From Hahella sp. KA22 (GTDB taxonomy: Bacteria; Pseudomonadota; Gammaproteobacteria; Pseudomonadales; Oleiphilaceae), in assembly GCF_004135205.1 (NCBI RefSeq), contig NZ_CP035490.1, positions 2,621,501 through 2,685,500 of the forward strand: a stretch of 64,000 nt of DNA, given 5' to 3'. Positions 1-64,000 of the stretch are shown here, in pieces. The notes beneath the pieces were generated by a model. The model saw only the letters and a program-made list of their open reading frames with translations. It searched no databases and was not told where the DNA came from. The position numbers were made by a program, and so were the translations under genes. Every line of letters starts with the position of its first letter. The first letter of the stretch is position 1.

Positions 1-497
<497 letters not shown>

Positions 498-522
498 TTG
501 CGCTGATCTTTGACTTACTGCA

Positions 523-545
523 ACGGCCGCTTCTGCGGCCGTTTT
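523..545 (+). terminator. Rho-independent terminator after ligA
   Basis: An 8-bp perfect stem (acggccgc / gcggccgt) with a TTCT loop is followed by a short T run. It lies just downstream of the ligA stop and should end that transcript. Confidence 0.8.
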
Positions 546-743
546 GCATTCCAGAGGGTGATAAGCACAGGGCTAGTCGCTTTCAAAGAAATAGAATTAT
601 CTGTTGGATACAAATAATCGGATGCAAATAAAAAGGCGGCAGTGTGATCCCGGTTGGGTTTCTGGCCCCCTGCTGTGGTTACAAAAAACAAAGTTTTATA
701 AGATTTTGTAAAATTTGAATAATAAAGCGTGGAATGCACATCT

Positions 744-3428
744 ATGGGTCACCTGGGTCTGGCCCAGCGCAGCGGAGTTAAGTTGGCGCTGAAAACGCCT
801 GCGCTGGTTATCACTTCTCTACTACTCGCCTCCTGCGGCAGCGATACAGCGCCGCCCGAAGCCATTCGCATTTTGGGAAAACCACCGGGAACCGCTTATC
901 TGGGTGTTGAATACACCTATGAGTTTGGCGTGGACGGCGGCGATGGTCTGGTGGACTTTTCCATGACCAACCAGCCGCGCTGGCTGGCGTTGGAGTACGT
1001 CGACAACACCTTCCGTAAAGGCATTATCATGCGCGGGATTCCCGGCGTTAACGGGGGCGGAACGGCGGAAGACGCGTTGACGCCTGGCGAGGCGCAGGAA
1101 GTCTCGCTGACGGTGTCGGATGGCTCCAGCGTAGGGGAGACCCGTTTTTCTATTTTCGTCGACACGAACACTTATGAATCCGAGTCGCTGACGGTGGCGG
1201 AAAACGATATTGGCGAGCGTCCCTCGAAGCTGATTGACGCCAACAATAACGGCCGGGAAGACGAGGGCGAAGAGAAAGAAGTGATTCCGCTGTGTTTCAC
1301 CGACGCGGAAGGAACGCCGTTGTTCTCTGAGGAAGACATCGCTTTCTTTGAAGAGCGTCAGCATGATGATTCACTGGCGGTGCGTCCCAAGCTTCATTAC
1401 TTACCGGTATTTCTGGAGCAGCCCTCGGTTCAGCGCGTCATATTGCGCTACTCCCTGACCAGCGGTTCCGGTGACGGCGCAACGCCAGGAAGCGACTTTC
1501 TGGTTGAAACCGCAAGGAAAGACGGACAGGTCATCTCGGTTGCGGACGGCTTCCTCACCTATGATCCTGGTGTGCGTTATTGCCATATTCCGGTGTTTAT
1601 CAATGACGATCGCGATGCGGAAAAAACCGAGAATATTGCGGTGTCGATTACTCATTACGAAGGTGGGCTGCTTGAGTTCGCTGACCCGGTCAATACCACT
1701 ATCTCCATCACTGACAATGAACCTGTCGCCAGCTTTAAGGTATCCAAGGCGTCGGTGTCTGAAGGTAACTACCTGAATGTGGAAGTGTCCTTGGACAAGG
1801 CGCCGGAACAGACCGTTTATGCGGAGTTTGTCGTGGATGGGGACAACAGCGACGGCGACTTCGAAGGCGCCAATGCGGATTTACGTCTCTATACCGGAGA
1901 CGGAGGTGTCGGCAGCCTGATCACAGATGGCGTCAGCGTGCCTTTCGAGGTGGGCGAAACCAGTAAAACCGTCAAGCTGCAGGCGACCGCTAATGGCGAC
2001 GCCACGTTGCGGGATGAGAAAGTGACCTTTAATTGGCGACGCAGCGGCACGGTGAATCCAGGCGAAGAGCCTCTGGCTGTCTACATAAACCAGTGGTTGA
2101 ACGCGGTGGAGCTGCCGCTCAATAGCGGGGCGAGCGTCGCTGAGGCGATATCGGGGTCGCAGTCGGAACTGTTTCTCGCACGCGTGAATGGTGACGCGGG
2201 CGGTAAACCGGCTAACTCTGACATCATGATCTATGACCGCTTCGGCGTTCTGCATCAGAGCATTAAGCTGGAAGCGGCGACCTACGCAGTGCGCATTAAA
2301 GACATCTGGTTATACGAGAAGATCAATCCAGCCAACGCAGATGAGATCACCCAGGATATATACGCCTTGCTGGAAGTGGGCGGTTTATTCGCACCCCCGG
2401 TGGAGCCTCTGCAGGAAAGCGACCTGGGCGGTAAAGACGTGGTGGTGCAGAAGTATCAGCGCATTAACAATGTCGGCGCCTTCGAATTACAGTGGGCCAA
2501 GCAGATCGGCAGTGTTTGGGATGATGAGCCCGGCGCGCTGTCCGTCGATCTCAGTCAGGAAGTGCTGGTAGTTGGCGCTACGTCAGGTTTGGTCGGCGAA
2601 GGAGAAAACTCCGGGCGTCGTGACGCCATGCTGATCAAGTTTGATAAAAACGGCGCACTCATGTTCGCCAAGACCTTTGGTTCTTCCGGCGACGATGTGT
2701 TGCTGGGAGCGTCGCCGGAGTCTTCCTCCAATCATAATGTCGTCGGTTTCAGCGATGGCGCGGTGGAGGATAATGGCTCCAGTCTCGGCGGTTATGACGC
2801 CGTCATTGTGTCATACAACGACGATGGCGATCCCCGCCGTGTGGCTCAGATCGGCTCCAGCTTTAACGATGCGGCGCTTGATGTCAGCACTGTCAGCAAA
2901 GGCTTCGTCTCCGCTGGCTACACGAATGGCGTGCTGGTCAGTGGAGAGAGCAACCGTGGCGGTCAGGACGGATACCTTGCTTACCATCAAAACGCCAGTG
3001 AGATTACGGCCTATGCGCAAATCGGCGGTGCGGCGGCGGATTCTGTGCTGGATGTTAAGTCTCTGGGCAATGAGGTGTATGTGTCCGGTGTGACGGCGGG
3101 GGACATTTTTGACGCTGGCGCGGCTCAGGGCGGCGAGGATGGCTGGTTGGCGCGCTATGACGTGGTGAAAGAAGAAGTGCTGGATGAAGGGGAAGAGCCG
3201 GGCGAAGGCGAGCAGGTGAACAAGCTGAAGAATATCTGGCGGTTCCAGCGTGGCGCTGCAGCCAACGAAAAGCTTTCTAATCTGGCCACCTTCGGCAGCG
3301 CTAAACTGATTTCGGTGGAAGAAGCCCAAACTGACAGTGGCGTGACGGTAACCCTGAAGCCGCTCTCCGTCGTTGACGGCGTGGACTTGAACGCCGCCTG
3401 CCGGGCGGACCCTAACGAAGACTGTTGA
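744..3428 (+). CDS. Large lipoprotein with Calx-beta domains and beta-propeller (SBBP-like) repeats
   Basis: An exported lipoprotein of about 894 residues. From the ATG at 744 there is a positively charged start, a hydrophobic stretch and a lipobox LLASC with Cys31 as the lipidated residue. A GTG at 729 is in frame but adds nothing to the signal. Two Calx-beta-like beta-sandwich segments follow, at about residues 220-325 (ending ISITDNE) and 330-425 (VSEGNYLNVEVSL). After them come repeats of the type GGYDAVIVSYNDDG / GGQDGYLAYHQN, typical of SBBP-type beta-propeller blades, at about residues 570-790. The C-terminal tail is acidic. Such proteins are usually cell-surface or periplasmic and bind calcium or carbohydrate, but the ligand here is unknown. 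The gene is monocistronic and converges with the CBS gene. Confidence 0.75.
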   Translation: MGHLGLAQRSGVKLALKTPALVITSLLLASCGSDTAPPEAIRILGKPPGTAYLGVEYTYEFGVDGGDGLVDFSMTNQPRWLALEYVDNTFRKGIIMRGIPGVNGGGTAEDALTPGEAQEVSLTVSDGSSVGETRFSIFVDTNTYESESLTVAENDIGERPSKLIDANNNGREDEGEEKEVIPLCFTDAEGTPLFSEEDIAFFEERQHDDSLAVRPKLHYLPVFLEQPSVQRVILRYSLTSGSGDGATPGSDFLVETARKDGQVISVADGFLTYDPGVRYCHIPVFINDDRDAEKTENIAVSITHYEGGLLEFADPVNTTISITDNEPVASFKVSKASVSEGNYLNVEVSLDKAPEQTVYAEFVVDGDNSDGDFEGANADLRLYTGDGGVGSLITDGVSVPFEVGETSKTVKLQATANGDATLRDEKVTFNWRRSGTVNPGEEPLAVYINQWLNAVELPLNSGASVAEAISGSQSELFLARVNGDAGGKPANSDIMIYDRFGVLHQSIKLEAATYAVRIKDIWLYEKINPANADEITQDIYALLEVGGLFAPPVEPLQESDLGGKDVVVQKYQRINNVGAFELQWAKQIGSVWDDEPGALSVDLSQEVLVVGATSGLVGEGENSGRRDAMLIKFDKNGALMFAKTFGSSGDDVLLGASPESSSNHNVVGFSDGAVEDNGSSLGGYDAVIVSYNDDGDPRRVAQIGSSFNDAALDVSTVSKGFVSAGYTNGVLVSGESNRGGQDGYLAYHQNASEITAYAQIGGAAADSVLDVKSLGNEVYVSGVTAGDIFDAGAAQGGEDGWLARYDVVKEEVLDEGEEPGEGEQVNKLKNIWRFQRGAAANEKLSNLATFGSAKLISVEEAQTDSGVTVTLKPLSVVDGVDLNAACRADPNEDC

Positions 3429-3441
3429 TGGTCGGCCTGGG

Positions 3442-4017
3442 TTAAGCCCAGGCTTCCACCTCGAAATGGGCGATGGCTTTCAGGATGTCGGTGGCGGTCA
3501 GTACGCCAATCACATCGCCCTGAACATTACGCACCAAAGCGCCGTCCAGGTCTCTTTCCACTAAGACCAGGGAGATCCGGCGCAGGTCGGCGTCGTCGCC
3601 CACCATCAGGTAGGGTGCGCATAATGCGGCCAGTGTTGCTTCTGGCTGCTCCAGTTTCGCCTGCAGCAGCTCGCGCTCAATCAGAAAACCCACGACCTCC
3701 TGGTCGTCCCGCACTGGCAGGTGTCTCACTTTATGCTCGCGCAGAAAGCTCAATCCTTCATCCAGGCTCCAGTCCTGCTTGCCGTAAAGCACAGGCGATG
3801 ACATGACGTCCTGGGCGCTGAGGCGAGAGATATCGCCCTCTGGGGCGCTATCCTGTTCGCTTCCGGAATAGGGGAAGTCTTCTCGCATTCCCTGATCCTG
3901 AGGGCCAATAGGGTGAATGGCGGATATGGATTTAAGCTCTTCCACGGATTTGACCCGAGGGTCCACACTCAACGGTGTGATGATGCGGTGACCGGCGTCG
4001 ACCAGATAGATCGGCAT
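3442..4017 (-). CDS. CBS-domain pair protein
   Basis: A cytoplasmic protein of 191 residues with two CBS motifs in its C-terminal two thirds: DVMSSPVLYG...VRHLPVRDDQEVVGFL and a second around DLDGALVRNVQGDVIGVLTATDIL. Paired CBS domains bind adenine nucleotides and act as regulatory modules, but with no attached enzymatic domain the partner is unknown. I place the start at the ATG at 4017 because AAGGAGC lies at ideal spacing in front of it; the frame stays open upstream to 4065 but without a ribosome site. A short 7-bp hairpin (3435-3453) overlaps the stop codon between this gene and the convergent lipoprotein gene. Confidence 0.75.
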   Translation of the reverse strand: MPIYLVDAGHRIITPLSVDPRVKSVEELKSISAIHPIGPQDQGMREDFPYSGSEQDSAPEGDISRLSAQDVMSSPVLYGKQDWSLDEGLSFLREHKVRHLPVRDDQEVVGFLIERELLQAKLEQPEATLAALCAPYLMVGDDADLRRISLVLVERDLDGALVRNVQGDVIGVLTATDILKAIAHFEVEAWA

Positions 4018-4070
4018 GAACGAAGCTCCTTGCGACGGGGCGCCATGCTTGGCGCCCCAATGCAATCAGT

Positions 4071-5951
4071 CTACTCCTGGCTGAAGCGGGTTGGCAAAAC
4101 ACGCTGGATCAGACTGTCCTCGATGGGCGCCGGCGTTCCTTCCAGCCTGTCTGCTATCAGTTCGCCTGCAAGCGGCGCCAGCGCGAGACCTTTGGAGCCC
4201 ATTGCGGTCACGATCAATAAACCTTTCTCTCCCTGTTCTGGGATAAATGGGCCGATGGCGGGCAGGTAATCCGGCAGTGCGCTTCTTACGGAGGCGCGAC
4301 CTTGCAGGGGGGGCGGGTTTTGGGCGAGTTCGTCGCGCAAGGCGGGAGTGAGCTGGAACAGCTGCTCAAGATTGGCGTCGTTATCCGCCTCGGTCACTTG
4401 TGCGTCAGCGCAGTTGGGTTTAAACGTGGCGCCTGTAACCAGCCGGTTTTCAATAGGCGGCATCAGATAACCCTCGCCGCATAAGACGGTATTCAGCTGC
4501 GGTAATGCGGCAGGCTCCACCTGTAACGTGGTGACTTGGCCGCGAATGGGTTTGAGGGGAAGGGCGCTCGCGGCAGTTGGTCGCATGGCCTGATTGTTGG
4601 CGGTGGCCAATATCACGGTAGCGCATTCCAGTTCCTGTGCGGACTCACCAGAACCTATATGAATGCGCCAGTCGCTTTCATTGGCGCGCTCTAATGCGCT
4701 GACCGGCGAATTCAATCTCACCTCAATGTCAGGGTGTTGCAACAGGTGAGCGCATAGCTGCGGCGGAATCAACCAGCCGCCGCCGGGCAAATGCATGGCG
4801 CTGGCTGGCAGGCTGACGCCGGCAAGCTCCGATGCTTCTTGTTGGCTGAGTGGGCGGATAACCCGATCAGGGTAGCGATTGTGTTGGAAGAACTTCTGCT
4901 GTCTGATGGCTTCCTTATCGTTATGCGCAAGCTGCAGCACGCCACAGGGATTCCAGATAGGCGCAGGCAGGTTGGCGATCTGCGAGTAAAAACGCTCGGC
5001 ATACAAAAAGGCATTGGCGTGGATACGTGTGTTGATGCTCCACTCCACGCCGGGCTTTATGTACAACGCGCCTTGCGGGTTGCCTGATGCATCCGGGGCG
5101 ACTTGATCACCTGCTTCCAGCACTGTTACTTTCCAGCCGCGAGTGGCGAGAGCATTGGCGACATTGGCGCCAGACAGGCCAGACCCGATCACCACGGCTT
5201 CCTTGCAGGGAAGGGCCGTGGGCTGGCTTGGCTCTTCCGCCTGGAAGACGCCGACAGTCATGTCCCTTTTATAGCCGAACCCAGGCGCCTTGCTGACATT
5301 GAAGCCGTGCTCTTTTAAGCCGCGACGGATGAAGCCGGCAGCGGAGAACGTAGCGACGGTGCAACCTTGCGCCGCGTGGCTGGCGATCAGCGGAAACAAC
5401 GATTCGCTCCACATTTCGGGATTCTGTTTTGGCGAGAAACCGTCCAGAAACCAGGCGTCTGCTTTAAAGCTGCAGTCGGTCAGCCAGTCCACGACATCAC
5501 CCAGGTATAACGTCAATGTGACGCCCTGATCGATGAAGCGACAACGGTGTACGCCCCGCATGGGAGCAGGGTATTGCGCTTGCAGCTGCCGGGCGAATTC
5601 CGCCAGTTGCGGCCAAGCCTGGTGGCATCGAGCCAGATCTTCCAGCGCCAGCGGACAAAATTCCACGGAAGTGAAATGCAGGTGGCCGTCCGCAGGCCCG
5701 CATTCACGCCAGAGCGCCCAGGCCATAAGGAAATTGAGGCCACTGCCGAAGCCGGTCTCCGCAATAGTGAAGTTGGCGCCTGGCTGTGCTCTGCTGAATC
5801 GCTCCCTCAGGCGGTTGCCCGTGAGGAAAACGTAATCCGTTTCCTCCGGGCCGCTTTCCTTAGAGAAGTAAATGTCGCCGTAAGCGTTGGAGATCGGCGC
5901 GCCGCTGTCGGACCAGGAAAGGTCTGCGTAATCAAGTTGCGGACCTTTCAC
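4071..5951 (-). CDS. mnmC: Bifunctional tRNA mnm5s2U methyltransferase / FAD-dependent cmnm5s2U oxidoreductase MnmC
   Basis: MnmC performs the last two steps of 5-methylaminomethyl-2-thiouridine formation at the tRNA wobble position: FAD-dependent removal of the carboxymethyl group, then SAM-dependent methylation. The N-terminal ~240 residues carry the methyltransferase, with the SAM motif [11 protein letters not shown] and the characteristic [17 protein letters not shown]. The C-terminal part is a D-amino-acid-oxidase-type FAD domain starting with [18 protein letters not shown] and ending in a typical [16 protein letters not shown]. The length of 626 residues is close to the usual ~660. The GTG start overlaps the stop of the upstream cyclophilin gene by four bases (GTGA), which indicates translational coupling in one operon with the cyclophilin and the diguanylate cyclase. 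Confidence 0.95.
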
Positions 5952-6538
5952 TGCTGGCTTGCAACCTCATCCAGTTTGATGGAGTTGATAGTGACGGTTT
6001 TGACAGGCACGTTCTGATAAGGACCTGTATTCTGCGTGGGGGTGTTAGCGATTTTGTCCACTACGTCCATGCCAGAGACGACTTCGCCGAATACCGCATA
6101 GCCCGGTCTGCCTTTGGCGCCGTTCAAATAGGCGTTATCGATAACATTGATGAAGAATTGCGACGTAGCAGAGTTAGGATCATTGGTTCTGGCCATGGCC
6201 AAGGTTCCACGATCGTTGGCGAGGCCGTTATCGGACTCATTCTTGATCGGCGCTTTGGTGTCTTTTTTCTCCATGTTGGGCTTGAAGCCGCCGCCCTGAA
6301 TCATGAATTGGGGAATCGTACGGTGAAAGATCAAGCCGTCGTAGTAGCCGTCTTTGATATAGCTGACGAAGTTCTCAACGGTGACAGGGGCCTTGTCGCT
6401 GAACAGCTTGATTTTGATGTCGCCCTCGGAAGTACTGATGGTGGCTGTCGGCAGGTCGGCGGCCATCGCCGTCAAACTGATCGCCCAGAAAGCCAGGCCA
6501 AGTAATCCTCTTTTGCCCGCATTTACGCTGTGTCTCAC
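5948..6538 (-). CDS. ppiA: Periplasmic cyclophilin-type peptidyl-prolyl isomerase
   Basis: A 196-residue cyclophilin with a Sec signal peptide (hydrophobic [16 protein letters not shown], cleavage after AMA). The PPIase core has the usual landmarks [30 protein letters not shown] and [10 protein letters not shown]. It should catalyse proline isomerisation of exported proteins in the periplasm; PpiA of enterobacteria is the closest familiar analogue. The start is GTG and overlaps the stop of the preceding diguanylate cyclase gene by one base. The stop overlaps the start of mnmC, so the three genes are probably cotranscribed. The symbol is assigned from domain and export signal, not from a search. 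Confidence 0.88.
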
Positions 6539-7845
6539 TAGATTTCTCCATTGCTTTCGGATTCGTCGTGGATGTCCGGTTCGCCTTCGCCCTCTGAGGC
6601 GGCGGATTCCGCTGTCTCAGAGGTCTCGTTGGCGGGAAAACCGTGGGCACGATTTTTACCTTTTCGTTTTGCCATGTAAAGCGCGCTGTCGGCTTGAGAA
6701 ATCAATGTGTTGGGGGCGTCGCCCTGAGCAGGGGCAAGTGCGCTGAAACCTACGCTGACGGTCAGGCGTTTCAGCTCCGGTGAGCCTTCGTTCTCTATGT
6801 TGAGTTCGTAGATCTGGCGCACAATCTGTTCCGCCAGGCGCTGCGCTGACGCCTGATCCGCATGAGGCAAGATAACGGCGAACTCTTCGCCGCCGTAGCG
6901 GGCGACCAGGTCGGCGGCGCGACGAGACGTTTGCGTCAGGCAGTCGGCGACGTTAATCAGACAGTCGTCGCCGCGCTGATGTCCATAGGCGTCGTTATAG
7001 GCTTTGAAAAAGTCTACATCCACCATCAACAGCGCCAGAGGTTTGTCGTCGCGGAGGCACCGATTCCATTCCGTCTCCAGGCTCTTGTTAAAGTGCCGGC
7101 GATTGGCGACCTGGGTCAGGCTGTCCATCAAGGAAAGTCGTTCCAGTTCTGCATGTGCGGCGCGCAGCTCTTCTTGCTCATACAGCAGGAGCAATTGTTG
7201 CAGGAAGTTTTTACGGGTCTCGTATTCCACCCGGTAGCACACCAATACTGAAATCAGCGTGACAAAGGTGTGCAGGAACAGCAGCTCAGTGAACTGTGAG
7301 GCGTGCAGATGCATGAGAAAGTGCATCGCCAGGACCTGGGACAGCCACATTAATAGAGCGAAAGGAAAAATGTAGTGGAACTGCAGGCGTAACACCGTGC
7401 AGACGAATATGACAGAGATGATTGACCCGGTCTGGTAATGAAACTGATCAATGGCGGCGGCCTTCACCGCTATGGCGATCAAGCTCAGATGAATGCACAG
7501 CGCTCCCAGGCACAGAGTCATCTGATAACGGTTGCGCACCCAGGCGAGTCGGCTGGCCAGCGTCACCAGGATGATGCCGAGAGCGTCAGCCACTCTGATT
7601 TGCAGGGTTTGCTCAAAAAGAGCGGGAATCACCAAATGATCGGCGAATATGAAGAAAACCAGCACCAGCGCCCCCAGCAGAGGGTATACCCGGTTCAGGT
7701 GCACATAACGGTTCAAGTGATAACGCTCAAACTCGCTTTCCAGTTCTCCTTCGAATTGCAGTCCGTGCATGCCGTTGTCCAGCAGCCTGCGCACATAGGT
7801 CGCGGTATCTGCGGACATATCCTGGTAACTGTTCGGTAATGACAA
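6538..7845 (-). CDS. Membrane-bound diguanylate cyclase (GGDEF)
   Basis: A protein of 435 residues that should synthesise cyclic di-GMP from two GTP. About five to six hydrophobic segments between residues 58 and 215 form a membrane sensor region (for example [21 protein letters not shown] and [16 protein letters not shown]). A short coiled linker ([17 protein letters not shown]) leads to a GGDEF domain with the signature [12 protein letters not shown] and a normal [13 protein letters not shown] entry. I see no obvious RxxD inhibitory site directly before the GGEEF. The tail is acidic and probably disordered. The start is TTG at 7845 behind a G-rich stretch; an ATG at 7818 is possible but too close to its AGGA. 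It is the first gene of the operon with the cyclophilin and mnmC. Confidence 0.88.
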
Positions 7846-8164
7846 ATCCGCCCCCTGGGGTGTGGTTGCTGCAAGCGTCTCAGATATTGAGAACCGGCTC
7901 TTCTATAAAAGTGTAACCAACCATGCTTTTACCGCCAGCGTTATCAGCGACAAATGATTAGAAATTCCTTAAAAGTTTCAGTCATCTAGACGTTATAGCG
8001 AGAGAGGCTGCGGCTTTAGCCGCTAATACTTGATAGTAAGTCATTAATACTTGGTTGTAAGCAATAGCAAAACCCATACAAAAATTAACCTATCTCAGGT
8101 GTACAAGTTTTAAACATCTTCCATTATTAAAGAGCTACTACTCAATAAAAAAGGAGTTATAGTC
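7846..8164. promoter_or_regulatory. Divergent control region with a tandem 21-bp direct repeat
   Basis: This 319-bp A+T-rich region separates the diguanylate cyclase gene (minus) from the exported-protein gene at 8165 (plus). A 14-bp palindrome (GCGGCTTTAGCCGC, 8010-8023) is followed directly by two head-to-tail 21-bp units at 8024-8044 and 8045-8065 that match at 17 of 21 positions (core TAATACTTG...GTAAG). Adjacent direct repeats at two helical turns are typical of response-regulator or activator sites. I cannot point to a convincing -35/-10 pair. AAAGGAG at 8149-8155 is the ribosome site of the next gene. Confidence 0.45.
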
Positions 8165-8923
8165 ATGGCGACTCAGCAGCAAGCTATTGAAAGATCCCGC
8201 CTAGGTCGCCTCCTGGTGAACCGGGGATACATTACCGAAGGTCAGCTTAATGAAGCATTAACGGCGCAGACCGTTAATGGTCAACGCCTTGGTGAATTGT
8301 TAGTAGATTTTGGCTGGATAACTGACAAGGAGCTGCAACGTACCCTCCGGCGCCAAAGCCGGTATCGCTACGCCGCGGCGTTCGTCGCTATGGCCGTGGC
8401 GCCGTTCCAGCCCATGGTGGCGTTCGCCGCCTCCCAGTCTGAAAATGAATCTTCACCGGTAGCCTCTGAAACCCTGTATCAAAATGCGTCGGGGCTGCAG
8501 GCGCTGGATGACAGTGAAATGAGCAATGTCGGCGCGCAGGGCTTCACTGAAGAATTCCAGCAATTTTACAACATGGCCGCGAAGGCCCAACTGGAAGGTC
8601 AGAATTCCGATAATCCTGATGAATTAACAGGTCTGGACGGGGTCCAGGTGCTCGGGTCTCTCGGAAAACTATTGCTTCCAATCACTAATGTCCTGGACGC
8701 CGAAGTTGAAGTGGTCGGCGTGCAAATAGATCCTTCTCGCATTAAGCCCTTGTTTAATGAGGATGGCGGCATGAACGTGACGCTTCCAAATCATATCGAG
8801 GGAGTCAGTTTCAACAATATTCGGCCGATGGGGGTGTCGGCGGATGGTCCTACCATGGGCAGTATTCATTTGGAAGGGATCGAGTTCAGCGATAACTCGT
8901 ATATCGTGGTGAAACCCTACTGA
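8165..8923 (+). CDS. Exported protein with type II secretion/pilus ATPase-like N-terminal domain (unknown function)
   Basis: A 252-residue protein with an unusual architecture. Residues 8-62 (GRLLVNRGYITEGQLNEAL ... LGELLVDFGWITDKELQRTL) look like the MshEN/T2SSE_N cyclic-di-GMP-type module that normally opens GspE, PilB and MshE ATPases: two helical repeats of the form LG-LLV--G-IT---L--AL. It is followed by a hydrophobic segment (AAFVAMAVAPFQPMVAFAA, residues 73-91) that could be an internal signal or membrane anchor, not by an ATPase. The remaining ~150 residues begin with LDDSEMSNVGAQGF, a motif seen in pilus-associated FilA-like/DUF6160-type exported proteins, and continue as beta-rich sequence. 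Its own AAAGGAG site and a strong terminator mark it as monocistronic. The neighbouring gene makes cyclic di-GMP. The function is unknown. Confidence 0.6.
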   Translation: MATQQQAIERSRLGRLLVNRGYITEGQLNEALTAQTVNGQRLGELLVDFGWITDKELQRTLRRQSRYRYAAAFVAMAVAPFQPMVAFAASQSENESSPVASETLYQNASGLQALDDSEMSNVGAQGFTEEFQQFYNMAAKAQLEGQNSDNPDELTGLDGVQVLGSLGKLLLPITNVLDAEVEVVGVQIDPSRIKPLFNEDGGMNVTLPNHIEGVSFNNIRPMGVSADGPTMGSIHLEGIEFSDNSYIVVKPY

Positions 8924-9005
8924 GTAGACGGTTCCTCCGCACGGTGGGCGAGGTAGTTAGTGCGCTTCGCCGGTTGCGGATCTTTTCCTTAGACGATGTT
9001 GTTTC

Positions 9006-9032
9006 AGGCCGCGTTATTTGCGGCCTTTTTTT
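9006..9032 (+). terminator. Rho-independent terminator
   Basis: A perfect 7-bp stem (aggccgc / gcggcct) with a 7-base loop is followed by seven T residues. It lies 83 bases after the stop of the exported-protein gene, between it and the convergent flgN. Confidence 0.9.
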
Positions 9033-9044
9033 ATGTCCAGGAAT

Positions 9045-9509
9045 CTAGGCCTGCGCTATGGCCTGGGCTTCGCCAACGCTTTTCTCCGTGCCGTTTTTGC
9101 CATACAGCTGCATTTGCTGGGATTGGCCGCGGATGATCTGCATCATCTTGGTCGTGCGCTGCTGTGAGCGGGCGATAATGCGTCCGTTGACTTCATTCAG
9201 CTTGTGTATATTGGCGAGGCTGCTTTCGCACTGGCGGTATAGCTTCATCACCGGGGGCGCCTTTTCCTTCAGCAGAGAGAGAAAGCGCTCAATGGGCAAA
9301 CCGGTTTGGCTGACCCACTGCGTACGAGTGCGCGCGTGGCTTTCGATTTGTTGCAGGAGGGGGAGTTTGCATTCGATGATGCGCTGCAGCGTTTCAATAT
9401 CGCTTTGCTCCAGAGAGTCGCGTTCCTGCTGCAGCACATCTTCAAGTTGGGAGAGAGTTTGTAGATCCTGTTTAAGCAGATCAATAAATACTTTCAGATC
9501 GGCGGACAT
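9045..9509 (-). CDS. flgN: Flagellar hook-junction chaperone FlgN
   Basis: A small, helical, cytoplasmic protein (154 residues) with the FlgN pattern: an N-terminal helix with LLKQDLQTLSQLEDVLQQER, a middle SHARTRTQWV, and a polar Gln-rich C-terminus. FlgN-type chaperones bind the hook-filament junction proteins FlgK and FlgL before export. The gene directly follows flgM (18-base gap), which is the usual pair, and this order supports the call more than the sequence alone. GAGGGC precedes the ATG. Confidence 0.85.
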   Translation of the reverse strand: MSADLKVFIDLLKQDLQTLSQLEDVLQQERDSLEQSDIETLQRIIECKLPLLQQIESHARTRTQWVSQTGLPIERFLSLLKEKAPPVMKLYRQCESSLANIHKLNEVNGRIIARSQQRTTKMMQIIRGQSQQMQLYGKNGTEKSVGEAQAIAQA

Positions 9510-9527
9510 GATGCCCTCGCAGTGTTA

Positions 9528-9842
9528 TCAGAAGTCTTGCTCAAAATTAAGCAATTTCTCTGCCACACTGCGTGAATTGATCTGATAGGACCCGTCGTCC
9601 AGCGCTTTTTTGATCTTCTCCACCCGTTCGTTATCCACGTCGGGCAGTTTCGCCAGTTGCTGTTCGACTTTCCTGATGTTCTGAGCCTGCGAACTGAGGA
9701 CGACTTTGTCCCCGGAATCTCCGCTTTTTTCGGGAGCCGCCGCATTTTTCCCGGCGTCTACATCGACTTTCTCAGTCTTCTGCAGATTTTCCCGGGACTT
9801 GATATCGTTCACTTGAGGTGAACCGACACCCTTGATATTCAT
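9528..9842 (-). CDS. flgM: Anti-sigma-28 factor FlgM
   Basis: FlgM holds the flagellar sigma factor FliA inactive until the hook is complete and FlgM is exported. The 104-residue protein has the typical layout: a polar, disordered N-terminal half (INDIKSRENLQKTE) and a helical C-terminal FliA-binding half (AQNIRKVEQQLAKLPDVD followed by VEKIKKALDDGSYQI). Residues IKKALDDGSYQI...VAEKLL match the family signature. A consensus FliA promoter lies 34 bases upstream of its start, giving the known feedback loop. It is followed by flgN. Confidence 0.93.
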   Translation of the reverse strand: MNIKGVGSPQVNDIKSRENLQKTEKVDVDAGKNAAAPEKSGDSGDKVVLSSQAQNIRKVEQQLAKLPDVDNERVEKIKKALDDGSYQINSRSVAEKLLNFEQDF

Positions 9843-9876
9843 GGCCTTACTCTCTTAAAAACTTTAATTACCTAAC

Positions 9877-9903
9877 TTATCGGCTCAATGCAGGGAAACT
9901 TTA
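9877..9903 (-). promoter_or_regulatory. FliA (sigma-28) promoter for flgM-flgN
   Basis: Read on the minus strand this is TAAA, exactly 15 bases, then GCCGATAA: a perfect match to the flagellar sigma-28 consensus. It is placed 34 bases before the flgM start codon, where FliA-dependent flgM promoters are expected. Confidence 0.93.
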
Positions 9904-9967
9904 GCGAGATTTTCAGAATTATTTTGTGAACGTCGCCATTTTACCTGAAACAGCGCGACCTGTACGT

Positions 9968-10678
9968 TCACAGGGGCGTTCTGACGTGGCCTGATCCTAT
10001 GACTTCCGCCCGCACCATACGGTTGCTGGAGCTGTTCTTGACCATGATCTGTTGGCCGCGCCTGCCGTCCGCCATGGCGACCCCCGGCATTTTCACACTG
10101 AAGTGGGAAGTGGCCGCTTCTATTACCACCATGTCGCCCTTATTAATAAGTTTAGGCGCTTCCAGCATATTTGGATAGGGCGCAGAGCCTGCTGTGACTG
10201 GGCGCCGCGTGATCATGCCGACCACGTCTTCGGTATTTGTGTAGAAACCATAGCGTAAGTCGATGATATTCAGCTCTTTGGTTTCAAGGTCCTCCGGCGC
10301 CAGGGCGTAATCCCGCGGCACGGCGGATTTGATGGTCACGATTTGTCTGTACCGCTCCATTTGTACGGGGACGTAGATCTGCCAGGGGCTCGGAGTGTCG
10401 CAGCTTACCTTTAGCGTCAGTCTGCCGCCGTTGGAGCTGGCTTCCTTGACGGCTGGCGTCTGTTCGCAAGGAGAGAAGTTCAGGCGGGAGTCAGGTTCGG
10501 AAACCTCATAAACAACCCGCTCCTGAAGCTGTTCAGCCGCTGCTGCGGCGAACCGCATCATAAATTCTTCCACTGCAACGGAAGTTTGTTGCCGCCAGAC
10601 CGGAATGGAATTGCATAAGGCCGGGGCTGAAAAAACGAGAATGCCGATATACATCAAGCCGGTTATGCGTATTTTCAT
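9968..10678 (-). CDS. flgA: Flagellar P-ring assembly chaperone FlgA
   Basis: A 236-residue periplasmic protein with an N-terminal signal peptide (hydrophobic MYIGILVFSAPALC). The C-terminal SAF domain of FlgA is clear: IKSAVPRDYALAPEDLETKEL, then VVGMITRRPVTAGSAPYPNML, and KGDMVVIEAATSHFSVKMPGVAMADGRRGQQIMVKNSSS. FlgA chaperones FlgI to form the P ring of the flagellar basal body. AGGAC stands at good spacing before the ATG. It is divergent from cheV, the arrangement familiar from Pseudomonas flagellar clusters. There are 125 bases between its stop and the flgM start, containing the FliA promoter. Confidence 0.93.
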   Translation of the reverse strand: MKIRITGLMYIGILVFSAPALCNSIPVWRQQTSVAVEEFMMRFAAAAAEQLQERVVYEVSEPDSRLNFSPCEQTPAVKEASSNGGRLTLKVSCDTPSPWQIYVPVQMERYRQIVTIKSAVPRDYALAPEDLETKELNIIDLRYGFYTNTEDVVGMITRRPVTAGSAPYPNMLEAPKLINKGDMVVIEAATSHFSVKMPGVAMADGRRGQQIMVKNSSSNRMVRAEVIGSGHVRTPL

Positions 10679-10857
10679 TTTTTGTCCTATGCTTTACTTA
10701 GCTACCGGGTAGCCGCTTGCGCGTCGCCAATAAAATGGCGGTGTGCGACAAGGCACGCAAAGTCTGTGCCGGGCTGGCGAGCTCATGCGGGGCGCCACCT
10801 CGTCAGCGCCCCGATCCGATAGCTCGGTAATCTACAACAAACAGCGGAGCGCCCTTT

Positions 10858-11802
10858 ATGGCCGGGGTATTAGACAGCGTAAACCAACGTACTCAGTTAG
10901 TCGGACAGAACCGCCTGGAGTTGCTCCTGTTTCGGCTGCAGGGTGAGCAGATATACGGAATTAACGTTTTTAAGGTTAAGGAAGTTCTGCAATGCCCGAA
11001 GCTGACAATGATGCCTAAACGGCATCCGGTGGTCAGGGGCGTGGCTCATATTCGCGGTGAAACCATTCCTATTCTTGATATGGGAATGGCCACTGGGCAA
11101 ATGCCTGTTCCTGAAAAAGACGTCAATAACTGCTTTGTCATCATCACGGAATACAACCGTAAAACCCAGGGCTTTCTGGTGTCCGGAGTGGAGCGTATCG
11201 TCAATATGAATTGGGAAGATATGCATCCGCCGCCAAAAGGCGCAGGCAAAGACAATTATTTGACGGCGGTGACCCGCTTGGAAAACAAGCTGATTGAAGT
11301 TATTGATGTGGAGAAGATTCTCGCCGAGGTCTCTCCAACACGGGATACCGTCGCGGATGAATTCATCGATAAGGAACTGGCCGCCAAAGCGATAGAGCAC
11401 AAAGTGCTGGTGGTGGACGACTCCACTGTGGCGCGGCGGCAGATCGTACATTGTATGGATGCGGTGGGCGTTGAGGTGGTCACCAAGAATGACGGTCGTC
11501 AGGCTTTGGACTATCTTCGTTCGCTGGTCGCCGACGGTAGTCGCATTGACGATCATCTTAGTTTGATGATTTCAGACGTAGAGATGCCTGAAATGGATGG
11601 CTACACGCTGACGACCAACTGTAAAAACGATCCTTCCTTGAAGGACTTGTACATCATGCTGCACACGTCTTTAAGCGGTGTTTTTAATAAGGCGATGGTG
11701 GCGAAAGTCGGCGCAGATGATTTCATGGCCAAGTTCAACCCCGATGAGTTGGCGCAGCGAGTGACATCCGTGCTGAAAACAATAGAAGAAAGAAGACAAT
11801 AA
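10858..11802 (+). CDS. cheV: Chemotaxis coupling protein CheV (CheW-receiver fusion)
   Basis: CheV links chemoreceptors to the kinase CheA and is tuned by phosphorylation. Residues ~15-165 are a CheW domain (LLLFRLQGEQIYGINVFKVKE). From about 180 to 310 follows a receiver domain with KVLVVDDSTVARRQI, the phosphoacceptor Asp in LMISDVEMPEMDGYTL, a switch residue in MLHTSLSG and the Lys of AKVGADDFMAKF. All acidic-pocket residues are present. GGAG lies eight bases before the ATG. A 7-bp hairpin (10789-10812) lies in the leader between flgA and cheV. cheR follows after 69 bases, so the two are likely cotranscribed. Confidence 0.95.
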   Translation: MAGVLDSVNQRTQLVGQNRLELLLFRLQGEQIYGINVFKVKEVLQCPKLTMMPKRHPVVRGVAHIRGETIPILDMGMATGQMPVPEKDVNNCFVIITEYNRKTQGFLVSGVERIVNMNWEDMHPPPKGAGKDNYLTAVTRLENKLIEVIDVEKILAEVSPTRDTVADEFIDKELAAKAIEHKVLVVDDSTVARRQIVHCMDAVGVEVVTKNDGRQALDYLRSLVADGSRIDDHLSLMISDVEMPEMDGYTLTTNCKNDPSLKDLYIMLHTSLSGVFNKAMVAKVGADDFMAKFNPDELAQRVTSVLKTIEERRQ

Positions 11803-11871
11803 CACCGGCTGGCGTAATTACCTTCAGCTGTCGACGCGCTTGGCGCATAACCGGTCAGGGCAGGATTTTTT

Positions 11872-12696
11872 CTGGTTAATAACGCAGACTACGATAAGTT
11901 TCGGGATTTCCTCCAAAAAGCATGCGGCATTGTACTTGGCGATAATAAGCAGTACTTAGTGCAAAGCCGCCTGCGGCGAATTATGGCGGATGAAAAGATT
12001 GAAACCGTGGGCGAGCTGGTCGACAAAATGAGTCGATCCATGCGCTCACCCTTACGGGAGGCGGTGGTCGACGCCATGACCACCAATGAAACCCTTTGGT
12101 TCAGGGATGTTCATCCATTCCGGATTCTGGAAGAAAAAATACTTCCAGAGCTGAGCGCCAATAAAGGCGTCACGCAAATTCGTATTTGGTCGGCGGCTTG
12201 CTCAACAGGGCAGGAGCCGTATTCCATCTCCATGGTGACGGATGAATACCGACGTAAAAACCTGGGCGGTATGCGCGCCGCCCTCAGCATTGTAGCGACG
12301 GACTTGTCCGCCAGCGTGCTCAGCGCCGCGCGTAAAGGCGAGTACGAAATGCTGGCTATCGGCCGAGGACTCTCCAAGGAGCGCATGGCCAGTTACTTCA
12401 CCAAGACGCCTGACGGCTCCTGGAAAATCAAGCCGGAGGTGGCCCGTTGCGTGGAGTTTCGGTCATTGAACCTGTTGGACTCCTACTCATTGCTAGGAAA
12501 GTTCGACGTGATTTTCTGCCGTAACGTGCTTATCTATTTCTCGGCCGAGTTGAAGAAGGACATCCTGTCCCGTATGCACTCCGCTCTGAAGCCGGGCGGC
12601 TATCTGATACTCGGCGCCTCGGAGTCCCTGGGGAATCTCCCGGATAAGTTCGAGATGGTGCACTGCAGCCCGGGCATCATTTATAGAGCGAAATAG
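11872..12696 (+). CDS. cheR: Chemoreceptor glutamate methyltransferase CheR
   Basis: CheR methylates glutamates of chemoreceptors using SAM. The catalytic domain is clear: NETLWFRDVHPFRIL, the SAM motif RIWSAACSTGQEPYSI, and FDVIFCRNVLIYF near the end. The first ATG/GTG-type start in frame is GTG at 11959, but that would cut the conserved N-terminal helix domain. The upstream in-frame codons read VNNADYDKFRDFLQKACGI, exactly the CheR N-terminus, and the only plausible initiator before the in-frame TAA at 11848 is CTG at 11872, with AGGA six bases ahead. I therefore extend the gene to 11872, giving about 274 residues, the normal family length. The rare start is an inference; the extension of the coding frame is well supported. 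Confidence 0.9.
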   Translation: MVNNADYDKFRDFLQKACGIVLGDNKQYLVQSRLRRIMADEKIETVGELVDKMSRSMRSPLREAVVDAMTTNETLWFRDVHPFRILEEKILPELSANKGVTQIRIWSAACSTGQEPYSISMVTDEYRRKNLGGMRAALSIVATDLSASVLSAARKGEYEMLAIGRGLSKERMASYFTKTPDGSWKIKPEVARCVEFRSLNLLDSYSLLGKFDVIFCRNVLIYFSAELKKDILSRMHSALKPGGYLILGASESLGNLPDKFEMVHCSPGIIYRAK

Positions 12697-12746
12697 CTCC
12701 CCGCCAAGCCTCGGTGAAATATTTGCGCGATAGGGAAGATTAGAGG

Positions 12747-12773
12747 TTGCCTTTCCAGGGGCATTCGTATAAA
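12747..12773 (+). promoter_or_regulatory. Possible promoter of tRNA-Ser
   Basis: TTGCCT at 12747 and TATAAA at 12768 are separated by 15 bases, about 48 bases before the mature tRNA. The spacing is short, so this is only a candidate. Confidence 0.4.
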
Positions 12774-12821
12774 TTAGCGCACCTCAAAACACGGGTTGCA
12801 ACAATCCTGTTTTGGTTCTCT

Positions 12822-12912
12822 GGTGAGGTGTCCGAGCGGTTGAAGGAGCACGCCTGGAAAGCGTGTATACGGTCACCCCGTATCGAGGGTTCGAATCCCT
12901 CCCTCACCGCCA
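12822..12912 (+). tRNA. tRNA-Ser (anticodon GGA)
   Basis: A class II tRNA. The acceptor stem ggtgagg pairs with cctcacc at the 3' end, followed by discriminator G and an encoded CCA (12910-12912). The anticodon stem cacgc/gcgtg encloses the loop CTGGAAA with anticodon GGA at 12856-12858, reading UCC and UCU. A long variable arm (tatacggtcaccccgtat) and the T loop gggTTCGAATccc complete it. Serine is assigned from the anticodon and the long variable arm. The gene lies at the left edge of an A+T-richer segment, a common integration point, but I found no copy of its 3' end downstream to mark an attachment repeat. Confidence 0.97.
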
Positions 12913-13212
12913 TTGAATTCCCTTCTGAATCAATCACTTAGAAATTCATGCATGCGGCTTGGGCTAGTTCTGGGCTAATACAGCAAGTTTCTAGATCTCC
13001 TATGTCCCATATAACCTACTGATTGCTAAGAAAAAATCTGATTTTTTTCTGGGCTATTTTTGGGCGAATCTGAGAGCTTTTCTGACACCCAGCGGGCCAT
13101 GCTGGGGGGGGAATCATCTTATCCTGTGCATCATTGCTTTCAGCTTTTGTCATTGGCTATCGCTCATCGTACTGCAGGTGAAGCGGATCTGGGCAGTTTG
13201 TTTTAAGGAATC
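12913..13212. other. A+T-rich spacer after tRNA-Ser
   Basis: No gene or RNA is recognisable in this 300-base stretch. It contains short internal echoes of GGGCTA/TGGGC and a G-run at 13105-13112 and is clearly poorer in G+C than the flagellar genes before it. AAGGA at 13205-13209 is the ribosome site of the next gene. Confidence 0.4.
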
Positions 13213-13563
13213 ATGAAAATTCACGAAAGTTTCGACGCATACCGTCAAACCCTCAATGTTATCAATCACCTGGACCGGTGGAAGCAAGAGCTATCCAAAA
13301 ATATCGCTCTTAACCCTAAAGACGCCATTTCGCATGGCTTAATCAGTGAAATTGAGCTGGCGACGCTAAGATTAAAGTTGCTGTCCAAGACAGAAATATT
13401 TAGTGAAAGGGCGACTATTCAAAGAATCCAGCCTTCGCGAGACAAGCTTAATTACCGTCTGATGTGTGAGTGCGGCTACAAAAATCGTGAAAAGTGGCGT
13501 GACGCCAAGGATGGTGGAAAGCTTATAAGTGTCGGGGAAGGGACTTACGTCATTAATCGATAA
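13213..13563 (+). CDS. Hypothetical protein (116 residues)
   Basis: I do not recognise this protein. It is 116 residues, with no signal peptide or membrane segment. The N-terminal half is helical and charged (NVINHLDRWKQELSKNI ... IELATLRLKLLSKTEI); the C-terminal half contains a pair of cysteines (MCECGYKNREKW) and a Lys/Gly-rich end. AAGGA lies seven bases before the ATG, supporting translation. It sits alone in the A+T-richer segment after tRNA-Ser, with the phosphatase-like gene converging on it, and has codon use unlike the flagellar genes, consistent with acquired DNA. Confidence 0.5.
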   Translation: MKIHESFDAYRQTLNVINHLDRWKQELSKNIALNPKDAISHGLISEIELATLRLKLLSKTEIFSERATIQRIQPSRDKLNYRLMCECGYKNREKWRDAKDGGKLISVGEGTYVINR

Positions 13564-13614
13564 GTCCCGCAATATTCCCGGATTGGCGGCTAGCCAATAG
13601 CGCGTCAGTAAGCC

Positions 13615-14364
13615 TTAAAAGCCGTCGCTATTGCCCGAACTAAAGTTGGCGAAAAAGAACCCTGGCGTGCTCGCGTCATCAGGCATGCCCAATCCTGACG
13701 GGCCGGAAAATCCGGCGCCTGATCCATTTGGGGCCGTGAAGCTTGGGGCAGACCCCATTGGTGCGCCAAAGCTGGCGGCTGAACCTAACCCCAGAGTAAG
13801 AGGCGTTGTCGCAGGATTACTCGGTAGCTTTGCCGCTGCTCGAATTGATTCAACCTGGTCTGCCGTTTCGACGCCAAAGTTTGCCTGTAAGCTTGTCGAG
13901 TTGCACATCGTATTGATGTCCGCCCCTGCTTGGGTTTGCATGTGTTTGGTCATCGCCCAGCCGGCGACGATGGTTCCTGTCCGGCCCTCGCCGAAACCAC
14001 AATGCACGAGAGTGGCTCCTCTTTTCCTGTTTGCTTCAATTATCTCAGCTGCGTTAACAAGTTGCGCAGGGGTAGCCGCTTTAAAATCAGCAATTTTGAA
14101 ATGGTAGTAAGAAATGCCGTAAGTTTTCAGTAGCGTCTTTGAGTGCTCCGCCAGCGCATATTCATTAGAACTGATAATGCAGGTGACGCCTTTCTTTTTC
14201 AAAAAGTCGACTTGCACAAAGCTAAGCGTATGGGGCTGATCATGCCCTGCGTAATTTGGCTGAGATGAACGCACCAGAACGCCAGGCAGAACCCATTGGA
14301 AATTCTTGAATCCAAACTGTGCGGCGCTGGTATTTCTTAGGTAACTATTTAAACCATAAATCAT
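13615..14364 (-). CDS. Dual-specificity/tyrosine phosphatase-like protein with FG-rich C-terminal tail
   Basis: A 249-residue protein with the cysteine-phosphatase P-loop HCGFGEGRTG (catalytic Cys122, Arg128) preceded by an N-terminal domain with WVLPGVLVRSSQPN, a typical opening of dual-specificity phosphatases. Asp93 in KIADF is a candidate general acid. After about residue 185 the sequence changes to a low-complexity Gly/Ser/Ala/Phe tail with three ten-residue repeats (SAASFGAPMG, SAPSFTAPNG, SGAGFSGPSG at 195-224) and ends in FFFANFSSGNSDGF. There is no Sec signal. AGGAGG stands at ideal spacing before the ATG. The tail and the isolated accessory location would fit an effector delivered to another cell, but no secretion signal is proven. 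Confidence 0.7.
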   Translation of the reverse strand: MIYGLNSYLRNTSAAQFGFKNFQWVLPGVLVRSSQPNYAGHDQPHTLSFVQVDFLKKKGVTCIISSNEYALAEHSKTLLKTYGISYYHFKIADFKAATPAQLVNAAEIIEANRKRGATLVHCGFGEGRTGTIVAGWAMTKHMQTQAGADINTMCNSTSLQANFGVETADQVESIRAAAKLPSNPATTPLTLGLGSAASFGAPMGSAPSFTAPNGSGAGFSGPSGLGMPDDASTPGFFFANFSSGNSDGF

Positions 14365-15006
14365 GACTGCCTCCTAAATGAGCATTCGTATGTGCCAATC
14401 TTTGTAATCTTAATGACGACAACGAGAGGGTATTTGGATGCGCGTTGCTTGATTTATTTGGGGCTGGAATTAACCCGGATAAAAATGAGGCCGGAGTAGT
14501 CAAAATATTGGAGTATGCTGGTCAAGTCAGTGAGGGGGGCTCTGGTTACTCGAAGTGGAAGGTCCGGTCGTACTACTTAGTGATTATCCGCAGCGAAGGA
14601 AAGCATGTGGGCGAAGGCTTCAGTCAGATTCTATTAAAGTCTGCTTACATAACGGCTTCTTGCCAGCATAATGACTAATCTGGCGGTAATTGGGTTGATT
14701 GCAATCGCCAGGCTGGACAGGCCTTCAATGCAATAGAGCAAAGTAAAGGAAGAGTAAGAAATGCCAAGGATGGAATAAGATACGACTCCCAGGCGCGCGT
14801 AAAGTGGGTTACTGGTTGGATGAACCTATGCAAGTTTGTCAGAGTCGTGTTTGGGCGCTGGCTTCACTGCCTGTGAGCCACCATTGTGTTAGCGGAATTG
14901 CGAGGCGAAGTCTGGAGTATAACTGCAGGCGAGCTCCGCCCTGCATGTAAATCGGCTTAAAATAATTATTTGTAATGACTGATGTGCATGAGGGCGAAAT
15001 CAACCT
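14365..15006. other. Intergenic stretch with possible gene remnants
   Basis: No confident gene lies in this 642-base stretch. A 77-codon frame at 14445-14678 has no ribosome site and no recognisable features. A second open stretch on the plus strand from about 14680 to 14876 (reading GGNWVDCNRQAGQAFNAIEQ and onward) lacks a start codon and could be the tail of a decayed gene. Composition is mixed. It is best read as debris of the accessory segment between the phosphatase gene and yeiH. Confidence 0.35.
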
Positions 15007-15990
15007 CTAGATCGTCGCTTCAAGCATCCATGTGTTCAATCCAAACCCGCCGACCAGCAATACGATAAACAGAATAAAAGACAGTGCGACTGGCCGGACT
15101 CCGGCTTGGCGAATTGCGCTCCAGCGGGTTTTGACGCCCAGGGCGGTCATGGCTAGGGTCAGAGCGAGTTGGGAGCTCCATTTTAATGCTTCCAATACAA
15201 GCTCAGGTAAGGTGATCAAACTGTTGATGGCTGCGGCGGCGATAAAGCCGAAGACGAACCAGGGAATGGCGATCCTGGTTTGAGTGTTAGCGCCGGCTGG
15301 GGCACGGAATAGCAGGGCGCTAAGGGCGATGATGACCGGGGCCAGCAACATCACCCTGATGAGCTTGGCGACTACCGCGAACTGCATGGCTTCTCCGCTG
15401 ATGGATTGTCCCGCCGCGACGGCCTGGGCGACCTCATGGACAGTGCTGCCGATATAAATCCCGAATAGGGATGGCTCCATCAAGGTGAAGTGATATATGA
15501 CGGGATAGATAAACATCGCCATTGTGCCGAATACCACCACGGTTCCAACCGCCACGGCGACATCTTGCTCTTTTGCGCGAACGACGGGTTCGGCGGCCAT
15601 GATGGCGGCAGCTCCGCAAACCGCGCTGCCTATCGCGGTAAGCGTCGCAATCTCCTTGGGCAGACGCAGCAGCTTTACCCCAAGATAGATGCCGATAGAA
15701 AGCACAGAAATAATAACGATGGCGTCCAGCAATACGGTGCGCCAGCCAATAGCGGCTATTTGCTGAAAACTGAGGTTGAAGCCGAACAGGATGATGCCCA
15801 ACCGCAGAAGTTTCTGCTGACAGAAGTTGAGGGTTATAGCGGCGCCTTGGGGGTTATGGGTTGTCACTGCGCCATAAAGCAGACCAAGCAGTGAGGCCAT
15901 TGGGAGGGCGCTGAGCCCTAAAGCGGCGATAAAGGGAATTTGAGCGAGTAGGATAGCGCAAACAGCAAGCGCGATCAGGTGGACTAGCAT
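15007..15990 (-). CDS. yeiH: YeiH/UPF0324 family membrane protein (putative sulfate exporter)
   Basis: A very hydrophobic protein of 327 residues with about ten membrane segments, beginning MLVHLIALAVCAILLAQIP and containing the family-typical LLRLGIILFGFNLSFQQI, ATLTAIGSAVCGAAAIMA and GIYIGSTVHEVAQAVAAGQ. The YeiH family is annotated as putative sulfate exporters, but the substrate is not well established. AAGGGG precedes the ATG. It is divergent from a LysR regulator 96 bases away, the same arrangement as yeiH/yeiE in enterobacteria, so local regulation is likely. Confidence 0.88.
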   Translation of the reverse strand: MLVHLIALAVCAILLAQIPFIAALGLSALPMASLLGLLYGAVTTHNPQGAAITLNFCQQKLLRLGIILFGFNLSFQQIAAIGWRTVLLDAIVIISVLSIGIYLGVKLLRLPKEIATLTAIGSAVCGAAAIMAAEPVVRAKEQDVAVAVGTVVVFGTMAMFIYPVIYHFTLMEPSLFGIYIGSTVHEVAQAVAAGQSISGEAMQFAVVAKLIRVMLLAPVIIALSALLFRAPAGANTQTRIAIPWFVFGFIAAAAINSLITLPELVLEALKWSSQLALTLAMTALGVKTRWSAIRQAGVRPVALSFILFIVLLVGGFGLNTWMLEATI

Positions 15991-16086
15991 GGCGTGAGCC
16001 CCTTTGTATTTTCGTTAAGGGGACTTTAAGAAAACACCTATGATAAGTATATTGGATGTTTTTTAAGTGATAGTTTAAAGAAATCG

Positions 16087-16992
16087 ATGAATGTAAGTCT
16101 GCGGCAATTGCGAGTATTTGAGGCTACCGCCAGGTTGGGGCGATTGACTCTGGCGGCTGAGGAGCAATGTCTCAGTCAGTCGGCGGCGAGTCAGTCCATT
16201 CGGGAAATGGAAAAGGCGCTGGGTTACGCCGTACTCAATAAGGTGGGGCGGGAACTGGAGCTGAGTGACGCTGGCAGACGTGTGCTGCCGCGCGTACGAC
16301 GAATTCTTGGTTTGGTGGATGGATTGGCGCTGCCTGATATTGAAAGGGTGGCTGGTCCTCTGCGTGTGGCGGCCAGCGTTACAATTGCATCTTATCTGCT
16401 TCCTTCACTGTTGGCGGAGTTCGTCAAACGCTATCCTGAAGTAGAGCCCGATTTGCAGATTCACAATACTGAAGCGGTGCTTTCTTTACTTGAAAAAGGG
16501 CGTGCGCATATTGGCCTGATTGAGGGGCCGGCTCTGCATCCCACATTGCACATCGCACCCTGGCTGTCTGATCGGTTGGCGATATTCTGTGCGGCGGGGC
16601 ATCCTTTGACGCAGGTTGATCGCATTGGGGCTGAGGCATTGGAGCAGTTTCCGTGGATTGTGCGCGAGACTGGGTCTGGTACGCGTGCGGTGTTTGATGC
16701 GGCGATGCAAGCCATGGGCGTGCGGCCGCGTATTGCATTGGCGTTATCCCGGCAGGAGGCGATCAAGCAATCTGTACGGGCAGGGTTGGGCGTAGGCTGT
16801 CTATCAGGGCTTTCGATTGTGGACGAAGTGCGCGAGGGGCTGTTGGTTGAGCTGGATACGCCTCTTAATTTGACGCGTCAATTCTCTTGGATATGCTCGC
16901 CGGACAACAGAGAATCGACCGTGGTAAAGGCTTTTATTGATTTATTGCAGGAGAGGGAGCGAAAGGCGAACCGTTACCCAACTGGAGAATGA
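16087..16992 (+). CDS. LysR-family transcriptional regulator divergent from yeiH
   Basis: A 301-residue LysR protein. The N-terminal winged helix-turn-helix (VSLRQLRVFEATARLGRLTLAAEEQCLSQSAASQSIREME without the usual gaps, residues 2-42) is followed by a type 2 periplasmic-binding-like effector domain (GPLRVAASVTIASYLLPSLL from about residue 87). Its position divergent from yeiH and the overall similarity to YeiE/CysB-like regulators suggest it controls that exporter. The TGA stop overlaps the ATG of the metallophosphoesterase gene (ATGA), so the two may be cotranscribed. Confidence 0.88.
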   Translation: MNVSLRQLRVFEATARLGRLTLAAEEQCLSQSAASQSIREMEKALGYAVLNKVGRELELSDAGRRVLPRVRRILGLVDGLALPDIERVAGPLRVAASVTIASYLLPSLLAEFVKRYPEVEPDLQIHNTEAVLSLLEKGRAHIGLIEGPALHPTLHIAPWLSDRLAIFCAAGHPLTQVDRIGAEALEQFPWIVRETGSGTRAVFDAAMQAMGVRPRIALALSRQEAIKQSVRAGLGVGCLSGLSIVDEVREGLLVELDTPLNLTRQFSWICSPDNRESTVVKAFIDLLQERERKANRYPTGE

Positions 16993-17918
16993 ATATGGAA
17001 AGGCAGTATTACGACATTATTGGCGATATTCACGGCCATGCGAATGAATTGATCAAGCTGCTCCAGCTCCTTGGTTATGCGGACGCTGGCGATGGTTACG
17101 CGCATCCTGAGCGTAAAGTCGTATTTCTCGGAGATTTTATTGACCGCGGAGAACACTTGCGACAACACCGTAAACTGTTGGCGCTGGTCATGAAAATGGT
17201 GAGGAATGGTCATGCCTTGGCGGTGATGGGGAATCACGAATTTAATGCGCTGGCGTTCCATACCTTGCACCAGGGAGAGTATCTGCGCCGTCGTAGTGAA
17301 AAGAATATCCGCCAGCATCAGGCTTTTCTGAACGAGTTTGAATCTGAGCCTGAATTGAAAAAAGACGTGCTGGCGTTTTTCCACAGCCTGCCACTCTGGT
17401 TGGAGTTGGACGGTCTGCGGGTGATTCACGCCTGTTGGCATCATGACTATATCGACATTGTTCGTGCTCGCTCGCCCTCGGGGTTGCTGGATTTGGATAT
17501 GTTGATTGACGCCTCCACTGAAGGGCATCTGATGTTCGCCGCTGTTGAAACGCTGATCAAGGGAGTAGAGATAGGGCTGCCTGATGGAATTGTGTTTCAT
17601 GATAAAGATGGAGCTGAAAGGGATGCGATTCGCGTGCAATGGTGGCGGCGCGACGCGAAGACTTTAGGCGAGGTGGCATTGCCCATTGGTTTGGATATCG
17701 GCGCCGCCGCACAGCTTCCTGCGCCGCAAACGATGCCCAGATACGGGGAAGAGCAGCCCCCTTGCTTTGTTGGCCATTATTGGCTGGCGGGCGAACCCGA
17801 GCCGTTGGCTTCCAATGTGGCCTGCCTCGATTATTCCGTGGCCAAGCAGGGGAAATTGGTGGCGTACCGCTGGAGTGGTGAGTCGGTATTGCGGAAAGAA
17901 AACTTTGTTCATGCTTAA
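16989..17918 (+). CDS. Calcineurin-like metallophosphoesterase
   Basis: A cytoplasmic phosphoesterase of 309 residues with all binuclear-metal motifs: GDIHGH (residues 12-17), GDFIDRG (~47-53), GNHE (~80-83) and a later His motif HACWHHDYID (~142). The set is close to PrpE/ApaH-like Ser/Thr phosphatases and bis-nucleotide phosphatases; the exact substrate cannot be told. A long insertion rich in charged residues (RRRSEKNIRQHQAFLNEF) follows GNHE. The ATG overlaps the stop of the LysR gene by four bases. Confidence 0.85.
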   Translation: MNMERQYYDIIGDIHGHANELIKLLQLLGYADAGDGYAHPERKVVFLGDFIDRGEHLRQHRKLLALVMKMVRNGHALAVMGNHEFNALAFHTLHQGEYLRRRSEKNIRQHQAFLNEFESEPELKKDVLAFFHSLPLWLELDGLRVIHACWHHDYIDIVRARSPSGLLDLDMLIDASTEGHLMFAAVETLIKGVEIGLPDGIVFHDKDGAERDAIRVQWWRRDAKTLGEVALPIGLDIGAAAQLPAPQTMPRYGEEQPPCFVGHYWLAGEPEPLASNVACLDYSVAKQGKLVAYRWSGESVLRKENFVHA

Positions 17919-18044
17919 GCGTGAATTGTTCCCAGTCAGTTCTGGGAAAAGTGAAGTACAGCAGAATGCGGCGTGAAGCCGGGTGATTGTAATCTCCTTC
18001 CGGGATGTGAAGGGGAGTTTTCAGACGGAGTGACAGTAAAAAGT

Positions 18045-18530
18045 ATGATGAATGCAGAGTCTATTAGATATCTACGGGAGCAGGGGCGTCATGAAGATGC
18101 GCGTAACCTTGCCGTGCAATTGACGGAAGATTTTCCTACCGACGCTGAGCTACAGTACGAAGCCGCCTGCGTTCATGACTATTTAGGATTGGAGGCGGAA
18201 GCTGTTCCGTTCTACCTCAACGCAATCTCTGGAGAGTTATCGGAGACGCTGCTGCGAGGCGCATATTTGGGGTTGGGCAGCACTTATCGCGCAATGGGGG
18301 AATATGTGTTGGCGCTGAATACCTTTGATGAAGGGCTGGCGCAGTTTCCCGAAGCGCATGAGTTGCATGTCTTCAAAGCCATGGCTTTGTTCAATGTAGG
18401 GGAATCCAGGCAATCCGTTGAAACGTTGCTGAAAGTGATCGCCGCTACCTCCGGAGACCCCTGTGTGCAGGAGTACCGAAGAGCCATCGCTCTTTATTCT
18501 GAAGATCTGACGAGAACCTGGCGGGAATGA
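18045..18530 (+). CDS. Tetratricopeptide-repeat protein
   Basis: A 161-residue soluble protein made of TPR-like helical pairs: REQGRHEDARNLAVQL, EYEAACVHDYLGLEAEAVPFY-type helices, GLGSTYRAMGEYVLALNTFDEGL and AMALFNVGESRQSVETLLKV. This resembles the small bacterial TPR proteins whose partner is unknown. The frame is open from 17973, but I prefer the ATG at 18045 because the added 24 residues have no repeat character; the ribosome site is weak for both. It is 54 bases after the preceding stop if the long form is used. No signal peptide is present. Confidence 0.7.
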   Translation: MMNAESIRYLREQGRHEDARNLAVQLTEDFPTDAELQYEAACVHDYLGLEAEAVPFYLNAISGELSETLLRGAYLGLGSTYRAMGEYVLALNTFDEGLAQFPEAHELHVFKAMALFNVGESRQSVETLLKVIAATSGDPCVQEYRRAIALYSEDLTRTWRE

Positions 18531-18567
18531 AAGAGTATTTTCATACTGACTCAAAAAGGACGAAAAA

Positions 18568-19296
18568 ATGAATGGAATAAATAAAGGCGTCAGTCTTTTT
18601 ACTGGGGCGCGAGTAAATCTGAAACATATGGCCGTCTGTTTGCCGTTATTTATGGCGGCTCCGGCGGAGGTTTGGGCGGATGGGGACGCCACAGACCAAA
18701 AACAATCCGCTGCGAAATCCATGGTATACCGGGTTGATAACGTACAGGTGAACATACTGGAAAGTTATCCGCCTATGCTGGAGATTCGGGCGGAAGGGAT
18801 GATTCCTACCGCAGGCTGGAGCAATGCGGAGCTGGTTGCTTTTCAATACATACAGGCGCCGCCCGACGGAATCTACGACTTTGGGTTTGTCGCCATGCCC
18901 CCGGATCAGCCGGCCGCGGAAGTCATCTCCTCCATGAGCGTGACATACCGTATGGCGGTGATACCGGATGGCTTGAAAGGCGTCCGCGTGCACGCGGAGA
19001 GTAACTCGAAGGCGGCCATGCTGGGGGAATCTGACGTGTCGCAATCCAAGAAGGTCTGCCTGAAAGGGCGGCTCACAGAGGAGGGTGTTGAGTGCCCTGC
19101 ATTCAGGGACTCACAAGGTCGCCTTTATACACTGGGCGGTGACTTGAGTGGATATCGTCCGGGAGATGATGTGTATGTCACGGGCGAAGCGGCGGAGTAT
19201 TCATTCTGCATGCAGGGCGTCACTATCTCTGTTGATTATATCGGCGCTTCCGCTCCCAACTGCTATGACGTCACCCAGCAGCAGAACGCCGATTAA
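18568..19296 (+). CDS. Hypothetical exported protein (242 residues)
   Basis: Not recognised. The N-terminus has a long charged region followed by a hydrophobic stretch ending in APAEVWADG, a plausible Sec signal cleaved near residue 36. The mature part is beta-rich. The first half (VNILESYPPMLEIRAEGMIPTAGWSNAELVAF) looks like a small domain with a conserved Pro/Gly pattern; the second half has four Cys residues (KVCLKGRL, VECPAF, FCMQGV, PNCYDV) that could form disulfides in the periplasm. AAAAAGGAC precedes the ATG. It is likely cotranscribed with the next gene (17-base gap). Confidence 0.6.
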   Translation: MNGINKGVSLFTGARVNLKHMAVCLPLFMAAPAEVWADGDATDQKQSAAKSMVYRVDNVQVNILESYPPMLEIRAEGMIPTAGWSNAELVAFQYIQAPPDGIYDFGFVAMPPDQPAAEVISSMSVTYRMAVIPDGLKGVRVHAESNSKAAMLGESDVSQSKKVCLKGRLTEEGVECPAFRDSQGRLYTLGGDLSGYRPGDDVYVTGEAAEYSFCMQGVTISVDYIGASAPNCYDVTQQQNAD

Positions 19297-19313
19297 TTCG
19301 CAAAGTTGGGTAA

Positions 19314-19784
19314 ATGATCGCCGAAGCGCATTTCAGCAAGTCAAAACGCTATTACGAAGAAGAATATAGTCAGTGGCTCAAACATATTGACCGTTGGAGG
19401 AAGTACGCCCCTCTATGGGCGGGCTTCCTGCTTGCGGCAGGCGCTGTGTCTTGCGTTGTTGGCGGCGTTTACCCTTTATCTTTTGGCGTGGTTGCGCTGA
19501 TTTATGGCGCGGGCGCTTTCATTGCGATTCCCGCTCGGAAAAAACGATGGATAAACCATCGAATGAAGAGCGGGAAACGCGTCGCTGAAATCAAAATCCG
19601 TTTCTATAAAGACGGGATCGGTTTTGGCGTAGGCGATGAGAAAAAGTGGCCTGAGTCGGTGCTTAAAACCGAAACGGGTATGTTTGTTCGCATGGAAAAC
19701 TACGGTCCGTTTATTTATATCCCCACCGACGCAATTCAGCCCGCTCAGGCTGCAGGAATGCTTGGCGAAATTTATTCTTATTAA
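19314..19784 (+). CDS. Hypothetical membrane protein (156 residues)
   Basis: Two adjacent membrane segments (APLWAGFLLAAGAVSCVVGGV and PLSFGVVALIYGAGAFIAIPA, residues 32-73) are flanked by a charged N-terminus and a C-terminal cytoplasmic domain of about 80 residues (EIKIRFYKDGIGFGVGDEKKWPES). The layout resembles YcxB-like proteins: two membrane helices followed by a small beta domain. That family assignment is tentative. The last codon and the stop codon (TAT TAA, 19779-19784) are the first six bases of the 148-bp hairpin repeat, so the repeat supplies the end of this gene; the original C-terminus may have been altered by its insertion. Confidence 0.55.
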   Translation: MIAEAHFSKSKRYYEEEYSQWLKHIDRWRKYAPLWAGFLLAAGAVSCVVGGVYPLSFGVVALIYGAGAFIAIPARKKRWINHRMKSGKRVAEIKIRFYKDGIGFGVGDEKKWPESVLKTETGMFVRMENYGPFIYIPTDAIQPAQAAGMLGEIYSY

Positions 19785-19926
19785 CATGGCAATGATATTG
19801 GCATGTTAATCACCAGGCGCATGGACGCGCCTGCGCGGCGACAAGCCGCGGGAGACAGGGCCTGACCTGTGCAGGCCCTGTCGTTGCAGACAAATAGAAG
19901 GAAGCTATTTGTCTGCCGGATTAATA
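19779..19926. repeat. 148-bp five-hairpin repeat, copy 1
   Basis: This element is identical base for base to 50580-50727. It folds into five consecutive hairpins: 19780-19810 (14-bp stem, one G.G mismatch, GAT loop), 19814-19833 (7 bp), 19834-19850 (6 bp), 19854-19882 (11 bp, gacagggcctg/caggccctgtc) and 19887-19915 (11 bp, cagacaaatag/ctatttgtctg). Its ends are TATTAA and TTAATA, a 6-bp terminal inverted repeat. It has no coding potential of note. It may be a REP/MITE-like non-autonomous mobile element or a structured RNA, and could work as a transcription attenuator after the 156-residue gene. Confidence 0.9.
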
Positions 19927-20253
19927 ACAACAAACGTTGACGTTGTTTCTATTTATATCTGTCCAGTCGGTCAAGAAATGGAAATCCTTACTTATTTGAA
20001 CTGCGATCAATTATTTGAAGAGTAGAATTGTTTCTTGACGACTAAATACTTTCTTGCCTCTGAAGCCTCTGTGCATGAATGTCAGACAATCCAGATTGTA
20101 TTTAGTTTGATCATGAGCTGGTCGCTGCGATTATTTGCCTGGCAAGGGCGACGCGCCGGGGTAAAAGTGGGGAGAATTCCGTCTCGTTTGCTATAAATAG
20201 ATCAAAAATTAGAAAACTTGGCCACGAAGACGAAAGGATATGTCTGTTCCATC
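19927..20253. other. A+T-rich intergenic stretch before the cold-shock gene
   Basis: About 330 bases with no convincing gene. Several short A+T-rich tracts are present (for example around 20040-20060 and 20190-20215), which may serve as upstream promoter DNA for the cold-shock gene. The open frames on either strand have no ribosome sites. Confidence 0.4.
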
Positions 20254-20281
20254 TTGACACCGAAATCGCCCTGCATATACT
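20254..20281 (+). promoter_or_regulatory. Strong sigma-70 promoter of the cold-shock gene
   Basis: TTGACA (20254-20259) and TATACT (20276-20281) are separated by 16 bases, close to the sigma-70 consensus. Transcription from about 20288 would give a leader of nearly 150 bases before the start codon at 20436, the kind of long 5' leader that controls cspA-type mRNAs at low temperature. Confidence 0.75.
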
Positions 20282-20435
20282 TTGAGCAGTCTGTAAGTAA
20301 ATCTGATATTTATGCAATACCATTTCGAAGTCCTGTCTATAGTCCTCGTCCTGTTTTCATAAGTAATAGAAAAACTTCCAGCAAAGCGGCCTTATGCAAG
20401 GCATTGATTTACCCAAGATTATTTAGGATATGACT

Positions 20436-20645
20436 ATGTCCAATACTGTTACCGGCACTGTAAAGTGGTTCAATGAATCCAAAGGTTTTGGTTTTATCGA
20501 GCAAGAATCCGGTCCTGACGTTTTTGCTCACTTCAGCGCCATCACTGGTTCTGGTTTCAAAACTCTGACCGAAGGCCAGAAAGTCGAGTTCACAATTACT
20601 CAGGGACAGAAAGGACCTCAGGCAGAGAACATCGTTCCGCTGTAA
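20436..20645 (+). CDS. CspA-family cold-shock protein
   Basis: A 69-residue single cold-shock domain: [18 protein letters not shown] with RNP1 (KGFGFI), and DVFAHFSAI as RNP2, ending in [13 protein letters not shown]. It binds single-stranded nucleic acid and melts RNA structure. Two in-frame ATGs exist at 20430 and 20436; AGGA at 20425-20428 is seven bases before the second and only one base from the first, so 20436 is the better start. The Phe-Ala-His variant of the usual FVHF is common. It is followed by a strong terminator. Confidence 0.95.
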
Positions 20646-20714
20646 GCGGCGTATTTTTGGCGAACCTGAGCAAATACTGCAAAGGGATCGCCGTCTGATC
20701 GACAGATGAGACAC

Positions 20715-20746
20715 AAAGGGCAGGGCTTGTAGCCTTGCCCTTTTTT
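20715..20746 (+). terminator. Rho-independent terminator after the cold-shock gene
   Basis: A 13-bp stem with a single G-T pair (aaagggcagggct / agccttgcccttt) and a three-base loop, followed by a run of T. It lies 70 bases after the cold-shock stop codon. Confidence 0.9.
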
Positions 20747-20827
20747 GTTGTTTGATACATCACATCGCGCGGCGAATAACCGACGCCAGCGACGCACCGC
20801 AGTTATACCATCCAAAGGAATTTCACC

Positions 20828-22216
20828 TTGAGCGCCACCGCTTTCTCCTCTCTTTCATTACATCCAGGACTGTTGCAGAACCTGTCCACGCTTGGGTATC
20901 ACTCTATGACGCCTATTCAAGCGCAAAGCCTGCCTTCGATACTGGCGGGAAAGGATGTCATCGCTCAGGGTAAAACCGGGTCTGGCAAGACGGCAGCCTT
21001 TGGCTTGGGACTACTGAACAAACTGGATGTAAAACGCTTTTGCGTCCAGGCGCTGGTTCTATGTCCCACGCGGGAATTGGCGGATCAGGTCGCCAAAGAA
21101 ATCCGTCGTTTGGCGAGAGCAATTCATAACATCAAAGTATTAACGCTATGCGGCGGCATGCCGTTTGGACCACAAATTGGTTCATTGGAACATGGGGCGC
21201 ACATCATTGTGGGGACGCCAGGGCGCGTTGAAGAGCATTTGCGTAAAGGAACATTGGTTCTAGACGAATTGCACACACTGGTGCTGGATGAAGCGGACCG
21301 TATGCTGGAAATGGGATTTCAGGCGGCGCTGGACGCTATCGTTGAGAAGATGCCGGCGCAGCGGCAAACGCTGCTGTTCAGCGCTACCTATCCGAACCAG
21401 ATTCAGTCCATCGCGGAGCGAGTCATGCTCAGCCCCGTGATGGTCAAGGTGGAGTCTTCACATGACGACACCAGTATTCAGCAGTATTTCTACAAGGTGG
21501 AAGGCGATGCGCATCGTTTGGAAGTATTGCGATTGCTACTGTTGCAATACAAGCCGGAATCCACTGTCGTATTCTGCAACACCAAGCGCGAGACGCAGGA
21601 AGTGGCGGATACGCTGGTGAGCCATGGCTTCAGCGCTGTCGCCTTGCATGGCGATCTGGAGCAGAGAGATCGTGATCAAACGCTGGTGTGCTTTGCTAAC
21701 AAAAGCGCCTCTATTCTGGTCGCTACTGATGTCGCCGCCCGCGGCCTGGACATTGACGCTCTGGATGCCGTCATTAACTTCCATATCGCCCGCGATCCGG
21801 AGGTTCATGTGCATCGTATCGGGCGCACTGGTCGCGCTGGCGCGAGTGGCGTTGCGTGCACTCTCTACAGTGAGTCAGAGATGCACAAAATCGCCTGCCT
21901 GGAAGAGTATCAAGAGATTATTGTCAGCGCTGAACCGGCGCCTGCAACCAGTCTACTGAAGAACCCGGCATATAAGCCGCCGATGGAAACTCTGCAGATC
22001 GATGGCGGTAAGAAACAGAAAGTGCGTCCAGGGGATATTCTCGGCGCGTTGACAGGGGAAAGCGGGGTCGACGGCAAACTGGTTGGCAAAATTCACATCT
22101 TTGACAATTGCGCATATGTCGCCGTCGCGCGAAGCGCTGTCAAACTTGCTATGGATAAACTGGGCAAAGGAAAAATGAAAGGGCGGTCGTTTCGGGTCAG
22201 AAAGATCAGGAACTGA
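20828..22216 (+). CDS. dbpA: ATP-dependent RNA helicase DbpA
   Basis: DbpA is a DEAD-box helicase that acts on hairpin 92 of 23S rRNA during large-subunit assembly. Helicase motifs appear in order: Q motif (TPIQAQSLP), motif I GKTGSGKTAA, PTRELADQV, DEAD in [12 protein letters not shown] in LFSATYP, and [10 protein letters not shown]. The C-terminal ~75 residues (RPGDILGALTGESG ... GRSFRVRKIRN) form the DbpA-specific RNA-binding domain, which decides the subfamily. The start is TTG at 20828 behind AAAGGAA. It converges with rhlE; a small G/C hairpin (22223-22253 region) lies between the two stops. Confidence 0.95.
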   Translation: MSATAFSSLSLHPGLLQNLSTLGYHSMTPIQAQSLPSILAGKDVIAQGKTGSGKTAAFGLGLLNKLDVKRFCVQALVLCPTRELADQVAKEIRRLARAIHNIKVLTLCGGMPFGPQIGSLEHGAHIIVGTPGRVEEHLRKGTLVLDELHTLVLDEADRMLEMGFQAALDAIVEKMPAQRQTLLFSATYPNQIQSIAERVMLSPVMVKVESSHDDTSIQQYFYKVEGDAHRLEVLRLLLLQYKPESTVVFCNTKRETQEVADTLVSHGFSAVALHGDLEQRDRDQTLVCFANKSASILVATDVAARGLDIDALDAVINFHIARDPEVHVHRIGRTGRAGASGVACTLYSESEMHKIACLEEYQEIIVSAEPAPATSLLKNPAYKPPMETLQIDGGKKQKVRPGDILGALTGESGVDGKLVGKIHIFDNCAYVAVARSAVKLAMDKLGKGKMKGRSFRVRKIRN

Positions 22217-22274
22217 TGATGAGACGGGGCTTACTATTACAAGTCAGCCCCGAAGTCTGAGATCTAGGAAGCGA

Positions 22275-23639
22275 TTAGTTGCCCTTGGCCTCTTTGCGTT
22301 GCGCAGGTTTTCCAGCGCCACCAGCGCCTCTTCTGCGTTGTCTGCGAGGTGCGTTCGCACTGTTTCTCGCTGCGCCGTCTTGTCGAGGGCCTTTTTTCTC
22401 GCCCTTTCTATCTTGACCGCGCTGATCCCCATTCTTGGCTGCTTTAGGTTTCTTCGGCTTGCGCGCCTTCACGGGTTGAGTCGGCAGACGCGATTCAGGC
22501 AGTCGCTGTTCAGGCTCAAATCCTTCGATTTCCTCACGGGGCAGACGCTTTTGAATCAGCCTTTCGATATCGGCGAGTAATTTAAACTCGTCCGCACTGA
22601 CCAGCGATACTGCTTGCCCTTCCGCGCCGGCGCGGCCGGTGCGTCCGATGCGGTGTACATAATCTTCCGCCACTTGGGGTAGATCAAAGTTCACGACCTG
22701 CGGCAGCTGATCGATGTCGATGCCGCGCGCAGCGATGTCCGTCGCCACCAGAATCTGTACGCTGCCTGCTTTGAAATCCGCCAGCGCCTTGGTTCTGGCG
22801 TTCTGGCTTTTGTCGCCGTGGATGGCGGCGGCATTGATGCCTTTGGCGCTGAGTTGCCGCGTCAGGCGATTTGCGCCATGTTTGGTGCGGCTGAACACCA
22901 GAGCCTGGTCCCAGTTATTGTCGCGGATGAGCTGCGCCAATAGCGCGGATTTTTGCTTTTTATCAACCGGGTGAATCCACTGCTTGACTGTTTTGGCTGT
23001 GGTGTTGGGCGGACTCACGGAAATCTCCACCGGATTGTTAACCAGATCCTTCGCTAACTTGCGAATATCGTTAGAGAAGGTGGCGGAGAACATCAGGTTT
23101 TGCCGACGTTTCGGCAAAATATCCAGAATCTTGCGAATATCGTGGATAAAGCCCATGTCCAGCATGCGGTCGGCCTCATCCAGCACCAGCACTTCCAGAT
23201 CCTGAAAGCGCACGGCGTTTTGATTGTACAGGTCGAGCAGGCGTCCAGGCGTCGCCACCAGCACGTCTACACCGCGACGCAAGCGCATCATCTGCGGATT
23301 AATTTTTACCCCGCCAAAAACCACGGTGGAGCGCAGAGGCAGTTTGCTGCTGTAAAGGGACACACAGTCGCCGACTTGAGCTGCAAGCTCCCGCGTCGGC
23401 GTGAGGATCAAGGCGCGAGCCTGGTTGGAGCGAGCCCGCTCGCCTTTAGACAAGCGTTCCAAAATGGGCAGCGTGAAGGCGGCGGTTTTGCCGGTTCCCG
23501 TCTGCGCGGCCGCCATGACGTCTTTGCCTTCTAGTACGACAGGTATCGCCTTCAGCTGGATGGGGGAGGGCGATGTGTAGCCTTGTTCAGAAATAGCGTC
23601 GAGAATGGGGGCGGACAAGCCGAGGGAGGCAAAGCTCAT
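22275..23639 (-). CDS. rhlE: DEAD-box RNA helicase RhlE
   Basis: A 454-residue DEAD-box helicase of the RhlE group. Motifs: Q motif ([12 protein letters not shown]), [45 protein letters not shown] and [10 protein letters not shown]. The last ~75 residues are a Lys/Arg-rich, low-complexity extension ([25 protein letters not shown]), typical of RhlE and used for RNA binding. It has roles in ribosome assembly and RNA turnover. It stands tail to tail with dbpA, and the cold-shock gene is nearby, so three RNA-remodelling genes cluster here; a shared low-temperature role is an inference. Confidence 0.93.
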
Positions 23640-23981
23640 ATAGGATAACTTCTTCTTGCTGATACAGTGTTGGGGCCAGCCTCGCTGGCGGATGTGCAGC
23701 TTACAGTAAGCGTTCTCTTAGGACCATCATTTGAGCAGAGGACATGCCCCGATTGACAAAGGTCTCGATAAGTTATTTTAACGTTGTTTTCTGGCCTCTA
23801 ACCCAGGAATAGCTGGGCGTGCTTCGTTCTCATTTCGCCGGGGCGTACGTAATTCACGCAGGGGAGCGTAGGTAAAATACAGTAACGGTGGCGCCTGTGG
23901 CGTTAGGTTAAAATGCTGCGCTTAATGGAGCGTAGACCGCCAGGTCTTTGTATTGATTGTATTTTTATGTTGAGGATGTTT
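23640..23981. promoter_or_regulatory. Divergent spacer between rhlE and the outer-membrane barrel gene
   Basis: 342 bases with no gene. A G/C-rich stretch around 23840-23900 carries short inverted elements. TTGAGGATG at 23968-23976 contains the ribosome site for the barrel gene. I see no clear promoter or riboswitch. Confidence 0.35.
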
Positions 23982-24548
23982 ATGTCTAGATCCACAAGCG
24001 TGGTTTTCGCCGTGGTTATGTCTTTAAGTTCAGCTTGTGCGAACGCTTACGAGCACCAGTTAGGCGCTTCTCTGGGCTTTGGCGATACCCGTGGTGACAA
24101 CTCTGATGTCGGTTTTCACGTACAGCTGAACTATAGCTATTATTTCCATCCGTCCCTGGCGGTGGAAGCTACTTGGTTCGCCCAGCAAAATATCACTTCC
24201 GGCTTTACTTCTTATATTGGCAGCCTTGGTGAGTATACCGAATCTACCGAATATGATGGCTTTGCTCTGAGCATCAAAGGCGAGACGGCGCTTTCAGAGA
24301 GATTTAATGCATTTGCCAAAGTGGGCGGCGCTTACACTGATTATGGCGTGAGTATCGACTATAAGGATCGCGATAAGCAGGATGAAGACAAGACATACAC
24401 TGGCGTGCGCCCATATGGTGGTTTAGGTCTCAACTGGAAGAGAAAAGAAGGCGGTTTCGGGGTTACGATTTTGGAATACCAATATATCGGCTTGCCTAAA
24501 GGCTCGCATTCTAACGTCTTTCTTACCGGCATTACGTACTCCTTCTAG
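23982..24548 (+). CDS. Outer-membrane beta-barrel protein (OmpA/OmpW-type 8-stranded)
   Basis: A secreted barrel of about 188 residues. From the ATG at 23982 (AGGA five bases ahead) there is a clean signal peptide SVVFAVVMSLSSACANA, with cleavage before YEHQL. The mature part alternates hydrophobic and polar residues in strands such as LGASLGFGD, VGFHVQLNYSYYF, FAKVGGAYTDYGV and YGGLGLNWKRKEGG, and ends in GITYSF with a terminal Phe, the Bam-recognition feature. Upstream in-frame ATGs exist but place the signal peptide too far in. Its role is unknown; small barrels of this class serve as porins or adhesins. Confidence 0.8.
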   Translation: MSRSTSVVFAVVMSLSSACANAYEHQLGASLGFGDTRGDNSDVGFHVQLNYSYYFHPSLAVEATWFAQQNITSGFTSYIGSLGEYTESTEYDGFALSIKGETALSERFNAFAKVGGAYTDYGVSIDYKDRDKQDEDKTYTGVRPYGGLGLNWKRKEGGFGVTILEYQYIGLPKGSHSNVFLTGITYSF

Positions 24549-24857
24549 CACTTTTCTTTTCCGTAGTCGCTTTAACTCATGCCCCAATGAGCGAGTCTGC
24601 TGACTTGCGTCTGCGGGGAGCCGACTGCGTCCTGCCAAAGGGAGAGTCTGGCGGCCGTTTAGAGCAGTGTGTAGAGCGTGCAAATACGCTCATGCCTTTA
24701 ACGGCCGCGATTTATTTTTAATGTAAGTCATACCGGATACAAACCGGTATTGTGTGACGGTGGGCGACTGATTTATCCCGGAATTTCGTAGGGCGCGCGC
24801 CCGGTGGGCGGAAAGCGCTAAAAAGAAAGGGATCGAACAGAAGTGCTGTTTAACCGC
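24549..24857. other. Intergenic stretch with a long-loop inverted repeat
   Basis: 309 bases without a gene. A 9-bp inverted repeat (gcggccgtt 24651-24659 / aacggccgc 24700-24708) with a 40-base loop is followed by a T-rich tract (24711-24719) and could end transcription of the barrel gene. A 12-bp palindrome GGGCGCGCGCCC lies at 24791-24802. Confidence 0.4.
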
Positions 24858-25250
24858 TTAGCGACGGAATGTCGCCTGGCTTTCGGCGTCGTGGTTGCTC
24901 TCGTCTTTCGATTTCAGACAGAACTCGCCGCCGCCTTCGAATCTGATTTTGATTCTGGCGTTTTCACAACAGATATCTTTGATAGTCTTGGATTTGATGT
25001 TGAAAAGAGACGCATAGTCCACTTCTCTTTCGCCTTCGCCTGGCTTATCGTCAAAATCTTCCCACTCTTCCCAAAAACCTTTGCCTTCATCCAGGAAAAA
25101 GCGGAACCAAAGCTTGTGGTCTGTTTTCAGGTTGAGTAGAACCGGCGTATCGTCGGTGCTGTCGGCTTCCAATAAAGCCTTAAATTCTCGTACTTTATAA
25201 CCATTCAGTTTTTTTACGCGGAAGTGGGTGTCTTGGAATTCTCTTGCCAT
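24858..25250 (-). CDS. Hypothetical protein (130 residues, acidic)
   Basis: Not recognised. It is a soluble acidic protein without a signal peptide. It begins MAREFQDTHFRVKKLNGY and has many aromatic residues in the middle (LWFRFFLDEGKGFWEEWEDFDD), a pair of Cys in DICCENARIKIRF, and a polar C-terminus. The predicted pattern is mixed alpha/beta. The ribosome site before the ATG is weak. It is unlinked to clear neighbours (178 bases from the peroxidase gene). Codon use is normal for the window, which supports a real gene. Confidence 0.5.
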   Translation of the reverse strand: MAREFQDTHFRVKKLNGYKVREFKALLEADSTDDTPVLLNLKTDHKLWFRFFLDEGKGFWEEWEDFDDKPGEGEREVDYASLFNIKSKTIKDICCENARIKIRFEGGGEFCLKSKDESNHDAESQATFRR

Positions 25251-25427
25251 ATAGGTGTGGTGTCCACGGTGGGTTAATGAGAGGGAGGGGGTACTGTACC
25301 CCTCATCGCAGGCCAGAGTCCAGTTATAACCGCCTCCGCACTGAGATTACCCACCGTAAACACTCTTAAGTAGCGGAGGCGTTCGCCCTATAAACCATTG
25401 ATCGGTTAAGCGAAAACTGCAAGGTTC

Positions 25428-26810
25428 TTACAGGGTGTATAAAAATGCCGTCAAATCCTGTTTTTCCTGCTTGTTCAATTTAACGCCGAGCACGAGGTTG
25501 AAAAATTCTACTGTGTCTTCCAATGTCAGAAGGCGGCCGTCATGCAGGTAGGTTGGCGAATCTTTTATACCTCGAAGCGGAAAAGTCTTGATGGGGCCAT
25601 CTGCGCCAGCAAGCATGCCATTGATCACCTCTTCGTTGTAAAAGCGCTCCACTTTAAGATTGTGCATCAAATTGTCGGTGTAGTAGGGCGGTACATGGCA
25701 TGCCGCGCACTGGCCTTTGCCGAAGAAGATTTCCTGCCCTCGAAGTTCGGACTCCGTGGCCTTGTCAGGATTGAGCTTGCCGAACAGGTCCAGTTTGGGC
25801 GCAGGAGGAAAATCCAGTAACGCCTGAAACTCGCCCATGAAATGAACCTGGCTGCCTCGTTCCAGAATATTGACGCCCTTCTTGGTGGCGATGACCGGAT
25901 CGCCATCAAAATAGGCGGCGCGTTGTTCGAACTCGGTAAAATCCTCGACCGTCTTCAGCGCGCGTTGCGATCCAAACAGGCGTTGTACATTGACGCCGCG
26001 AAGGCTGGGTGTGTTGATGCGATGGCGACGCTCCTGCGGACGTATATCGCCCACTAAGTGAGTGGCGTCGTTGGTATGCCCGTTGGTATGGCAGTCAAAA
26101 CAGGCGACGCCCATGCTGGGTTGAGCGGAACGTCGATCCGTTGTGGCGTTGAACTGTTGTTGCGGAAAAGGCGTGACTAATAAGCGCAACCCTTCCAGCT
26201 GTTTGGGATTGAGAACGCCGGAAAACATTTCATAGTAGTTCTGCAGGGTTACCTCTTCGCCATGAGAGACATCGCCAAGGTCCGGGCGGGTGGTGAGGTA
26301 AATGGGCGCAGGAAACTCCGGTAGAAAATGAGCAGGCATGACGAAGTCCAGATCGAAACGCGTCAGATCTCGACCCTCCTGCTTTTTAATTTCATCAATA
26401 TGAAACTGCGGAAACAGCATGCCACCTTCACTGTGATTCGGATGCGGCAGCGGTAGGAATCCTTTTGGAAACACGCCTTTCTGTTTGATCTGCGCCGGCG
26501 TCATCGTGGTGAGCTGCTCCCAGGTCACGCCATTGGCCAGCTTCACCCGCACGCCTGTTTGCACTGGCTTGCCTCTGGACATGGTTATCTCTGATGAAGG
26601 TTTGTCCGCCAGATCGTAACGTTCTTCCAGCAATGTTTTATGACGTTTGACGACTTCATCCTTGGCGTCTTCCATGCGCTGTTTGACGCTGTCGAAGGAC
26701 TCTGAGTCCACGACTGGCGCATATGAGTTTCCTACCGCGGCCTTTAACGGTGAGGTCAACGCTAAGGTTAAAAGGCTCGCGGCAAAGGCGAATCCATTGT
26801 GTTTTTTCAT
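25428..26810 (-). CDS. Periplasmic diheme cytochrome c peroxidase/MauG-like protein
   Basis: A 460-residue exported protein with a Sec signal (FAFAASLLTLALTSPLKAA) and two heme c attachment sites, CFDCH (in GVACFDCHTNGH, about residue 236) and CAACH (in GKGQCAACHVPPYY, about residue 375). The spacing of the two sites and the C-terminal FPLRGIKDSPTYLHDGRLLTLEDTVEFFN match the bacterial diheme peroxidase/MauG superfamily, which reduces H2O2 or performs long-range oxidation in the periplasm. GGGGATAAG precedes the ATG. The gene lies 73 bases downstream of a truncated LysR gene on the same strand, probably in one transcript. Confidence 0.85.
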   Translation of the reverse strand: MKKHNGFAFAASLLTLALTSPLKAAVGNSYAPVVDSESFDSVKQRMEDAKDEVVKRHKTLLEERYDLADKPSSEITMSRGKPVQTGVRVKLANGVTWEQLTTMTPAQIKQKGVFPKGFLPLPHPNHSEGGMLFPQFHIDEIKKQEGRDLTRFDLDFVMPAHFLPEFPAPIYLTTRPDLGDVSHGEEVTLQNYYEMFSGVLNPKQLEGLRLLVTPFPQQQFNATTDRRSAQPSMGVACFDCHTNGHTNDATHLVGDIRPQERRHRINTPSLRGVNVQRLFGSQRALKTVEDFTEFEQRAAYFDGDPVIATKKGVNILERGSQVHFMGEFQALLDFPPAPKLDLFGKLNPDKATESELRGQEIFFGKGQCAACHVPPYYTDNLMHNLKVERFYNEEVINGMLAGADGPIKTFPLRGIKDSPTYLHDGRLLTLEDTVEFFNLVLGVKLNKQEKQDLTAFLYTL

Positions 26811-26883
26811 GACTTATCCCCTATCCAAACCAGTGAAAGTCAGTCTACACATTGCCCTCAAATCGCGTGATTGATTGTCTAAA

Positions 26884-27153
26884 TTACCGTATTGCGCGCA
26901 GGTCTCTGGACAGGCTGCGTATCTGTTCCGCTGCTGCTAACGCCTTCTGCGCAAGACGCACAATCTCTTTGCCTTCTGGTGTGATTTCCACTAAATGCCG
27001 GTTACGTCGGAATATCTGGACGCCGAGGTAATCTTCGCACTTTTTCAACTGAATACTGAGAGTGGATTGTGTGACATGGCAGCGCTCTGCTGCGCGATGA
27101 AAGTGTAATTCCTCTGCGACCGCTACGATGTAGGCCAGTTCCTTCAGCGTCAT
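26884..27153 (-). CDS. Stand-alone LysR-type HTH protein (OxyR-like, effector domain absent)
   Basis: An 89-residue protein equal to the DNA-binding part of a LysR regulator, most like OxyR: LKELAYIVAVAEELHFHRAAERCHVTQ is the helix-turn-helix, followed by LFRR-type wing IFRRNRHLVEITPEGKEI and a linker helix. It stops where the effector domain should begin, and only 73 bases separate it from the peroxidase gene, so the ~200-residue sensing domain is truly missing, not displaced by a nearby frameshift. AGGAG before the ATG is good. It could be a remnant or a functional mini-repressor; without the effector domain it cannot sense peroxide in the OxyR manner. Confidence 0.8.
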   Translation of the reverse strand: MTLKELAYIVAVAEELHFHRAAERCHVTQSTLSIQLKKCEDYLGVQIFRRNRHLVEITPEGKEIVRLAQKALAAAEQIRSLSRDLRAIR

Positions 27154-27498
27154 CAGGAGCTCCTTTTTTTGTTATGGGATAGGGCGACTTCCGCGTCGCT
27201 GGCGTGACCGCGGCAGAATAAAAACAAACGGCGGCTTATCAGGCACAAGAATAAAATCGTTAAAAAAGAGGCTCCAATTGATTGCGCATAGCCTGAGAAT
27301 AGGTTTTTTAAATGGAACTAATCTTCGCTGGTCTAATATCACGTGGAGTGACGCAGCTCAGGTGGCCATGTCGCTATGCATTTTTTTGGTGGCTTAGTGA
27401 GTGGGTAAGGTGGCGTGACGGTAAGAGGTCAAGCTTCTCTCCAGCCGCATTAAGCAAGCCATACAGCCAGAGAGAAGCGGATAGAAGAATAGGGGAGC
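27154..27498. other. Intergenic region upstream of the mini-LysR gene and downstream of the exopolysaccharide locus
   Basis: 345 bases without a credible gene. A 9-bp inverted repeat (gcttctctc 27433-27441 / gagagaagc 27470-27478) with a 28-base loop lies just after the end of the SGNH gene (read on minus) and may be a weak terminator. The stretch marks the left edge of the polysaccharide locus. Confidence 0.35.
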
Positions 27499-28521
27499 TT
27501 AACCGCCCTGTGCGGCGGAGAAATTAATGTGCTCTTGTTTAAGTGCGGTGATGAAATCCTGAGTACGCTTTTTAATTGACGCGTAATCCAGATGATACTG
27601 GGTGTCATAGAAGGCGGTGGTGGGATACAGACCCAGCTGCGGTTCGCCAATCATCTGCACGCCCAAGTTGGCGTAAAACTCTTTGATCTGCTGAAAGCCG
27701 GACGTCTTGCGGTACTCGGGGAAATCAATAGTGTTTGGCCAAGTGGCGTAAACCTTGATGTTGTTAGCCTTGGCGTATTCAACGAACGCTTTGATAGCCT
27801 GCGCGCCGCGGGATTCCGTATCAATACCAATGTTCACCGGCTGATACAGGGACAACCGGCGCTTCACTTTGTCTGAAACAGCGGGAAAGCTTTCCGGCAG
27901 TCTGTCGCCATGCTCGTTGGAATCGAAGGCATTAAGTGGCTGGTTCTCTTTAGAGGCAAAGCGCCAAACATCAATAACTCGGGTGAGGTCCGTGGCCATC
28001 AGTCCCTCGACAATCTCCGGCAGCGGCTTCTGTTTGAACCAGGTCGCTGCGCACCCCAAGCCGTAGTTAAGTTCGATAGGATTCCAGCTGTCATGCTTAT
28101 ACTGGGGGTACTCAAACGCCAGTAATGCCGTGTCTCCGGGCTTCAGCGCGCGTTTGGCTTCGCTCAGCGTCAGGTCTGGTCCCATGGAGGCTTGCAAGCC
28201 GAAGTTAAGCGCATTGAGATTGAGTTCGTCGCTAAGCATTTGCGCGGAAAACCCGGCGCGTACGCCGGAGCCTCCGATAAGCAACAGATTGGGTCCTTGC
28301 ATGCGCTCAGCCAGGTCTATGCGGGCGTTCACTTGATCGCACAGTGTCTGCGACGATGCGGTCGGACGGCCGATAGTGCTGGCTGTAATCGCTGTGTTTA
28401 TCGCCATCAGGGCAGCCGCGGTCGCCAGCGCGCCGATGATAAACTTAAGCGGGTTGCCGCGCTCCTGTTGCGAATCAGTTTGTACGTGCGAGCGTGGTGT
28501 CTCGTTACTCATCTTGGTCAT
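27499..28521 (-). CDS. SGNH-like membrane-anchored partner of MBOAT acyltransferase
   Basis: A 340-residue protein with one N-terminal membrane helix (FIIGALATAAALMAINTAI) and an extracytoplasmic domain. The opening of the domain, LLLIGGSGVRAGFSAQML, fits the nucleophile block of SGNH hydrolases (Gly-Gly-Ser), and HLDYASIKKR near the C-terminus would place the catalytic Asp/His as in DltD/AlgX-like proteins; DxxH is not fully canonical (YHLDY). Directly upstream, 36 bases away, is an MBOAT acyltransferase; such pairs O-acylate extracellular polysaccharides, with MBOAT moving the acyl group across the membrane and the SGNH protein placing it. The role in decorating the polysaccharide of this locus is an inference. 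Confidence 0.7.
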   Translation of the reverse strand: MTKMSNETPRSHVQTDSQQERGNPLKFIIGALATAAALMAINTAITASTIGRPTASSQTLCDQVNARIDLAERMQGPNLLLIGGSGVRAGFSAQMLSDELNLNALNFGLQASMGPDLTLSEAKRALKPGDTALLAFEYPQYKHDSWNPIELNYGLGCAATWFKQKPLPEIVEGLMATDLTRVIDVWRFASKENQPLNAFDSNEHGDRLPESFPAVSDKVKRRLSLYQPVNIGIDTESRGAQAIKAFVEYAKANNIKVYATWPNTIDFPEYRKTSGFQQIKEFYANLGVQMIGEPQLGLYPTTAFYDTQYHLDYASIKKRTQDFITALKQEHINFSAAQGG

Positions 28522-28557
28522 GATTTACGTCGTTTCCGTGTTACGAGTCCTGATGCT

Positions 28558-30114
28558 TTAAAACTGGAAGTAAAGGAATTCGGTTTCCGCTGCAGCATTG
28601 ATGGCGCGCAGGGAAATATACAGCAGCACGCCTACCGCGACGGAACTCCACGCCCGCATGCTGACCAGCGATGGCAGATAGCGGCGCGGCGCCGGCAGGG
28701 ATCTTTCGATCTCGTCGAAATCCGCTGTGGGGCGCTCCGAGCGCAGCAGTTCTAAAGTACTGGGCGCAAAGAATGCAATGACGGCGGCGCCAAACGTCCA
28801 GATCAGTCCCATGTAGAAGTCCGTGCGGTAGTTTTCTGCGAACAGGAAAACGGAGTTCTGCAGTCCCAATGCTTCAATCAGCGGGCGGAATTCCTCCGGC
28901 GCGGAGAGGCCGTGGAAACCGAACATGGCGTTATAGAACGCCATGGCGGCGTCAAAGCTTTCTGCGCGAAACACCACCCAGGCGATAACCACGGAAAAGA
29001 ACGTGATTGGCAGAGACAAGTTGCTGATCAGGCCTTTCAGAGGCTTCAGCATTGGTTTGTCAGCAATGGCCCGCCAGCCGTGGTTGATCATCAGATAGGA
29101 GCCATGCAGGCCGCCCCAGATGACAAAAGTCCAGGAGGCTCCATGCCAGAGTCCGCCCACCAGCATGACAATCATCAGGTTGATGTAACGACGCCAGCGC
29201 GATACGCGTCCTCCGCCCAGTGGGAAATAGAGATAGTCCCGCAGAAAACGCGATAAGGTCATGTGCCAGCGGCGCCAGAAATCGATAATAGAGCGTGACT
29301 TGTAAGGCGAATTGAAGTTGGCGGGCAGTTTTACCCCAAACAACATCGCCAGGCCTATCGCCATTTCTGAGTAGCCGCAGAAATCGAAGTAGATCTGGAA
29401 TGTGTAGGCGAGGGCGGCGGCCCATGCGATGAAGAAGTGAATATCTCCCCCTTCGGTAGCTCGGGCGAAGAATGGCGTCGCGAATGCGCCCAGGGGGTCG
29501 GCGATCATGGTTTTCTTCGCCAGACCAATAGCGAAGATCGCCAGACCGACGGCGGCGAGCCGCATTAACTTGTCATTGGACGGCGGCGCTTCGAACTGGT
29601 TCATCATCTCCTTGTGATGAACAATGGGGCCGGCGATCAACTGTGGGAAGAAGCTCACAAACAGGCCATAGCGCGCGGGGTCGGTGGCTTCATCGCTGTC
29701 GCTGCGCGCGACGTCAACCAGAAAGGCGATCTGCTGGAATGTGTAGAAGGAAATACCAATGGGCAGCGCCAGTTTTGGCCAGTCCAGCTCAATGCCGAAC
29801 AGGGCTTCGATATTACCTTCGATGAATCCGAGGTACTTGAAAACGGCCAGCAAACCCAGGTTAAAGCACAGCCCGACGACCAGGTCGCTGCGGTGTTTGC
29901 GGGTGCGTATGCGTTCGGCGATCCACAAATTGACCGCCAGCGAGCCGATCAGTAAAGGCAGATAGCGCCATTCCCACCAGCCATAGAAGCCGAGGGAGAG
30001 AATGAACAGGACAATAAACGCCGGGCGTTTCCCCAGCGCTCTACGCGCCAGATAAAACAGCAACAACGACAGGGGCAGGAATACAAATAAAAATTCGTTT
30101 GAATTAAATAGCAT
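28558..30114 (-). CDS. MBOAT family O-acyltransferase (AlgI-like)
   Basis: A 518-residue integral membrane protein with more than ten hydrophobic segments. MBOAT hallmarks are present: PIGISFYTFQQIAFLVDV, FFPQLIAGPIVHHKEM, the conserved region DFWRRWHMTLSRFLRDYLYFPLGG, and the catalytic His in MLVGGLWHGASWTF. AlgI-type enzymes acetylate extracellular polysaccharides using cytoplasmic acetyl-CoA. The start at 30114 (MLFNSNEFLFVFLPL) matches the family N-terminus; seven more codons are open upstream without a ribosome site. It is the first gene of a two-gene unit with the SGNH protein. Confidence 0.88.
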   Translation of the reverse strand: MLFNSNEFLFVFLPLSLLLFYLARRALGKRPAFIVLFILSLGFYGWWEWRYLPLLIGSLAVNLWIAERIRTRKHRSDLVVGLCFNLGLLAVFKYLGFIEGNIEALFGIELDWPKLALPIGISFYTFQQIAFLVDVARSDSDEATDPARYGLFVSFFPQLIAGPIVHHKEMMNQFEAPPSNDKLMRLAAVGLAIFAIGLAKKTMIADPLGAFATPFFARATEGGDIHFFIAWAAALAYTFQIYFDFCGYSEMAIGLAMLFGVKLPANFNSPYKSRSIIDFWRRWHMTLSRFLRDYLYFPLGGGRVSRWRRYINLMIVMLVGGLWHGASWTFVIWGGLHGSYLMINHGWRAIADKPMLKPLKGLISNLSLPITFFSVVIAWVVFRAESFDAAMAFYNAMFGFHGLSAPEEFRPLIEALGLQNSVFLFAENYRTDFYMGLIWTFGAAVIAFFAPSTLELLRSERPTADFDEIERSLPAPRRYLPSLVSMRAWSSVAVGVLLYISLRAINAAAETEFLYFQF

Positions 30115-30520
30115 ACTTAAATAACGTCCCTGCATTATTTAATTGGGCGCAGGCAGAAACAATAGCAAATTCAATCCATAAGAAGCCGCCGTCAAAACAA
30201 GGTTTGAAGGTTGCGGAAGTTGGATTAAATCCTGGTATTGTTCTGATTGAGCAGAGCGCCGCCTGTTGCTCCGCGCCTTATGAAATTAATAACAAAGTGT
30301 CCGCTTTTCCTCTTGTGCGGCGGCGTGAGGAATGCGTCACGGGCGTTAGTTTACGAGTAGATTGCTGCAATAAAAAGACCATTAGAGACAAAAGTCCTCT
30401 CACTTATCAAAGAGTGAGAAGACTTTCATAATTAAGCGTGCAATCAGGGCGCATTTTATATATTTAACGCCCTGTTTTGGTTCGCAAAATTTATATATTA
30501 AAAGTTGTTAACTTGTCATG
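30115..30520. other. Intergenic stretch with two hairpins
   Basis: 406 bases between MBOAT (start) and the beta-helix gene (stop), both on minus. It holds a 36-base imperfect hairpin (30391-30426: aaagtc/gacttt plus ctcact/agtgag) and a 7-bp stem cagggcg/cgccctg (30445-30451/30468-30474) followed by TTTT on the plus strand. These may terminate the beta-helix transcript. No gene is credible. Confidence 0.4.
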
Positions 30521-32602
30521 TTAATCCGCATATACAGATACAGGAATTGAATAGCCGTCATCAAACTTGATAATGATGGCGCCAGCTCTGGAATCCGAGC
30601 CACCCATCTTTTGCGAATCAATGCTGATTTCCAGCTCTTTAGTTCCATCCCCGGATATCGTCCCATTGGCGGGCGTTACTTTTATCCAGTCGGCGTGCTG
30701 ATTGATCAATATCTTGAAGTCAGTGTCCGAGCCGCTGTTGCTAAGCTGGATGGTTTTGGCTCCGGGAGACTGGGCGTCCAGATCTACGCGATATGCGTCC
30801 GACGTGATTTTGATTGGGCGCACCGGGATCACTTTCGCCACGCCGTACTCGAAGGCGCCAATATCGGGGCCGGCTCCGACGACCCCGTTGGAGTAGTTGG
30901 CGATATATGTTCCTTTATCGATGGCTGCGCTTTCTTCCAGTAAATTGAACTTGCCGGCGGGCGCATCACGGAAATGCGGCGTTTCATTGGTTACGCCGTT
31001 CGCCTCTGCGCCGCCGTAGGCCTGTACTACGCCCGTCGCCGCCTGCGTGCTGTAAAGCAGGTCAAAATCGAAGTCGGAACCAGGTTCCTGTGCAATATCG
31101 CGAATGCTGTATTGACGTTCTGACCACCCGGCGCTGCTCACCAGCAAATTGTTGCGAGTGACGGCGTTGAAGGCGCGATCCCCGGAGTAACCGGTGCCGT
31201 GCAGGCTATTGGCCTTGGCGTAAACAGTATTGTGGAACAGGTAGGTTGTGCCTTCCGGTTTGACCGTCAGCCCGCCCGCTTTGAAGGCGGTCCAGGCCAT
31301 GCCGCGTTCGTCGCCCAAGTCGTGGATCAGATTGCCGGCGATAAAACTGGGGCCGCGCATATTGGGAGCGATACTGACGCCGTTATAACCCGCTTCCAAA
31401 CGATTGCCGTAAAAGCGCACATTGTGCTGCCCGCCATCCAGCTCAACCAGATCGTCGTTGCTGAAAGCGAAATAGTTGCCGTAAATATCGCTGTCGCGAA
31501 TAAAGCCGCCGTCCCGGGAACCGTTGGAACGGCTTTCCACTACATCATTGAAGCGATGCTTGTCGCCGCCGACGAAGTCGTTGTAACGCAGTACGACTTG
31601 TCCGCGATAGGCCGGTTCGGAATGTTTGGTGGAAACGAGATATGCATTGGGGCCGGAGGGATGTCCGAATTCCCAGGTGTTGGCGCCGGTTCTTGGGTCG
31701 TGCACATAGCTGCGCTCAACAACGACGACGCCTGTTGATTCCAACCAGAACGCGGAATCGTAATTGATGGGATCATCGTCGCTGGGCTTCTCATAAGAGA
31801 TGCCGTCGTTGACCGCCCCGGAAGTGCGACCCCAGCCGGCGACGTCGAGATTGCGGAAGCGCAGGTGATGCGCTTTCAGGCTGTGGATTGCATGCAGTCT
31901 ACCGCCTTTGACTTTCAAGTTTTCAAACATCACGTAGCTGGCGTCGCCGATTTTAATCGCGGTGTAATTGTCGTAGCCGCCATCAATGACGGTTTTTCCA
32001 TCGCCGACAATCTTGGCCCATCCATCCGCTGTCCCGGAGATATTAAGCGCTTCCAGATCCAGCATGCCGCCATCGTAGATGTCGGCAATGGAATACACCT
32101 TGTCCGGATTGATGGGCGGGTCCGTAGGCCAGGTTTTAAACTCCGCCTGGAAGGATTGAATAACTGAGCCGTTTTCCAGCAAAGATACCTTCACCTCATA
32201 CTCAGTGTTTTCCTCCAGGCCGATAATACCGCCGGCAAGTGCGTCATCAGTAGGGTCCGCAACGAGAGAGTAGGCGTCATGCCAGTTCCCGTTTCCTTTT
32301 TTGCGGTAGTACACCTTGTTATTCATTTGTTGTAGATCGGTGCTGCCGTCCAGAACCAGACTGACGGATTCCAACAAAGGCGTTGCGGTAATAGTCGCAT
32401 CCAGCCCGGCGGAGGGCGGCTCAAGGTCGTCGATGACGACAGGAGGGACGGTTTCCTTGTCCGTCGATTCATCCTGGAGTGGTGGCGATGCGCAGCTAGT
32501 GCAAATGGCTGCGATGTAAAACAGTTTCAACAACATACTTATACCGCGAAAACGATGTGAATTTATCGTTTGACGGAAGGAGCTGTTTACTCGATGTCTC
32601 AT
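30521..32602 (-). CDS. Right-handed beta-helix lipoprotein with C-terminal BACON-like domain
   Basis: A surface or periplasmic lipoprotein of about 693 residues. From the ATG at 32602 there is a basic N-region, a hydrophobic stretch and the lipobox AICTSC; a second ATG at 32536 would give a 15-residue signal and is also possible. After a fibronectin-like segment (VYYRKKGNGNWHDAYSLV) comes a parallel beta-helix with the repeated pattern of short strands and Asn ladders (YVMFENLKVKGGRLHAIHSL, HLRFRNLDVAGWGR, VRFYGNRLEAGYNGVSI), as in polysaccharide lyases of the chondroitinase B type. The last ~95 residues (TIQLSNSGSDTDFKI ... WIKVTPANGTISGDG) resemble a BACON carbohydrate-binding domain. Being inside the polysaccharide locus, it may trim or bind that polymer. 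Confidence 0.75.
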   Translation of the reverse strand: MRHRVNSSFRQTINSHRFRGISMLLKLFYIAAICTSCASPPLQDESTDKETVPPVVIDDLEPPSAGLDATITATPLLESVSLVLDGSTDLQQMNNKVYYRKKGNGNWHDAYSLVADPTDDALAGGIIGLEENTEYEVKVSLLENGSVIQSFQAEFKTWPTDPPINPDKVYSIADIYDGGMLDLEALNISGTADGWAKIVGDGKTVIDGGYDNYTAIKIGDASYVMFENLKVKGGRLHAIHSLKAHHLRFRNLDVAGWGRTSGAVNDGISYEKPSDDDPINYDSAFWLESTGVVVVERSYVHDPRTGANTWEFGHPSGPNAYLVSTKHSEPAYRGQVVLRYNDFVGGDKHRFNDVVESRSNGSRDGGFIRDSDIYGNYFAFSNDDLVELDGGQHNVRFYGNRLEAGYNGVSIAPNMRGPSFIAGNLIHDLGDERGMAWTAFKAGGLTVKPEGTTYLFHNTVYAKANSLHGTGYSGDRAFNAVTRNNLLVSSAGWSERQYSIRDIAQEPGSDFDFDLLYSTQAATGVVQAYGGAEANGVTNETPHFRDAPAGKFNLLEESAAIDKGTYIANYSNGVVGAGPDIGAFEYGVAKVIPVRPIKITSDAYRVDLDAQSPGAKTIQLSNSGSDTDFKILINQHADWIKVTPANGTISGDGTKELEISIDSQKMGGSDSRAGAIIIKFDDGYSIPVSVYAD

Positions 32603-33235
32603 GATCAAATATCCCTTTATGCCGAAGCTGGCGGTCGAAAAGACGGCCGGCTCCCTGGTGAATGTAGAAAGCCGGGGTTGAGCCCGGCTTTCATTGGCGG
32701 AACGATCAAACAGGAACCGGCTGGTTCCCGACTTACCTGCAAAAACAGAACCTTCAGTCAATATAGGACGCCAAAACCTGATTTTCCACGTGACAACATT
32801 AACAAGGAGCTTAATGCGCGACCTATCACGCCAGCCATGTGGCGGGCGTCAACCGACAGGTGCGACGAGTACAACGAAAAAATCTCCGGCGCGGTATCAT
32901 GTATGGCGTTTTTATTGCTTCGGAAATTACTATAAGCCATTGATAAAAATAATTAAATTTCCCTCTTGGCATAGTCCTGGCCAGTAAGCCTAGGGTATAA
33001 GGCTTGTTGAAACTTAAATTTATGTAAGAGAATCTATGCGCATTTTGCTTAAGAACCCCAAGCCCGCCGCGCCAATGCTGGATTTTCTAATGTTTCACTT
33101 GTTAATAGATTCCATGTCGTCACTTTTTTACGCGAAATGAAACATTAGAAAATTATCGTTAATGCACTTAAAGTGTGCCCCATTCGACAAAACTGCATTC
33201 CGGTAAAGCATGAATTACGGAAACGAGAGAGCTGC
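32603..33235. promoter_or_regulatory. Divergent control region with hairpin (32667-32692)
   Basis: 633 bases between the beta-helix gene (minus) and a glycosyltransferase gene (plus). It includes a perfect 10-bp hairpin gaaagccggg/cccggctttc at 32667-32692, 65 bases before the beta-helix start, which could be a leader attenuator for that gene. It also includes the long inverted repeat at 33082-33153. The rest is A+T-rich and without a gene; a 121-codon frame at 32570-32935 has no support. Confidence 0.5.
33082..33153. promoter_or_regulatory. Long inverted repeat A: shared polysaccharide-locus element
   Basis: A perfect 16-bp inverted repeat: ATTTTCTAATGTTTCA at 33082-33097 and its reverse complement at 33138-33153, with a 40-base spacer. 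The right arm ends 82 bases before the glycosyltransferase start. The half-site matches that of a second inverted repeat at 45916-45987 at 14 of 16 positions, so this is probably a protein-binding site or RNA structure common to the locus. Confidence 0.7.
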
Positions 33236-34168
33236 ATGAGTAAGGAAATATCCGCCGCTGATATCAGCGTTATTATTCCCATCTACAACAGAGCTGATAA
33301 GCTGAGAGAAGCTCTTAACTGCATTTATAAGCAAACCGTCCTGCCCGGTGAAATTGTGGTGGTGGACGACGGTTCGAAAGACGACCCGGAAGCGGTCGTA
33401 AAAGAATTCAATGATCCGCGCATCAAGTTCAAACGTCAGGAAAACGGCGGTCCCGGCGCAGCGAGAAATACCGCGATGGCGATGGCGACCGGCCGTATTC
33501 TGGCGTTTCTGGACTCCGACGACGATTGGCTGCCGGCCAAGCTGGAGATGCAGATCGCCAAGTGGAATGAATTGGTGCGGGAAGGCAAAGACTGCGTGAT
33601 GCTGGATACCTTTACGTCATCGTCATGTAACGGTGTGGTGAAGTGGCATAGAAAAATCGTGAAGACGGGGTCCAGCTTTGAGGGGCTGATTCTGGAGAAC
33701 ACCATTAATGGCACTTCCAGCGTGATCTGTGAGAAAGACCCAGTGCTGCAGGTCGGTGGATTTCCCGAGACTTATCGTTTCGCTGAAGACCGTTTTGTCT
33801 GGCTGGCGCTGGCGCGTGCGGGTGGTTGTTATACCGTCCCGGAAATTCTGGTGATCAAAAACCACGAAGGCGACAACCTCACTGACGACATGGAGAAAAA
33901 TCTGCAGCACAAGCTGGAGTTTATTCGTCATGTGGAGCGCGAATTCCAGCTGCCCAAAAAGGAAGTGGCCAAGATGAAGCTATGGATGTTCGCTGACTTT
34001 CTCATGGCGTACCGCCGTCGCGGCAACTATGTGAAGTCGGCGGAAATGGGCGGCAAGATGTGGGCATGTGGAGATCTGCACCTTCTAGCTTCACACCCAA
34101 AGGCCCTGGCGGCCATGGCTCTGGTGATGGGACGTCAGAAGCTGCTGGCGATCACAGGCAAAAGTTAA
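33236..34168 (+). CDS. Family 2 glycosyltransferase
   Basis: A 310-residue cytoplasmic GT2 enzyme: ISVIIPIYNRADKLREALN at the N-terminus, the nucleotide-binding IVVVDDGSKDDPE, and the DXD-type LDSDDDWLP. It should add one sugar to the lipid-linked repeat unit; donor and linkage are unknown. I place the start at the ATG at 33236 (GAGAG ahead); a further 21 codons are open upstream but do not belong to the GT-A fold. It is the only glycosyltransferase on the plus strand, directly behind inverted repeat A, and converges with the flippase gene. Confidence 0.88.
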   Translation: MSKEISAADISVIIPIYNRADKLREALNCIYKQTVLPGEIVVVDDGSKDDPEAVVKEFNDPRIKFKRQENGGPGAARNTAMAMATGRILAFLDSDDDWLPAKLEMQIAKWNELVREGKDCVMLDTFTSSSCNGVVKWHRKIVKTGSSFEGLILENTINGTSSVICEKDPVLQVGGFPETYRFAEDRFVWLALARAGGCYTVPEILVIKNHEGDNLTDDMEKNLQHKLEFIRHVEREFQLPKKEVAKMKLWMFADFLMAYRRRGNYVKSAEMGGKMWACGDLHLLASHPKALAAMALVMGRQKLLAITGKS

Positions 34169-34196
34169 GCGTATTCAGCACGAGTCAGCCCCAAAT

Positions 34197-34233
34197 AAAA
34201 AGCCGTTCCGGATTATCCCGGAACGGCTTTTTT
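34197..34233. terminator. Bidirectional terminator between glycosyltransferase and flippase
   Basis: An 11-bp perfect stem (agccgttccgg 34201-34211 / ccggaacggct 34218-34228) is flanked by AAAA on the left and TTTTT on the right, so it can serve both convergent genes. Confidence 0.92.
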
Positions 34234-34253
34234 GTATCCCTTGAGCGTGATCG

Positions 34254-35675
34254 TTAAGACTTCATCAGGAAGGCTTTCAGATCGGAGACCCAGGTTTTGT
34301 GTAACAGCGTATACATGGTCAGATAAGTCACCATGCCGATGGCGATAATGGTGGCTGACAATAACGCTGGATGCAGTGTGGAGTAATAGGTGACGAAAGC
34401 GTATACCGCACCCACCATACAGGTGGCGGCGACGATGCTTTTGTACACTGTCCGCAGCCATTCGCTGGGCTCGATATGCAGCGCCTTCTTCAATCCAATT
34501 ACTTTTGCCGGCGAGGCGATCAGTGTATGCACGATAAAGGCGCAAGCACCCGCCAAGGCGCCCATTTCGGCCCCCATTACAGCGGTAAAGACCAGGGCGG
34601 AACCGGCGGCGATTAACTCAGACGGCAGCGTCAGTTTGTTCTTGGCGACCGCTGTCAATGCCGTGGGAACATAGATCAACGTGTTGCCCACCGCCGCCAC
34701 CAGGGCCAGAATCTGAATCAGCGGCGCAGCCGGACGCCACTCTTCGCCGAACAACGTGGGAATCAGGTACGGCGCCACCAGGGCCAGTCCTACGAACATC
34801 GGCAATACGATGAAGCAGGTGGTGAGAGTGGTGAAGCAGAACATTTTCTGTAAATTGGGCAGGTCATGCTGATTTCTAGAGAACGCGGGGAGGGCGTAGC
34901 TGAGCAAGCCGCCGTAAATGGCGCTGCGAGGCATGTCTATCATTCTGCGGGCGAGGCCGTATACGCCTACCGCCGCAGAGCCGGCAGTGAGACCCAGAAT
35001 GATGGCGATACCACGGTTCATGGCGTCCCAGCTGGCGCCTCGCAACGCCAGCGGCCAGCCCACGGACAATAGCTCCCTAAACACGGACATGCGGAACTGG
35101 GAGCCAATATGCAGCTCACTCGTGCGCATCATGATCACCAGACTTACCAGCGCCATGATGACACTCTGGACGATAATGGCGAAGCTGCCGTATCCGGTCC
35201 AGGCGAGAGTCAGCCCCACTGCCGCGCCAATAAGCTTTCCGCCCATGGTGCGTTTCGCCAGAGACTTGAACTTGCCCTTGCGGCGCAGATCTGCGACATA
35301 AATATGGCCGGTGGTCAGCAGCGGAATATGCAGCACGGAGATAAACATCAGCCATTGAAAGCGCACATCATCGCTGGCGAACAGACTCCCTATCATGACG
35401 GCCGCGGCGGTGACCAGACTCACCACTAATCCGCCCCAGAAGGCGGAGTCAAAATGAGCGGCCTGAACATCGTTCTGCCGCACCAACGGGTCTTCCAGAA
35501 AAGCCACGTAAATAACGCCGATGCCTTGCCCGATGGAAAGGGCGAACAGCGCCAACCCGAGCTCGCCGGGTCCCAGCAGCTTGGCGTAGATGAAGAAAGT
35601 GAAAACGGAAATGAGTACGATGCTGAATTTTTCAACGAAAACCCACATCAACTTCCATGCCCGATGGTTTAACAC
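34254..35675 (-). CDS. Wzx-type polysaccharide repeat-unit flippase
   Basis: A 473-residue membrane protein with about 12-14 hydrophobic helices and the MOP/Wzx N-terminus (VFVEKFSIVLISVFTFFIYAKLLGPGELGLALFALS). The middle has the conserved GVYGLARRMIDMP and FCFTTLTTCFIVLPMFVGLA. It should flip undecaprenyl-pyrophosphate-linked repeat units to the periplasmic face. The start is GTG at 35675 with GGAG eight bases ahead. It is the last gene of the long minus-strand series that begins at ugd. Confidence 0.88.
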   Translation of the reverse strand: MLNHRAWKLMWVFVEKFSIVLISVFTFFIYAKLLGPGELGLALFALSIGQGIGVIYVAFLEDPLVRQNDVQAAHFDSAFWGGLVVSLVTAAAVMIGSLFASDDVRFQWLMFISVLHIPLLTTGHIYVADLRRKGKFKSLAKRTMGGKLIGAAVGLTLAWTGYGSFAIIVQSVIMALVSLVIMMRTSELHIGSQFRMSVFRELLSVGWPLALRGASWDAMNRGIAIILGLTAGSAAVGVYGLARRMIDMPRSAIYGGLLSYALPAFSRNQHDLPNLQKMFCFTTLTTCFIVLPMFVGLALVAPYLIPTLFGEEWRPAAPLIQILALVAAVGNTLIYVPTALTAVAKNKLTLPSELIAAGSALVFTAVMGAEMGALAGACAFIVHTLIASPAKVIGLKKALHIEPSEWLRTVYKSIVAATCMVGAVYAFVTYYSTLHPALLSATIIAIGMVTYLTMYTLLHKTWVSDLKAFLMKS

Positions 35676-35712
35676 ACTATTGACTCCGTATTACAAACTG
35701 ACGAAAACGCCA

Positions 35713-36657
35713 TTACACCAGCCAACAACGCACGTAGCGGTCGATTTTGTTGTAACAGTTATCCGATAAAAGCACAGGTCTGCCCAACAGCAGAGCCAGT
35801 ATTGCGCCATGCAGACGATCCGTATCGACCTGCCCATAACTCTGATAAAAGTTCACAGCCTTATTGATCAACGCATCGCTGAAGCGCACCCACAGCGACG
35901 ACGTGAACAGATTGACGTCGTGCTTACGCTCCAGTCCTGAAACGCGATTGAACAGACGAAACTTCTTCATATCCATGGAGGTGTACAAAGAGTTCCAGTC
36001 GAAAGCGTCCGCCGCGGCTGCGTTGGATACGGACTCGCAATCCTTGCGGCGGAACATCAGTGTGCGTTCCGGCATTTGCTGCGGCCAGGTCCATTCGTCG
36101 ATCAGCATGGTGGCCAAATCCGGAGCCATGAACAGCTGATCTGGCGCTAATGCCTGCGACATGAAATTAAAGGACTCCTGATCGCGCACATACATTTTGA
36201 GGTTCTTATGCTCGCGATACAGCGCGCAGTTTTGCAGGAACTTCTCCGGCTCATTGAAGTGCACGGACTGTGGCATGATCAGGATGGGGTTGTTGGGAAA
36301 CTGCTTTATTACTTTTTCCCGCAACGCCTGGTGAATGCTGTAAATGTCGCCAAAGTTGCCACCGCCATGTAGCAATAACACCCGGTCCTCTGGAATGCGC
36401 GTGCGGAAAAAGCGGTCTACATTGCTGGTGGAGAAGCTCATCTCCACTTGCGCGCCCAGCTCTTCCAGCAGCGTCAGCGTGCCTTTGTAAATCAATAGGT
36501 CGCCCAGGTTCAGGTGCAACGGATAATCCAGATAGACGACTTTCTTGCCGCGCAACTCCGGGCCGAAGGTCTCAAGCAGCTGAGTCTTCAACTCGCGCCA
36601 GCGCGCCCGGTTTGGTTGCAGTGAATTGATTCCGGTTGGCTCCATCATTTGTCCCAT
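35713..36657 (-). CDS. Polysaccharide pyruvyltransferase-family protein
   Basis: A 314-residue cytoplasmic protein with the family landmarks: VVYLDYPLHLNLGDLLIYKGT, LLLHGGGNFGDIYS, ILIMPQSVHF and a C-terminal DRLHGAILALLLGRPVLLSDN. The family adds pyruvate ketals to sugars (or transfers related groups) in exopolysaccharides. The frame is open to 36921, but those 88 codons overlap the end of the preceding glycosyltransferase in another frame and read as nonsense; the true start is the ATG at 36657, which overlaps that gene's TAA by one base and has GGAGAGC in front. Translational coupling is likely. Confidence 0.85.
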   Translation of the reverse strand: MGQMMEPTGINSLQPNRARWRELKTQLLETFGPELRGKKVVYLDYPLHLNLGDLLIYKGTLTLLEELGAQVEMSFSTSNVDRFFRTRIPEDRVLLLHGGGNFGDIYSIHQALREKVIKQFPNNPILIMPQSVHFNEPEKFLQNCALYREHKNLKMYVRDQESFNFMSQALAPDQLFMAPDLATMLIDEWTWPQQMPERTLMFRRKDCESVSNAAAADAFDWNSLYTSMDMKKFRLFNRVSGLERKHDVNLFTSSLWVRFSDALINKAVNFYQSYGQVDTDRLHGAILALLLGRPVLLSDNCYNKIDRYVRCWLV

Positions 36658-37643
36658 TATTTGCTCTCCGCTGCTTGCTGGCCTGGCGCGACGCCAGCCT
36701 TCTTGAATCGATGTCTGATTCGGCTCCACCGAGATGCGCCTTTGTTCTGAGAGCAGGAAGCGATATAGGCTTTGGACGCGGGCGTAGAAGCGACGCCGGG
36801 CAGCTTCCAGGAGGCAATGGCTTGCGGCAGCATGCTCAGACCCTGCATGAAGCCAATAGTGGAGTCGAGAATCAACCCGGCGCGGAAACCTTTGTACAAT
36901 GTGAGCAGTGTGCTCAGGCACAAAGAGGCGAAAGGCGTTCTGAATTTAACGTCCATATAGAAACGGTTGCGCACATGAAAACGCCAGCGAGGTCCGTTCC
37001 AATTAACTCGACGCTCCGCGGCGACTTTATGACCGATTACTACTTCCGGTGAATAACGGATTTTGTAGCCGGAGTTGATCAGTTTGCGTGACAACTCTGC
37101 TTCTTCCTGCAGGAAGAACAGCGAATCGTCGTAACCGTTTACCTGATCGAATACGCTACGGCGAATCATATGGCCCGCGCCAACGAAGTGCGTGGTGTAG
37201 AATGGCTTGTCGCCCCACTCGTGCGCATTCTGGGTGTAGCTCCAACTGCTCAGGTCTTCGCAGCGGGTGCCAAAACGCAAGATGCGGAAACCGATGGCGG
37301 CGAGATCTTTTTGTCGCTCCATGATTTCCACCGCGTTGGCGATTTGGCGCTCGTCGGTGAACTCCGCGTCGTTGTCCAATGCGACGATATAGTCGCCGGA
37401 GCCCTGAAAAGCGGCCTGATTGCGCCCGCCTGGAACGCCCAGGTTGTTAACGTTGCAAACGAGGTCCACGTTTGGATATTGGCGGCAGAATGCGCGCAAT
37501 TGATTCAGGCTCTCCGTTTTAGAGCCCTGATCCACAACGATTACGCGTAGTTCCACGCCGGTTTGCGTCAGTGCGCTGGCGATGGCGGCTTTGGTGTCTT
37601 CCAGCCGATCCCAGGATAGTATGGTTATGTCCACTGTCGTCAT
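36657..37643 (-). CDS. Family 2 glycosyltransferase (rhamnosyltransferase-like)
   Basis: A 328-residue GT2 protein: VDITILSWDRLEDTKAAIASA, VIVVDQGS, NNLGVPGGRNQAA and YIVALDNDAEF (the DND metal site). The pattern with GVPGGRN is typical of rhamnosyltransferase-like GT2 enzymes with a C-terminal amphipathic part near the membrane. The stop overlaps the start of the pyruvyltransferase gene. It is preceded by another GT2 gene after a 130-base gap. Confidence 0.87.
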   Translation of the reverse strand: MTTVDITILSWDRLEDTKAAIASALTQTGVELRVIVVDQGSKTESLNQLRAFCRQYPNVDLVCNVNNLGVPGGRNQAAFQGSGDYIVALDNDAEFTDERQIANAVEIMERQKDLAAIGFRILRFGTRCEDLSSWSYTQNAHEWGDKPFYTTHFVGAGHMIRRSVFDQVNGYDDSLFFLQEEAELSRKLINSGYKIRYSPEVVIGHKVAAERRVNWNGPRWRFHVRNRFYMDVKFRTPFASLCLSTLLTLYKGFRAGLILDSTIGFMQGLSMLPQAIASWKLPGVASTPASKAYIASCSQNKGASRWSRIRHRFKKAGVAPGQQAAESK

Positions 37644-37773
37644 AAGTCGCCCAGCTCCATGGTGTGAGGTTGTCTAAAATGTTCAAGCGGAACAGCCTTT
37701 TTGCAGGCATTCCGTATACCAGGTTTCTCTACGCTGATTTGCTTTTGTTGGCTGTGATGCGTCATGTCCACGT

Positions 37774-38805
37774 TCAACTCAGCTGCGCCGAACGTCGCGC
37801 GCGTTTCGTCGTTAAACTCTGCAATGCAGTGATTCCAATACGCGCGGTCATTTTCCAGTTGCGTTTACTGGTCAGCCCGGGCAGGCCGCTGTAAAAGGCC
37901 GAAGCGGCTTCCTTCCAGCGCTGCTCCCGCAATCTGTTGCGGCACAGAGATAAGTAGTAATTGGCGTATCTTTCTTTCAGGGGCTCCATTGGCACCCCTA
38001 ACTTTCTGGCGGTGGCCAGATGTTTAAACAACACGTTGATGGTGTCGGTATAGAATCGGTCGGATTTAACGCTGGTGATGTTGTCGCCGTGATGCACGTA
38101 GGTATAGGCTATGCCTTTGGAGCAGCCAACCCGGCCCTGCTCAGAGATGGTCATCCACAGGTCATTGTCTTCAGCGAACACCAGTTCACTGTCGAAGCCG
38201 CCGACTCGCTCCAGTAGCGATCTGCGCACCAGCACCGCTTGCGTGGCGGCGAAACCCAGGCCGTACAGAGCTTGCAGGAAGGGGCGCTGACGATAAGTCC
38301 AGCCGTCTGGAAAGCTTTGCTCGACAGCTCCCGCGAGACGCTTGTTAACGCTATAGGCTTTGAAGAAAGACGAATGTTTCACGACTTCGCTCTCCATGAC
38401 CTCGTAGTCGCTGATCACCAGATCCAGACTGACGCCCTGGGCCGCGCATTGTTCCAGTAGTGCGATCTGACGCTCCAATTTGGTGGGCGTCCAGCGATCA
38501 TCAGAATCGAGAAACGCCACCCACTGTCCTCGCGCCAACTTCAGGCCGCTGTTGCGGGCGAGGGAAGGGCGGCCGGAGTTTTCCTGCAGGTGGTAACGCA
38601 CGCGGACGTCCTGCGAAAAGCCCTTAACGACTTCCGCTGAGCGGTCCGTAGACCCGTCGTCGACCACAATTAACTCAAAGTCAGTGAAGGATTGCGCCAG
38701 CACGCTCTCTATCGCCTGAGCAACCGTTTTCTCCCGGTTGTAGACGGGCATGATGACGGAGACCAGTGGCGCTTCTGTGGTCATGTCGGAGTTTGCTGTT
38801 GTCAC
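37774..38805 (-). CDS. Family 2 glycosyltransferase
   Basis: A 343-residue GT2 enzyme with VSVIMPVYNREKTVAQAI, LIVVDDGSTDRSAEVV, SGRPSLARNSGL and WVAFLDSDDRWTPTKLE. It adds a sugar from an NDP donor to the growing lipid-linked unit; specificity is unknown. It starts at GTG 38805 with AGGA eight bases ahead. The C-terminus is basic (TTKRARRSAQLS) and may help membrane association. It is similar in design to the plus-strand glycosyltransferase at 33236 but clearly diverged. Confidence 0.88.
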   Translation of the reverse strand: MTTANSDMTTEAPLVSVIMPVYNREKTVAQAIESVLAQSFTDFELIVVDDGSTDRSAEVVKGFSQDVRVRYHLQENSGRPSLARNSGLKLARGQWVAFLDSDDRWTPTKLERQIALLEQCAAQGVSLDLVISDYEVMESEVVKHSSFFKAYSVNKRLAGAVEQSFPDGWTYRQRPFLQALYGLGFAATQAVLVRRSLLERVGGFDSELVFAEDNDLWMTISEQGRVGCSKGIAYTYVHHGDNITSVKSDRFYTDTINVLFKHLATARKLGVPMEPLKERYANYYLSLCRNRLREQRWKEAASAFYSGLPGLTSKRNWKMTARIGITALQSLTTKRARRSAQLS

Positions 38806-38835
38806 GATAGTATTCCTGATTGCTGCCGTCGGCTC

Positions 38836-39510
38836 TTAAAACGTGTAGCCAAAGTACTCGATCTCGTCCCTGTATATCCGACTCACCAGCTGTCTGGTTT
38901 CCTCGTCGTAATACTGCCGATAATCTTCGCCGTCGCCTTTGATTTTATGGGGTAGCTCAATGTGTTGAGCGCCCATACGCTGACAGGCTTCTTTGAAATC
39001 CTCCTCCAGGTTTTCAAAGCGTCCGACGTAGTCGAGGGAGATGTCGCCATTGTCGTCCTTGAGCCAATAGGTTTGCGGACGCAGCATGCCTTTGCCGGCG
39101 AAGGAGTGCATGAAGTCCTTGAACGACATGTCGCCTTCGATGCCGAAAGTGCGTTTGTGGGCTTCATCGCGAATAACGTTCTTGTACATGGAGTACGCCC
39201 GCGCCCAGGGGTTTCGAACGAAAGTAAACTTAAAATAGTTTTTGTACTGCTCGTCGGAAACGGTGATTTTGTTCTTCGGGTTCATGTCGCTGCGGCGCTG
39301 ATGTCTCACGCTGCGCGCCATATCCAGCAGGCGCGCTTTGGACGTCAGCGTGCGCAGACTCAGTCGCGGCTTCGCCATCAGCCTGATTGATCTGTGATCC
39401 TGGCCATTGCGTCCCTGGTATCCGTCAAGGTGTCCCAAAGCGCTCTCAATGCTGGTGCCGGCGCACTTGGGGATATGGATAAAAATGCATTTGAATTCAT
39501 GTGAGACCAT
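38836..39510 (-). CDS. Sulfotransferase family protein
   Basis: A 224-residue sulfotransferase of the Sulfotransfer_2 type. The 5'-phosphosulfate loop is CIFIHIPKCAGTSIESAL and the 3'-phosphate motif is FTFVRNPWARAYSMY; both PAPS-binding elements are intact. It should transfer sulfate from PAPS to a sugar hydroxyl of the polysaccharide. The ATG at 39510 is preferred over 39522 because GGAG lies six bases before it. Its place between a glycosyltransferase and the polymerase gene supports a role in making a sulfated exopolysaccharide. Confidence 0.85.
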   Translation of the reverse strand: MVSHEFKCIFIHIPKCAGTSIESALGHLDGYQGRNGQDHRSIRLMAKPRLSLRTLTSKARLLDMARSVRHQRRSDMNPKNKITVSDEQYKNYFKFTFVRNPWARAYSMYKNVIRDEAHKRTFGIEGDMSFKDFMHSFAGKGMLRPQTYWLKDDNGDISLDYVGRFENLEEDFKEACQRMGAQHIELPHKIKGDGEDYRQYYDEETRQLVSRIYRDEIEYFGYTF

Positions 39511-39580
39511 GACTAACTCCATTCTGGCGTCAAATCAAAAACGCGACTGCGCAAGCCTGCGCAGCTGTGGATGACGCGAC

Positions 39581-40891
39581 TCATGCGCGCGCCTCCGCTG
39601 GATCCGGCTGCACTTCGTACAGCGGAGTGGGCGAGAGTTCTCGCGAAAGCCCGTATTTGCCCGCCACGATGACAATGATCGAGAACATGAACATGTCGAA
39701 ACTCACGTGGTTGGGGATGATGAATCCGATATAGTTCACCGCCGCCTGAATCAGCAGAATGCTCGCCATTAATGCGAATACGGATGACTCGGGATGGAAG
39801 GTGAAGGCGCGGGCGATGCGCCAGAAAGACATCACAAAGGTGGCGATCAAAATGATCAGCCCGACGTAACCGCCGTTGAGGCGCGTCTCCACATAACCGC
39901 TGTGGGCGTTGCCGATGAAGCCCCAGACTTTGACGAATGATTCTACATAGACGCTCGCCCAGAATGCGCCGTATCCGTAGCCGAAAGTAGGGCGGTCATC
40001 CAGGCTTGGCCCTAACAGCTCCCAGATGATGGTGCGGTTGGTCAGCGATGGGTCGCGTCCCAGGGACAGCAGGATTAGTTCATAGAAATAGTTAGCCAGT
40101 ACGGCGCCGATCAACAGACCCGCTGTCACCACGATTAGGCGGTTGAACGTCTTTTGAGAGTTGCCGATCACCCGACTGCCGTTAAAAATGGTGGTCAGAC
40201 CCATGCCGCCAAACACCATCGCCAGCGCGGTGGCCGAATTACTCAGAATAATCGCTACGACTAGGCCGCCGATGAGGATTCTATCCTGGCGGGTTTCGTA
40301 CATACGCAAGCCGTAAAAAGTCATGAGCGCATACACGTAGCAGCGGGCGCCTGCGTTTTTGTCGCCGAAGATGCCCAGTAGCGCGCCTTCCCGCAGCCCG
40401 CCCTGAATAAAGCCGTTCTGGGGAGATATCACGGCGTATATCAACCCGGCGATGGCGGCGTAACCCAGAATTCTCGCAATGAGACTGAGCAGGTATTCCG
40501 GCGTGTATTCTTGCAACAGCGCCAGCGCTGCGACAAAGACGATCATAAGGCTGATGATGCGTCGCACCGACACGCTGGGCTCGACCGACCATAGGATGGA
40601 CAGCACGATATAACCGAGCAATATCAGCCAGTAAATATGGCGGGACACAAAGGTGCCCAGAGAGCGGTCACGCAGGTGCAGGACGAAATAGCCGCCTATG
40701 CCCAGTATGCTGAGTCCCACCAATTGGCGCACCATGTTGCCGCTGGCTGACTCTGCGATCATTTCCGCGCCGCCGTGCCCGCTTCTGCCGCCTCCGGATA
40801 TTAATCCGGTCAGAAACGACATAAAGCCCGAGTAATAAAACATGACCAGGCCGAGAAAAAAATCTCTTAACTGATTGCGCGTAATCGTCAC
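39581..40891 (-). CDS. O-antigen ligase/Wzy-type polymerase
   Basis: A 436-residue protein with about ten to twelve membrane helices and a large periplasmic loop (GRDPSLTNRTIIWELLGPSLDDRPTFGYG), including the conserved RTIIW/GYGYGAFW and HSGYVETRLNGGYVGL (the catalytic-type His) of the Wzy_C family. In this setting it most likely polymerises flipped repeat units (Wzy). The start is GTG at 40891 with no clear ribosome site, so the first ~15 residues are uncertain. The tail (YEVQPDPAEARA) is polar. Confidence 0.85.
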   Translation of the reverse strand: MTITRNQLRDFFLGLVMFYYSGFMSFLTGLISGGGRSGHGGAEMIAESASGNMVRQLVGLSILGIGGYFVLHLRDRSLGTFVSRHIYWLILLGYIVLSILWSVEPSVSVRRIISLMIVFVAALALLQEYTPEYLLSLIARILGYAAIAGLIYAVISPQNGFIQGGLREGALLGIFGDKNAGARCYVYALMTFYGLRMYETRQDRILIGGLVVAIILSNSATALAMVFGGMGLTTIFNGSRVIGNSQKTFNRLIVVTAGLLIGAVLANYFYELILLSLGRDPSLTNRTIIWELLGPSLDDRPTFGYGYGAFWASVYVESFVKVWGFIGNAHSGYVETRLNGGYVGLIILIATFVMSFWRIARAFTFHPESSVFALMASILLIQAAVNYIGFIIPNHVSFDMFMFSIIVIVAGKYGLSRELSPTPLYEVQPDPAEARA

Positions 40892-40932
40892 AAGATACGC
40901 CCGTTTTCGCAGTTAACCGATGACATCCGAAT

Positions 40933-42057
40933 TCAACGCCCCCAGACAGTGACAGAACCGTTTAATACCGCACTGTAGGCTTGAGCGGATAGGGCGTCGC
41001 GATAGCGATCAGCCCGGTTTTTCAATTCAGCGTTGTCGCTGGGATGCTCCATGCACTTGCGCAACGCCTGCGCCATGGCGTTGACGTCGTCAACCGGCAC
41101 CAGCGGGGCCAAACGTCCCTGGTCCAGAATTTCATCCGGCCCGGAGGGGCAGTTGGTCGCCAGTACGGGAACGCCAGTGGCCATGGCTTCCACCAGGACG
41201 TTGGGGCTTCCTTCAAACCTTGAAGAGAGCACGAACAAATCCGCCGCTTTCATTTCCGCTAAAGGATTGGCGGCGTAACCAGGTAGATCGACCTTTTCCG
41301 TCAGTTGCAGTTGGCTGACGAGCGCGCTTAACTCCTCACGTAGTTCGCCTTCGCCAAAGATGACCAGTTTCAGGTTGGCGATATCTGCGACTTGGGCAAA
41401 GGCGCGGATGAGGGTGTCGAACCCTTTTTGATGGCTGAGCCTTCCCACTGCGACGACGACGCGCATGGCGGGATCTTGCAGCCACGGGTGGCTGGCGGGC
41501 TCGTCCATCATAGTAAGAACCTTAGCGGTTAATACCGGATTGGGCGCGACGACAACGTCTTTGGGACGCAGCGACTCAGTCTCAATCAGGTCGCGTGCGA
41601 CGCCGCCGGATACCGCGATGATCGGGTTTGGCAGGCGACGATAAATTTTGGGGGCCAGCCAGTAGGTGAATTTCATCACCGCGCCAGTGTTGACCTTCTT
41701 GTCCAGGGAGTAGGTGTTGCGCTCGCTCACTACCAGACGACGCAGCATGCCTGTCATGGCGCAGGCCAGGGCGGTCGCCACGTTCACATGGGTCAGCGCG
41801 GATAGAATTCTGTCTGGTCGCGCTTCACGCAAGTAAGCCGCCAATCTGGGTACGGAGCTCAAGGTGCGGGGGGAGCCAAGTTCCACCAGCTTTACGGCTG
41901 AGGATAGCTCCGCCTTGTTTACCCCGCCTTCTGTCAGCAAGACCATGGACACCGCTGTATTCTGCTCCGCCAGCGCATTGGCGAGCCGCACCATCATTTT
42001 TTCAGCGCCGCCGCCCCGCAGGTCATGCAGGACGATGGCTACGCTTTGGGTTTTCAT
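40933..42057 (-). CDS. Family 4 glycosyltransferase
   Basis: A 374-residue GT-B enzyme: N-terminal VLHDLRGGGAEKMMVRLANAL, then VVAVGRLSHQKGFDTLIRAF and the donor-site SSRFEGSPNVLVEAMATGVPVLAT, with the E-x7-E of the GT4 family. It is a retaining transferase, donor unknown. Its ATG overlaps the stop of the upstream TagA-GT4 fusion gene by four bases, and the two GT4 domains are related to each other, so tandem duplication is possible. Confidence 0.9.
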   Translation of the reverse strand: MKTQSVAIVLHDLRGGGAEKMMVRLANALAEQNTAVSMVLLTEGGVNKAELSSAVKLVELGSPRTLSSVPRLAAYLREARPDRILSALTHVNVATALACAMTGMLRRLVVSERNTYSLDKKVNTGAVMKFTYWLAPKIYRRLPNPIIAVSGGVARDLIETESLRPKDVVVAPNPVLTAKVLTMMDEPASHPWLQDPAMRVVVAVGRLSHQKGFDTLIRAFAQVADIANLKLVIFGEGELREELSALVSQLQLTEKVDLPGYAANPLAEMKAADLFVLSSRFEGSPNVLVEAMATGVPVLATNCPSGPDEILDQGRLAPLVPVDDVNAMAQALRKCMEHPSDNAELKNRADRYRDALSAQAYSAVLNGSVTVWGR

Positions 42058-43916
42058 GCCATCCGCTCTCCGAACAGCTTGATGTAAGCGTCGGCGGCGT
42101 CGGCGTAACGGTATTTGCTTACCGCTTCCGCTTCGGGCGCTATAGGCGTCGTTAAGTTATCAACAATGGCTTGTGCTAATGCAGTCGGGTTCTGGTTGGG
42201 CGCCAGGCCGCCGTAGCGGCCGTTGTCCAGCAGCTCACGGGGGCCGGTTTCACAGTCGCTGGAAACCACTGGCACGCCCAGGGCGATCGCCTCCACCAAT
42301 GCCGTAGGCAGGCCTTCATGACGAGAAGACATGACAAAGAGTTTGGCGTGTTTGATGATCGCGTAAGGATTGGGAGTGAAGCCGTAGAAAATCACTTTGT
42401 CGGTCAGCCCCAGATCCGCCGCCTGCTTTTCCAGTGCGGCGCGGTCATCGCCTTCGCCCACAATAACCAGCTTGGGTAACGCCGGCTGTATAGTCAGCGC
42501 TTGTTTGTATGCGTCCAAAAGTAAGTCGAAGCCTTTCTGTTCACACAGTCTGCCCACTGCGCAGAGATAGTCGCCCTGAATCGGCGCGGACTCTTCCGCC
42601 AGAGTAAAGATGCGCTCATCAATAATCGGGTTGGCCCGCGCCACGACCTTGTTGCGGTTATAGGGCAGGAACGCCTTGATTTGGTGCGCGAGATCCTCGG
42701 AGACGGTAACGATGCGGCTGCGGGTCAGCGCGTACATGCAGTACAGCGCTTTGATGCTGCGCGGCGCCAGTTTTTGGTCTGAGACGTCAAAGGCGCAATG
42801 GCGGGTGAATAGCTTCATGACCCGCGGCAAAAACATAAGCGCAATCAGACTGATCAGGTTGGCGGTCTCTTTTGATGAGATAACGACGCCAATGTGATTA
42901 TTCTTCACATGACGGCGAAATCTCAAAAATTCGCCGATAAGTTTAAGCGGGCTCTTGCGGCCTGGCTCCACCAAGGTGACGGGCCAATCCTGGCGCAATT
43001 GACTGATGTCTTCTTCTTTTGAAAAGAACACATAAAACTCTGGATCGTATCCCTGGGCTTTCAAACTGGTGGCCAGATTCGCGGATACACGTTCCACGCC
43101 GCCGCCTTTGGAGAACGTCTTCAGCAGAAACAGTACTTTCTTGCTTTCCGTATCTCTGTCGCCACGGTAGCGGTTTTTATAGGCCAGATAAATCGTATGA
43201 GGATTAGTGATCAAGTAACGCCAGAACAGTTTGCGTGGATTGAGGACCATGCGGTGCACCCACTCCAGACCGTTGTTCTGCACCCATTCCGGCGCTCTTT
43301 TATAGTGTCCGGTTAAAAAGTTGTAGCAACCGCCGCAGCTGATTACCACCGGTACTTTCAATCTGTCTTTGTGGCGAATACAGAATTCTTGCTCTTTGGG
43401 TTTGCCCAGACCAACCCAAAGCACGTCTGCGCCGGACTGGTTGATCTCTTCCAAGATGTTCAATTCGTCCGCCGCTGAGAAATAACCGTCGCGTATGCCT
43501 ACGATTTCTGCGTTGGCGTAGGTGTCGCTGTAGATTTTCGCCGCCTGTTCCACAACGTCCTTGAGGCCGCCCAAAAAGAAATGCTTGAGAGTAGGGGTAT
43601 AATGAACGGGGATGTCGTGAATCATGTCAGTAGTGGCCGAACGTTCTGCGATAGGACGCTCAGAGAACCAACGGGACAAAGTTACGACGCTTTGTCCATC
43701 CGCATGCACCAGATCCACATTGTTCATCAGTTCAAGGTAAGCGGGGTCGGAGCCCGCCAATGAAATCGCTTGCCCATTCGAGGAGAAAATCAAAAACGCC
43801 GACTGGTCCGGAGTGTAGTTTTGGCAGATTTCCCCCACCAGCAACGCGAGTTGTTTGCGGTCGAGACAACTGGTCCTGATTCCGCCGACGTTGGTGGTTG
43901 TGGCTTCGTTAAGCAT
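42054..43916 (-). CDS. Fusion of WecG/TagA/CpsF glycosyltransferase and GT4 glycosyltransferase
   Basis: A 620-residue protein with two complete transferase domains. Residues ~10-245 are a GT26 (WecG/TagA/CpsF) domain: VDLVHADGQSVVTLSRWF, and ADVLWVGLGKPKEQEFC, the family signature. From about 258 there is a GT4 domain: LFLLKTFSKGGGVERVSANLA, CAVGRLCEQKGFDLLLDAY and SSRHEGLPTALVEAIALGVP. The first would add the second sugar to undecaprenyl-PP-sugar and the second the next, so the fusion suggests two successive steps by one polypeptide. AAGGGA precedes the ATG. In most loci the two are separate genes. Confidence 0.88.
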   Translation of the reverse strand: MLNEATTTNVGGIRTSCLDRKQLALLVGEICQNYTPDQSAFLIFSSNGQAISLAGSDPAYLELMNNVDLVHADGQSVVTLSRWFSERPIAERSATTDMIHDIPVHYTPTLKHFFLGGLKDVVEQAAKIYSDTYANAEIVGIRDGYFSAADELNILEEINQSGADVLWVGLGKPKEQEFCIRHKDRLKVPVVISCGGCYNFLTGHYKRAPEWVQNNGLEWVHRMVLNPRKLFWRYLITNPHTIYLAYKNRYRGDRDTESKKVLFLLKTFSKGGGVERVSANLATSLKAQGYDPEFYVFFSKEEDISQLRQDWPVTLVEPGRKSPLKLIGEFLRFRRHVKNNHIGVVISSKETANLISLIALMFLPRVMKLFTRHCAFDVSDQKLAPRSIKALYCMYALTRSRIVTVSEDLAHQIKAFLPYNRNKVVARANPIIDERIFTLAEESAPIQGDYLCAVGRLCEQKGFDLLLDAYKQALTIQPALPKLVIVGEGDDRAALEKQAADLGLTDKVIFYGFTPNPYAIIKHAKLFVMSSRHEGLPTALVEAIALGVPVVSSDCETGPRELLDNGRYGGLAPNQNPTALAQAIVDNLTTPIAPEAEAVSKYRYADAADAYIKLFGERMA

Positions 43917-44038
43917 TCTGACAGTCCCTTAAAACTTTGAGATCAATATCTGGTGTTTGAGTTAATAACAAGCCGGTGTCGCCACCTTGAGGCGAACCGC
44001 GCCCACGCCGCTGTTACAGGCGGCGTGAGCGTATACGA

Positions 44039-45376
44039 CTAGCGAGCGATGCTGAGACCGCGGCCGACGCCGTAGTAATCCAGTCCGTGTTTTTTCACGG
44101 TTTCAGGATCGTATAAGTTTCTACCGTCGAAAATGACCGGGCTCTGCAGTGTTTGTTTGATCATTGCAAAGTCCGCCGCTCGGAAAGACTTCCATTCGGT
44201 GCAGATCACCAGCGCGTCGGCGCCTTGCAGCGCGGACTCTTTTGTCCCCACCAGAGACAGGTCGTCGCGGGCGCCGTAAATACGCTGGGTTTCTTCCATG
44301 GCTTCAGGGTCATATGCGCGGACTTTCGCGCCAGCGCGCCACAGTGCTTCCATCAGCACGCGACTGGAGGCTTCGCGCATGTCGTCGGTGTTGGGCTTGA
44401 AAGACAGTCCCCATAACGCGATGGTTCTGCCTTCCAGCTTGTGATCAAAATAGGCGCTGACTTTTTTGAACAACGTTTCTTTCTGACGGTAGTTAACCGA
44501 CTCCACCGCCTTCAACAACTGCGCGTCGAAATCGATGCTGTCTGCGGCGCGAACCATGGCTTGTACGTCTTTAGGGAAGCAGGAGCCGCCGTAGCCGCAG
44601 CCTGGGTAGATAAAGTGGTAACCGATACGTGGGTCTGAGCCGATGCCTTTACGTACGTTCTCTATATCCGCGCCGAGCTTTTCCGCCAGATTGGCGATTT
44701 CATTCATGAAGCTGATTTTCGTCGCCAGCATGCAGTTGGCGGCGTATTTTGTCAGTTCAGCCGAGCGTACGTCCATAACAATCATACGATCATGGTTACG
44801 GTTGAAAGGCGCATAGAGTTCGCGCAACTTTTCGACGGAGCCCGGATTCTCTGAGCCTACAACGATACGGTCGGGTTTCATGCAGTCGGTGACCGCCGCG
44901 CCTTCCTTCAGGAACTCAGGGTTAGAAGCGACGTCAAACTCAATACTTTCGCCACGCTCGCTCAATTTCGCGGCGATGGCGGCGCTTACTTTGTCCGCTG
45001 TGCCGACTGGAACGGTGCTTTTATTGATCACCAGCTTCGGCGAGGTCATGTAGCTGGCGATGGTGGCGGCGACGCCCAGAACGTATTTGAGGTCCGCGGA
45101 GCCGTCTTCATCCGGCGGCGTGCCAACAGCGATGAACTGAATTTCAGCATGCTCGACGCCCAGCTTGGCGTTTGTCGTAAATTTTAGCCGGCCCGCTTCA
45201 AAGTTAGCCTCTACGATAGGCGTCAGACCGGGTTCGTAAATTGGAATGATTCCCTTCTTCAGGTTTTCAACTTTCGCCTCATCGACATCGACGCACATAA
45301 CATCGTGTCCGACATCGGCAAGCACGGCCGCCTGAACAAGGCCTACATAACCGATTCCAAATACTGTTACTTTCAA
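44039..45376 (-). CDS. ugd: UDP-glucose 6-dehydrogenase
   Basis: This enzyme oxidises UDP-glucose to UDP-glucuronate with two NAD+. The 445-residue protein has the N-terminal Rossmann motif [15 protein letters not shown], the middle region [24 protein letters not shown], the catalytic Cys in [14 protein letters not shown], and the UDP-binding C-terminal [18 protein letters not shown]. It supplies glucuronate, so the polymer is acidic. The start is TTG at 45376 with AAGGAG ahead. It is the first gene of the minus-strand series; the 770-base region upstream carries inverted repeat B. Confidence 0.95.
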
Positions 45377-46146
45377 TTCTCTTCTCCTTGAAGATTAATT
45401 CAGCAATTGGCTGTTTTTTGTATTCGGCGGCGCGCAAATAATATTCGACATTCCGCTTAAATGAAGACTTACAAAAAATACGCCAGATTTATTACAGGTT
45501 TTACTTACAGCATGAAATTGTTCATTAATCGCACCCCGGAATAGTAGAGTCGGGGTTGTATCAGGTTGAGGCCGCCATAAAATTGCTTAAAGAATTTGAG
45601 ATGTAAACTCTTTTTGCATCAAAATGGAGCCCCGGAGAATACATTCTGTCGCGACCGCTCCTCTTTGGGGCGGCGCGGGGCCTGTAGCCGCCGTAACCAA
45701 GCTGTAATACGCGAAGATACATTAAATTCCTTTCATGAAATGAAATTGTCTTTCCGAAACATTATTGTGTTAAAAGCTGCTTCACGGACGAATACAGACC
45801 CCTATTACAATACCAGAAGTAATGCCATGTTATTTATAGAACTTTTTGGCTAGTACAAAGGAAATATATGTGCGCGTTTCCGGCATTTTATACGTATAGG
45901 AGTACATTCTTGCTGAATTTTATAAGGTTTCATCCGTATTAAACGATATAATGCGGCCCACTCACAGAAGTGGAACCTTATAAAATTTTTCATAATGAAC
46001 TTAAGAGTGGACATGTTTTAATGCGCGCGGCGTTTTTTTGTCGCAGGCATGCTTCCTGCTTAGTCATCTGATGACCAAGATGAAACGAATTATCATGTTT
46101 TTCTTAAGTGCTAACAATCTCAAGTAATGCTAAAGGACTATGAAGA
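45377..46146. promoter_or_regulatory. Divergent control region ugd / barrel-export operon
   Basis: 770 bases between ugd (minus) and the outer-membrane barrel gene (plus), A+T-rich for most of its length. It holds inverted repeat B (45916-45987) with a TATAAT at 45947-45952 inside its spacer, which could be the -10 of a plus-strand promoter, though I find no good -35. An 85-codon frame at 45596 and a 19-codon frame at 46071 have no ribosome sites. The long leader (about 180 bases) suggests post-initiation control. Confidence 0.5.
45916..45987. promoter_or_regulatory. Long inverted repeat B: shared polysaccharide-locus element
   Basis: AATTTTATAAGGTTTCA (45916-45932) and TGGAACCTTATAAAATT (45971-45987) form a 17-bp inverted repeat with one mismatch and a 38-base spacer. 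The half-site matches repeat A (33082-33153) at 14 of 16 positions, with nearly the same spacing. TATAAT lies within the spacer. It is 159 bases before the barrel-export operon. Confidence 0.7.
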
Positions 46147-47433
46147 ATGACAGTTGGCGGTAGTACCAAATCTAAACTTCTTTTTAACTTTAACAAGCAT
46201 ATAAAAAAAACCGTCCGCAATCGTCGCGGCGAGCTTCGTATTTTGGCCGCCTGCGTCGCCGCACTGAGCGGTTCTTCCGCGTGGGCGGCTGCCGAGCCGT
46301 TTTCTTTTTCCGCCGGACCGGTCAATGTTTACCCACAGGTAAAGGTCGAAGAAAAGTATAACGATAACATCTACCTGCAGAAGGACGACAAGAAAGAGTC
46401 CTTCGTCACTATCGTCTCCACTGGCGTAATGCTGGAGGCGCTGAAAGGTGATGATAGCTACTATCTCGGATACAAGATGAGTTCAGGCAGTTACGCCAGT
46501 GCTCACACTGACGATTATATCGACCACTTCGTCAACGGTAAGGCGTTCTGGACCTTGAATCATCGCAATACGCTGGAGTTGCTGGGCCGTTTTGAAGCAG
46601 GGCATGAAGATCGAGGCACCGGTATTAAGCAGGGCCCTGACGTCGCACCGTTGGAAGACCTGATTGAGTATGACCGCTCCGGCGCTGCGCTGACCTATAC
46701 TTTCGGCTCCAAGACCTCCGATGGCCGCCTGACGCTGAAACTGGCTGGCGCGCAGACTGAGTACACGAATCAGCGGGACGAAACCCGTTTGCGTGATCGT
46801 CGCACTCTCGAAACCGGAGCTGGCTTTTACTGGCGGGTGGGGAACAAGACTGGTCTGGTGCTGGATGTGTCGCGCACGCACACGGATTATATGAATGACC
46901 CATCTCCTGCAGATGGCGCCGGCGGCAGCAAAGACAGTGATTACTACAAGTTTTTGGCCGGGGTTTCCTGGGCCGCTACGGATATCACCAAGGCGACGTT
47001 TAAAGTCGGCCGCGCCGAAAAGCGCTTTGAAGATGAAAGTCGCGAAGATTTCTCCGGCGCCAGTTGGGAGACCATTGTCGACTGGGCGCTAAAGCCTTAT
47101 TCAAAGCTGCGTTTCACAGTAGAGCGTAGCGCTGAGGAGTCATATGGGAGAGGCGACTTTATTGACGAGAAGCGCGTCGGCGCATCCTGGACGCACAACT
47201 GGAACGATCGGGTTACGAGCAAGGTCGGATACAACTGGACCCGCGATGTGTACGAAAATGACCCCGAGTCCCGTAAGGACGATACCTCCGAAGCGACGTT
47301 GGCGTTGGATTACGCATTCAGGGAATGGTTGAACGTCGGCGCGTCATGGAACTTTAAAGACAGAGATTCAACATTGGACAGCTATTCGCATACACGCAAT
47401 TTGGCGACCATATACGTTAATGCAGGGTTTTAA
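46147..47433 (+). CDS. Outer-membrane beta-barrel protein of the polysaccharide export system
   Basis: A 428-residue exported protein with a long basic N-region and signal core ILAACVAALSGSSAWAAAEP. The mature part alternates polar and hydrophobic residues in many amphipathic strands (SYYLGYKMSSGSY, FWTLNHRNTLELLGRFEAG, ALTYTFGSKTSDGRLTLKLAG, WNDRVTSKVGYNWTRDVY) and ends with ATIYVNAGF, a terminal Phe. This is the BBP2-type barrel found in many exopolysaccharide loci (EpsL/WzpX-like). It heads the operon with the short export protein and the co-polymerase kinase, so it probably forms the outer-membrane pore for the polymer. AAAGGAC precedes the ATG. Confidence 0.82.
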   Translation: MTVGGSTKSKLLFNFNKHIKKTVRNRRGELRILAACVAALSGSSAWAAAEPFSFSAGPVNVYPQVKVEEKYNDNIYLQKDDKKESFVTIVSTGVMLEALKGDDSYYLGYKMSSGSYASAHTDDYIDHFVNGKAFWTLNHRNTLELLGRFEAGHEDRGTGIKQGPDVAPLEDLIEYDRSGAALTYTFGSKTSDGRLTLKLAGAQTEYTNQRDETRLRDRRTLETGAGFYWRVGNKTGLVLDVSRTHTDYMNDPSPADGAGGSKDSDYYKFLAGVSWAATDITKATFKVGRAEKRFEDESREDFSGASWETIVDWALKPYSKLRFTVERSAEESYGRGDFIDEKRVGASWTHNWNDRVTSKVGYNWTRDVYENDPESRKDDTSEATLALDYAFREWLNVGASWNFKDRDSTLDSYSHTRNLATIYVNAGF

Positions 47434-47492
47434 AGTTAAATGCGGATAAAGTATCTTGTTCGTGTCGAAATTTATACAGGTGTGGTGTTTGG

Positions 47493-48068
47493 ATGAATCA
47501 TTACAGGAAGCATTGGGTAGCCATGGTCAGCGGTGTGTTTCTATCCGCTTTGATGCTGCTGGCTTCAATATTGATTCCGGCGCAACGGAGTTTTGCGGAA
47601 GAAGGGTTGTCTGAGTATACGCTTGGCTCTGGAGATTATGTGCGTGTTCAAGTGTATGGCGAAAGCGATTTGACGCTGGAGGCGCGGCTCAGTGATGCAG
47701 GTACGGTCTCTTATCCCTTTTTGGGCGAGATCAAGGTGCTTGGTTTGACGGTGAGTCGATTGCAGGAGCTGATTGCAAACGGCTTGAGGGACGGGTATTT
47801 GGTCGATCCCAAGGTCAGCGTCACCATATTGGAATACAGGAAGTTTTTTATTAACGGCGAAGTAAAGAATCCAGGCGGATTTTCCTATCAGCCTGGATTG
47901 AACGTGCGTAAGGCTGCGTCATTGGCTGGCGGTTTCACCAACCGCGCAAACAAGAACAAGATTTTTATCATTACCGAAAACGATCCGAATCAAACCCAGC
48001 GTCCTGCGGACCAGAGCACGCGCGTGCATCCAGGGGACATTATTATTGTGGAAGAGAGTTTCTTTTAA
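47493..48068 (+). CDS. Short polysaccharide export protein (Wza/OPX-like)
   Basis: A 191-residue periplasmic protein. After a signal peptide (VSGVFLSALMLLASILIPA, with cleavage near SFAEE) comes the Poly_export domain (YTLGSGDYVRVQVYGESDLTLEARLSDAGTVSYP with its GD motif) and an SLBB domain (FFINGEVKNPGGFSYQPGLNVRKAASLAGGF). There is no lipobox and no C-terminal amphipathic helix like that of E. coli Wza; the protein ends at GDIIIVEESFF. It therefore cannot cross the outer membrane by itself and presumably docks with the barrel protein encoded just upstream. The next gene starts at the base after its stop. Confidence 0.88.
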   Translation: MNHYRKHWVAMVSGVFLSALMLLASILIPAQRSFAEEGLSEYTLGSGDYVRVQVYGESDLTLEARLSDAGTVSYPFLGEIKVLGLTVSRLQELIANGLRDGYLVDPKVSVTILEYRKFFINGEVKNPGGFSYQPGLNVRKAASLAGGFTNRANKNKIFIITENDPNQTQRPADQSTRVHPGDIIIVEESFF

Positions 48069-50357
48069 ATGGATAACTTAAGATCAACGCCGCCGCGACA
48101 TCTGGCGGACACGCCCGGCGACAAAGAGATCATCGATCTTCGACGTTATTGGAACGCTATTCTTGAATACAAGTGGGGCATCGTGTTTCTGGTCTTGCTG
48201 GCGGGCGGCGCCGGCTATGTGGCGCTCAAGTACATCAAGCCGATGTATCAGGCGACCACAACTGTACTGATCGAAAACAACCAGCCTAAAGTTATTAACA
48301 TTCAGGATGTTTATGGCCTGAACAGCAATAACCAGGAATACCTGCAAACCCAATACGAGATTCTGCGTTCCCGCAGTCTGGCTGAAGAAGTGGTGAAGCG
48401 GCTGGAGTTGGTCAATATGCCGGAGTTTGATCCATTCCGCCAAAAGGCTTTCAATTGGAAAGAGTGGGTGCCGCTGGAGCAGATTGAGTCCGTGTGGCCA
48501 TTTGAGCCGGATACGCTCGACTTCCTGCGCATTAATAAGAAGCCCCTGTCTGAAAAGGCCAAGTTTGAAGCCGTTGTCGGCATATTTATGTCGCGGTTAA
48601 CGATTGATCCTGTGCGCAACACGCAGTTGGTTAAAGTTCGTTTTGACGCCAGAGATCCCAAACTGGCGGCGTTGATCTCCAATGCTACGGCGACACAATT
48701 CATTGAAAGTCATCTGGCGGCGAAAATGGCGCTGACGGAGAAGGCGACCATGTGGCTGGGCGAGAGCCTGGAAGGGTTGCGTGAGAAGCTGCGTGAATCG
48801 GAGAAGCGTCTGCAGGAGTTCCGTGAGGCGGAAAAACTGGTGGACGTAAGAGGGGTTAAAACCCTGAACGCGGAAGAGCTGTCCAAACTGACCGAACGTA
48901 ATGTTGAGGCGCGTCGGGTGCGTATGGAAGCCGCCAACGTGTATCAACAGATGACTATTTTTGGTGAAACGCCGCCCCCTGAATATCTGTTGGAGTTGCC
49001 GGCGATTCTGGAGAACCCGTTGGTGCGCTCCCTGAAGGAAAGGCAGGACGATGCGCAGCGTAAAGTAGATGAGCTGAGTAAGCGTTACGGCGAGAAGCAC
49101 CCGAAAATGATCTCCGCGATGGCGGAGCTGAAGTCTGTTAAATCAGAGCTGGAAACCCAGTTGCAGCGCGCTGCGCGGGGCATCGAGTCCGCCTATAAGA
49201 TTTCTGTGGAAAACGAGCGCTCTATCGCCAGACAGCTTGATCAGGCCAAGAACAGTTTGCAGGGTGTAAACCGGAAGGAGTTCCAGCTGCGTGAACTGGA
49301 AAGAGAGGTGGAGACCAACCGCAAGCTGTACGACCTGTTCATGTCGCGTGCTAAAGAAACTCACGAAGCGACGGGCCTGCAGGCGGCGCATGCGCGCATC
49401 ATCGATTCGGCCATTCCGCCTGGCTCACCCTACAAGCCTAACAAGAAAATGATCTTCCTGATGTTGGTCATGGCCGGCTTTGGCTTGGGTGTTGTGCGCG
49501 CTTTTATTCGTGACGCTCTGGATAACACTATTCGCAGCACCGCTGATATCGAGGAAAAATTCCGTTTGCCGGTATTGGGGCTGTTGCCATTGGTGAAAAG
49601 TAAGAAGTCGAAAGCGGCGTTTGAGGGCTTCCTGTCCTCAATGCATAGTCACTTCGCGGAATCCATTCGCAGCTTGCGCACGAGTTTGATTCTGTCCCGT
49701 GTAGATCAGCCGTATAAGGTGATTCTGGTGACGTCTACGGTTCCAGGAGAGGGTAAAACCACCGTGGCGTTGAATCTGGCGGAAGCCCTCGGGCAGACTG
49801 AAAAAGTGCTGTTGATAGACGGCGATATGCGCCGCTCTATGCTGGCCAAGTCGATTGGTTTGTCGCCAGATACCCCTGGGTTGTCGGACTTGGTGGCAGG
49901 CACAGCAGAAGTGGAGCAATGTTTACATCGTCTCAACGGCACCAAGGCAAGTGTATTGACTGCGGGAACGCAGCCCACTAATCCGTTGGAGATGATTTCC
50001 AGCAACCGTTTCCACCTGGTCTTGGCTGTTCTCAAGAAGCGTTACGATCGCATTATCATCGATTCTGGGCCCACTCAGGCGGTGAGCGACTCGTTGGTAT
50101 TGTCTTCTTACTCCGACGCGGTGGTTTATATCATCAGGTCTGAAGATACGCCGGCGCCGCTCATTCAAAAAGGTATCAAGCGTCTGCGTGAAGTTAACGC
50201 CAACCTTGTCGGCGCGGTATTGAATCAGATTGATGTAGCGAAGCGTAAGAATCAGCATGAGTACATTCATTATTCTTCCTACAACACCTATCCGCTTAAG
50301 GAAACGAGCGTGACGGCGGCGAAAACCAAACGTCGGGTTGAACCAACCGGAGTGTAG
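48069..50357 (+). CDS. Polysaccharide co-polymerase tyrosine autokinase (Wzc-like BY-kinase)
   Basis: A 762-residue inner-membrane protein that sets chain length and couples to export. A Wzz domain begins IDLRRYWNAILEYKW with transmembrane helix 1 at ~33-52, followed by a long periplasmic coiled coil (LREKLRESEKRLQEFREAEK). Helix 2 (MIFLMLVMAGFGLGVVRAF) comes at about 465, then the cytoplasmic BY-kinase: Walker A TSTVPGEGKTTVALNLAE, A' VLLIDGDMRR and Walker B RIIIDSGP. The tail carries a tyrosine cluster (YIHYSSYNTYP). No Wzb-type phosphatase gene is found in the locus. A terminator follows. Confidence 0.93.
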   Translation: MDNLRSTPPRHLADTPGDKEIIDLRRYWNAILEYKWGIVFLVLLAGGAGYVALKYIKPMYQATTTVLIENNQPKVINIQDVYGLNSNNQEYLQTQYEILRSRSLAEEVVKRLELVNMPEFDPFRQKAFNWKEWVPLEQIESVWPFEPDTLDFLRINKKPLSEKAKFEAVVGIFMSRLTIDPVRNTQLVKVRFDARDPKLAALISNATATQFIESHLAAKMALTEKATMWLGESLEGLREKLRESEKRLQEFREAEKLVDVRGVKTLNAEELSKLTERNVEARRVRMEAANVYQQMTIFGETPPPEYLLELPAILENPLVRSLKERQDDAQRKVDELSKRYGEKHPKMISAMAELKSVKSELETQLQRAARGIESAYKISVENERSIARQLDQAKNSLQGVNRKEFQLRELEREVETNRKLYDLFMSRAKETHEATGLQAAHARIIDSAIPPGSPYKPNKKMIFLMLVMAGFGLGVVRAFIRDALDNTIRSTADIEEKFRLPVLGLLPLVKSKKSKAAFEGFLSSMHSHFAESIRSLRTSLILSRVDQPYKVILVTSTVPGEGKTTVALNLAEALGQTEKVLLIDGDMRRSMLAKSIGLSPDTPGLSDLVAGTAEVEQCLHRLNGTKASVLTAGTQPTNPLEMISSNRFHLVLAVLKKRYDRIIIDSGPTQAVSDSLVLSSYSDAVVYIIRSEDTPAPLIQKGIKRLREVNANLVGAVLNQIDVAKRKNQHEYIHYSSYNTYPLKETSVTAAKTKRRVEPTGV

Positions 50358-50381
50358 TTGCCCCAGTAATCTGAATCACGA

Positions 50382-50407
50382 AGCCCGCTTTTATGCGGGC
50401 TTTTTTG
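50382..50407 (+). terminator. Rho-independent terminator after the wzc-like gene
   Basis: An 8-bp stem aagcccgc/gcgggctt with a six-base loop and six T residues, 25 bases after the stop of the co-polymerase gene. Confidence 0.92.
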
Positions 50408-50423
50408 TGCGTGAGATATAAGT

Positions 50424-50453
50424 CTGCTTCTGCTTCTGCTTCTGCTTCTGCTT
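50424..50453 (+). repeat. Hexanucleotide tract (TCTGCT)5
   Basis: Five exact tandem copies of TCTGCT followed by a degenerate sixth. It is non-coding and lies between the terminator and the second 148-bp element. Such tracts can vary in copy number by slippage. Confidence 0.9.
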
Positions 50454-50579
50454 CCGCGCTGCGCTTTGCTTTCTATCTATCCGTGTCTATGTATGGGTTG
50501 GGTTTCGGGGAGCTTGGATTTTCGTCGCTCCCTCTTCATTTGTCCTTTCTGATATATCTCATATAGAGGAAGGCGCTAA

Positions 50580-50727
50580 TATTAACATGGCAATGATATT
50601 GGCATGTTAATCACCAGGCGCATGGACGCGCCTGCGCGGCGACAAGCCGCGGGAGACAGGGCCTGACCTGTGCAGGCCCTGTCGTTGCAGACAAATAGAA
50701 GGAAGCTATTTGTCTGCCGGATTAATA
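50580..50727. repeat. 148-bp five-hairpin repeat, copy 2
   Basis: Identical to 19779-19926 over all 148 bases, in the same orientation, with the same five hairpins at 50581-50611, 50615-50634, 50635-50651, 50655-50683 and 50688-50716. The flanking bases differ from copy 1 immediately outside TATTAA...TTAATA. Here it lies in a gene-free stretch, so it is not the 3' end of a conserved gene. Confidence 0.9.
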
Positions 50728-51116
50728 GTATTGTTTGCCTCATGCTCGTCGGTGGGGCCTGAAAACTGGTGTTATAAACCCTGCTTGCGCCTTGTCGTTG
50801 TCATTTTATTTGCGCAGCAACAGGTGGGGGTGGAGAAGGTGGGGGCAGAAATAAGAGAGGCGTTGTTTGACGACTGGTTGGCTTGAACGGAGATGTTGAG
50901 ATATGTCGGGGCTGACGTGGTGATTGGGGGGCGTGAGCTTAAGCTGGTGGATAATGTCTGTCTATCCGGCCCATCATTAGGCCTGCCGTGTGGCGTTATG
51001 AATCTGTGCTTATTTGTTGAAATTACAAAGCTTTTGCAGAAATGGAAATGGCGCGGAGGCAGGGGAGAGGGCGGCCTTTCCCGGGTTGGTGGGAAAGGCC
51101 TGAATCCGGAGTGTTC
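50728..51116. other. Gene-free stretch with a 10-bp hairpin before the sugar transferase stop
   Basis: 389 bases with G-rich composition on the plus strand and no supported gene; a 75-codon frame at 50893 has no ribosome site. A perfect 10-bp hairpin (ggcctttccc 51073-51082 / gggaaaggcc 51091-51100) lies just beyond the end of the initiating transferase gene and may stop or stabilise that transcript, though no T run follows. Confidence 0.45.
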
Positions 51117-52571
51117 TTAGTAAGCTTTTTTGCCCACAAAACCTTTAAAGACGGTCATGAATATAATCTTGAAATCCATACCCAGGGACCAATGGCGAAT
51201 GTACTCCAGGTCATACCAAATGCGGCCGGACATGTCTTTCATTTCTGCTGTTTCGCCGCGGAAGCCGTTGACCTGGGCCAGACCGGTAATACCGGGTTTG
51301 ACCTTGTGGCGCAGCATATAGCCTTTAATGTGTTGGCGATAATATTCATTGTGCGCAACGGCATGAGGACGAGGGCCGACAATAGACATGCTGCCGCCAA
51401 GAACATTGAAAAACTGCGGTAATTCGTCCAGAGAAGTGCGACGTAAGAAACCGCCAATTTTGGTCAATCTGGAGTCATTCTTGGTGGCCTGTTGAATATT
51501 GTCGCCGTCCTGACAGACTGTCATTGAGCGGAATTTCCAAACCTTGATCGGGCCGCCGCCAATACCGTAACGAGTTTGCTTGAATAGCACAGGGCCCGGC
51601 GAAGTCAGCTTCACCGCCGCAGCGATAATCAGCATCGGAATGGCTGTCACCAATATAAAGAACAGACCCAGAGCGATGTCGGTCATACGCTTGGCGAAGC
51701 CGTGATCCACCAGCGGAGAATCGTAAACGCTGATAGCGGGAATGCCGCGTATGGTGGTCAGTCGCGAATACAGCAGGTTAAAACTGAAGAAATCAGGAAT
51801 GACGTAAGCGGTAACGGTGGTGTCTGCGAGCCGGTCCATCATGTCTTTGATTCGACGCTCCGCGCACATGGGCAGAGTGATGTAAATGGTGTCCACCTTG
51901 CCGCTGTGGACATCCTCATAGAGCTTATCGAAGCCGCCGCACAGGGCTTTTTCTTCAATGGTGACCCGGCGGGTCAAATCCGTCATATCTATGCGGTCAT
52001 CGTAAAAGCCGGCGATTTTATAACCAAGCCATGGCATGTTGCTCAAAGAGTCATAAAGTCTGACGCCCAGGGTTGTGGCCCCGACGATGCCTACCCGTTT
52101 GGAGCTGACGTTGCGTCTGCGGATGCTGAACAACGCTACGCGCCGCAGCAAGTGCAGACTCACCAGGCCAGTCGGCACCGCGATCGCCCAATACGCCAGC
52201 GCTTCCAAATTAATATTCGGCAGCAGGCCCAAGATGGCGAAAGGCGAGATCAGCACCAATGCGAACATCCAGGATCTGACGACATACCATGCAAGTTTGC
52301 CGGTGGTCAGGCCGCGCATAAGATAATAAATCTGGCTAATTTCAGCACAAAAGCCGAACGTAATAACGAACATGATGCTCAGCCAGGAATAAGATTCATT
52401 CCAGGCCACGTCAAAAAGCGCTAACGTTCCCAGCAAGCAAAAATGGATAGCTATGCTATCTATTGCGCGAAATAGAGCGAGAATTTTTGAATATTGCGGC
52501 CGAATAAGTGGCGACATGCCAGAGCTTAGCTCCGGTTCAGTCTTCGAACCGCTAAATTGAAAGATTCCCAT
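51117..52571 (-). CDS. Undecaprenyl-phosphate sugar phosphotransferase (initiating transferase, WbaP/WcaJ-like)
   Basis: A 484-residue membrane protein that should start the repeat unit by moving a sugar-1-phosphate to undecaprenyl phosphate. The N-terminal half has four membrane helices and a CoA-binding-like domain (RVGIVGATTLGVRLYDSL). The C-terminal bacterial sugar transferase domain begins KRMTDIALGLFFILVTAIPMLI and has the catalytic DE in FLRRTSLDELPQFFNVLGG, KVKPGITGLAQVNGFRGE and SMSIVGPRPH. GGAGGAG precedes the ATG. It is transcribed alone, away from the ugd series, and forms the right edge of the locus. Confidence 0.93.
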   Translation of the reverse strand: MGIFQFSGSKTEPELSSGMSPLIRPQYSKILALFRAIDSIAIHFCLLGTLALFDVAWNESYSWLSIMFVITFGFCAEISQIYYLMRGLTTGKLAWYVVRSWMFALVLISPFAILGLLPNINLEALAYWAIAVPTGLVSLHLLRRVALFSIRRRNVSSKRVGIVGATTLGVRLYDSLSNMPWLGYKIAGFYDDRIDMTDLTRRVTIEEKALCGGFDKLYEDVHSGKVDTIYITLPMCAERRIKDMMDRLADTTVTAYVIPDFFSFNLLYSRLTTIRGIPAISVYDSPLVDHGFAKRMTDIALGLFFILVTAIPMLIIAAAVKLTSPGPVLFKQTRYGIGGGPIKVWKFRSMTVCQDGDNIQQATKNDSRLTKIGGFLRRTSLDELPQFFNVLGGSMSIVGPRPHAVAHNEYYRQHIKGYMLRHKVKPGITGLAQVNGFRGETAEMKDMSGRIWYDLEYIRHWSLGMDFKIIFMTVFKGFVGKKAY

Positions 52572-52887
52572 GATCAGTAACTCCTCCTGGACGCCGGCGA
52601 AACAGGATTCCGGCCTGCTAGACTCTCTTTATAAAGGCATTTTTTGGGCCACAACATAAACTGTACTTACTTATATATATGCGTACATTCCGCAGTGCTA
52701 TAAATGCACTAATTTGGTGACTGCTTATTACGTTGTGACCCAACTCCGTACATGTTCGGCTAACTATACAGTGATCAGATTACATATTTTTTATTAAATA
52801 AAGCTAAGAACGAGGATCGGCGACTAAACTAACGATTATTTTGTATTCCGTAAATCGGACATTTAGCCATATTTTCAATTAGATTGT
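52572..52887. promoter_or_regulatory. A+T-rich region upstream of the initiating transferase
   Basis: 316 bases, strongly A+T-rich, that must contain the promoter of the minus-strand transferase gene. I see TATATATA at 52672-52679 and poly-T near 52785, but no certain promoter and no copy of inverted repeat A/B. No gene is present. Confidence 0.4.
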
Positions 52888-53922
52888 TTATTTGCGACGG
52901 CAATACCAATCTCCGCCAAACTCTAAAATCCCCTGCGGCAAATGTGTTTGCTCCACCAGTTTATTAAAACGGTATAAGTCGACCGTTAATTTTGCATTCA
53001 TCGTTTTCATGACAGGTCTATCCGCCTTAAAAACGATGACTGACGGCATTTCTGAGTCGTAAAAGTCTTGTTGGTCGGCCTTGGCGTGGAGCACAAGTTT
53101 ATGCGTAAGTTTACTAAATTCAACTGTTATTTCACCTGAGCAGGCATCCAGAGTCTTATGTACGCTCAAACCTTCTATTGATGGATAAAATGTCACGTTT
53201 TCTGTCGGTGACTTATACTTGCCCGCCCAGAGTTCTATGGGGACTCCGCCGTCCTCTCCCCCTGAAAACATCAGTCTGACGTTATCTGAAGTCGCCATGA
53301 TATAAGCGAAGCTTTTTCCTTGATTCCGGGTCCATAACTTATCGATGTAAGCGATAGCCTGGCCTTCATGAGAAACGTACTGATCGCTATATGAATAACG
53401 GGTCAGGGTGCCGAGGCTAAATACGAACCAGCGATTTTCTATAAATGGCAGTTCGCCGATCAATCCGAATGGAGTGGCGCCCGGGTTTGGCCAGCCCCAG
53501 TAATGATCATGGGCGCCAAGCCTTTCTGACGTGAAGTAGAGATCGGGAAGGGTCAGTTCAATACGATTCTGATTCGCTTCCACCACGCCAGGGATACTAT
53601 AGCTGAAGGCGTAGGGTTCCTCTGGGTCGCCGTCGGATAGCTGTACATCGTCAAAAAAATAGTCATAGACTCTGGTCGCGCCCACCTGAGGCGTATATAC
53701 CACGTGAATATAGCCTTTTTCCTGCAGGCTGGGTGCGTCGCCCATGATGTAAGTCTGCAGGCTCACCTTTATATAGCCCACGGCTGGATCGTTTATGTAA
53801 TAAAACCACTGCTCATTCCAAGGGCTTTGTGTTGGCGAATGTGGCTTAATATCGTCCAAAGTGGTGGCGGCAGCATAATTAATGAACAAAGTCATTAATA
53901 CGGTTAAGGCGCGTAATATCAT
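52888..53922 (-). CDS. Hypothetical exported protein, possibly lipocalin-like (AttH/CrtC type)
   Basis: A 344-residue protein with a signal peptide (LRALTVLMTLFINYAAA, cleavage near ATTLD). It is beta-rich throughout with many aromatics: PWNEQWFYYINDP near the N-terminus, HDHYWGWPNPGATPFG, and AYIDKLWTRNQGKSFAYI. The layout (WFYY.., HYWGWP.., a Trp/Tyr-rich core) reminds me of AttH/hydroxyneurosporene-synthase-type lipocalin pairs, a weak resemblance. GGAG stands seven bases before the ATG at 53922, which is preferred over the TTG at 53928. Gap of 150 bases to the next gene, with a terminator between. Confidence 0.5.
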   Translation of the reverse strand: MILRALTVLMTLFINYAAATTLDDIKPHSPTQSPWNEQWFYYINDPAVGYIKVSLQTYIMGDAPSLQEKGYIHVVYTPQVGATRVYDYFFDDVQLSDGDPEEPYAFSYSIPGVVEANQNRIELTLPDLYFTSERLGAHDHYWGWPNPGATPFGLIGELPFIENRWFVFSLGTLTRYSYSDQYVSHEGQAIAYIDKLWTRNQGKSFAYIMATSDNVRLMFSGGEDGGVPIELWAGKYKSPTENVTFYPSIEGLSVHKTLDACSGEITVEFSKLTHKLVLHAKADQQDFYDSEMPSVIVFKADRPVMKTMNAKLTVDLYRFNKLVEQTHLPQGILEFGGDWYCRRK

Positions 53923-53991
53923 TTTCAATCTCCGGATAAATTGCTATCCATAAAAAGATTTATATCTTTTGGTCTAGTTCTGGGTGGGTTG

Positions 53992-54041
53992 AAAAACCGC
54001 CGGCGTACATATATTGATCTGACGTAACCGGCGGTCTTTTT
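53992..54041. terminator. Bidirectional-type terminator after the flavoprotein gene
   Basis: An 8-bp stem accgccgg (53996-54003) / ccggcggt (54028-54035) flanked by AAAAA on the left and CTTTTT on the right. Read on the minus strand it ends the flavoprotein transcript at 54073, so the exported protein at 52888 is probably expressed separately. Confidence 0.8.
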
Positions 54042-54072
54042 GCCTAATTAATACATCGTTATATATGTTTCT

Positions 54073-55686
54073 TTATCGACATATATTGGCGTCGCCGTAA
54101 TAGGCTCCGGAGGTGCAGGAGGTTCCCGCTGCGCAATGTTCATCGGATTGACAATAACATTCGCCTCTTGCATTGCAGCCTGGAGTTAAATAATTGTCGA
54201 GGGGATCCTCACCGCTGATTCTGCGCCAGAATGGATTTGTGAAAATATTGTAAGGATCTACTTCCGCTTTAAACGCGACGAAGTCATTCCATTTTGGGTA
54301 GCGAGTCGGCATATCTTCAAATATCGCCACGGAGTTTTTCCCCCAATGCGGTCGCGCGTGATACTTACGTAAGGACATTTGTTCTATTTCAAGGTTAACG
54401 AAATAGTTTTTGGGGACCGCCGCGCCTTCCTGTCTCAGCGTGTATTCGATGCCGAGATAAGCGGAGTCGCGTCCGGCATTCATGCCGAGATAACTTGGAG
54501 AGGCTTTGCCGAAACGAAAGTAAATGCCGTTTAGAGGAAAGCAGGTGCGCGGATGTGCGGCGAGTATTTTTCTAACGTCAGCGATCCAGGAAGGTAAGTC
54601 GTCAATAGGAATAGCGACTTCCTGCAGGGCGATTGGCAAGCGATCCCAGATGCATTTGTTGGGGTCTCTGCATTTGAAATACTGCATGCGATCAGAGTAG
54701 CCAATGGGAGACTCCAGCACTTTTCCAGTGTCTACATCGTGATAATAAGAGGTGGAGCGACTGCTGAATCTCACCGCCGCCGCAAGGCATTGCAAGCCGG
54801 ACCCTGGCACTTCGTGCAGTGCGTCAAATAGCAATCCGAAGAAAAATTCCTGCGCATCGGAGACGTCGGCCTGTGCGTTATAGGCGTTTCCTGGAGTATC
54901 CAGCGGCACGGGGTTGTAGGTGGTCACAGTGTATCTGCCGAGGCCGGGGAACCAGGCGATATTGGCGGAATAGTTGCTGCGGGCGATATTGAGAATAACG
55001 TCTTCCAGCTTGTCGTCGAAGCGAAAGCCTTGCACGCTGGCGGCGACTTTAAAGGCGTCTTCCAGTTGGATGGTCACTTCCACCACCACTCCAAGGACGC
55101 CAAGATTCACACGGGCGGCGTTAAGTTGTTCGCCTGTGAGCGTGCGCACGTCGCCAAGCCCGTCGACGATTTTCAGCTCCGTGACATAATCGGCGATCAT
55201 ATTGCTGGGTTTCGCCAGCGTTGAGCCATGGGTGCCGCTGCCGAGCATGCCGCCGATGGTGAACGTGCCGAGTTCCGTCACCATGTTCACCGCCAACTCC
55301 TGGCTGCGCAGGAATTCGTTCAAGTCATTGAAGCGCATGCCTGCCTGGACGGTGACGGTTTTGGAGCTGGCGTCGAAGGAGACGACCTTGTCCATATTTT
55401 TCAAGGTGATCTGAACTTCACCGTCCTGGGTGCAGGCGGCGTCAATTTGACTGGCGAACTTGCGGTTGCCGGTCATGACAGTGTGGCCTTCGGCCAGCGC
55501 GTTACGGACGATGTCCTGCACTTCTTCTATCGATGCGGGATCATAAATGGCCCCTGGCGAGCACTCATAAGTGCCTTGGTAGTTCTGAAGTTTTTCGGAC
55601 TCCTGATTGCGGGAGTACAAGGATACGGAAAAGCCGGAAACAAGAATTAGGATCAGCAATAAAAGACTGGTTTTTATACGCGTCAT
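54073..55686 (-). CDS. FAD-linked sugar-1,4-lactone oxidase-like protein with N-terminal anchor and Cys-rich tail
   Basis: A 537-residue protein with an N-terminal hydrophobic segment (LLLLILILVSGFSVSLYS) that either anchors or exports it. The VAO-type FAD domain includes VMTGNRKFASQ at the place where other members have a flavin-linking His, and TIGGMLGSGTHGST. The C-terminal ALO-type HARPHWGKN motif links it to L-gulono/D-arabinono-lactone oxidases, especially the plant GulLO group. The last ~40 residues are Cys-rich (ARGECYCQSDEHCAAGTSC), unusual for the family and suitable for disulfides outside the cytoplasm. The ATG at 55686 has GGAG seven bases ahead. It lies 73 bases after the carotenoid oxygenase gene, probably in one operon. 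Confidence 0.75.
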   Translation of the reverse strand: MTRIKTSLLLLILILVSGFSVSLYSRNQESEKLQNYQGTYECSPGAIYDPASIEEVQDIVRNALAEGHTVMTGNRKFASQIDAACTQDGEVQITLKNMDKVVSFDASSKTVTVQAGMRFNDLNEFLRSQELAVNMVTELGTFTIGGMLGSGTHGSTLAKPSNMIADYVTELKIVDGLGDVRTLTGEQLNAARVNLGVLGVVVEVTIQLEDAFKVAASVQGFRFDDKLEDVILNIARSNYSANIAWFPGLGRYTVTTYNPVPLDTPGNAYNAQADVSDAQEFFFGLLFDALHEVPGSGLQCLAAAVRFSSRSTSYYHDVDTGKVLESPIGYSDRMQYFKCRDPNKCIWDRLPIALQEVAIPIDDLPSWIADVRKILAAHPRTCFPLNGIYFRFGKASPSYLGMNAGRDSAYLGIEYTLRQEGAAVPKNYFVNLEIEQMSLRKYHARPHWGKNSVAIFEDMPTRYPKWNDFVAFKAEVDPYNIFTNPFWRRISGEDPLDNYLTPGCNARGECYCQSDEHCAAGTSCTSGAYYGDANICR

Positions 55687-55759
55687 GTTCGTTCTCCAAA
55701 AACTTATGCTTATTTTTTGTGGGCCGAACCAGCGCATTCATGAACTGCCTGATATGCGT

Positions 55760-57604
55760 CTAGCTGAATCTCGGAAGAATGTAGGTTTCAAGGACCTCCC
55801 TGACTTGTTGTGAGTGACATGGCATTTTTTCGCGGAAAAAGTCGGCGTAATCGGCTTTGTAGGCGTCAGCCGGGCGCGGTCCGATTTCCGGTCGCCATAA
55901 GGCGTGGTTGGTGGTGGCGAAGTTCAGATCCTGATGTCCGAGTATGCATACCGGGCCCTGAGCCAAGTTGCGCGCGTCGAACAGCCAGAATTCTTTGCCG
56001 TTGGACTGTGGACCGCTGGGGTGTTTGCGAACGACTGCGGTGAAGATATAGCCGTCGTCCTGAGCCAGAGAGCCTGGTCGCGACATAAACTGCGGCGTGC
56101 GCATAACGCAGTCTTCGGGGAACTGATAAGCGTCCGCAATGAGCATGTTGCGGCAATCCATATGCACCAGCGCCGAGGGAATGGCGGTTTGCGGCAGGCT
56201 GTCGTTATTGAAGAGACGGTTGGGATACTTGCGATAGGCATCCGCCACCCGCTTGACCAGATGTTCGGGGCGGTAGCCGATGGCGGCCCAGTAGATGTGG
56301 TCGAAAGTTTCTGGGAACTGGAAATGTCCGCGATAGGCGGGATCGTTCATGTCCCATAACAGATATTCGTCGCGGATAAGGCGGAAGTCTTCTTTGATCT
56401 CCCAGGCGGAGTCGGTGCTGACTTTAATGCGCGCCTGCACCAGTCCGCCGACATCCACCGGCGCTGTGGGATATCCGGCTACGTCGGAAGGGACCCAGCC
56501 GCCGAAGTGCAGCAACTCAAGGTAAAACTGCTGTTCGGACTTATCCATCGCTCCCAGATACTGTCCGTATAGTGTGACTTCACCGTCGTAGTCGTCGTAG
56601 TTGCACATGATGTCGGAGGTATCGAAGTCCAGCTCGATATAGTCCGCCACGACCTGTTCCGCACCGCTGGCCAGGTCCGCCTTGCGGATGATCCACACGG
56701 GAGTGCGGTGCTTCTGCGGAATGACGATGCGGGTTCCCATGATGCGGGTGGCCTCCACTCTGGCCGCGGTTTCGAAGATGAGAATATGGTTGCGAGTGAC
56801 GCCAAGGGAGTGGGCGGTGGCGGTAAGATAAGCGTTGGCGCCCTGGCGACTGACTACGTTCCAGGCTTCCAGCGCCCCTTGCATATTCCACCTGATCAGG
56901 CGTAGATAACCGTCGGAAGTTCCAAGCTCGCCGATGACGCCGCCGTAATTGATGGTGAAGCATTCGCCGCGCTCCAGATCAAAGAACGGATGCCCGGTGG
57001 TGCGCACTTGAGGGAACAGCCACTTGTCTGGTGTCAGAGCGTCAGCGATGGGTGGAAGGCTGGTGCGCCACTCGCCGGGATTACCGACAGGCGTAATCAA
57101 GTCCAGACTCATGGCGTCGAACTCATAGGGAGTGCCGCCTTCGTAACTCAGTGCGAAGCGGTTATCTCCCATATAATTCGGCGCGGTGTTGCAATAGTTC
57201 ATGAAGCCCAGGTTGGGGCTGTAGTAGACCGTACCTCCCAGTAAATAAAATTTGTCGAATAACCCGCTGACATGCTCCTGCATGATGGACGAATGGGTCT
57301 CGATCATTTTGCGTTTGAAAGCGGTCTCATTGGGGCCGAAGTCGAGGCGGGTAAGCGCGCCTTTGCCCGTGGGCGTCAGTTGATTACGCTCCAGCGGAAT
57401 TCCTTCCGCCATAAACACATGGCCATGTATGTCGCCAGGCAGGGCGCCGGCGATGATGTCCAATACCCCCTCGGATGGGGTCAGGTCTCCTTGCATAATT
57501 GAAGTCGGAAATGAAGACTCCGGCAAAGAAGGGTAGTACGCCAGCGCCGCATTAGGCATTAGCGAAACGGCTCCGGCGGTCTTGATGAAATCTCTTCGAT
57601 TCAT
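55760..57604 (-). CDS. Tat-exported carotenoid cleavage oxygenase-family protein
   Basis: A 614-residue protein of the RPE65/carotenoid oxygenase family, which uses a four-His iron centre to cleave double bonds of carotenoids or stilbene-type phenolics. The N-terminus NRRDFIKTAGAVSLMPNAALA is a twin-arginine signal. Candidate iron ligands occur in the usual places: TTGHPFFDLERGE, TAHSLGVTRNHILIF, ELLHFGGW and NFATTNHALW. GDIHGHVFMAEG near residue 57 fits the family's start of the propeller. AGGGA precedes the ATG. Most bacterial members are cytoplasmic, so a Tat-exported one is notable. The flavoprotein gene follows. Confidence 0.8.
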   Translation of the reverse strand: MNRRDFIKTAGAVSLMPNAALAYYPSLPESSFPTSIMQGDLTPSEGVLDIIAGALPGDIHGHVFMAEGIPLERNQLTPTGKGALTRLDFGPNETAFKRKMIETHSSIMQEHVSGLFDKFYLLGGTVYYSPNLGFMNYCNTAPNYMGDNRFALSYEGGTPYEFDAMSLDLITPVGNPGEWRTSLPPIADALTPDKWLFPQVRTTGHPFFDLERGECFTINYGGVIGELGTSDGYLRLIRWNMQGALEAWNVVSRQGANAYLTATAHSLGVTRNHILIFETAARVEATRIMGTRIVIPQKHRTPVWIIRKADLASGAEQVVADYIELDFDTSDIMCNYDDYDGEVTLYGQYLGAMDKSEQQFYLELLHFGGWVPSDVAGYPTAPVDVGGLVQARIKVSTDSAWEIKEDFRLIRDEYLLWDMNDPAYRGHFQFPETFDHIYWAAIGYRPEHLVKRVADAYRKYPNRLFNNDSLPQTAIPSALVHMDCRNMLIADAYQFPEDCVMRTPQFMSRPGSLAQDDGYIFTAVVRKHPSGPQSNGKEFWLFDARNLAQGPVCILGHQDLNFATTNHALWRPEIGPRPADAYKADYADFFREKMPCHSQQVREVLETYILPRFS

Positions 57605-58427
57605 GCTCTTTCCCTGTGCGTTATGAATAGAAACGTTAAATATGAACGGCGTTAAATAAAAAAGGCTGGGCGTCCTATGAACAAGGCATAGTGTTCTCCG
57701 TTGTCAGTAGGCGGCGTAGTTATTCAATCCGGGCGAGGCGACGCGAAGTGGGTATTGCGATGGGGCCATCCAACTTATCCATATGCATATCCTTGGGCGG
57801 GGCAGGGCGCTGGTCCCTGTCCGGCCGGTCGTTCGATCCGGTCGTTTGGGATTACATCTGACTCACGCTTCTTCGGATGAAGAAAACATGACTGATAGTC
57901 GCATCACAGTTATAAGGGATAGCAGATGGCCATTAAATGTCCAATTAACGAAAGCAATAAGTTCGTTTTTGTTGGATATGACGACGGAATTAACGATTGT
58001 CCACAGTCCCTAGGGTAAACGGCCAATCGAGCTCAGCGCCGAAACTGATTAAGGTGTCGGCCTTGTAATAGCGTGCGGAGGAACGTCCCGCGACGCGTTG
58101 TCCAAGTTGTTGAAAGTAATAGTGATATATTGTCGCTTATGGATGCGGGTCCTAACTGCCCAGTCAATTTCCGTCGCCATAATTATCACTGCATTAATTA
58201 TGGGAGGGCTTTCAGGCGCAATGCTTCACGTTCTAAATTCTGTTTGTCATAATGCGGACATGCCGCCCTTAATAAGGGCGCGGATCATCAGCGGCGCGCT
58301 TCGCGCCCGACATGCCCTGAAAATGCGTGCACACGCGCTTTCTGAAGGAAAGGACTCAAGCTCCGTATACGACGGTATGCTTGAACATCGAATGACCGAT
58401 ATGTGACTAATGGACTGGAGCTGCAGC
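57605..58427. other. Long spacer with small uncertain frames
   Basis: 823 bases before the kinase gene. A 30-codon frame at 57926-58018 (MAIKCPINESNKFVFVG...) has AAGGGA at good spacing and could be a small gene or the remnant of a longer one. A 102-codon frame at 58098-58406 (TTG start, or ATG at 58143) encodes one membrane helix (ISVAIIITALIMGGLSGAML) and an Arg/Ala-rich C-terminus; it ends 21 bases before the kinase start but lacks a ribosome site. Neither is certain. Confidence 0.4.
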
Positions 58428-60614
58428 GTGATCACCGTATCTCCTCAAATTCCCAATTATGAAATGCTTGATGAAGTTGCTGAAGGTGGAATGGCCAAAG
58501 TGTTTAAGGCCAGGCAGCTTCTCGCGGACCGCATCGTCGCCATCAAGATTATTTCTCCGGCTATCTGTCTCAACAAAGAGTTTCGTCAACGGTTTATTCA
58601 GGAAGCGCAAATCACCGCCAAGCTGAATCACCCGAATATCATTCAGATATACGACATCGCGCCTTTTGAGGACACCTTCTTTATTTCCATGGAGTTCATG
58701 GAAGGCGGTTCACTGACGGAGCGCATCCGTTCCGGCCGCCTGACCAGAGACGAGTCGACGCGCATTATTCTGCAGTTGGCGGAGGCCATGAATTACGCCC
58801 ACAAGCTGGGCTATATCCATCGCGACATCAAGCCGGGCAATATTCTGTTTCGCGCGGATGATACCCCAGTGCTGTCGGACTACGGCATCGCCAAGTCCCT
58901 GTATCATCGTGGCGACCTCACCACGACCGGATCGATATTGGGCTCGCCTCCTTATATGAGCCCTGAGCAGGCCATGGGACGACAGCTTGATCATCGCGCC
59001 GATTGGTACAGTCTGGGCATCGTGTTCTATCAGATGCTGACGGGGGCCGTGCCGTTCGAGGCCACCGACCCGATCAGTCTGGGCATCAAGCATAAACAGG
59101 AACCGCCTCCGCCCTTGCCGGCGCACCTGCGGATGTATCAGCAGTTGATGGACTTGTTGCTGGCGAAGGAGCCGGAGCGTCGATTGTCGTCGTTGGACGA
59201 GTTTCGCGCGCACCTGGAAGCGATTAAGAATGTCCCGGTGGATACGGAAGCAACCTGTCTGTTTACCGTCGAGTCGTTAAAAACGGCTCATGGTGAAACG
59301 GCGGCGCAGGAGAGTCCTACCTCCACTCGCAGAACGGAACGGGGCGGCTCTGTGTCTTCCGGCGTCTGGCGCGCGTTAGGCGTCGCCTTGATGATTGCTG
59401 CGGTAGTGGGATATGGGGCCTATAAAAATATGACCCGACCCGCGCCGACCTTTCCCTTTGTCGTGGTGACGGAGCCGGTAGGGGCGACAGTGACATTCGC
59501 CGGCGAGGAGAGCGCCTATACGCCGGGCGCGCCGCTCCCTGAGGGTGACTATGAGGTTGAAGTGACCGCCAAAGGGTTCTGGCCGAAAACCTTTACGTTG
59601 AATCACAGCGCCGACCACCGTTCGCATTATGTTTCGCTGAAGCCGGCTAAAACCGCCTTTACGGTGGATGTGACGCCTGTGGATGCGAAAATTCGTATTC
59701 TCAATATTCAGCCCAAGTACGAAGAGGGTATTCCGCTGGACCCAGGTCGTTATTTATTGGAAGTCAGCGCGCCGGGGTATGAGAAGCTGACCCGGTGGAC
59801 GGAAATCAGCGGAGAGCAGTTTACCGAACAGGTGTTTTTGGTTGAAAAGGATGCGCTGGAATCTCTGAATATCGCCTTTGTCGATATTCCCGGCGGCAAA
59901 TATCGCATGGGCTTTGATGACGGCGGCGTATTATGGGGCGGCGATCAGGGGCAGGAAGTGACGCTGACGCCGTTCAAGATTATGGCCTATGAAGTGACCT
60001 TCGAGCAGTGGGACGCCTGCGTCGCCGATGGCGGTTGTACGAACAAAGCCGATGATCGCGGATGGGGCCGGGGGCGTAATCCGGTGATCAGCGTGAGCTG
60101 GAATGACGCGGAAGAATTCGCCGCCTGGCTCTCCGCCAAAACCGGCAGAAGCTTTCAATTACCCACGGAAGCGCAGTGGGAATACGCCGCGCGGGCAGGC
60201 AGCCGCAAGCGTTTCTCCTGGGGAGATCAGGTCGGCCACAAATTCGCCAATTACGGCAAAGACGATTGTTGTGGCGGATTGGTGAGCGGCGCCGATAAAT
60301 GGCAATTCACTTCGCCAGTTGGCTCATTCCCGGCCAATCAATGGGGCGTGTACGACATGCACGGCAATGTGTGGGAGTGGGTGCAGGATTGCTGGAGTGA
60401 GTCCATGAAAGGCGTGCCGGCGGATGGCTCCGCGCGCACGGCGGGAGACTGTCGACGCCGCGTCCTGCGTGGCGGCTCCTGGTATAGTCCGCCCAAGTCG
60501 ATGCAGTTGGTCAGTCGCGACGCCAATGGCGTTGATGTCCGCTATCAAGTGAACGGGTTCCGACTGGTGGAGACGCCGACCCAAGCTCCCGCCGCAGGGC
60601 CCGCCACTCAGTAG
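58428..60614 (+). CDS. Ser/Thr protein kinase - PEGA - SUMF1 (formylglycine-enzyme-like) fusion
   Basis: A 728-residue membrane protein. Residues ~8-275 are a eukaryotic-type kinase with a Gly loop (EVAEGGMAKVFKA), VAIKII, HRDIKPGNILF and APE-like SPPYMSPEQAMG; the DFG motif is DYG (VLSDYGIAKS). After a linker and one membrane helix (ALGVALMIAAVVGYGAY, ~313-333) come two PEGA-type beta segments (~340-474) and a SUMF1/FGE domain (~482-717: FVDIPGGKYRMG, LPTEAQWEYAARAGS, WGVYDMHGNVWEWVQD, RVLRGGSWY, VNGFRLV). The SUMF1 part would be periplasmic and probably binds a ligand. I start at GTG 58428 because GGAG lies seven bases ahead; the ATG at 58410 has none. Confidence 0.9.
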   Translation: MITVSPQIPNYEMLDEVAEGGMAKVFKARQLLADRIVAIKIISPAICLNKEFRQRFIQEAQITAKLNHPNIIQIYDIAPFEDTFFISMEFMEGGSLTERIRSGRLTRDESTRIILQLAEAMNYAHKLGYIHRDIKPGNILFRADDTPVLSDYGIAKSLYHRGDLTTTGSILGSPPYMSPEQAMGRQLDHRADWYSLGIVFYQMLTGAVPFEATDPISLGIKHKQEPPPPLPAHLRMYQQLMDLLLAKEPERRLSSLDEFRAHLEAIKNVPVDTEATCLFTVESLKTAHGETAAQESPTSTRRTERGGSVSSGVWRALGVALMIAAVVGYGAYKNMTRPAPTFPFVVVTEPVGATVTFAGEESAYTPGAPLPEGDYEVEVTAKGFWPKTFTLNHSADHRSHYVSLKPAKTAFTVDVTPVDAKIRILNIQPKYEEGIPLDPGRYLLEVSAPGYEKLTRWTEISGEQFTEQVFLVEKDALESLNIAFVDIPGGKYRMGFDDGGVLWGGDQGQEVTLTPFKIMAYEVTFEQWDACVADGGCTNKADDRGWGRGRNPVISVSWNDAEEFAAWLSAKTGRSFQLPTEAQWEYAARAGSRKRFSWGDQVGHKFANYGKDDCCGGLVSGADKWQFTSPVGSFPANQWGVYDMHGNVWEWVQDCWSESMKGVPADGSARTAGDCRRRVLRGGSWYSPPKSMQLVSRDANGVDVRYQVNGFRLVETPTQAPAAGPATQ

Positions 60615-60696
60615 AGGAGGCCATTCTCGGGTTGCTTTGGTCAGCCAGGACGGTACTCTAGCCGATCATAAATAAAATTATGATTGGAGTTCGTCG

Positions 60697-61380
60697 ATGC
60701 CGCCTGAGATAGCTCTATTACTCGCCGTTCTGCTGTACATGCCTCTACACCTGACCTTGATGGCGGTGTGCGCAAGAGCCTTTGGCGTCAAAGTCAGGGA
60801 GATCAGCATCGGTTCCGGGCCTCTCCTGCTGCAGGCAGGCATTGTCAGCATTCGTGCGATTCTTCTCGCGGGCTACGTCAAACTCAAAGACACGCGAGAA
60901 GAGCGAGATGAAAAAGGCGAAAGGGATGACGTTAAACCGGCGCCTGACGCTTATGATCGCCAACCGGCATGGATCCGGGCGGTAATCCCGCTTTCTGGAT
61001 GCTTCTTTGTACTGGCTTTCGCGTTGGGCGTGTACGAGGACGGTTGGCGTGCTTTCTTCGCTGCCTTCGCGCAGATTTTTCTGGGGGCGCTCAGTCCCTT
61101 GTCCGTTGCCCAGGAATATTTACGCGAAGGCGCCGCTTTCGCCGCCAGCAATAACTTTATCCTGCTATTCGCTTTGGTGGCGACCAAGCTATCCGCCTGC
61201 AATCTATTGCCGCTGCCTCATATGAACGGCGGACAGGCGTTGATGGCGCTGTGCAAGCCTCGTCAAACGGAAACACAACCCAAATGGATGCTCTGGCTGA
61301 TCCTGCCAGGACTGCTGTTGCCGTTGAGCTGGGTTGGCGCCTACGCCGTCTTTATCTGGCATGCGGTCGCTGGCGGTTGA
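60697..61380 (+). CDS. Degenerate site-2-protease (M50/RseP-like) membrane protein
   Basis: A 227-residue protein with four or more membrane helices, built like a minimal S2P protease without a PDZ domain. ARAFGVKVREISIGSGP, RAILLAGYVKLKDT and NLLPLPHMNGGQALM align with conserved parts of M50 proteases. However, the zinc site HExxH is replaced by HLTLM, and the metal-binding LDG motif is MNG (Asp to Asn). It therefore has one of the three catalytic metal ligands and should be inactive as a protease. GGAG precedes the ATG. It lies 82 bases after the kinase fusion and may work with it. Confidence 0.75.
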   Translation: MPPEIALLLAVLLYMPLHLTLMAVCARAFGVKVREISIGSGPLLLQAGIVSIRAILLAGYVKLKDTREERDEKGERDDVKPAPDAYDRQPAWIRAVIPLSGCFFVLAFALGVYEDGWRAFFAAFAQIFLGALSPLSVAQEYLREGAAFAASNNFILLFALVATKLSACNLLPLPHMNGGQALMALCKPRQTETQPKWMLWLILPGLLLPLSWVGAYAVFIWHAVAGG

Positions 61381-61751
61381 ATTCACACTTCCAGCCTGAA
61401 TGCTCCTTTAGGCCGCCATCTGGGCGAATGAAAAACATTTCATCGTTAGCTGCGTCGATGCTGCCGGAGGAGATGTCATTCATGGTTCGATAACTGATTC
61501 ATGCGAATAAACAGAGTTGTAACTCTTTGTGCGAGCCATTGAAGATCATATGGCATGCTTATATACTCGCTTAAGAACTTAGGTTTTGACGTTTTCTGGA
61601 GCTGATTTATGCGCATGCCCCGTGAAAGATAAACTGAAGCATCCTGCTTCCGCCAGCCGAGTTATTCTTGTTTTCCCTGATGATCAGGGCCTCTCCTTAT
61701 TAATTGATACTGCTTTAGCTTGTTAATAAATCTGGCTTTAACTTTCGCGTT
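61381..61751. other. Intergenic stretch without recognised features
   Basis: 371 bases between the S2P-like gene (plus) and an unknown membrane-protein gene (minus), whose stop codons face each other. I see no strong terminator, no RNA gene and no credible small gene. Confidence 0.4.
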
Positions 61752-62627
61752 TCAGTCCAGAAACAGCGTCCATCTTTTTCTCGCCAGTTTGATCAACGCC
61801 TTTAGGTAAACTGCTGTTTCCAGCACTTTGCGGCATTCCATTTCGATAAAACCGACCTGAGCCTTTTCGAATCGGTCATAGTCGCCCGTCTCAATGGATA
61901 TTTTCATGTAGCGGTCGCTGTAAAGGTCGTTGCAGGACTTAATGCAGTATTTGTCATGGGCGATGAACTGCATGGCCGCCGGCTTCAGGTGTTTGGGCAG
62001 ACTTTCCAGGTTACAGGAGTCCATGAGGCCTTCTGAGGTGGAAAGATAGTACTGATAGGGCAGTCCTTTGTGCTTTTTGCTGGCGTCGCTTTGGTATTGC
62101 GGCAGTTCGTTGCGAAAGGCTTCGAACTGAGAGCGAATGTGGCGCACGTAATTATCGAAAGGGGTTTGCAGATAGCCGTTCATCAGTGCGCGTTTACTGT
62201 CGATGTTGAGGTCTTCCGACGGCCGCGTCAGGCCCAGCGGCAGCCAGCGTCGCCAGCGGCTGACCTGTAACTTGCGGGCGATGGCTTTCACCGCCTCGTC
62301 GATTTCCTTGCGGGTGGACAACATCAGGCCGAAGTCTTCGAACAGCATTTCCACCAACGCGTCCATTTGCGCCAGCGCCTGTTGCTGCGCATTGATCAAG
62401 GTCAGGTAGTAGCGGGCGGCGGGAATCAGAATCTGAATCAGGATCGCCCCGAGCACCACCGCGACGATGCGAGGATCAATCGCGGCGATCCAGCTTTTGC
62501 CGGCTTCCGGATGCAGAATATCTTGCAGCGGCGAACTGAAAATGCTGACGATCATAGCGATCAGCACGACGCTTAACGCAATCCAGACGAAAAAAGAAAC
62601 ACGCAGAAATCCCCAAGTCCACGGCAT
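61752..62627 (-). CDS. Hypothetical two-helix membrane protein (291 residues)
   Basis: Not recognised. Two membrane helices in the first 90 residues (FFVWIALSVVLIAMIVSIF and IVAVVLGAILIQILIPAARY) are followed by about 200 soluble, mostly helical residues (QQQALAQMDALVEMLFEDFGLM, KEIDEAVKAIARKLQVSRWRR). There are a few Cys (CNLES, YCIKSCNDLY). AAGGATA precedes the ATG at 62627. It is transcribed in the same direction as, and 108 bases downstream of, the sensor kinase gene, so a signalling role is possible but unsupported. Confidence 0.5.
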   Translation of the reverse strand: MPWTWGFLRVSFFVWIALSVVLIAMIVSIFSSPLQDILHPEAGKSWIAAIDPRIVAVVLGAILIQILIPAARYYLTLINAQQQALAQMDALVEMLFEDFGLMLSTRKEIDEAVKAIARKLQVSRWRRWLPLGLTRPSEDLNIDSKRALMNGYLQTPFDNYVRHIRSQFEAFRNELPQYQSDASKKHKGLPYQYYLSTSEGLMDSCNLESLPKHLKPAAMQFIAHDKYCIKSCNDLYSDRYMKISIETGDYDRFEKAQVGFIEMECRKVLETAVYLKALIKLARKRWTLFLD

Positions 62628-62735
62628 GCGGCCTATCCTTCGATATTGGGCTGATAAAAGGGAAATATTAGAAAATTAAAGCATTTGAAAGTCAAAGAAA
62701 GGTCGTTTCAGCAAGAATATTAAGAAACTTTAGCT

Positions 62736-64000
62736 CTAGGAGGACGCTTGGGCTTCCCACACCGCGCCGTTAGTTAAGGCGTGCAGGCGAAAGTAAAACG
62801 TGGCGCCGCAGTTCGGTTCGGAGTGGTAGCCGATCTGACCATGATGGCGCTGAACGATTTCTCTGGAAATGCTCAATCCCAGGCCGGTGCCGCCTTTGAG
62901 GCGGGTGTCGGAGCTGTCCGCCTGGGCGAATTTCTGGAAAATCTTGTTGCGGAACTCCGGCGGCACTCCCGGCCCCTGGTCTTGCACGGAGACTTCCCAA
63001 TAGTGAGCGTGAGCATTTAGCGTCAGCGATACGGTCTTATCGGCGGGAGAGAACTTGATGGCGTTGGAGATCAGGTTATCCAGCACTTGTCGCAAACGAT
63101 CCCGGTCTGCTTTCACCAGCGCGGGCGATGCCGGCGGCTCAAAGGCGAGGGTGACGGACGCTTTTTCAGCGAGCTGCTGATTGGCGCTTAAGGCCTCCCC
63201 GATGAGGTCTCGCAAGTCGAGGCGTTCGAAACTGAATTCCAGGCCGCCGGACTCTATTTTCTGGATATCAAGCAGATCATTGATCAGGCGCAGCAGGCGT
63301 TCACAGTTGCTGTAGGCGATATGCAGCATTTGCCTGGCCTGATCAGGCAGCAGGCCGAGGCGGCCGGAATCCAGCAGCGCCAGTGAGCCGTTGATGGCGG
63401 TTAATGGCGTGCGCAGTTCATGGGAAACTGTGGATATAAACTCAGTTTTCAGGATATCCAGGCGTTTGCGTTCGCTGATGTCGGCGATGAAGCCGCTATA
63501 GCCGTCCAATTTTCCGCTGGCGTCTTTGCTGCGCTGCAGATGGACTTCCACCCAGGGCGCCCGTTCCAGTTGCAGGGCGTTGAGGCGCAGTTCAAGAAAC
63601 AGGCTGGATTCTTCCAGTCGGGCGATTTTCTGCAGCGCATCCCGCAGCTTGTCGCAGTCATCGGGGTGAAAGTAGTGGAACATCTCACGGCCGACGGCGT
63701 CTTCAGGGTTTTCCCCGGTCAGCCCGTTCCAGGCGGGGTTAAGCACTCGCCATTGATAGGATTTATCGGCCTGGAAGATCACCTGTTTTAACCCCGTGAA
63801 TAATTCCTGATAACGGGTTTCTGCTTTGACCAGCCGTTGCGATTGATCAATGACCGCTTTCTCTATCTTGACGGTATGGGCTGTCTCCAGCAGTAAAACG
63901 GCGGTAAGCAGACTGCCGAACAGGACGGCCAGTATCAATGCGATCCAGGGGGTAATGGAGGCGTCCTGTTTGATGAATAAATGCGTCGGCGTTATGGATA
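62736..64000 (-). CDS. Sensor histidine kinase (partial; N-terminus beyond window)
   Basis: The frame is open to the right end of the window, so the start lies outside. The visible part has a membrane helix (IALILAVLFGSLLTAVLLLE) preceded by a segment (LFIKQDASITPW) that would be the end of a periplasmic sensor domain, perhaps CHASE-like. A PAS domain follows (RYQELFTGLKQVIFQADKSY, with ADISERKRL at its end), then a HisKA H-box (FISTVSHELRTPLTAI) and an HATPase (DNLISNAIKFSPAD, DQGPGVPPEFR, GTGLGLSISREIV). There is no receiver domain. It should autophosphorylate on the H-box His and pass phosphate to an unknown regulator. Confidence 0.92.
   Translation of the reverse strand, partial: SITPTHLFIKQDASITPWIALILAVLFGSLLTAVLLLETAHTVKIEKAVIDQSQRLVKAETRYQELFTGLKQVIFQADKSYQWRVLNPAWNGLTGENPEDAVGREMFHYFHPDDCDKLRDALQKIARLEESSLFLELRLNALQLERAPWVEVHLQRSKDASGKLDGYSGFIADISERKRLDILKTEFISTVSHELRTPLTAINGSLALLDSGRLGLLPDQARQMLHIAYSNCERLLRLINDLLDIQKIESGGLEFSFERLDLRDLIGEALSANQQLAEKASVTLAFEPPASPALVKADRDRLRQVLDNLISNAIKFSPADKTVSLTLNAHAHYWEVSVQDQGPGVPPEFRNKIFQKFAQADSSDTRLKGGTGLGLSISREIVQRHHGQIGYHSEPNCGATFYFRLHALTNGAVWEAQASS

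Follow-up and report, generated by a model that had tools for sequence, protein, structure and literature searches.

RUP and Correia/NEMIS, two bacterial MITEs related to IS630, have TA as their target. A further IS630-related MITE, 89 bp long and derived from ISMma9, is described from Methanosarcina mazei (PMC3852290). The element analysed here resembles the bacterial IS630-related MITEs in being short and gene-less and in having ends in common with an IS630 element, but none of them was found described with a conserved five-hairpin Csr/Rsm-type RNA across several families. MITEPsy1 of Pseudomonas syringae is likewise a bacterial MITE, of about 100 nt and thought to be moved in trans by its parental IS, but according to its description its ends are IS5-like and it duplicates 4 nt, CTAG or YTAA (PMC3189936). 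On the RNA side, the closest systems are the Csr/Rsm antagonist RNAs CsrB and RsmX/Y/Z, which present A(N)GGAX loops on consecutive stem-loops (for RsmZ, see PMC4005645). Compared with these RNAs, the MITE has two such sites instead of many, is mobile and multicopy and has no Rfam match, and unlike for these RNAs, no terminator or promoter of its own was identified in it. A small RNA derived from the tnpA of Salmonella IS200 is also a transposon-born regulatory RNA, in which the authors note GGA motifs and propose a test with CsrA, but it comes from the transposase transcript and CsrA binding is a suggestion of that report (PMC12594629). A literature search, which covered few subscription papers, returned neither a description of the element nor any MITE reported to carry Csr/Rsm sites. 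While an IS630 MITE is a known kind of element, what would be new is an RNA cargo with Csr/Rsm-type hairpins that is common across the order.

The locus lies in a window of 64,000 nucleotides from Hahella sp. KA22 (contig NZ_CP035490.1, positions 2,621,501 to 2,685,500), this window being the whole stretch of DNA that was analysed. The best explanation we can offer for it, at a probability of about 0.6, is an IS630-mobilised MITE whose transcript would carry two Csr/Rsm-type hairpins. The first-pass annotation had reported two identical 148-base copies about 30.8 kb apart, with breakpoints at TATTAA and TTAATA and a fold of five consecutive hairpins, and all of this is found in the window. The copies at 19779-19926 and 50580-50727 are identical across 148 bases at a spacing of 30,801 bases, TATTAA...TTAATA bounds both of them, and RNAfold gives five hairpins on either strand with z about -9. 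The + strand of copy 1 reaches -78.3 kcal/mol compared with a shuffled mean of -45.3 (z -8.8, with 0 of 200 shuffles equal) and the - strand reaches -75.1 kcal/mol (z -9.4), with linkers of 0-3 bases separating the five hairpins. The parts of the locus are as follows.

19779..19926, + strand: MITE copy 1 including both TAs; the site is empty in the same-genus genomes G001, G004 and G006
19779-19780 and 19925-19926: TA target duplication of copy 1
19781-19924: mobile unit of copy 1, 144 bp
19779..19804, + strand: left terminal repeat TATTAACATGGCAATGATATTGGCAT, with 20 of 26 bases as in the IS630 left end
19914..19926, - strand: right terminal repeat, reading inward, TATTAATCCGGCA, with 13 of 13 bases as in the IS630 right end
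19780..19810, + strand: hairpin 1, a palindrome on the left terminal repeat with 13 pairs and one mismatch
19814..19833, + strand: hairpin 2, with the hexaloop AUGGAC at 19821-19826, of the ANGGAX type
19834..19850, + strand: hairpin 3, with a variable loop
19854..19882, + strand: hairpin 4, with 11 pairs; extended in most of the non-Hahella relatives
19886..19916, + strand: hairpin 5, with 12 pairs and the loop AAGGAAG at 19898-19904
50580..50727, + strand: MITE copy 2, identical to copy 1, with loop 2 at 50622-50627 and loop 5 at 50699-50705
19314..19784, + strand: neighbouring ORF of 156 aa, no Pfam match; its stop codon is the insertion target

About 0.5 kb past copy 1, positions 20349-20602 of the window resemble a cold-shock protein gene and give a weak match to the Rfam cspA thermoregulator (36.1 bits, cut-off 78).

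The mobility of the element can be read from empty sites within the genus. The site of copy 1 reads ...ACT-TA-ACAAAAA in G001 and G006 and ...ACG-TA-ACAAAAA in G004, and the occupied site in the window reads TA[TTAACATGG...GGATTAA]TA-ACAACAA. A duplicated TA likewise marks 2540643 and 2570372 when these are compared with both G006 and G001, and 2474753 when compared with G001. As the TA is duplicated at empty sites, the mobile unit comprises 144 bp. Site 2484767 is empty in G006, yet at one end the window genome carries an additional three bases; site 2583605 is empty in G006 and G001, where the TA itself is altered; and for copy 2, the intergenic region in question is also occupied in G001, by a copy whose flanks differ. 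Insertion occurs at TA, with a preference for Y-TA-R and with duplication of the TA: among 83 copies with intact ends from several genomes, 66 have T or C immediately before the TA and 73 have A or G immediately after it.

Copy 1 has hit the TAA stop codon of the ORF at 19314-19784, and the element now provides TAT TAA, which adds one tyrosine. Since both ends of the element read TATTAA inward, a stop codon struck in that frame is restored at once. The earlier statement that the element is unrelated to its flanking genes needs a small correction for copy 1, which supplies the last codon and the stop of this ORF. With genes called by a codon-score heuristic, 77 gene 3′ ends point towards a copy, 8 of them with the same 6-base overlap; of 77 copies, none is internal to a called gene and 5 are without clear neighbours. 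In G001, the ortholog of this ORF (L162/L155) has an independent, left-truncated copy inside the gene; the left junction of this copy coincides with CGCATGG, a 7-base match between element and gene, as though the two had been fused there by a deletion.

A search with PF13358 identified IS630-type transposases in 5 of 7 same-genus genomes. One group of these transposases belongs to an IS630 element about 1.1 kb long (1102 bp including both TAs in L182) that has TATTAAYMNGGCA-like ends. This element is present as three full-length and two shortened copies in G000, as three full-length copies and a partial one in G006, and in G001 as an intact copy and a second one interrupted by a stop codon. 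It encodes a protein of 344 aa, which is matched by NF033545 (IS630 family transposase, E 8.5e-70) and also by PF13358. Between MITE and IS630 element, the right ends are identical in 13 of 13 bases and the left ends in 20 of 26. When scored against the right IS630 end, the four MITE ends (19, 19, 17 and 17 of 26) top all 37 TATTAA sites of the window, the next site reaching 15. These end matches and the top rank of the MITE ends imply that the IS630 transposase very probably moves the MITE in trans. Short and gene-less, with ends in common with an autonomous IS630 element and with a TA target duplication demonstrated by empty sites, the element is almost certainly a non-autonomous MITE of the IS630 kind. 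The non-autonomous mobile element that had been proposed at first is thereby supported, through the TA-duplicated empty sites and the matching IS630 partner.

The initial impression that the repeat belongs to no described family stands for Rfam, in which no family matches the element, and falls for the ends, which match those of IS630. The one Rfam overlap (mir-196 on L298, E 0.78) is taken as chance, and the Rfam models of the small RNA genes CsrB and RsmX/Y/Z are without a match on the element. Palindromes of the REP/RAYT or IS200/IS605 type involve single-strand insertion without target duplication; they were rejected here as the TA is duplicated and the MITE shares its ends with an IS630 element of the DDE type.

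The host genome, a single contig of 6,960,771 bases, contains roughly 100 copies of the element. With up to 3 mismatches allowed, hairpin 1 occurs there 96 times and hairpin 5 97 times, compared with 0 for the reversed control patterns, and the repeat is far beyond chance. There are 85 pairings of hairpin 1 with hairpin 5, 80 of which are spaced 106-108 bp, and at least 14 copies are identical over all 148 bases, copies 1 and 2 of the window included. Matches occur in at least 5 of 7 genomes of the genus (at least 43 in G000, at least 40 in G001, at least 41 in G004, at least 42 in G006 and at least 4 in G002), and the Hahella relatives bear their own variants of the element. Among the matches listed, G003 and G005 are without the element, and the best identity to the window copy is 99% in G001, 93% in G004 and G006, and 76% in G002. 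In a named genome collection, from which the own genome was possibly omitted, the exact hairpin 5 gave 4 matches, all of them in Hahella sp. HN01. A viral origin was rejected, with the exact hairpin 5 pattern in 0 viral contigs. A long autonomous form was considered and rejected as well: there is one pair of hairpins 1 and 5 that lie 3.5 kb apart (6905679, 6909200), with no ORF between them recognised as a transposase when the translations were read.

Several remnants were observed in the genus. In G000, L107 (G000:C1:6903500-6911500) has the left and right halves of the element 3.5 kb apart, and the ORFs between them appear BON-like, desaturase-like and OmpA-like when named from their translations by eye. 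L114 and L115 of the same genome are solo hairpin 1 palindromes (TATTCACATG...CATGTGAA and TATTTACATG...CATGTAAA) with compensating changes and no recognisable remainder of the element. L108 1514-1592 (G000) and L037 1501-1648 (G004) have flanks common to two species; the G004 copy is full length, and the G000 copy has lost the middle and right hairpins and kept the TATTAA...ATTAATA ends.

As judged from alignments, the five-hairpin architecture is common to diverged relatives in other families of the order, and its stems co-vary. In 94 of 95 distinct copies from the genus Hahella (alignment A1, from which the 118-bp L246 copy was left out), 96.2% of cells pair in the fold, double-sided changes amount to 26 cells compared with a shuffled mean of 4.7 (0 of 500 shuffles as high), and each of the five helices has at least one double-sided pair. 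Slid structures pair only 25-43% of cells, yet reach up to 24 double-sided cells; that count alone is therefore not decisive, and the shuffles and the pairing percentage weigh more. A first covariance model, R1, detected relatives in 4 other genomes when 194 of the order were scanned. After retraining with the new relatives, the resulting model R2 found the element in at least 22 of 390 evenly drawn genomes, representing 13 of 143 genera and 8 families with the own genome included; no match is among those listed for 17 same-family genomes of other genera. A closer scan gave 34, 30 and 37 matches in G215, G294 and G326, respectively. The stems of the relatives are largely rewritten, with hairpin 4 often longer and containing an inner hairpin. 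Among the matches listed, many relatives, including those in G215, G294 and G326, have kept the TATTAA...TTAATA ends, and several single-copy relatives are without them. In G326, from a different family, the MITE is accompanied by a separate IS630 element that measures about 1.1 kb and has TATTAACCCGGCGA ends, making a second IS630-MITE pair. No IS630 partner was found in G215, G294 and G113, and G198 has only a broken one.

A palindrome in DNA is strand-symmetric, and transitions in its stems should therefore yield G-T and A-C mismatches equally. Changes from paired to GU and from paired to AC were counted by parsimony on trees made from about 150 columns, on the strand that shows the ANGGA loops. 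The GU:AC ratio in Hahella is 24:3 on internal branches (p 5e-5) and 73:47 on terminal ones, in G326 11:1 and 31:12, and in the remaining 32 rows (5 of them Hahella) 18:10 and 26:9, while G215 and G294 together show no significant G-U excess (8:3 internal, 34:31 terminal). As a control, unpaired columns in Hahella give 61:81 compared with 109:67 in stems (Fisher p 0.001). These unpaired columns lean the opposite way, so that a mutation bias between the strands does not explain the G-U excess in the stems there. The corresponding control in G326 gives 69:31 for stems compared with 47:38 for unpaired columns (p 0.07). In a simple count there are 141 G-U versus 58 A-C cells and a ratio of 39:35 in distinct pair types; singletons, at 6:21, lean towards A-C, which is read as the signature of decaying copies. 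Selection on the folded sense RNA is likely on this evidence, being supported in Hahella and G326 and not significantly so in G215 and G294. The strand-specific G-U excess, the co-varying stems and the order-wide relatives provide comparative evidence for a structured RNA, another of the initial suggestions.

The same observations bear on an alternative that we regard as unlikely, namely an ordinary IS630 MITE without an RNA role, in which palindromes at the DNA level aid transposition or arise by template switching and the loops reflect recent descent. Such an element would be expected to show the random orientation seen here, with sense copies no better preserved than others; the terminal repeat makes up hairpin 1, and palindrome repair can also produce paired changes. 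It does not explain why G-U exceeds A-C on one strand, or why stems are rewritten across families while GGA is kept in loops 2 and 5 and not in loop 3.

The reading of a MITE with a Csr/Rsm-type RNA depends on these two loops in particular. In alignment A4, which was fitted to the model and comprises 83 matches, 5 of them from Hahella, GGA is present in loop 2 of 70 of 83 rows and in loop 5 of 69 of 83, compared with 2, 7 and 10 of 83 for loops 1, 3 and 4, with some ascertainment possible as the loops were included when the covariance model was trained. If the Hahella rows are set aside, the counts become 67 of 78 for loop 2 and 65 of 78 for loop 5, and among the 40 best-scoring rows they are 38 and 37. 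Copies with damaged loops were also recovered by the model (L283, L371, L372, L333 and L319). Loop 2 typically reads A-N-G-G-A-X (ANGGA in 63 of 83), where N and X take all four bases, and is closed by a C-G pair in 67 of 83 rows; loop 5 reads AAGGAAG in Hahella and elsewhere often C[AGGAX]G. Within Hahella, 81 of 94 copies have ANGGA in loop 2 and 86 of 94 have AGGA in loop 5, and loops 3 and 4 occur in 29 and 20 versions. A hexaloop ANGGAX that sits immediately on a stem is described as the high-affinity RsmE/CsrA site, and RsmZ as also having 5-nt loops without N (PMC4005645); A(N)GGAX loops on stems, as in a Csr/Rsm-binding RNA, are what the element presents. CsrA/RsmA as the reader appears to be the best explanation of the loop pattern, and we somewhat favour this protein as the putative ligand of hairpins 2 and 5. 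All 12 genomes examined for a CsrA gene have one, that of Hahella being at G000:C1:2133702-2133857; this is to be expected and gives weak support. In G063, a weak rsmX match (L296 1234-1351, 27.5 bits, E 0.11, cut-off 56) lies 150 bp before the element.

It is improbable that the GGA loops serve ribosome binding in the manner of a Shine-Dalgarno sequence or belong to an RNA-binding protein other than CsrA/RsmA. The AGGA of loop 5 does resemble the Shine-Dalgarno core, and a called gene begins 7-8 bp past the element in L310 and L318, but N and X of loop 2 vary (AUGGAC, AGGGAU, AAGGAA, ACGGAU), a pattern which A(N)GGAX fits better.

If the MITE acts through its transcript, its position relative to genes has to be considered. 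The Hahella contexts comprise 16 sense tandem, 27 antisense tandem, 17 convergent, 12 divergent and 5 unclear cases, and 35 loci elsewhere, with a few orthologous pairs included, comprise 17 sense, 7 antisense, 4 convergent, 4 divergent and 3 unclear ones. There is no orientation bias in these data (p 0.13 in Hahella and p 0.06 elsewhere, in opposite directions), and the pooled tandem cases are 33 sense to 34 antisense. Better preservation of sense copies was not found in a comparison of 21 sense with 27 antisense copies (p 0.86). As sense and antisense copies are equally intact, RNA selection seems to act on the propagating lineage or on a few expressed copies, and not on every resident copy.

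Context also decides against the multi-stem transcription terminator or 3′ mRNA stabiliser that the first-pass annotation had entertained, and this role is now very improbable. Copies do lie within 60 bp of 46 of 77 gene 3′ ends versus 22 of 67 gene 5′ ends, but gene 3′ ends are also simply safer insertion places. An intrinsic terminator has a stem and then a U-run, and the element sequence has no U-tract after any of its stems. A sense copy separates infB from rbfA in G235 and truB from rpsO in G305, and G186 has a sense copy in a like place near the S15 leader, all of which argues against termination. The copies in G305 and G186 (L315 and L319, from one genus) seemingly occupy the same truB-rpsO place beside the ribosomal S15 leader.

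According to the preferred reading, an IS630-mobilised MITE with a Csr/Rsm-type cargo, read-through transcription from hairpin 1 towards hairpin 5 would give an RNA that folds into the five hairpins, in which hairpins 2 and 5 would each offer one Csr/Rsm (CsrA/RsmA/RsmE) site, enough for one protein dimer. Locally, the host transcript could come under Csr/Rsm control or have its stability changed; summed over the copies, the Csr/Rsm protein could be titrated. A more far-reaching proposal, which we put forward tentatively from sequence comparison, is that the MITE family carried a Csr/Rsm-binding RNA domain across several families, seeding up to about 100 mobile sites per genome, with neighbouring transcripts put under the regulator and read-through copies acting as a genome-wide sponge. 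If true, a transposon family would have become part of a global network of post-transcriptional regulation. Should the binding be real, mobile DNA would rewire a global RNA regulator by spreading its sites, which would explain why the five-hairpin fold of a gene-less parasite has been kept across several bacterial families.
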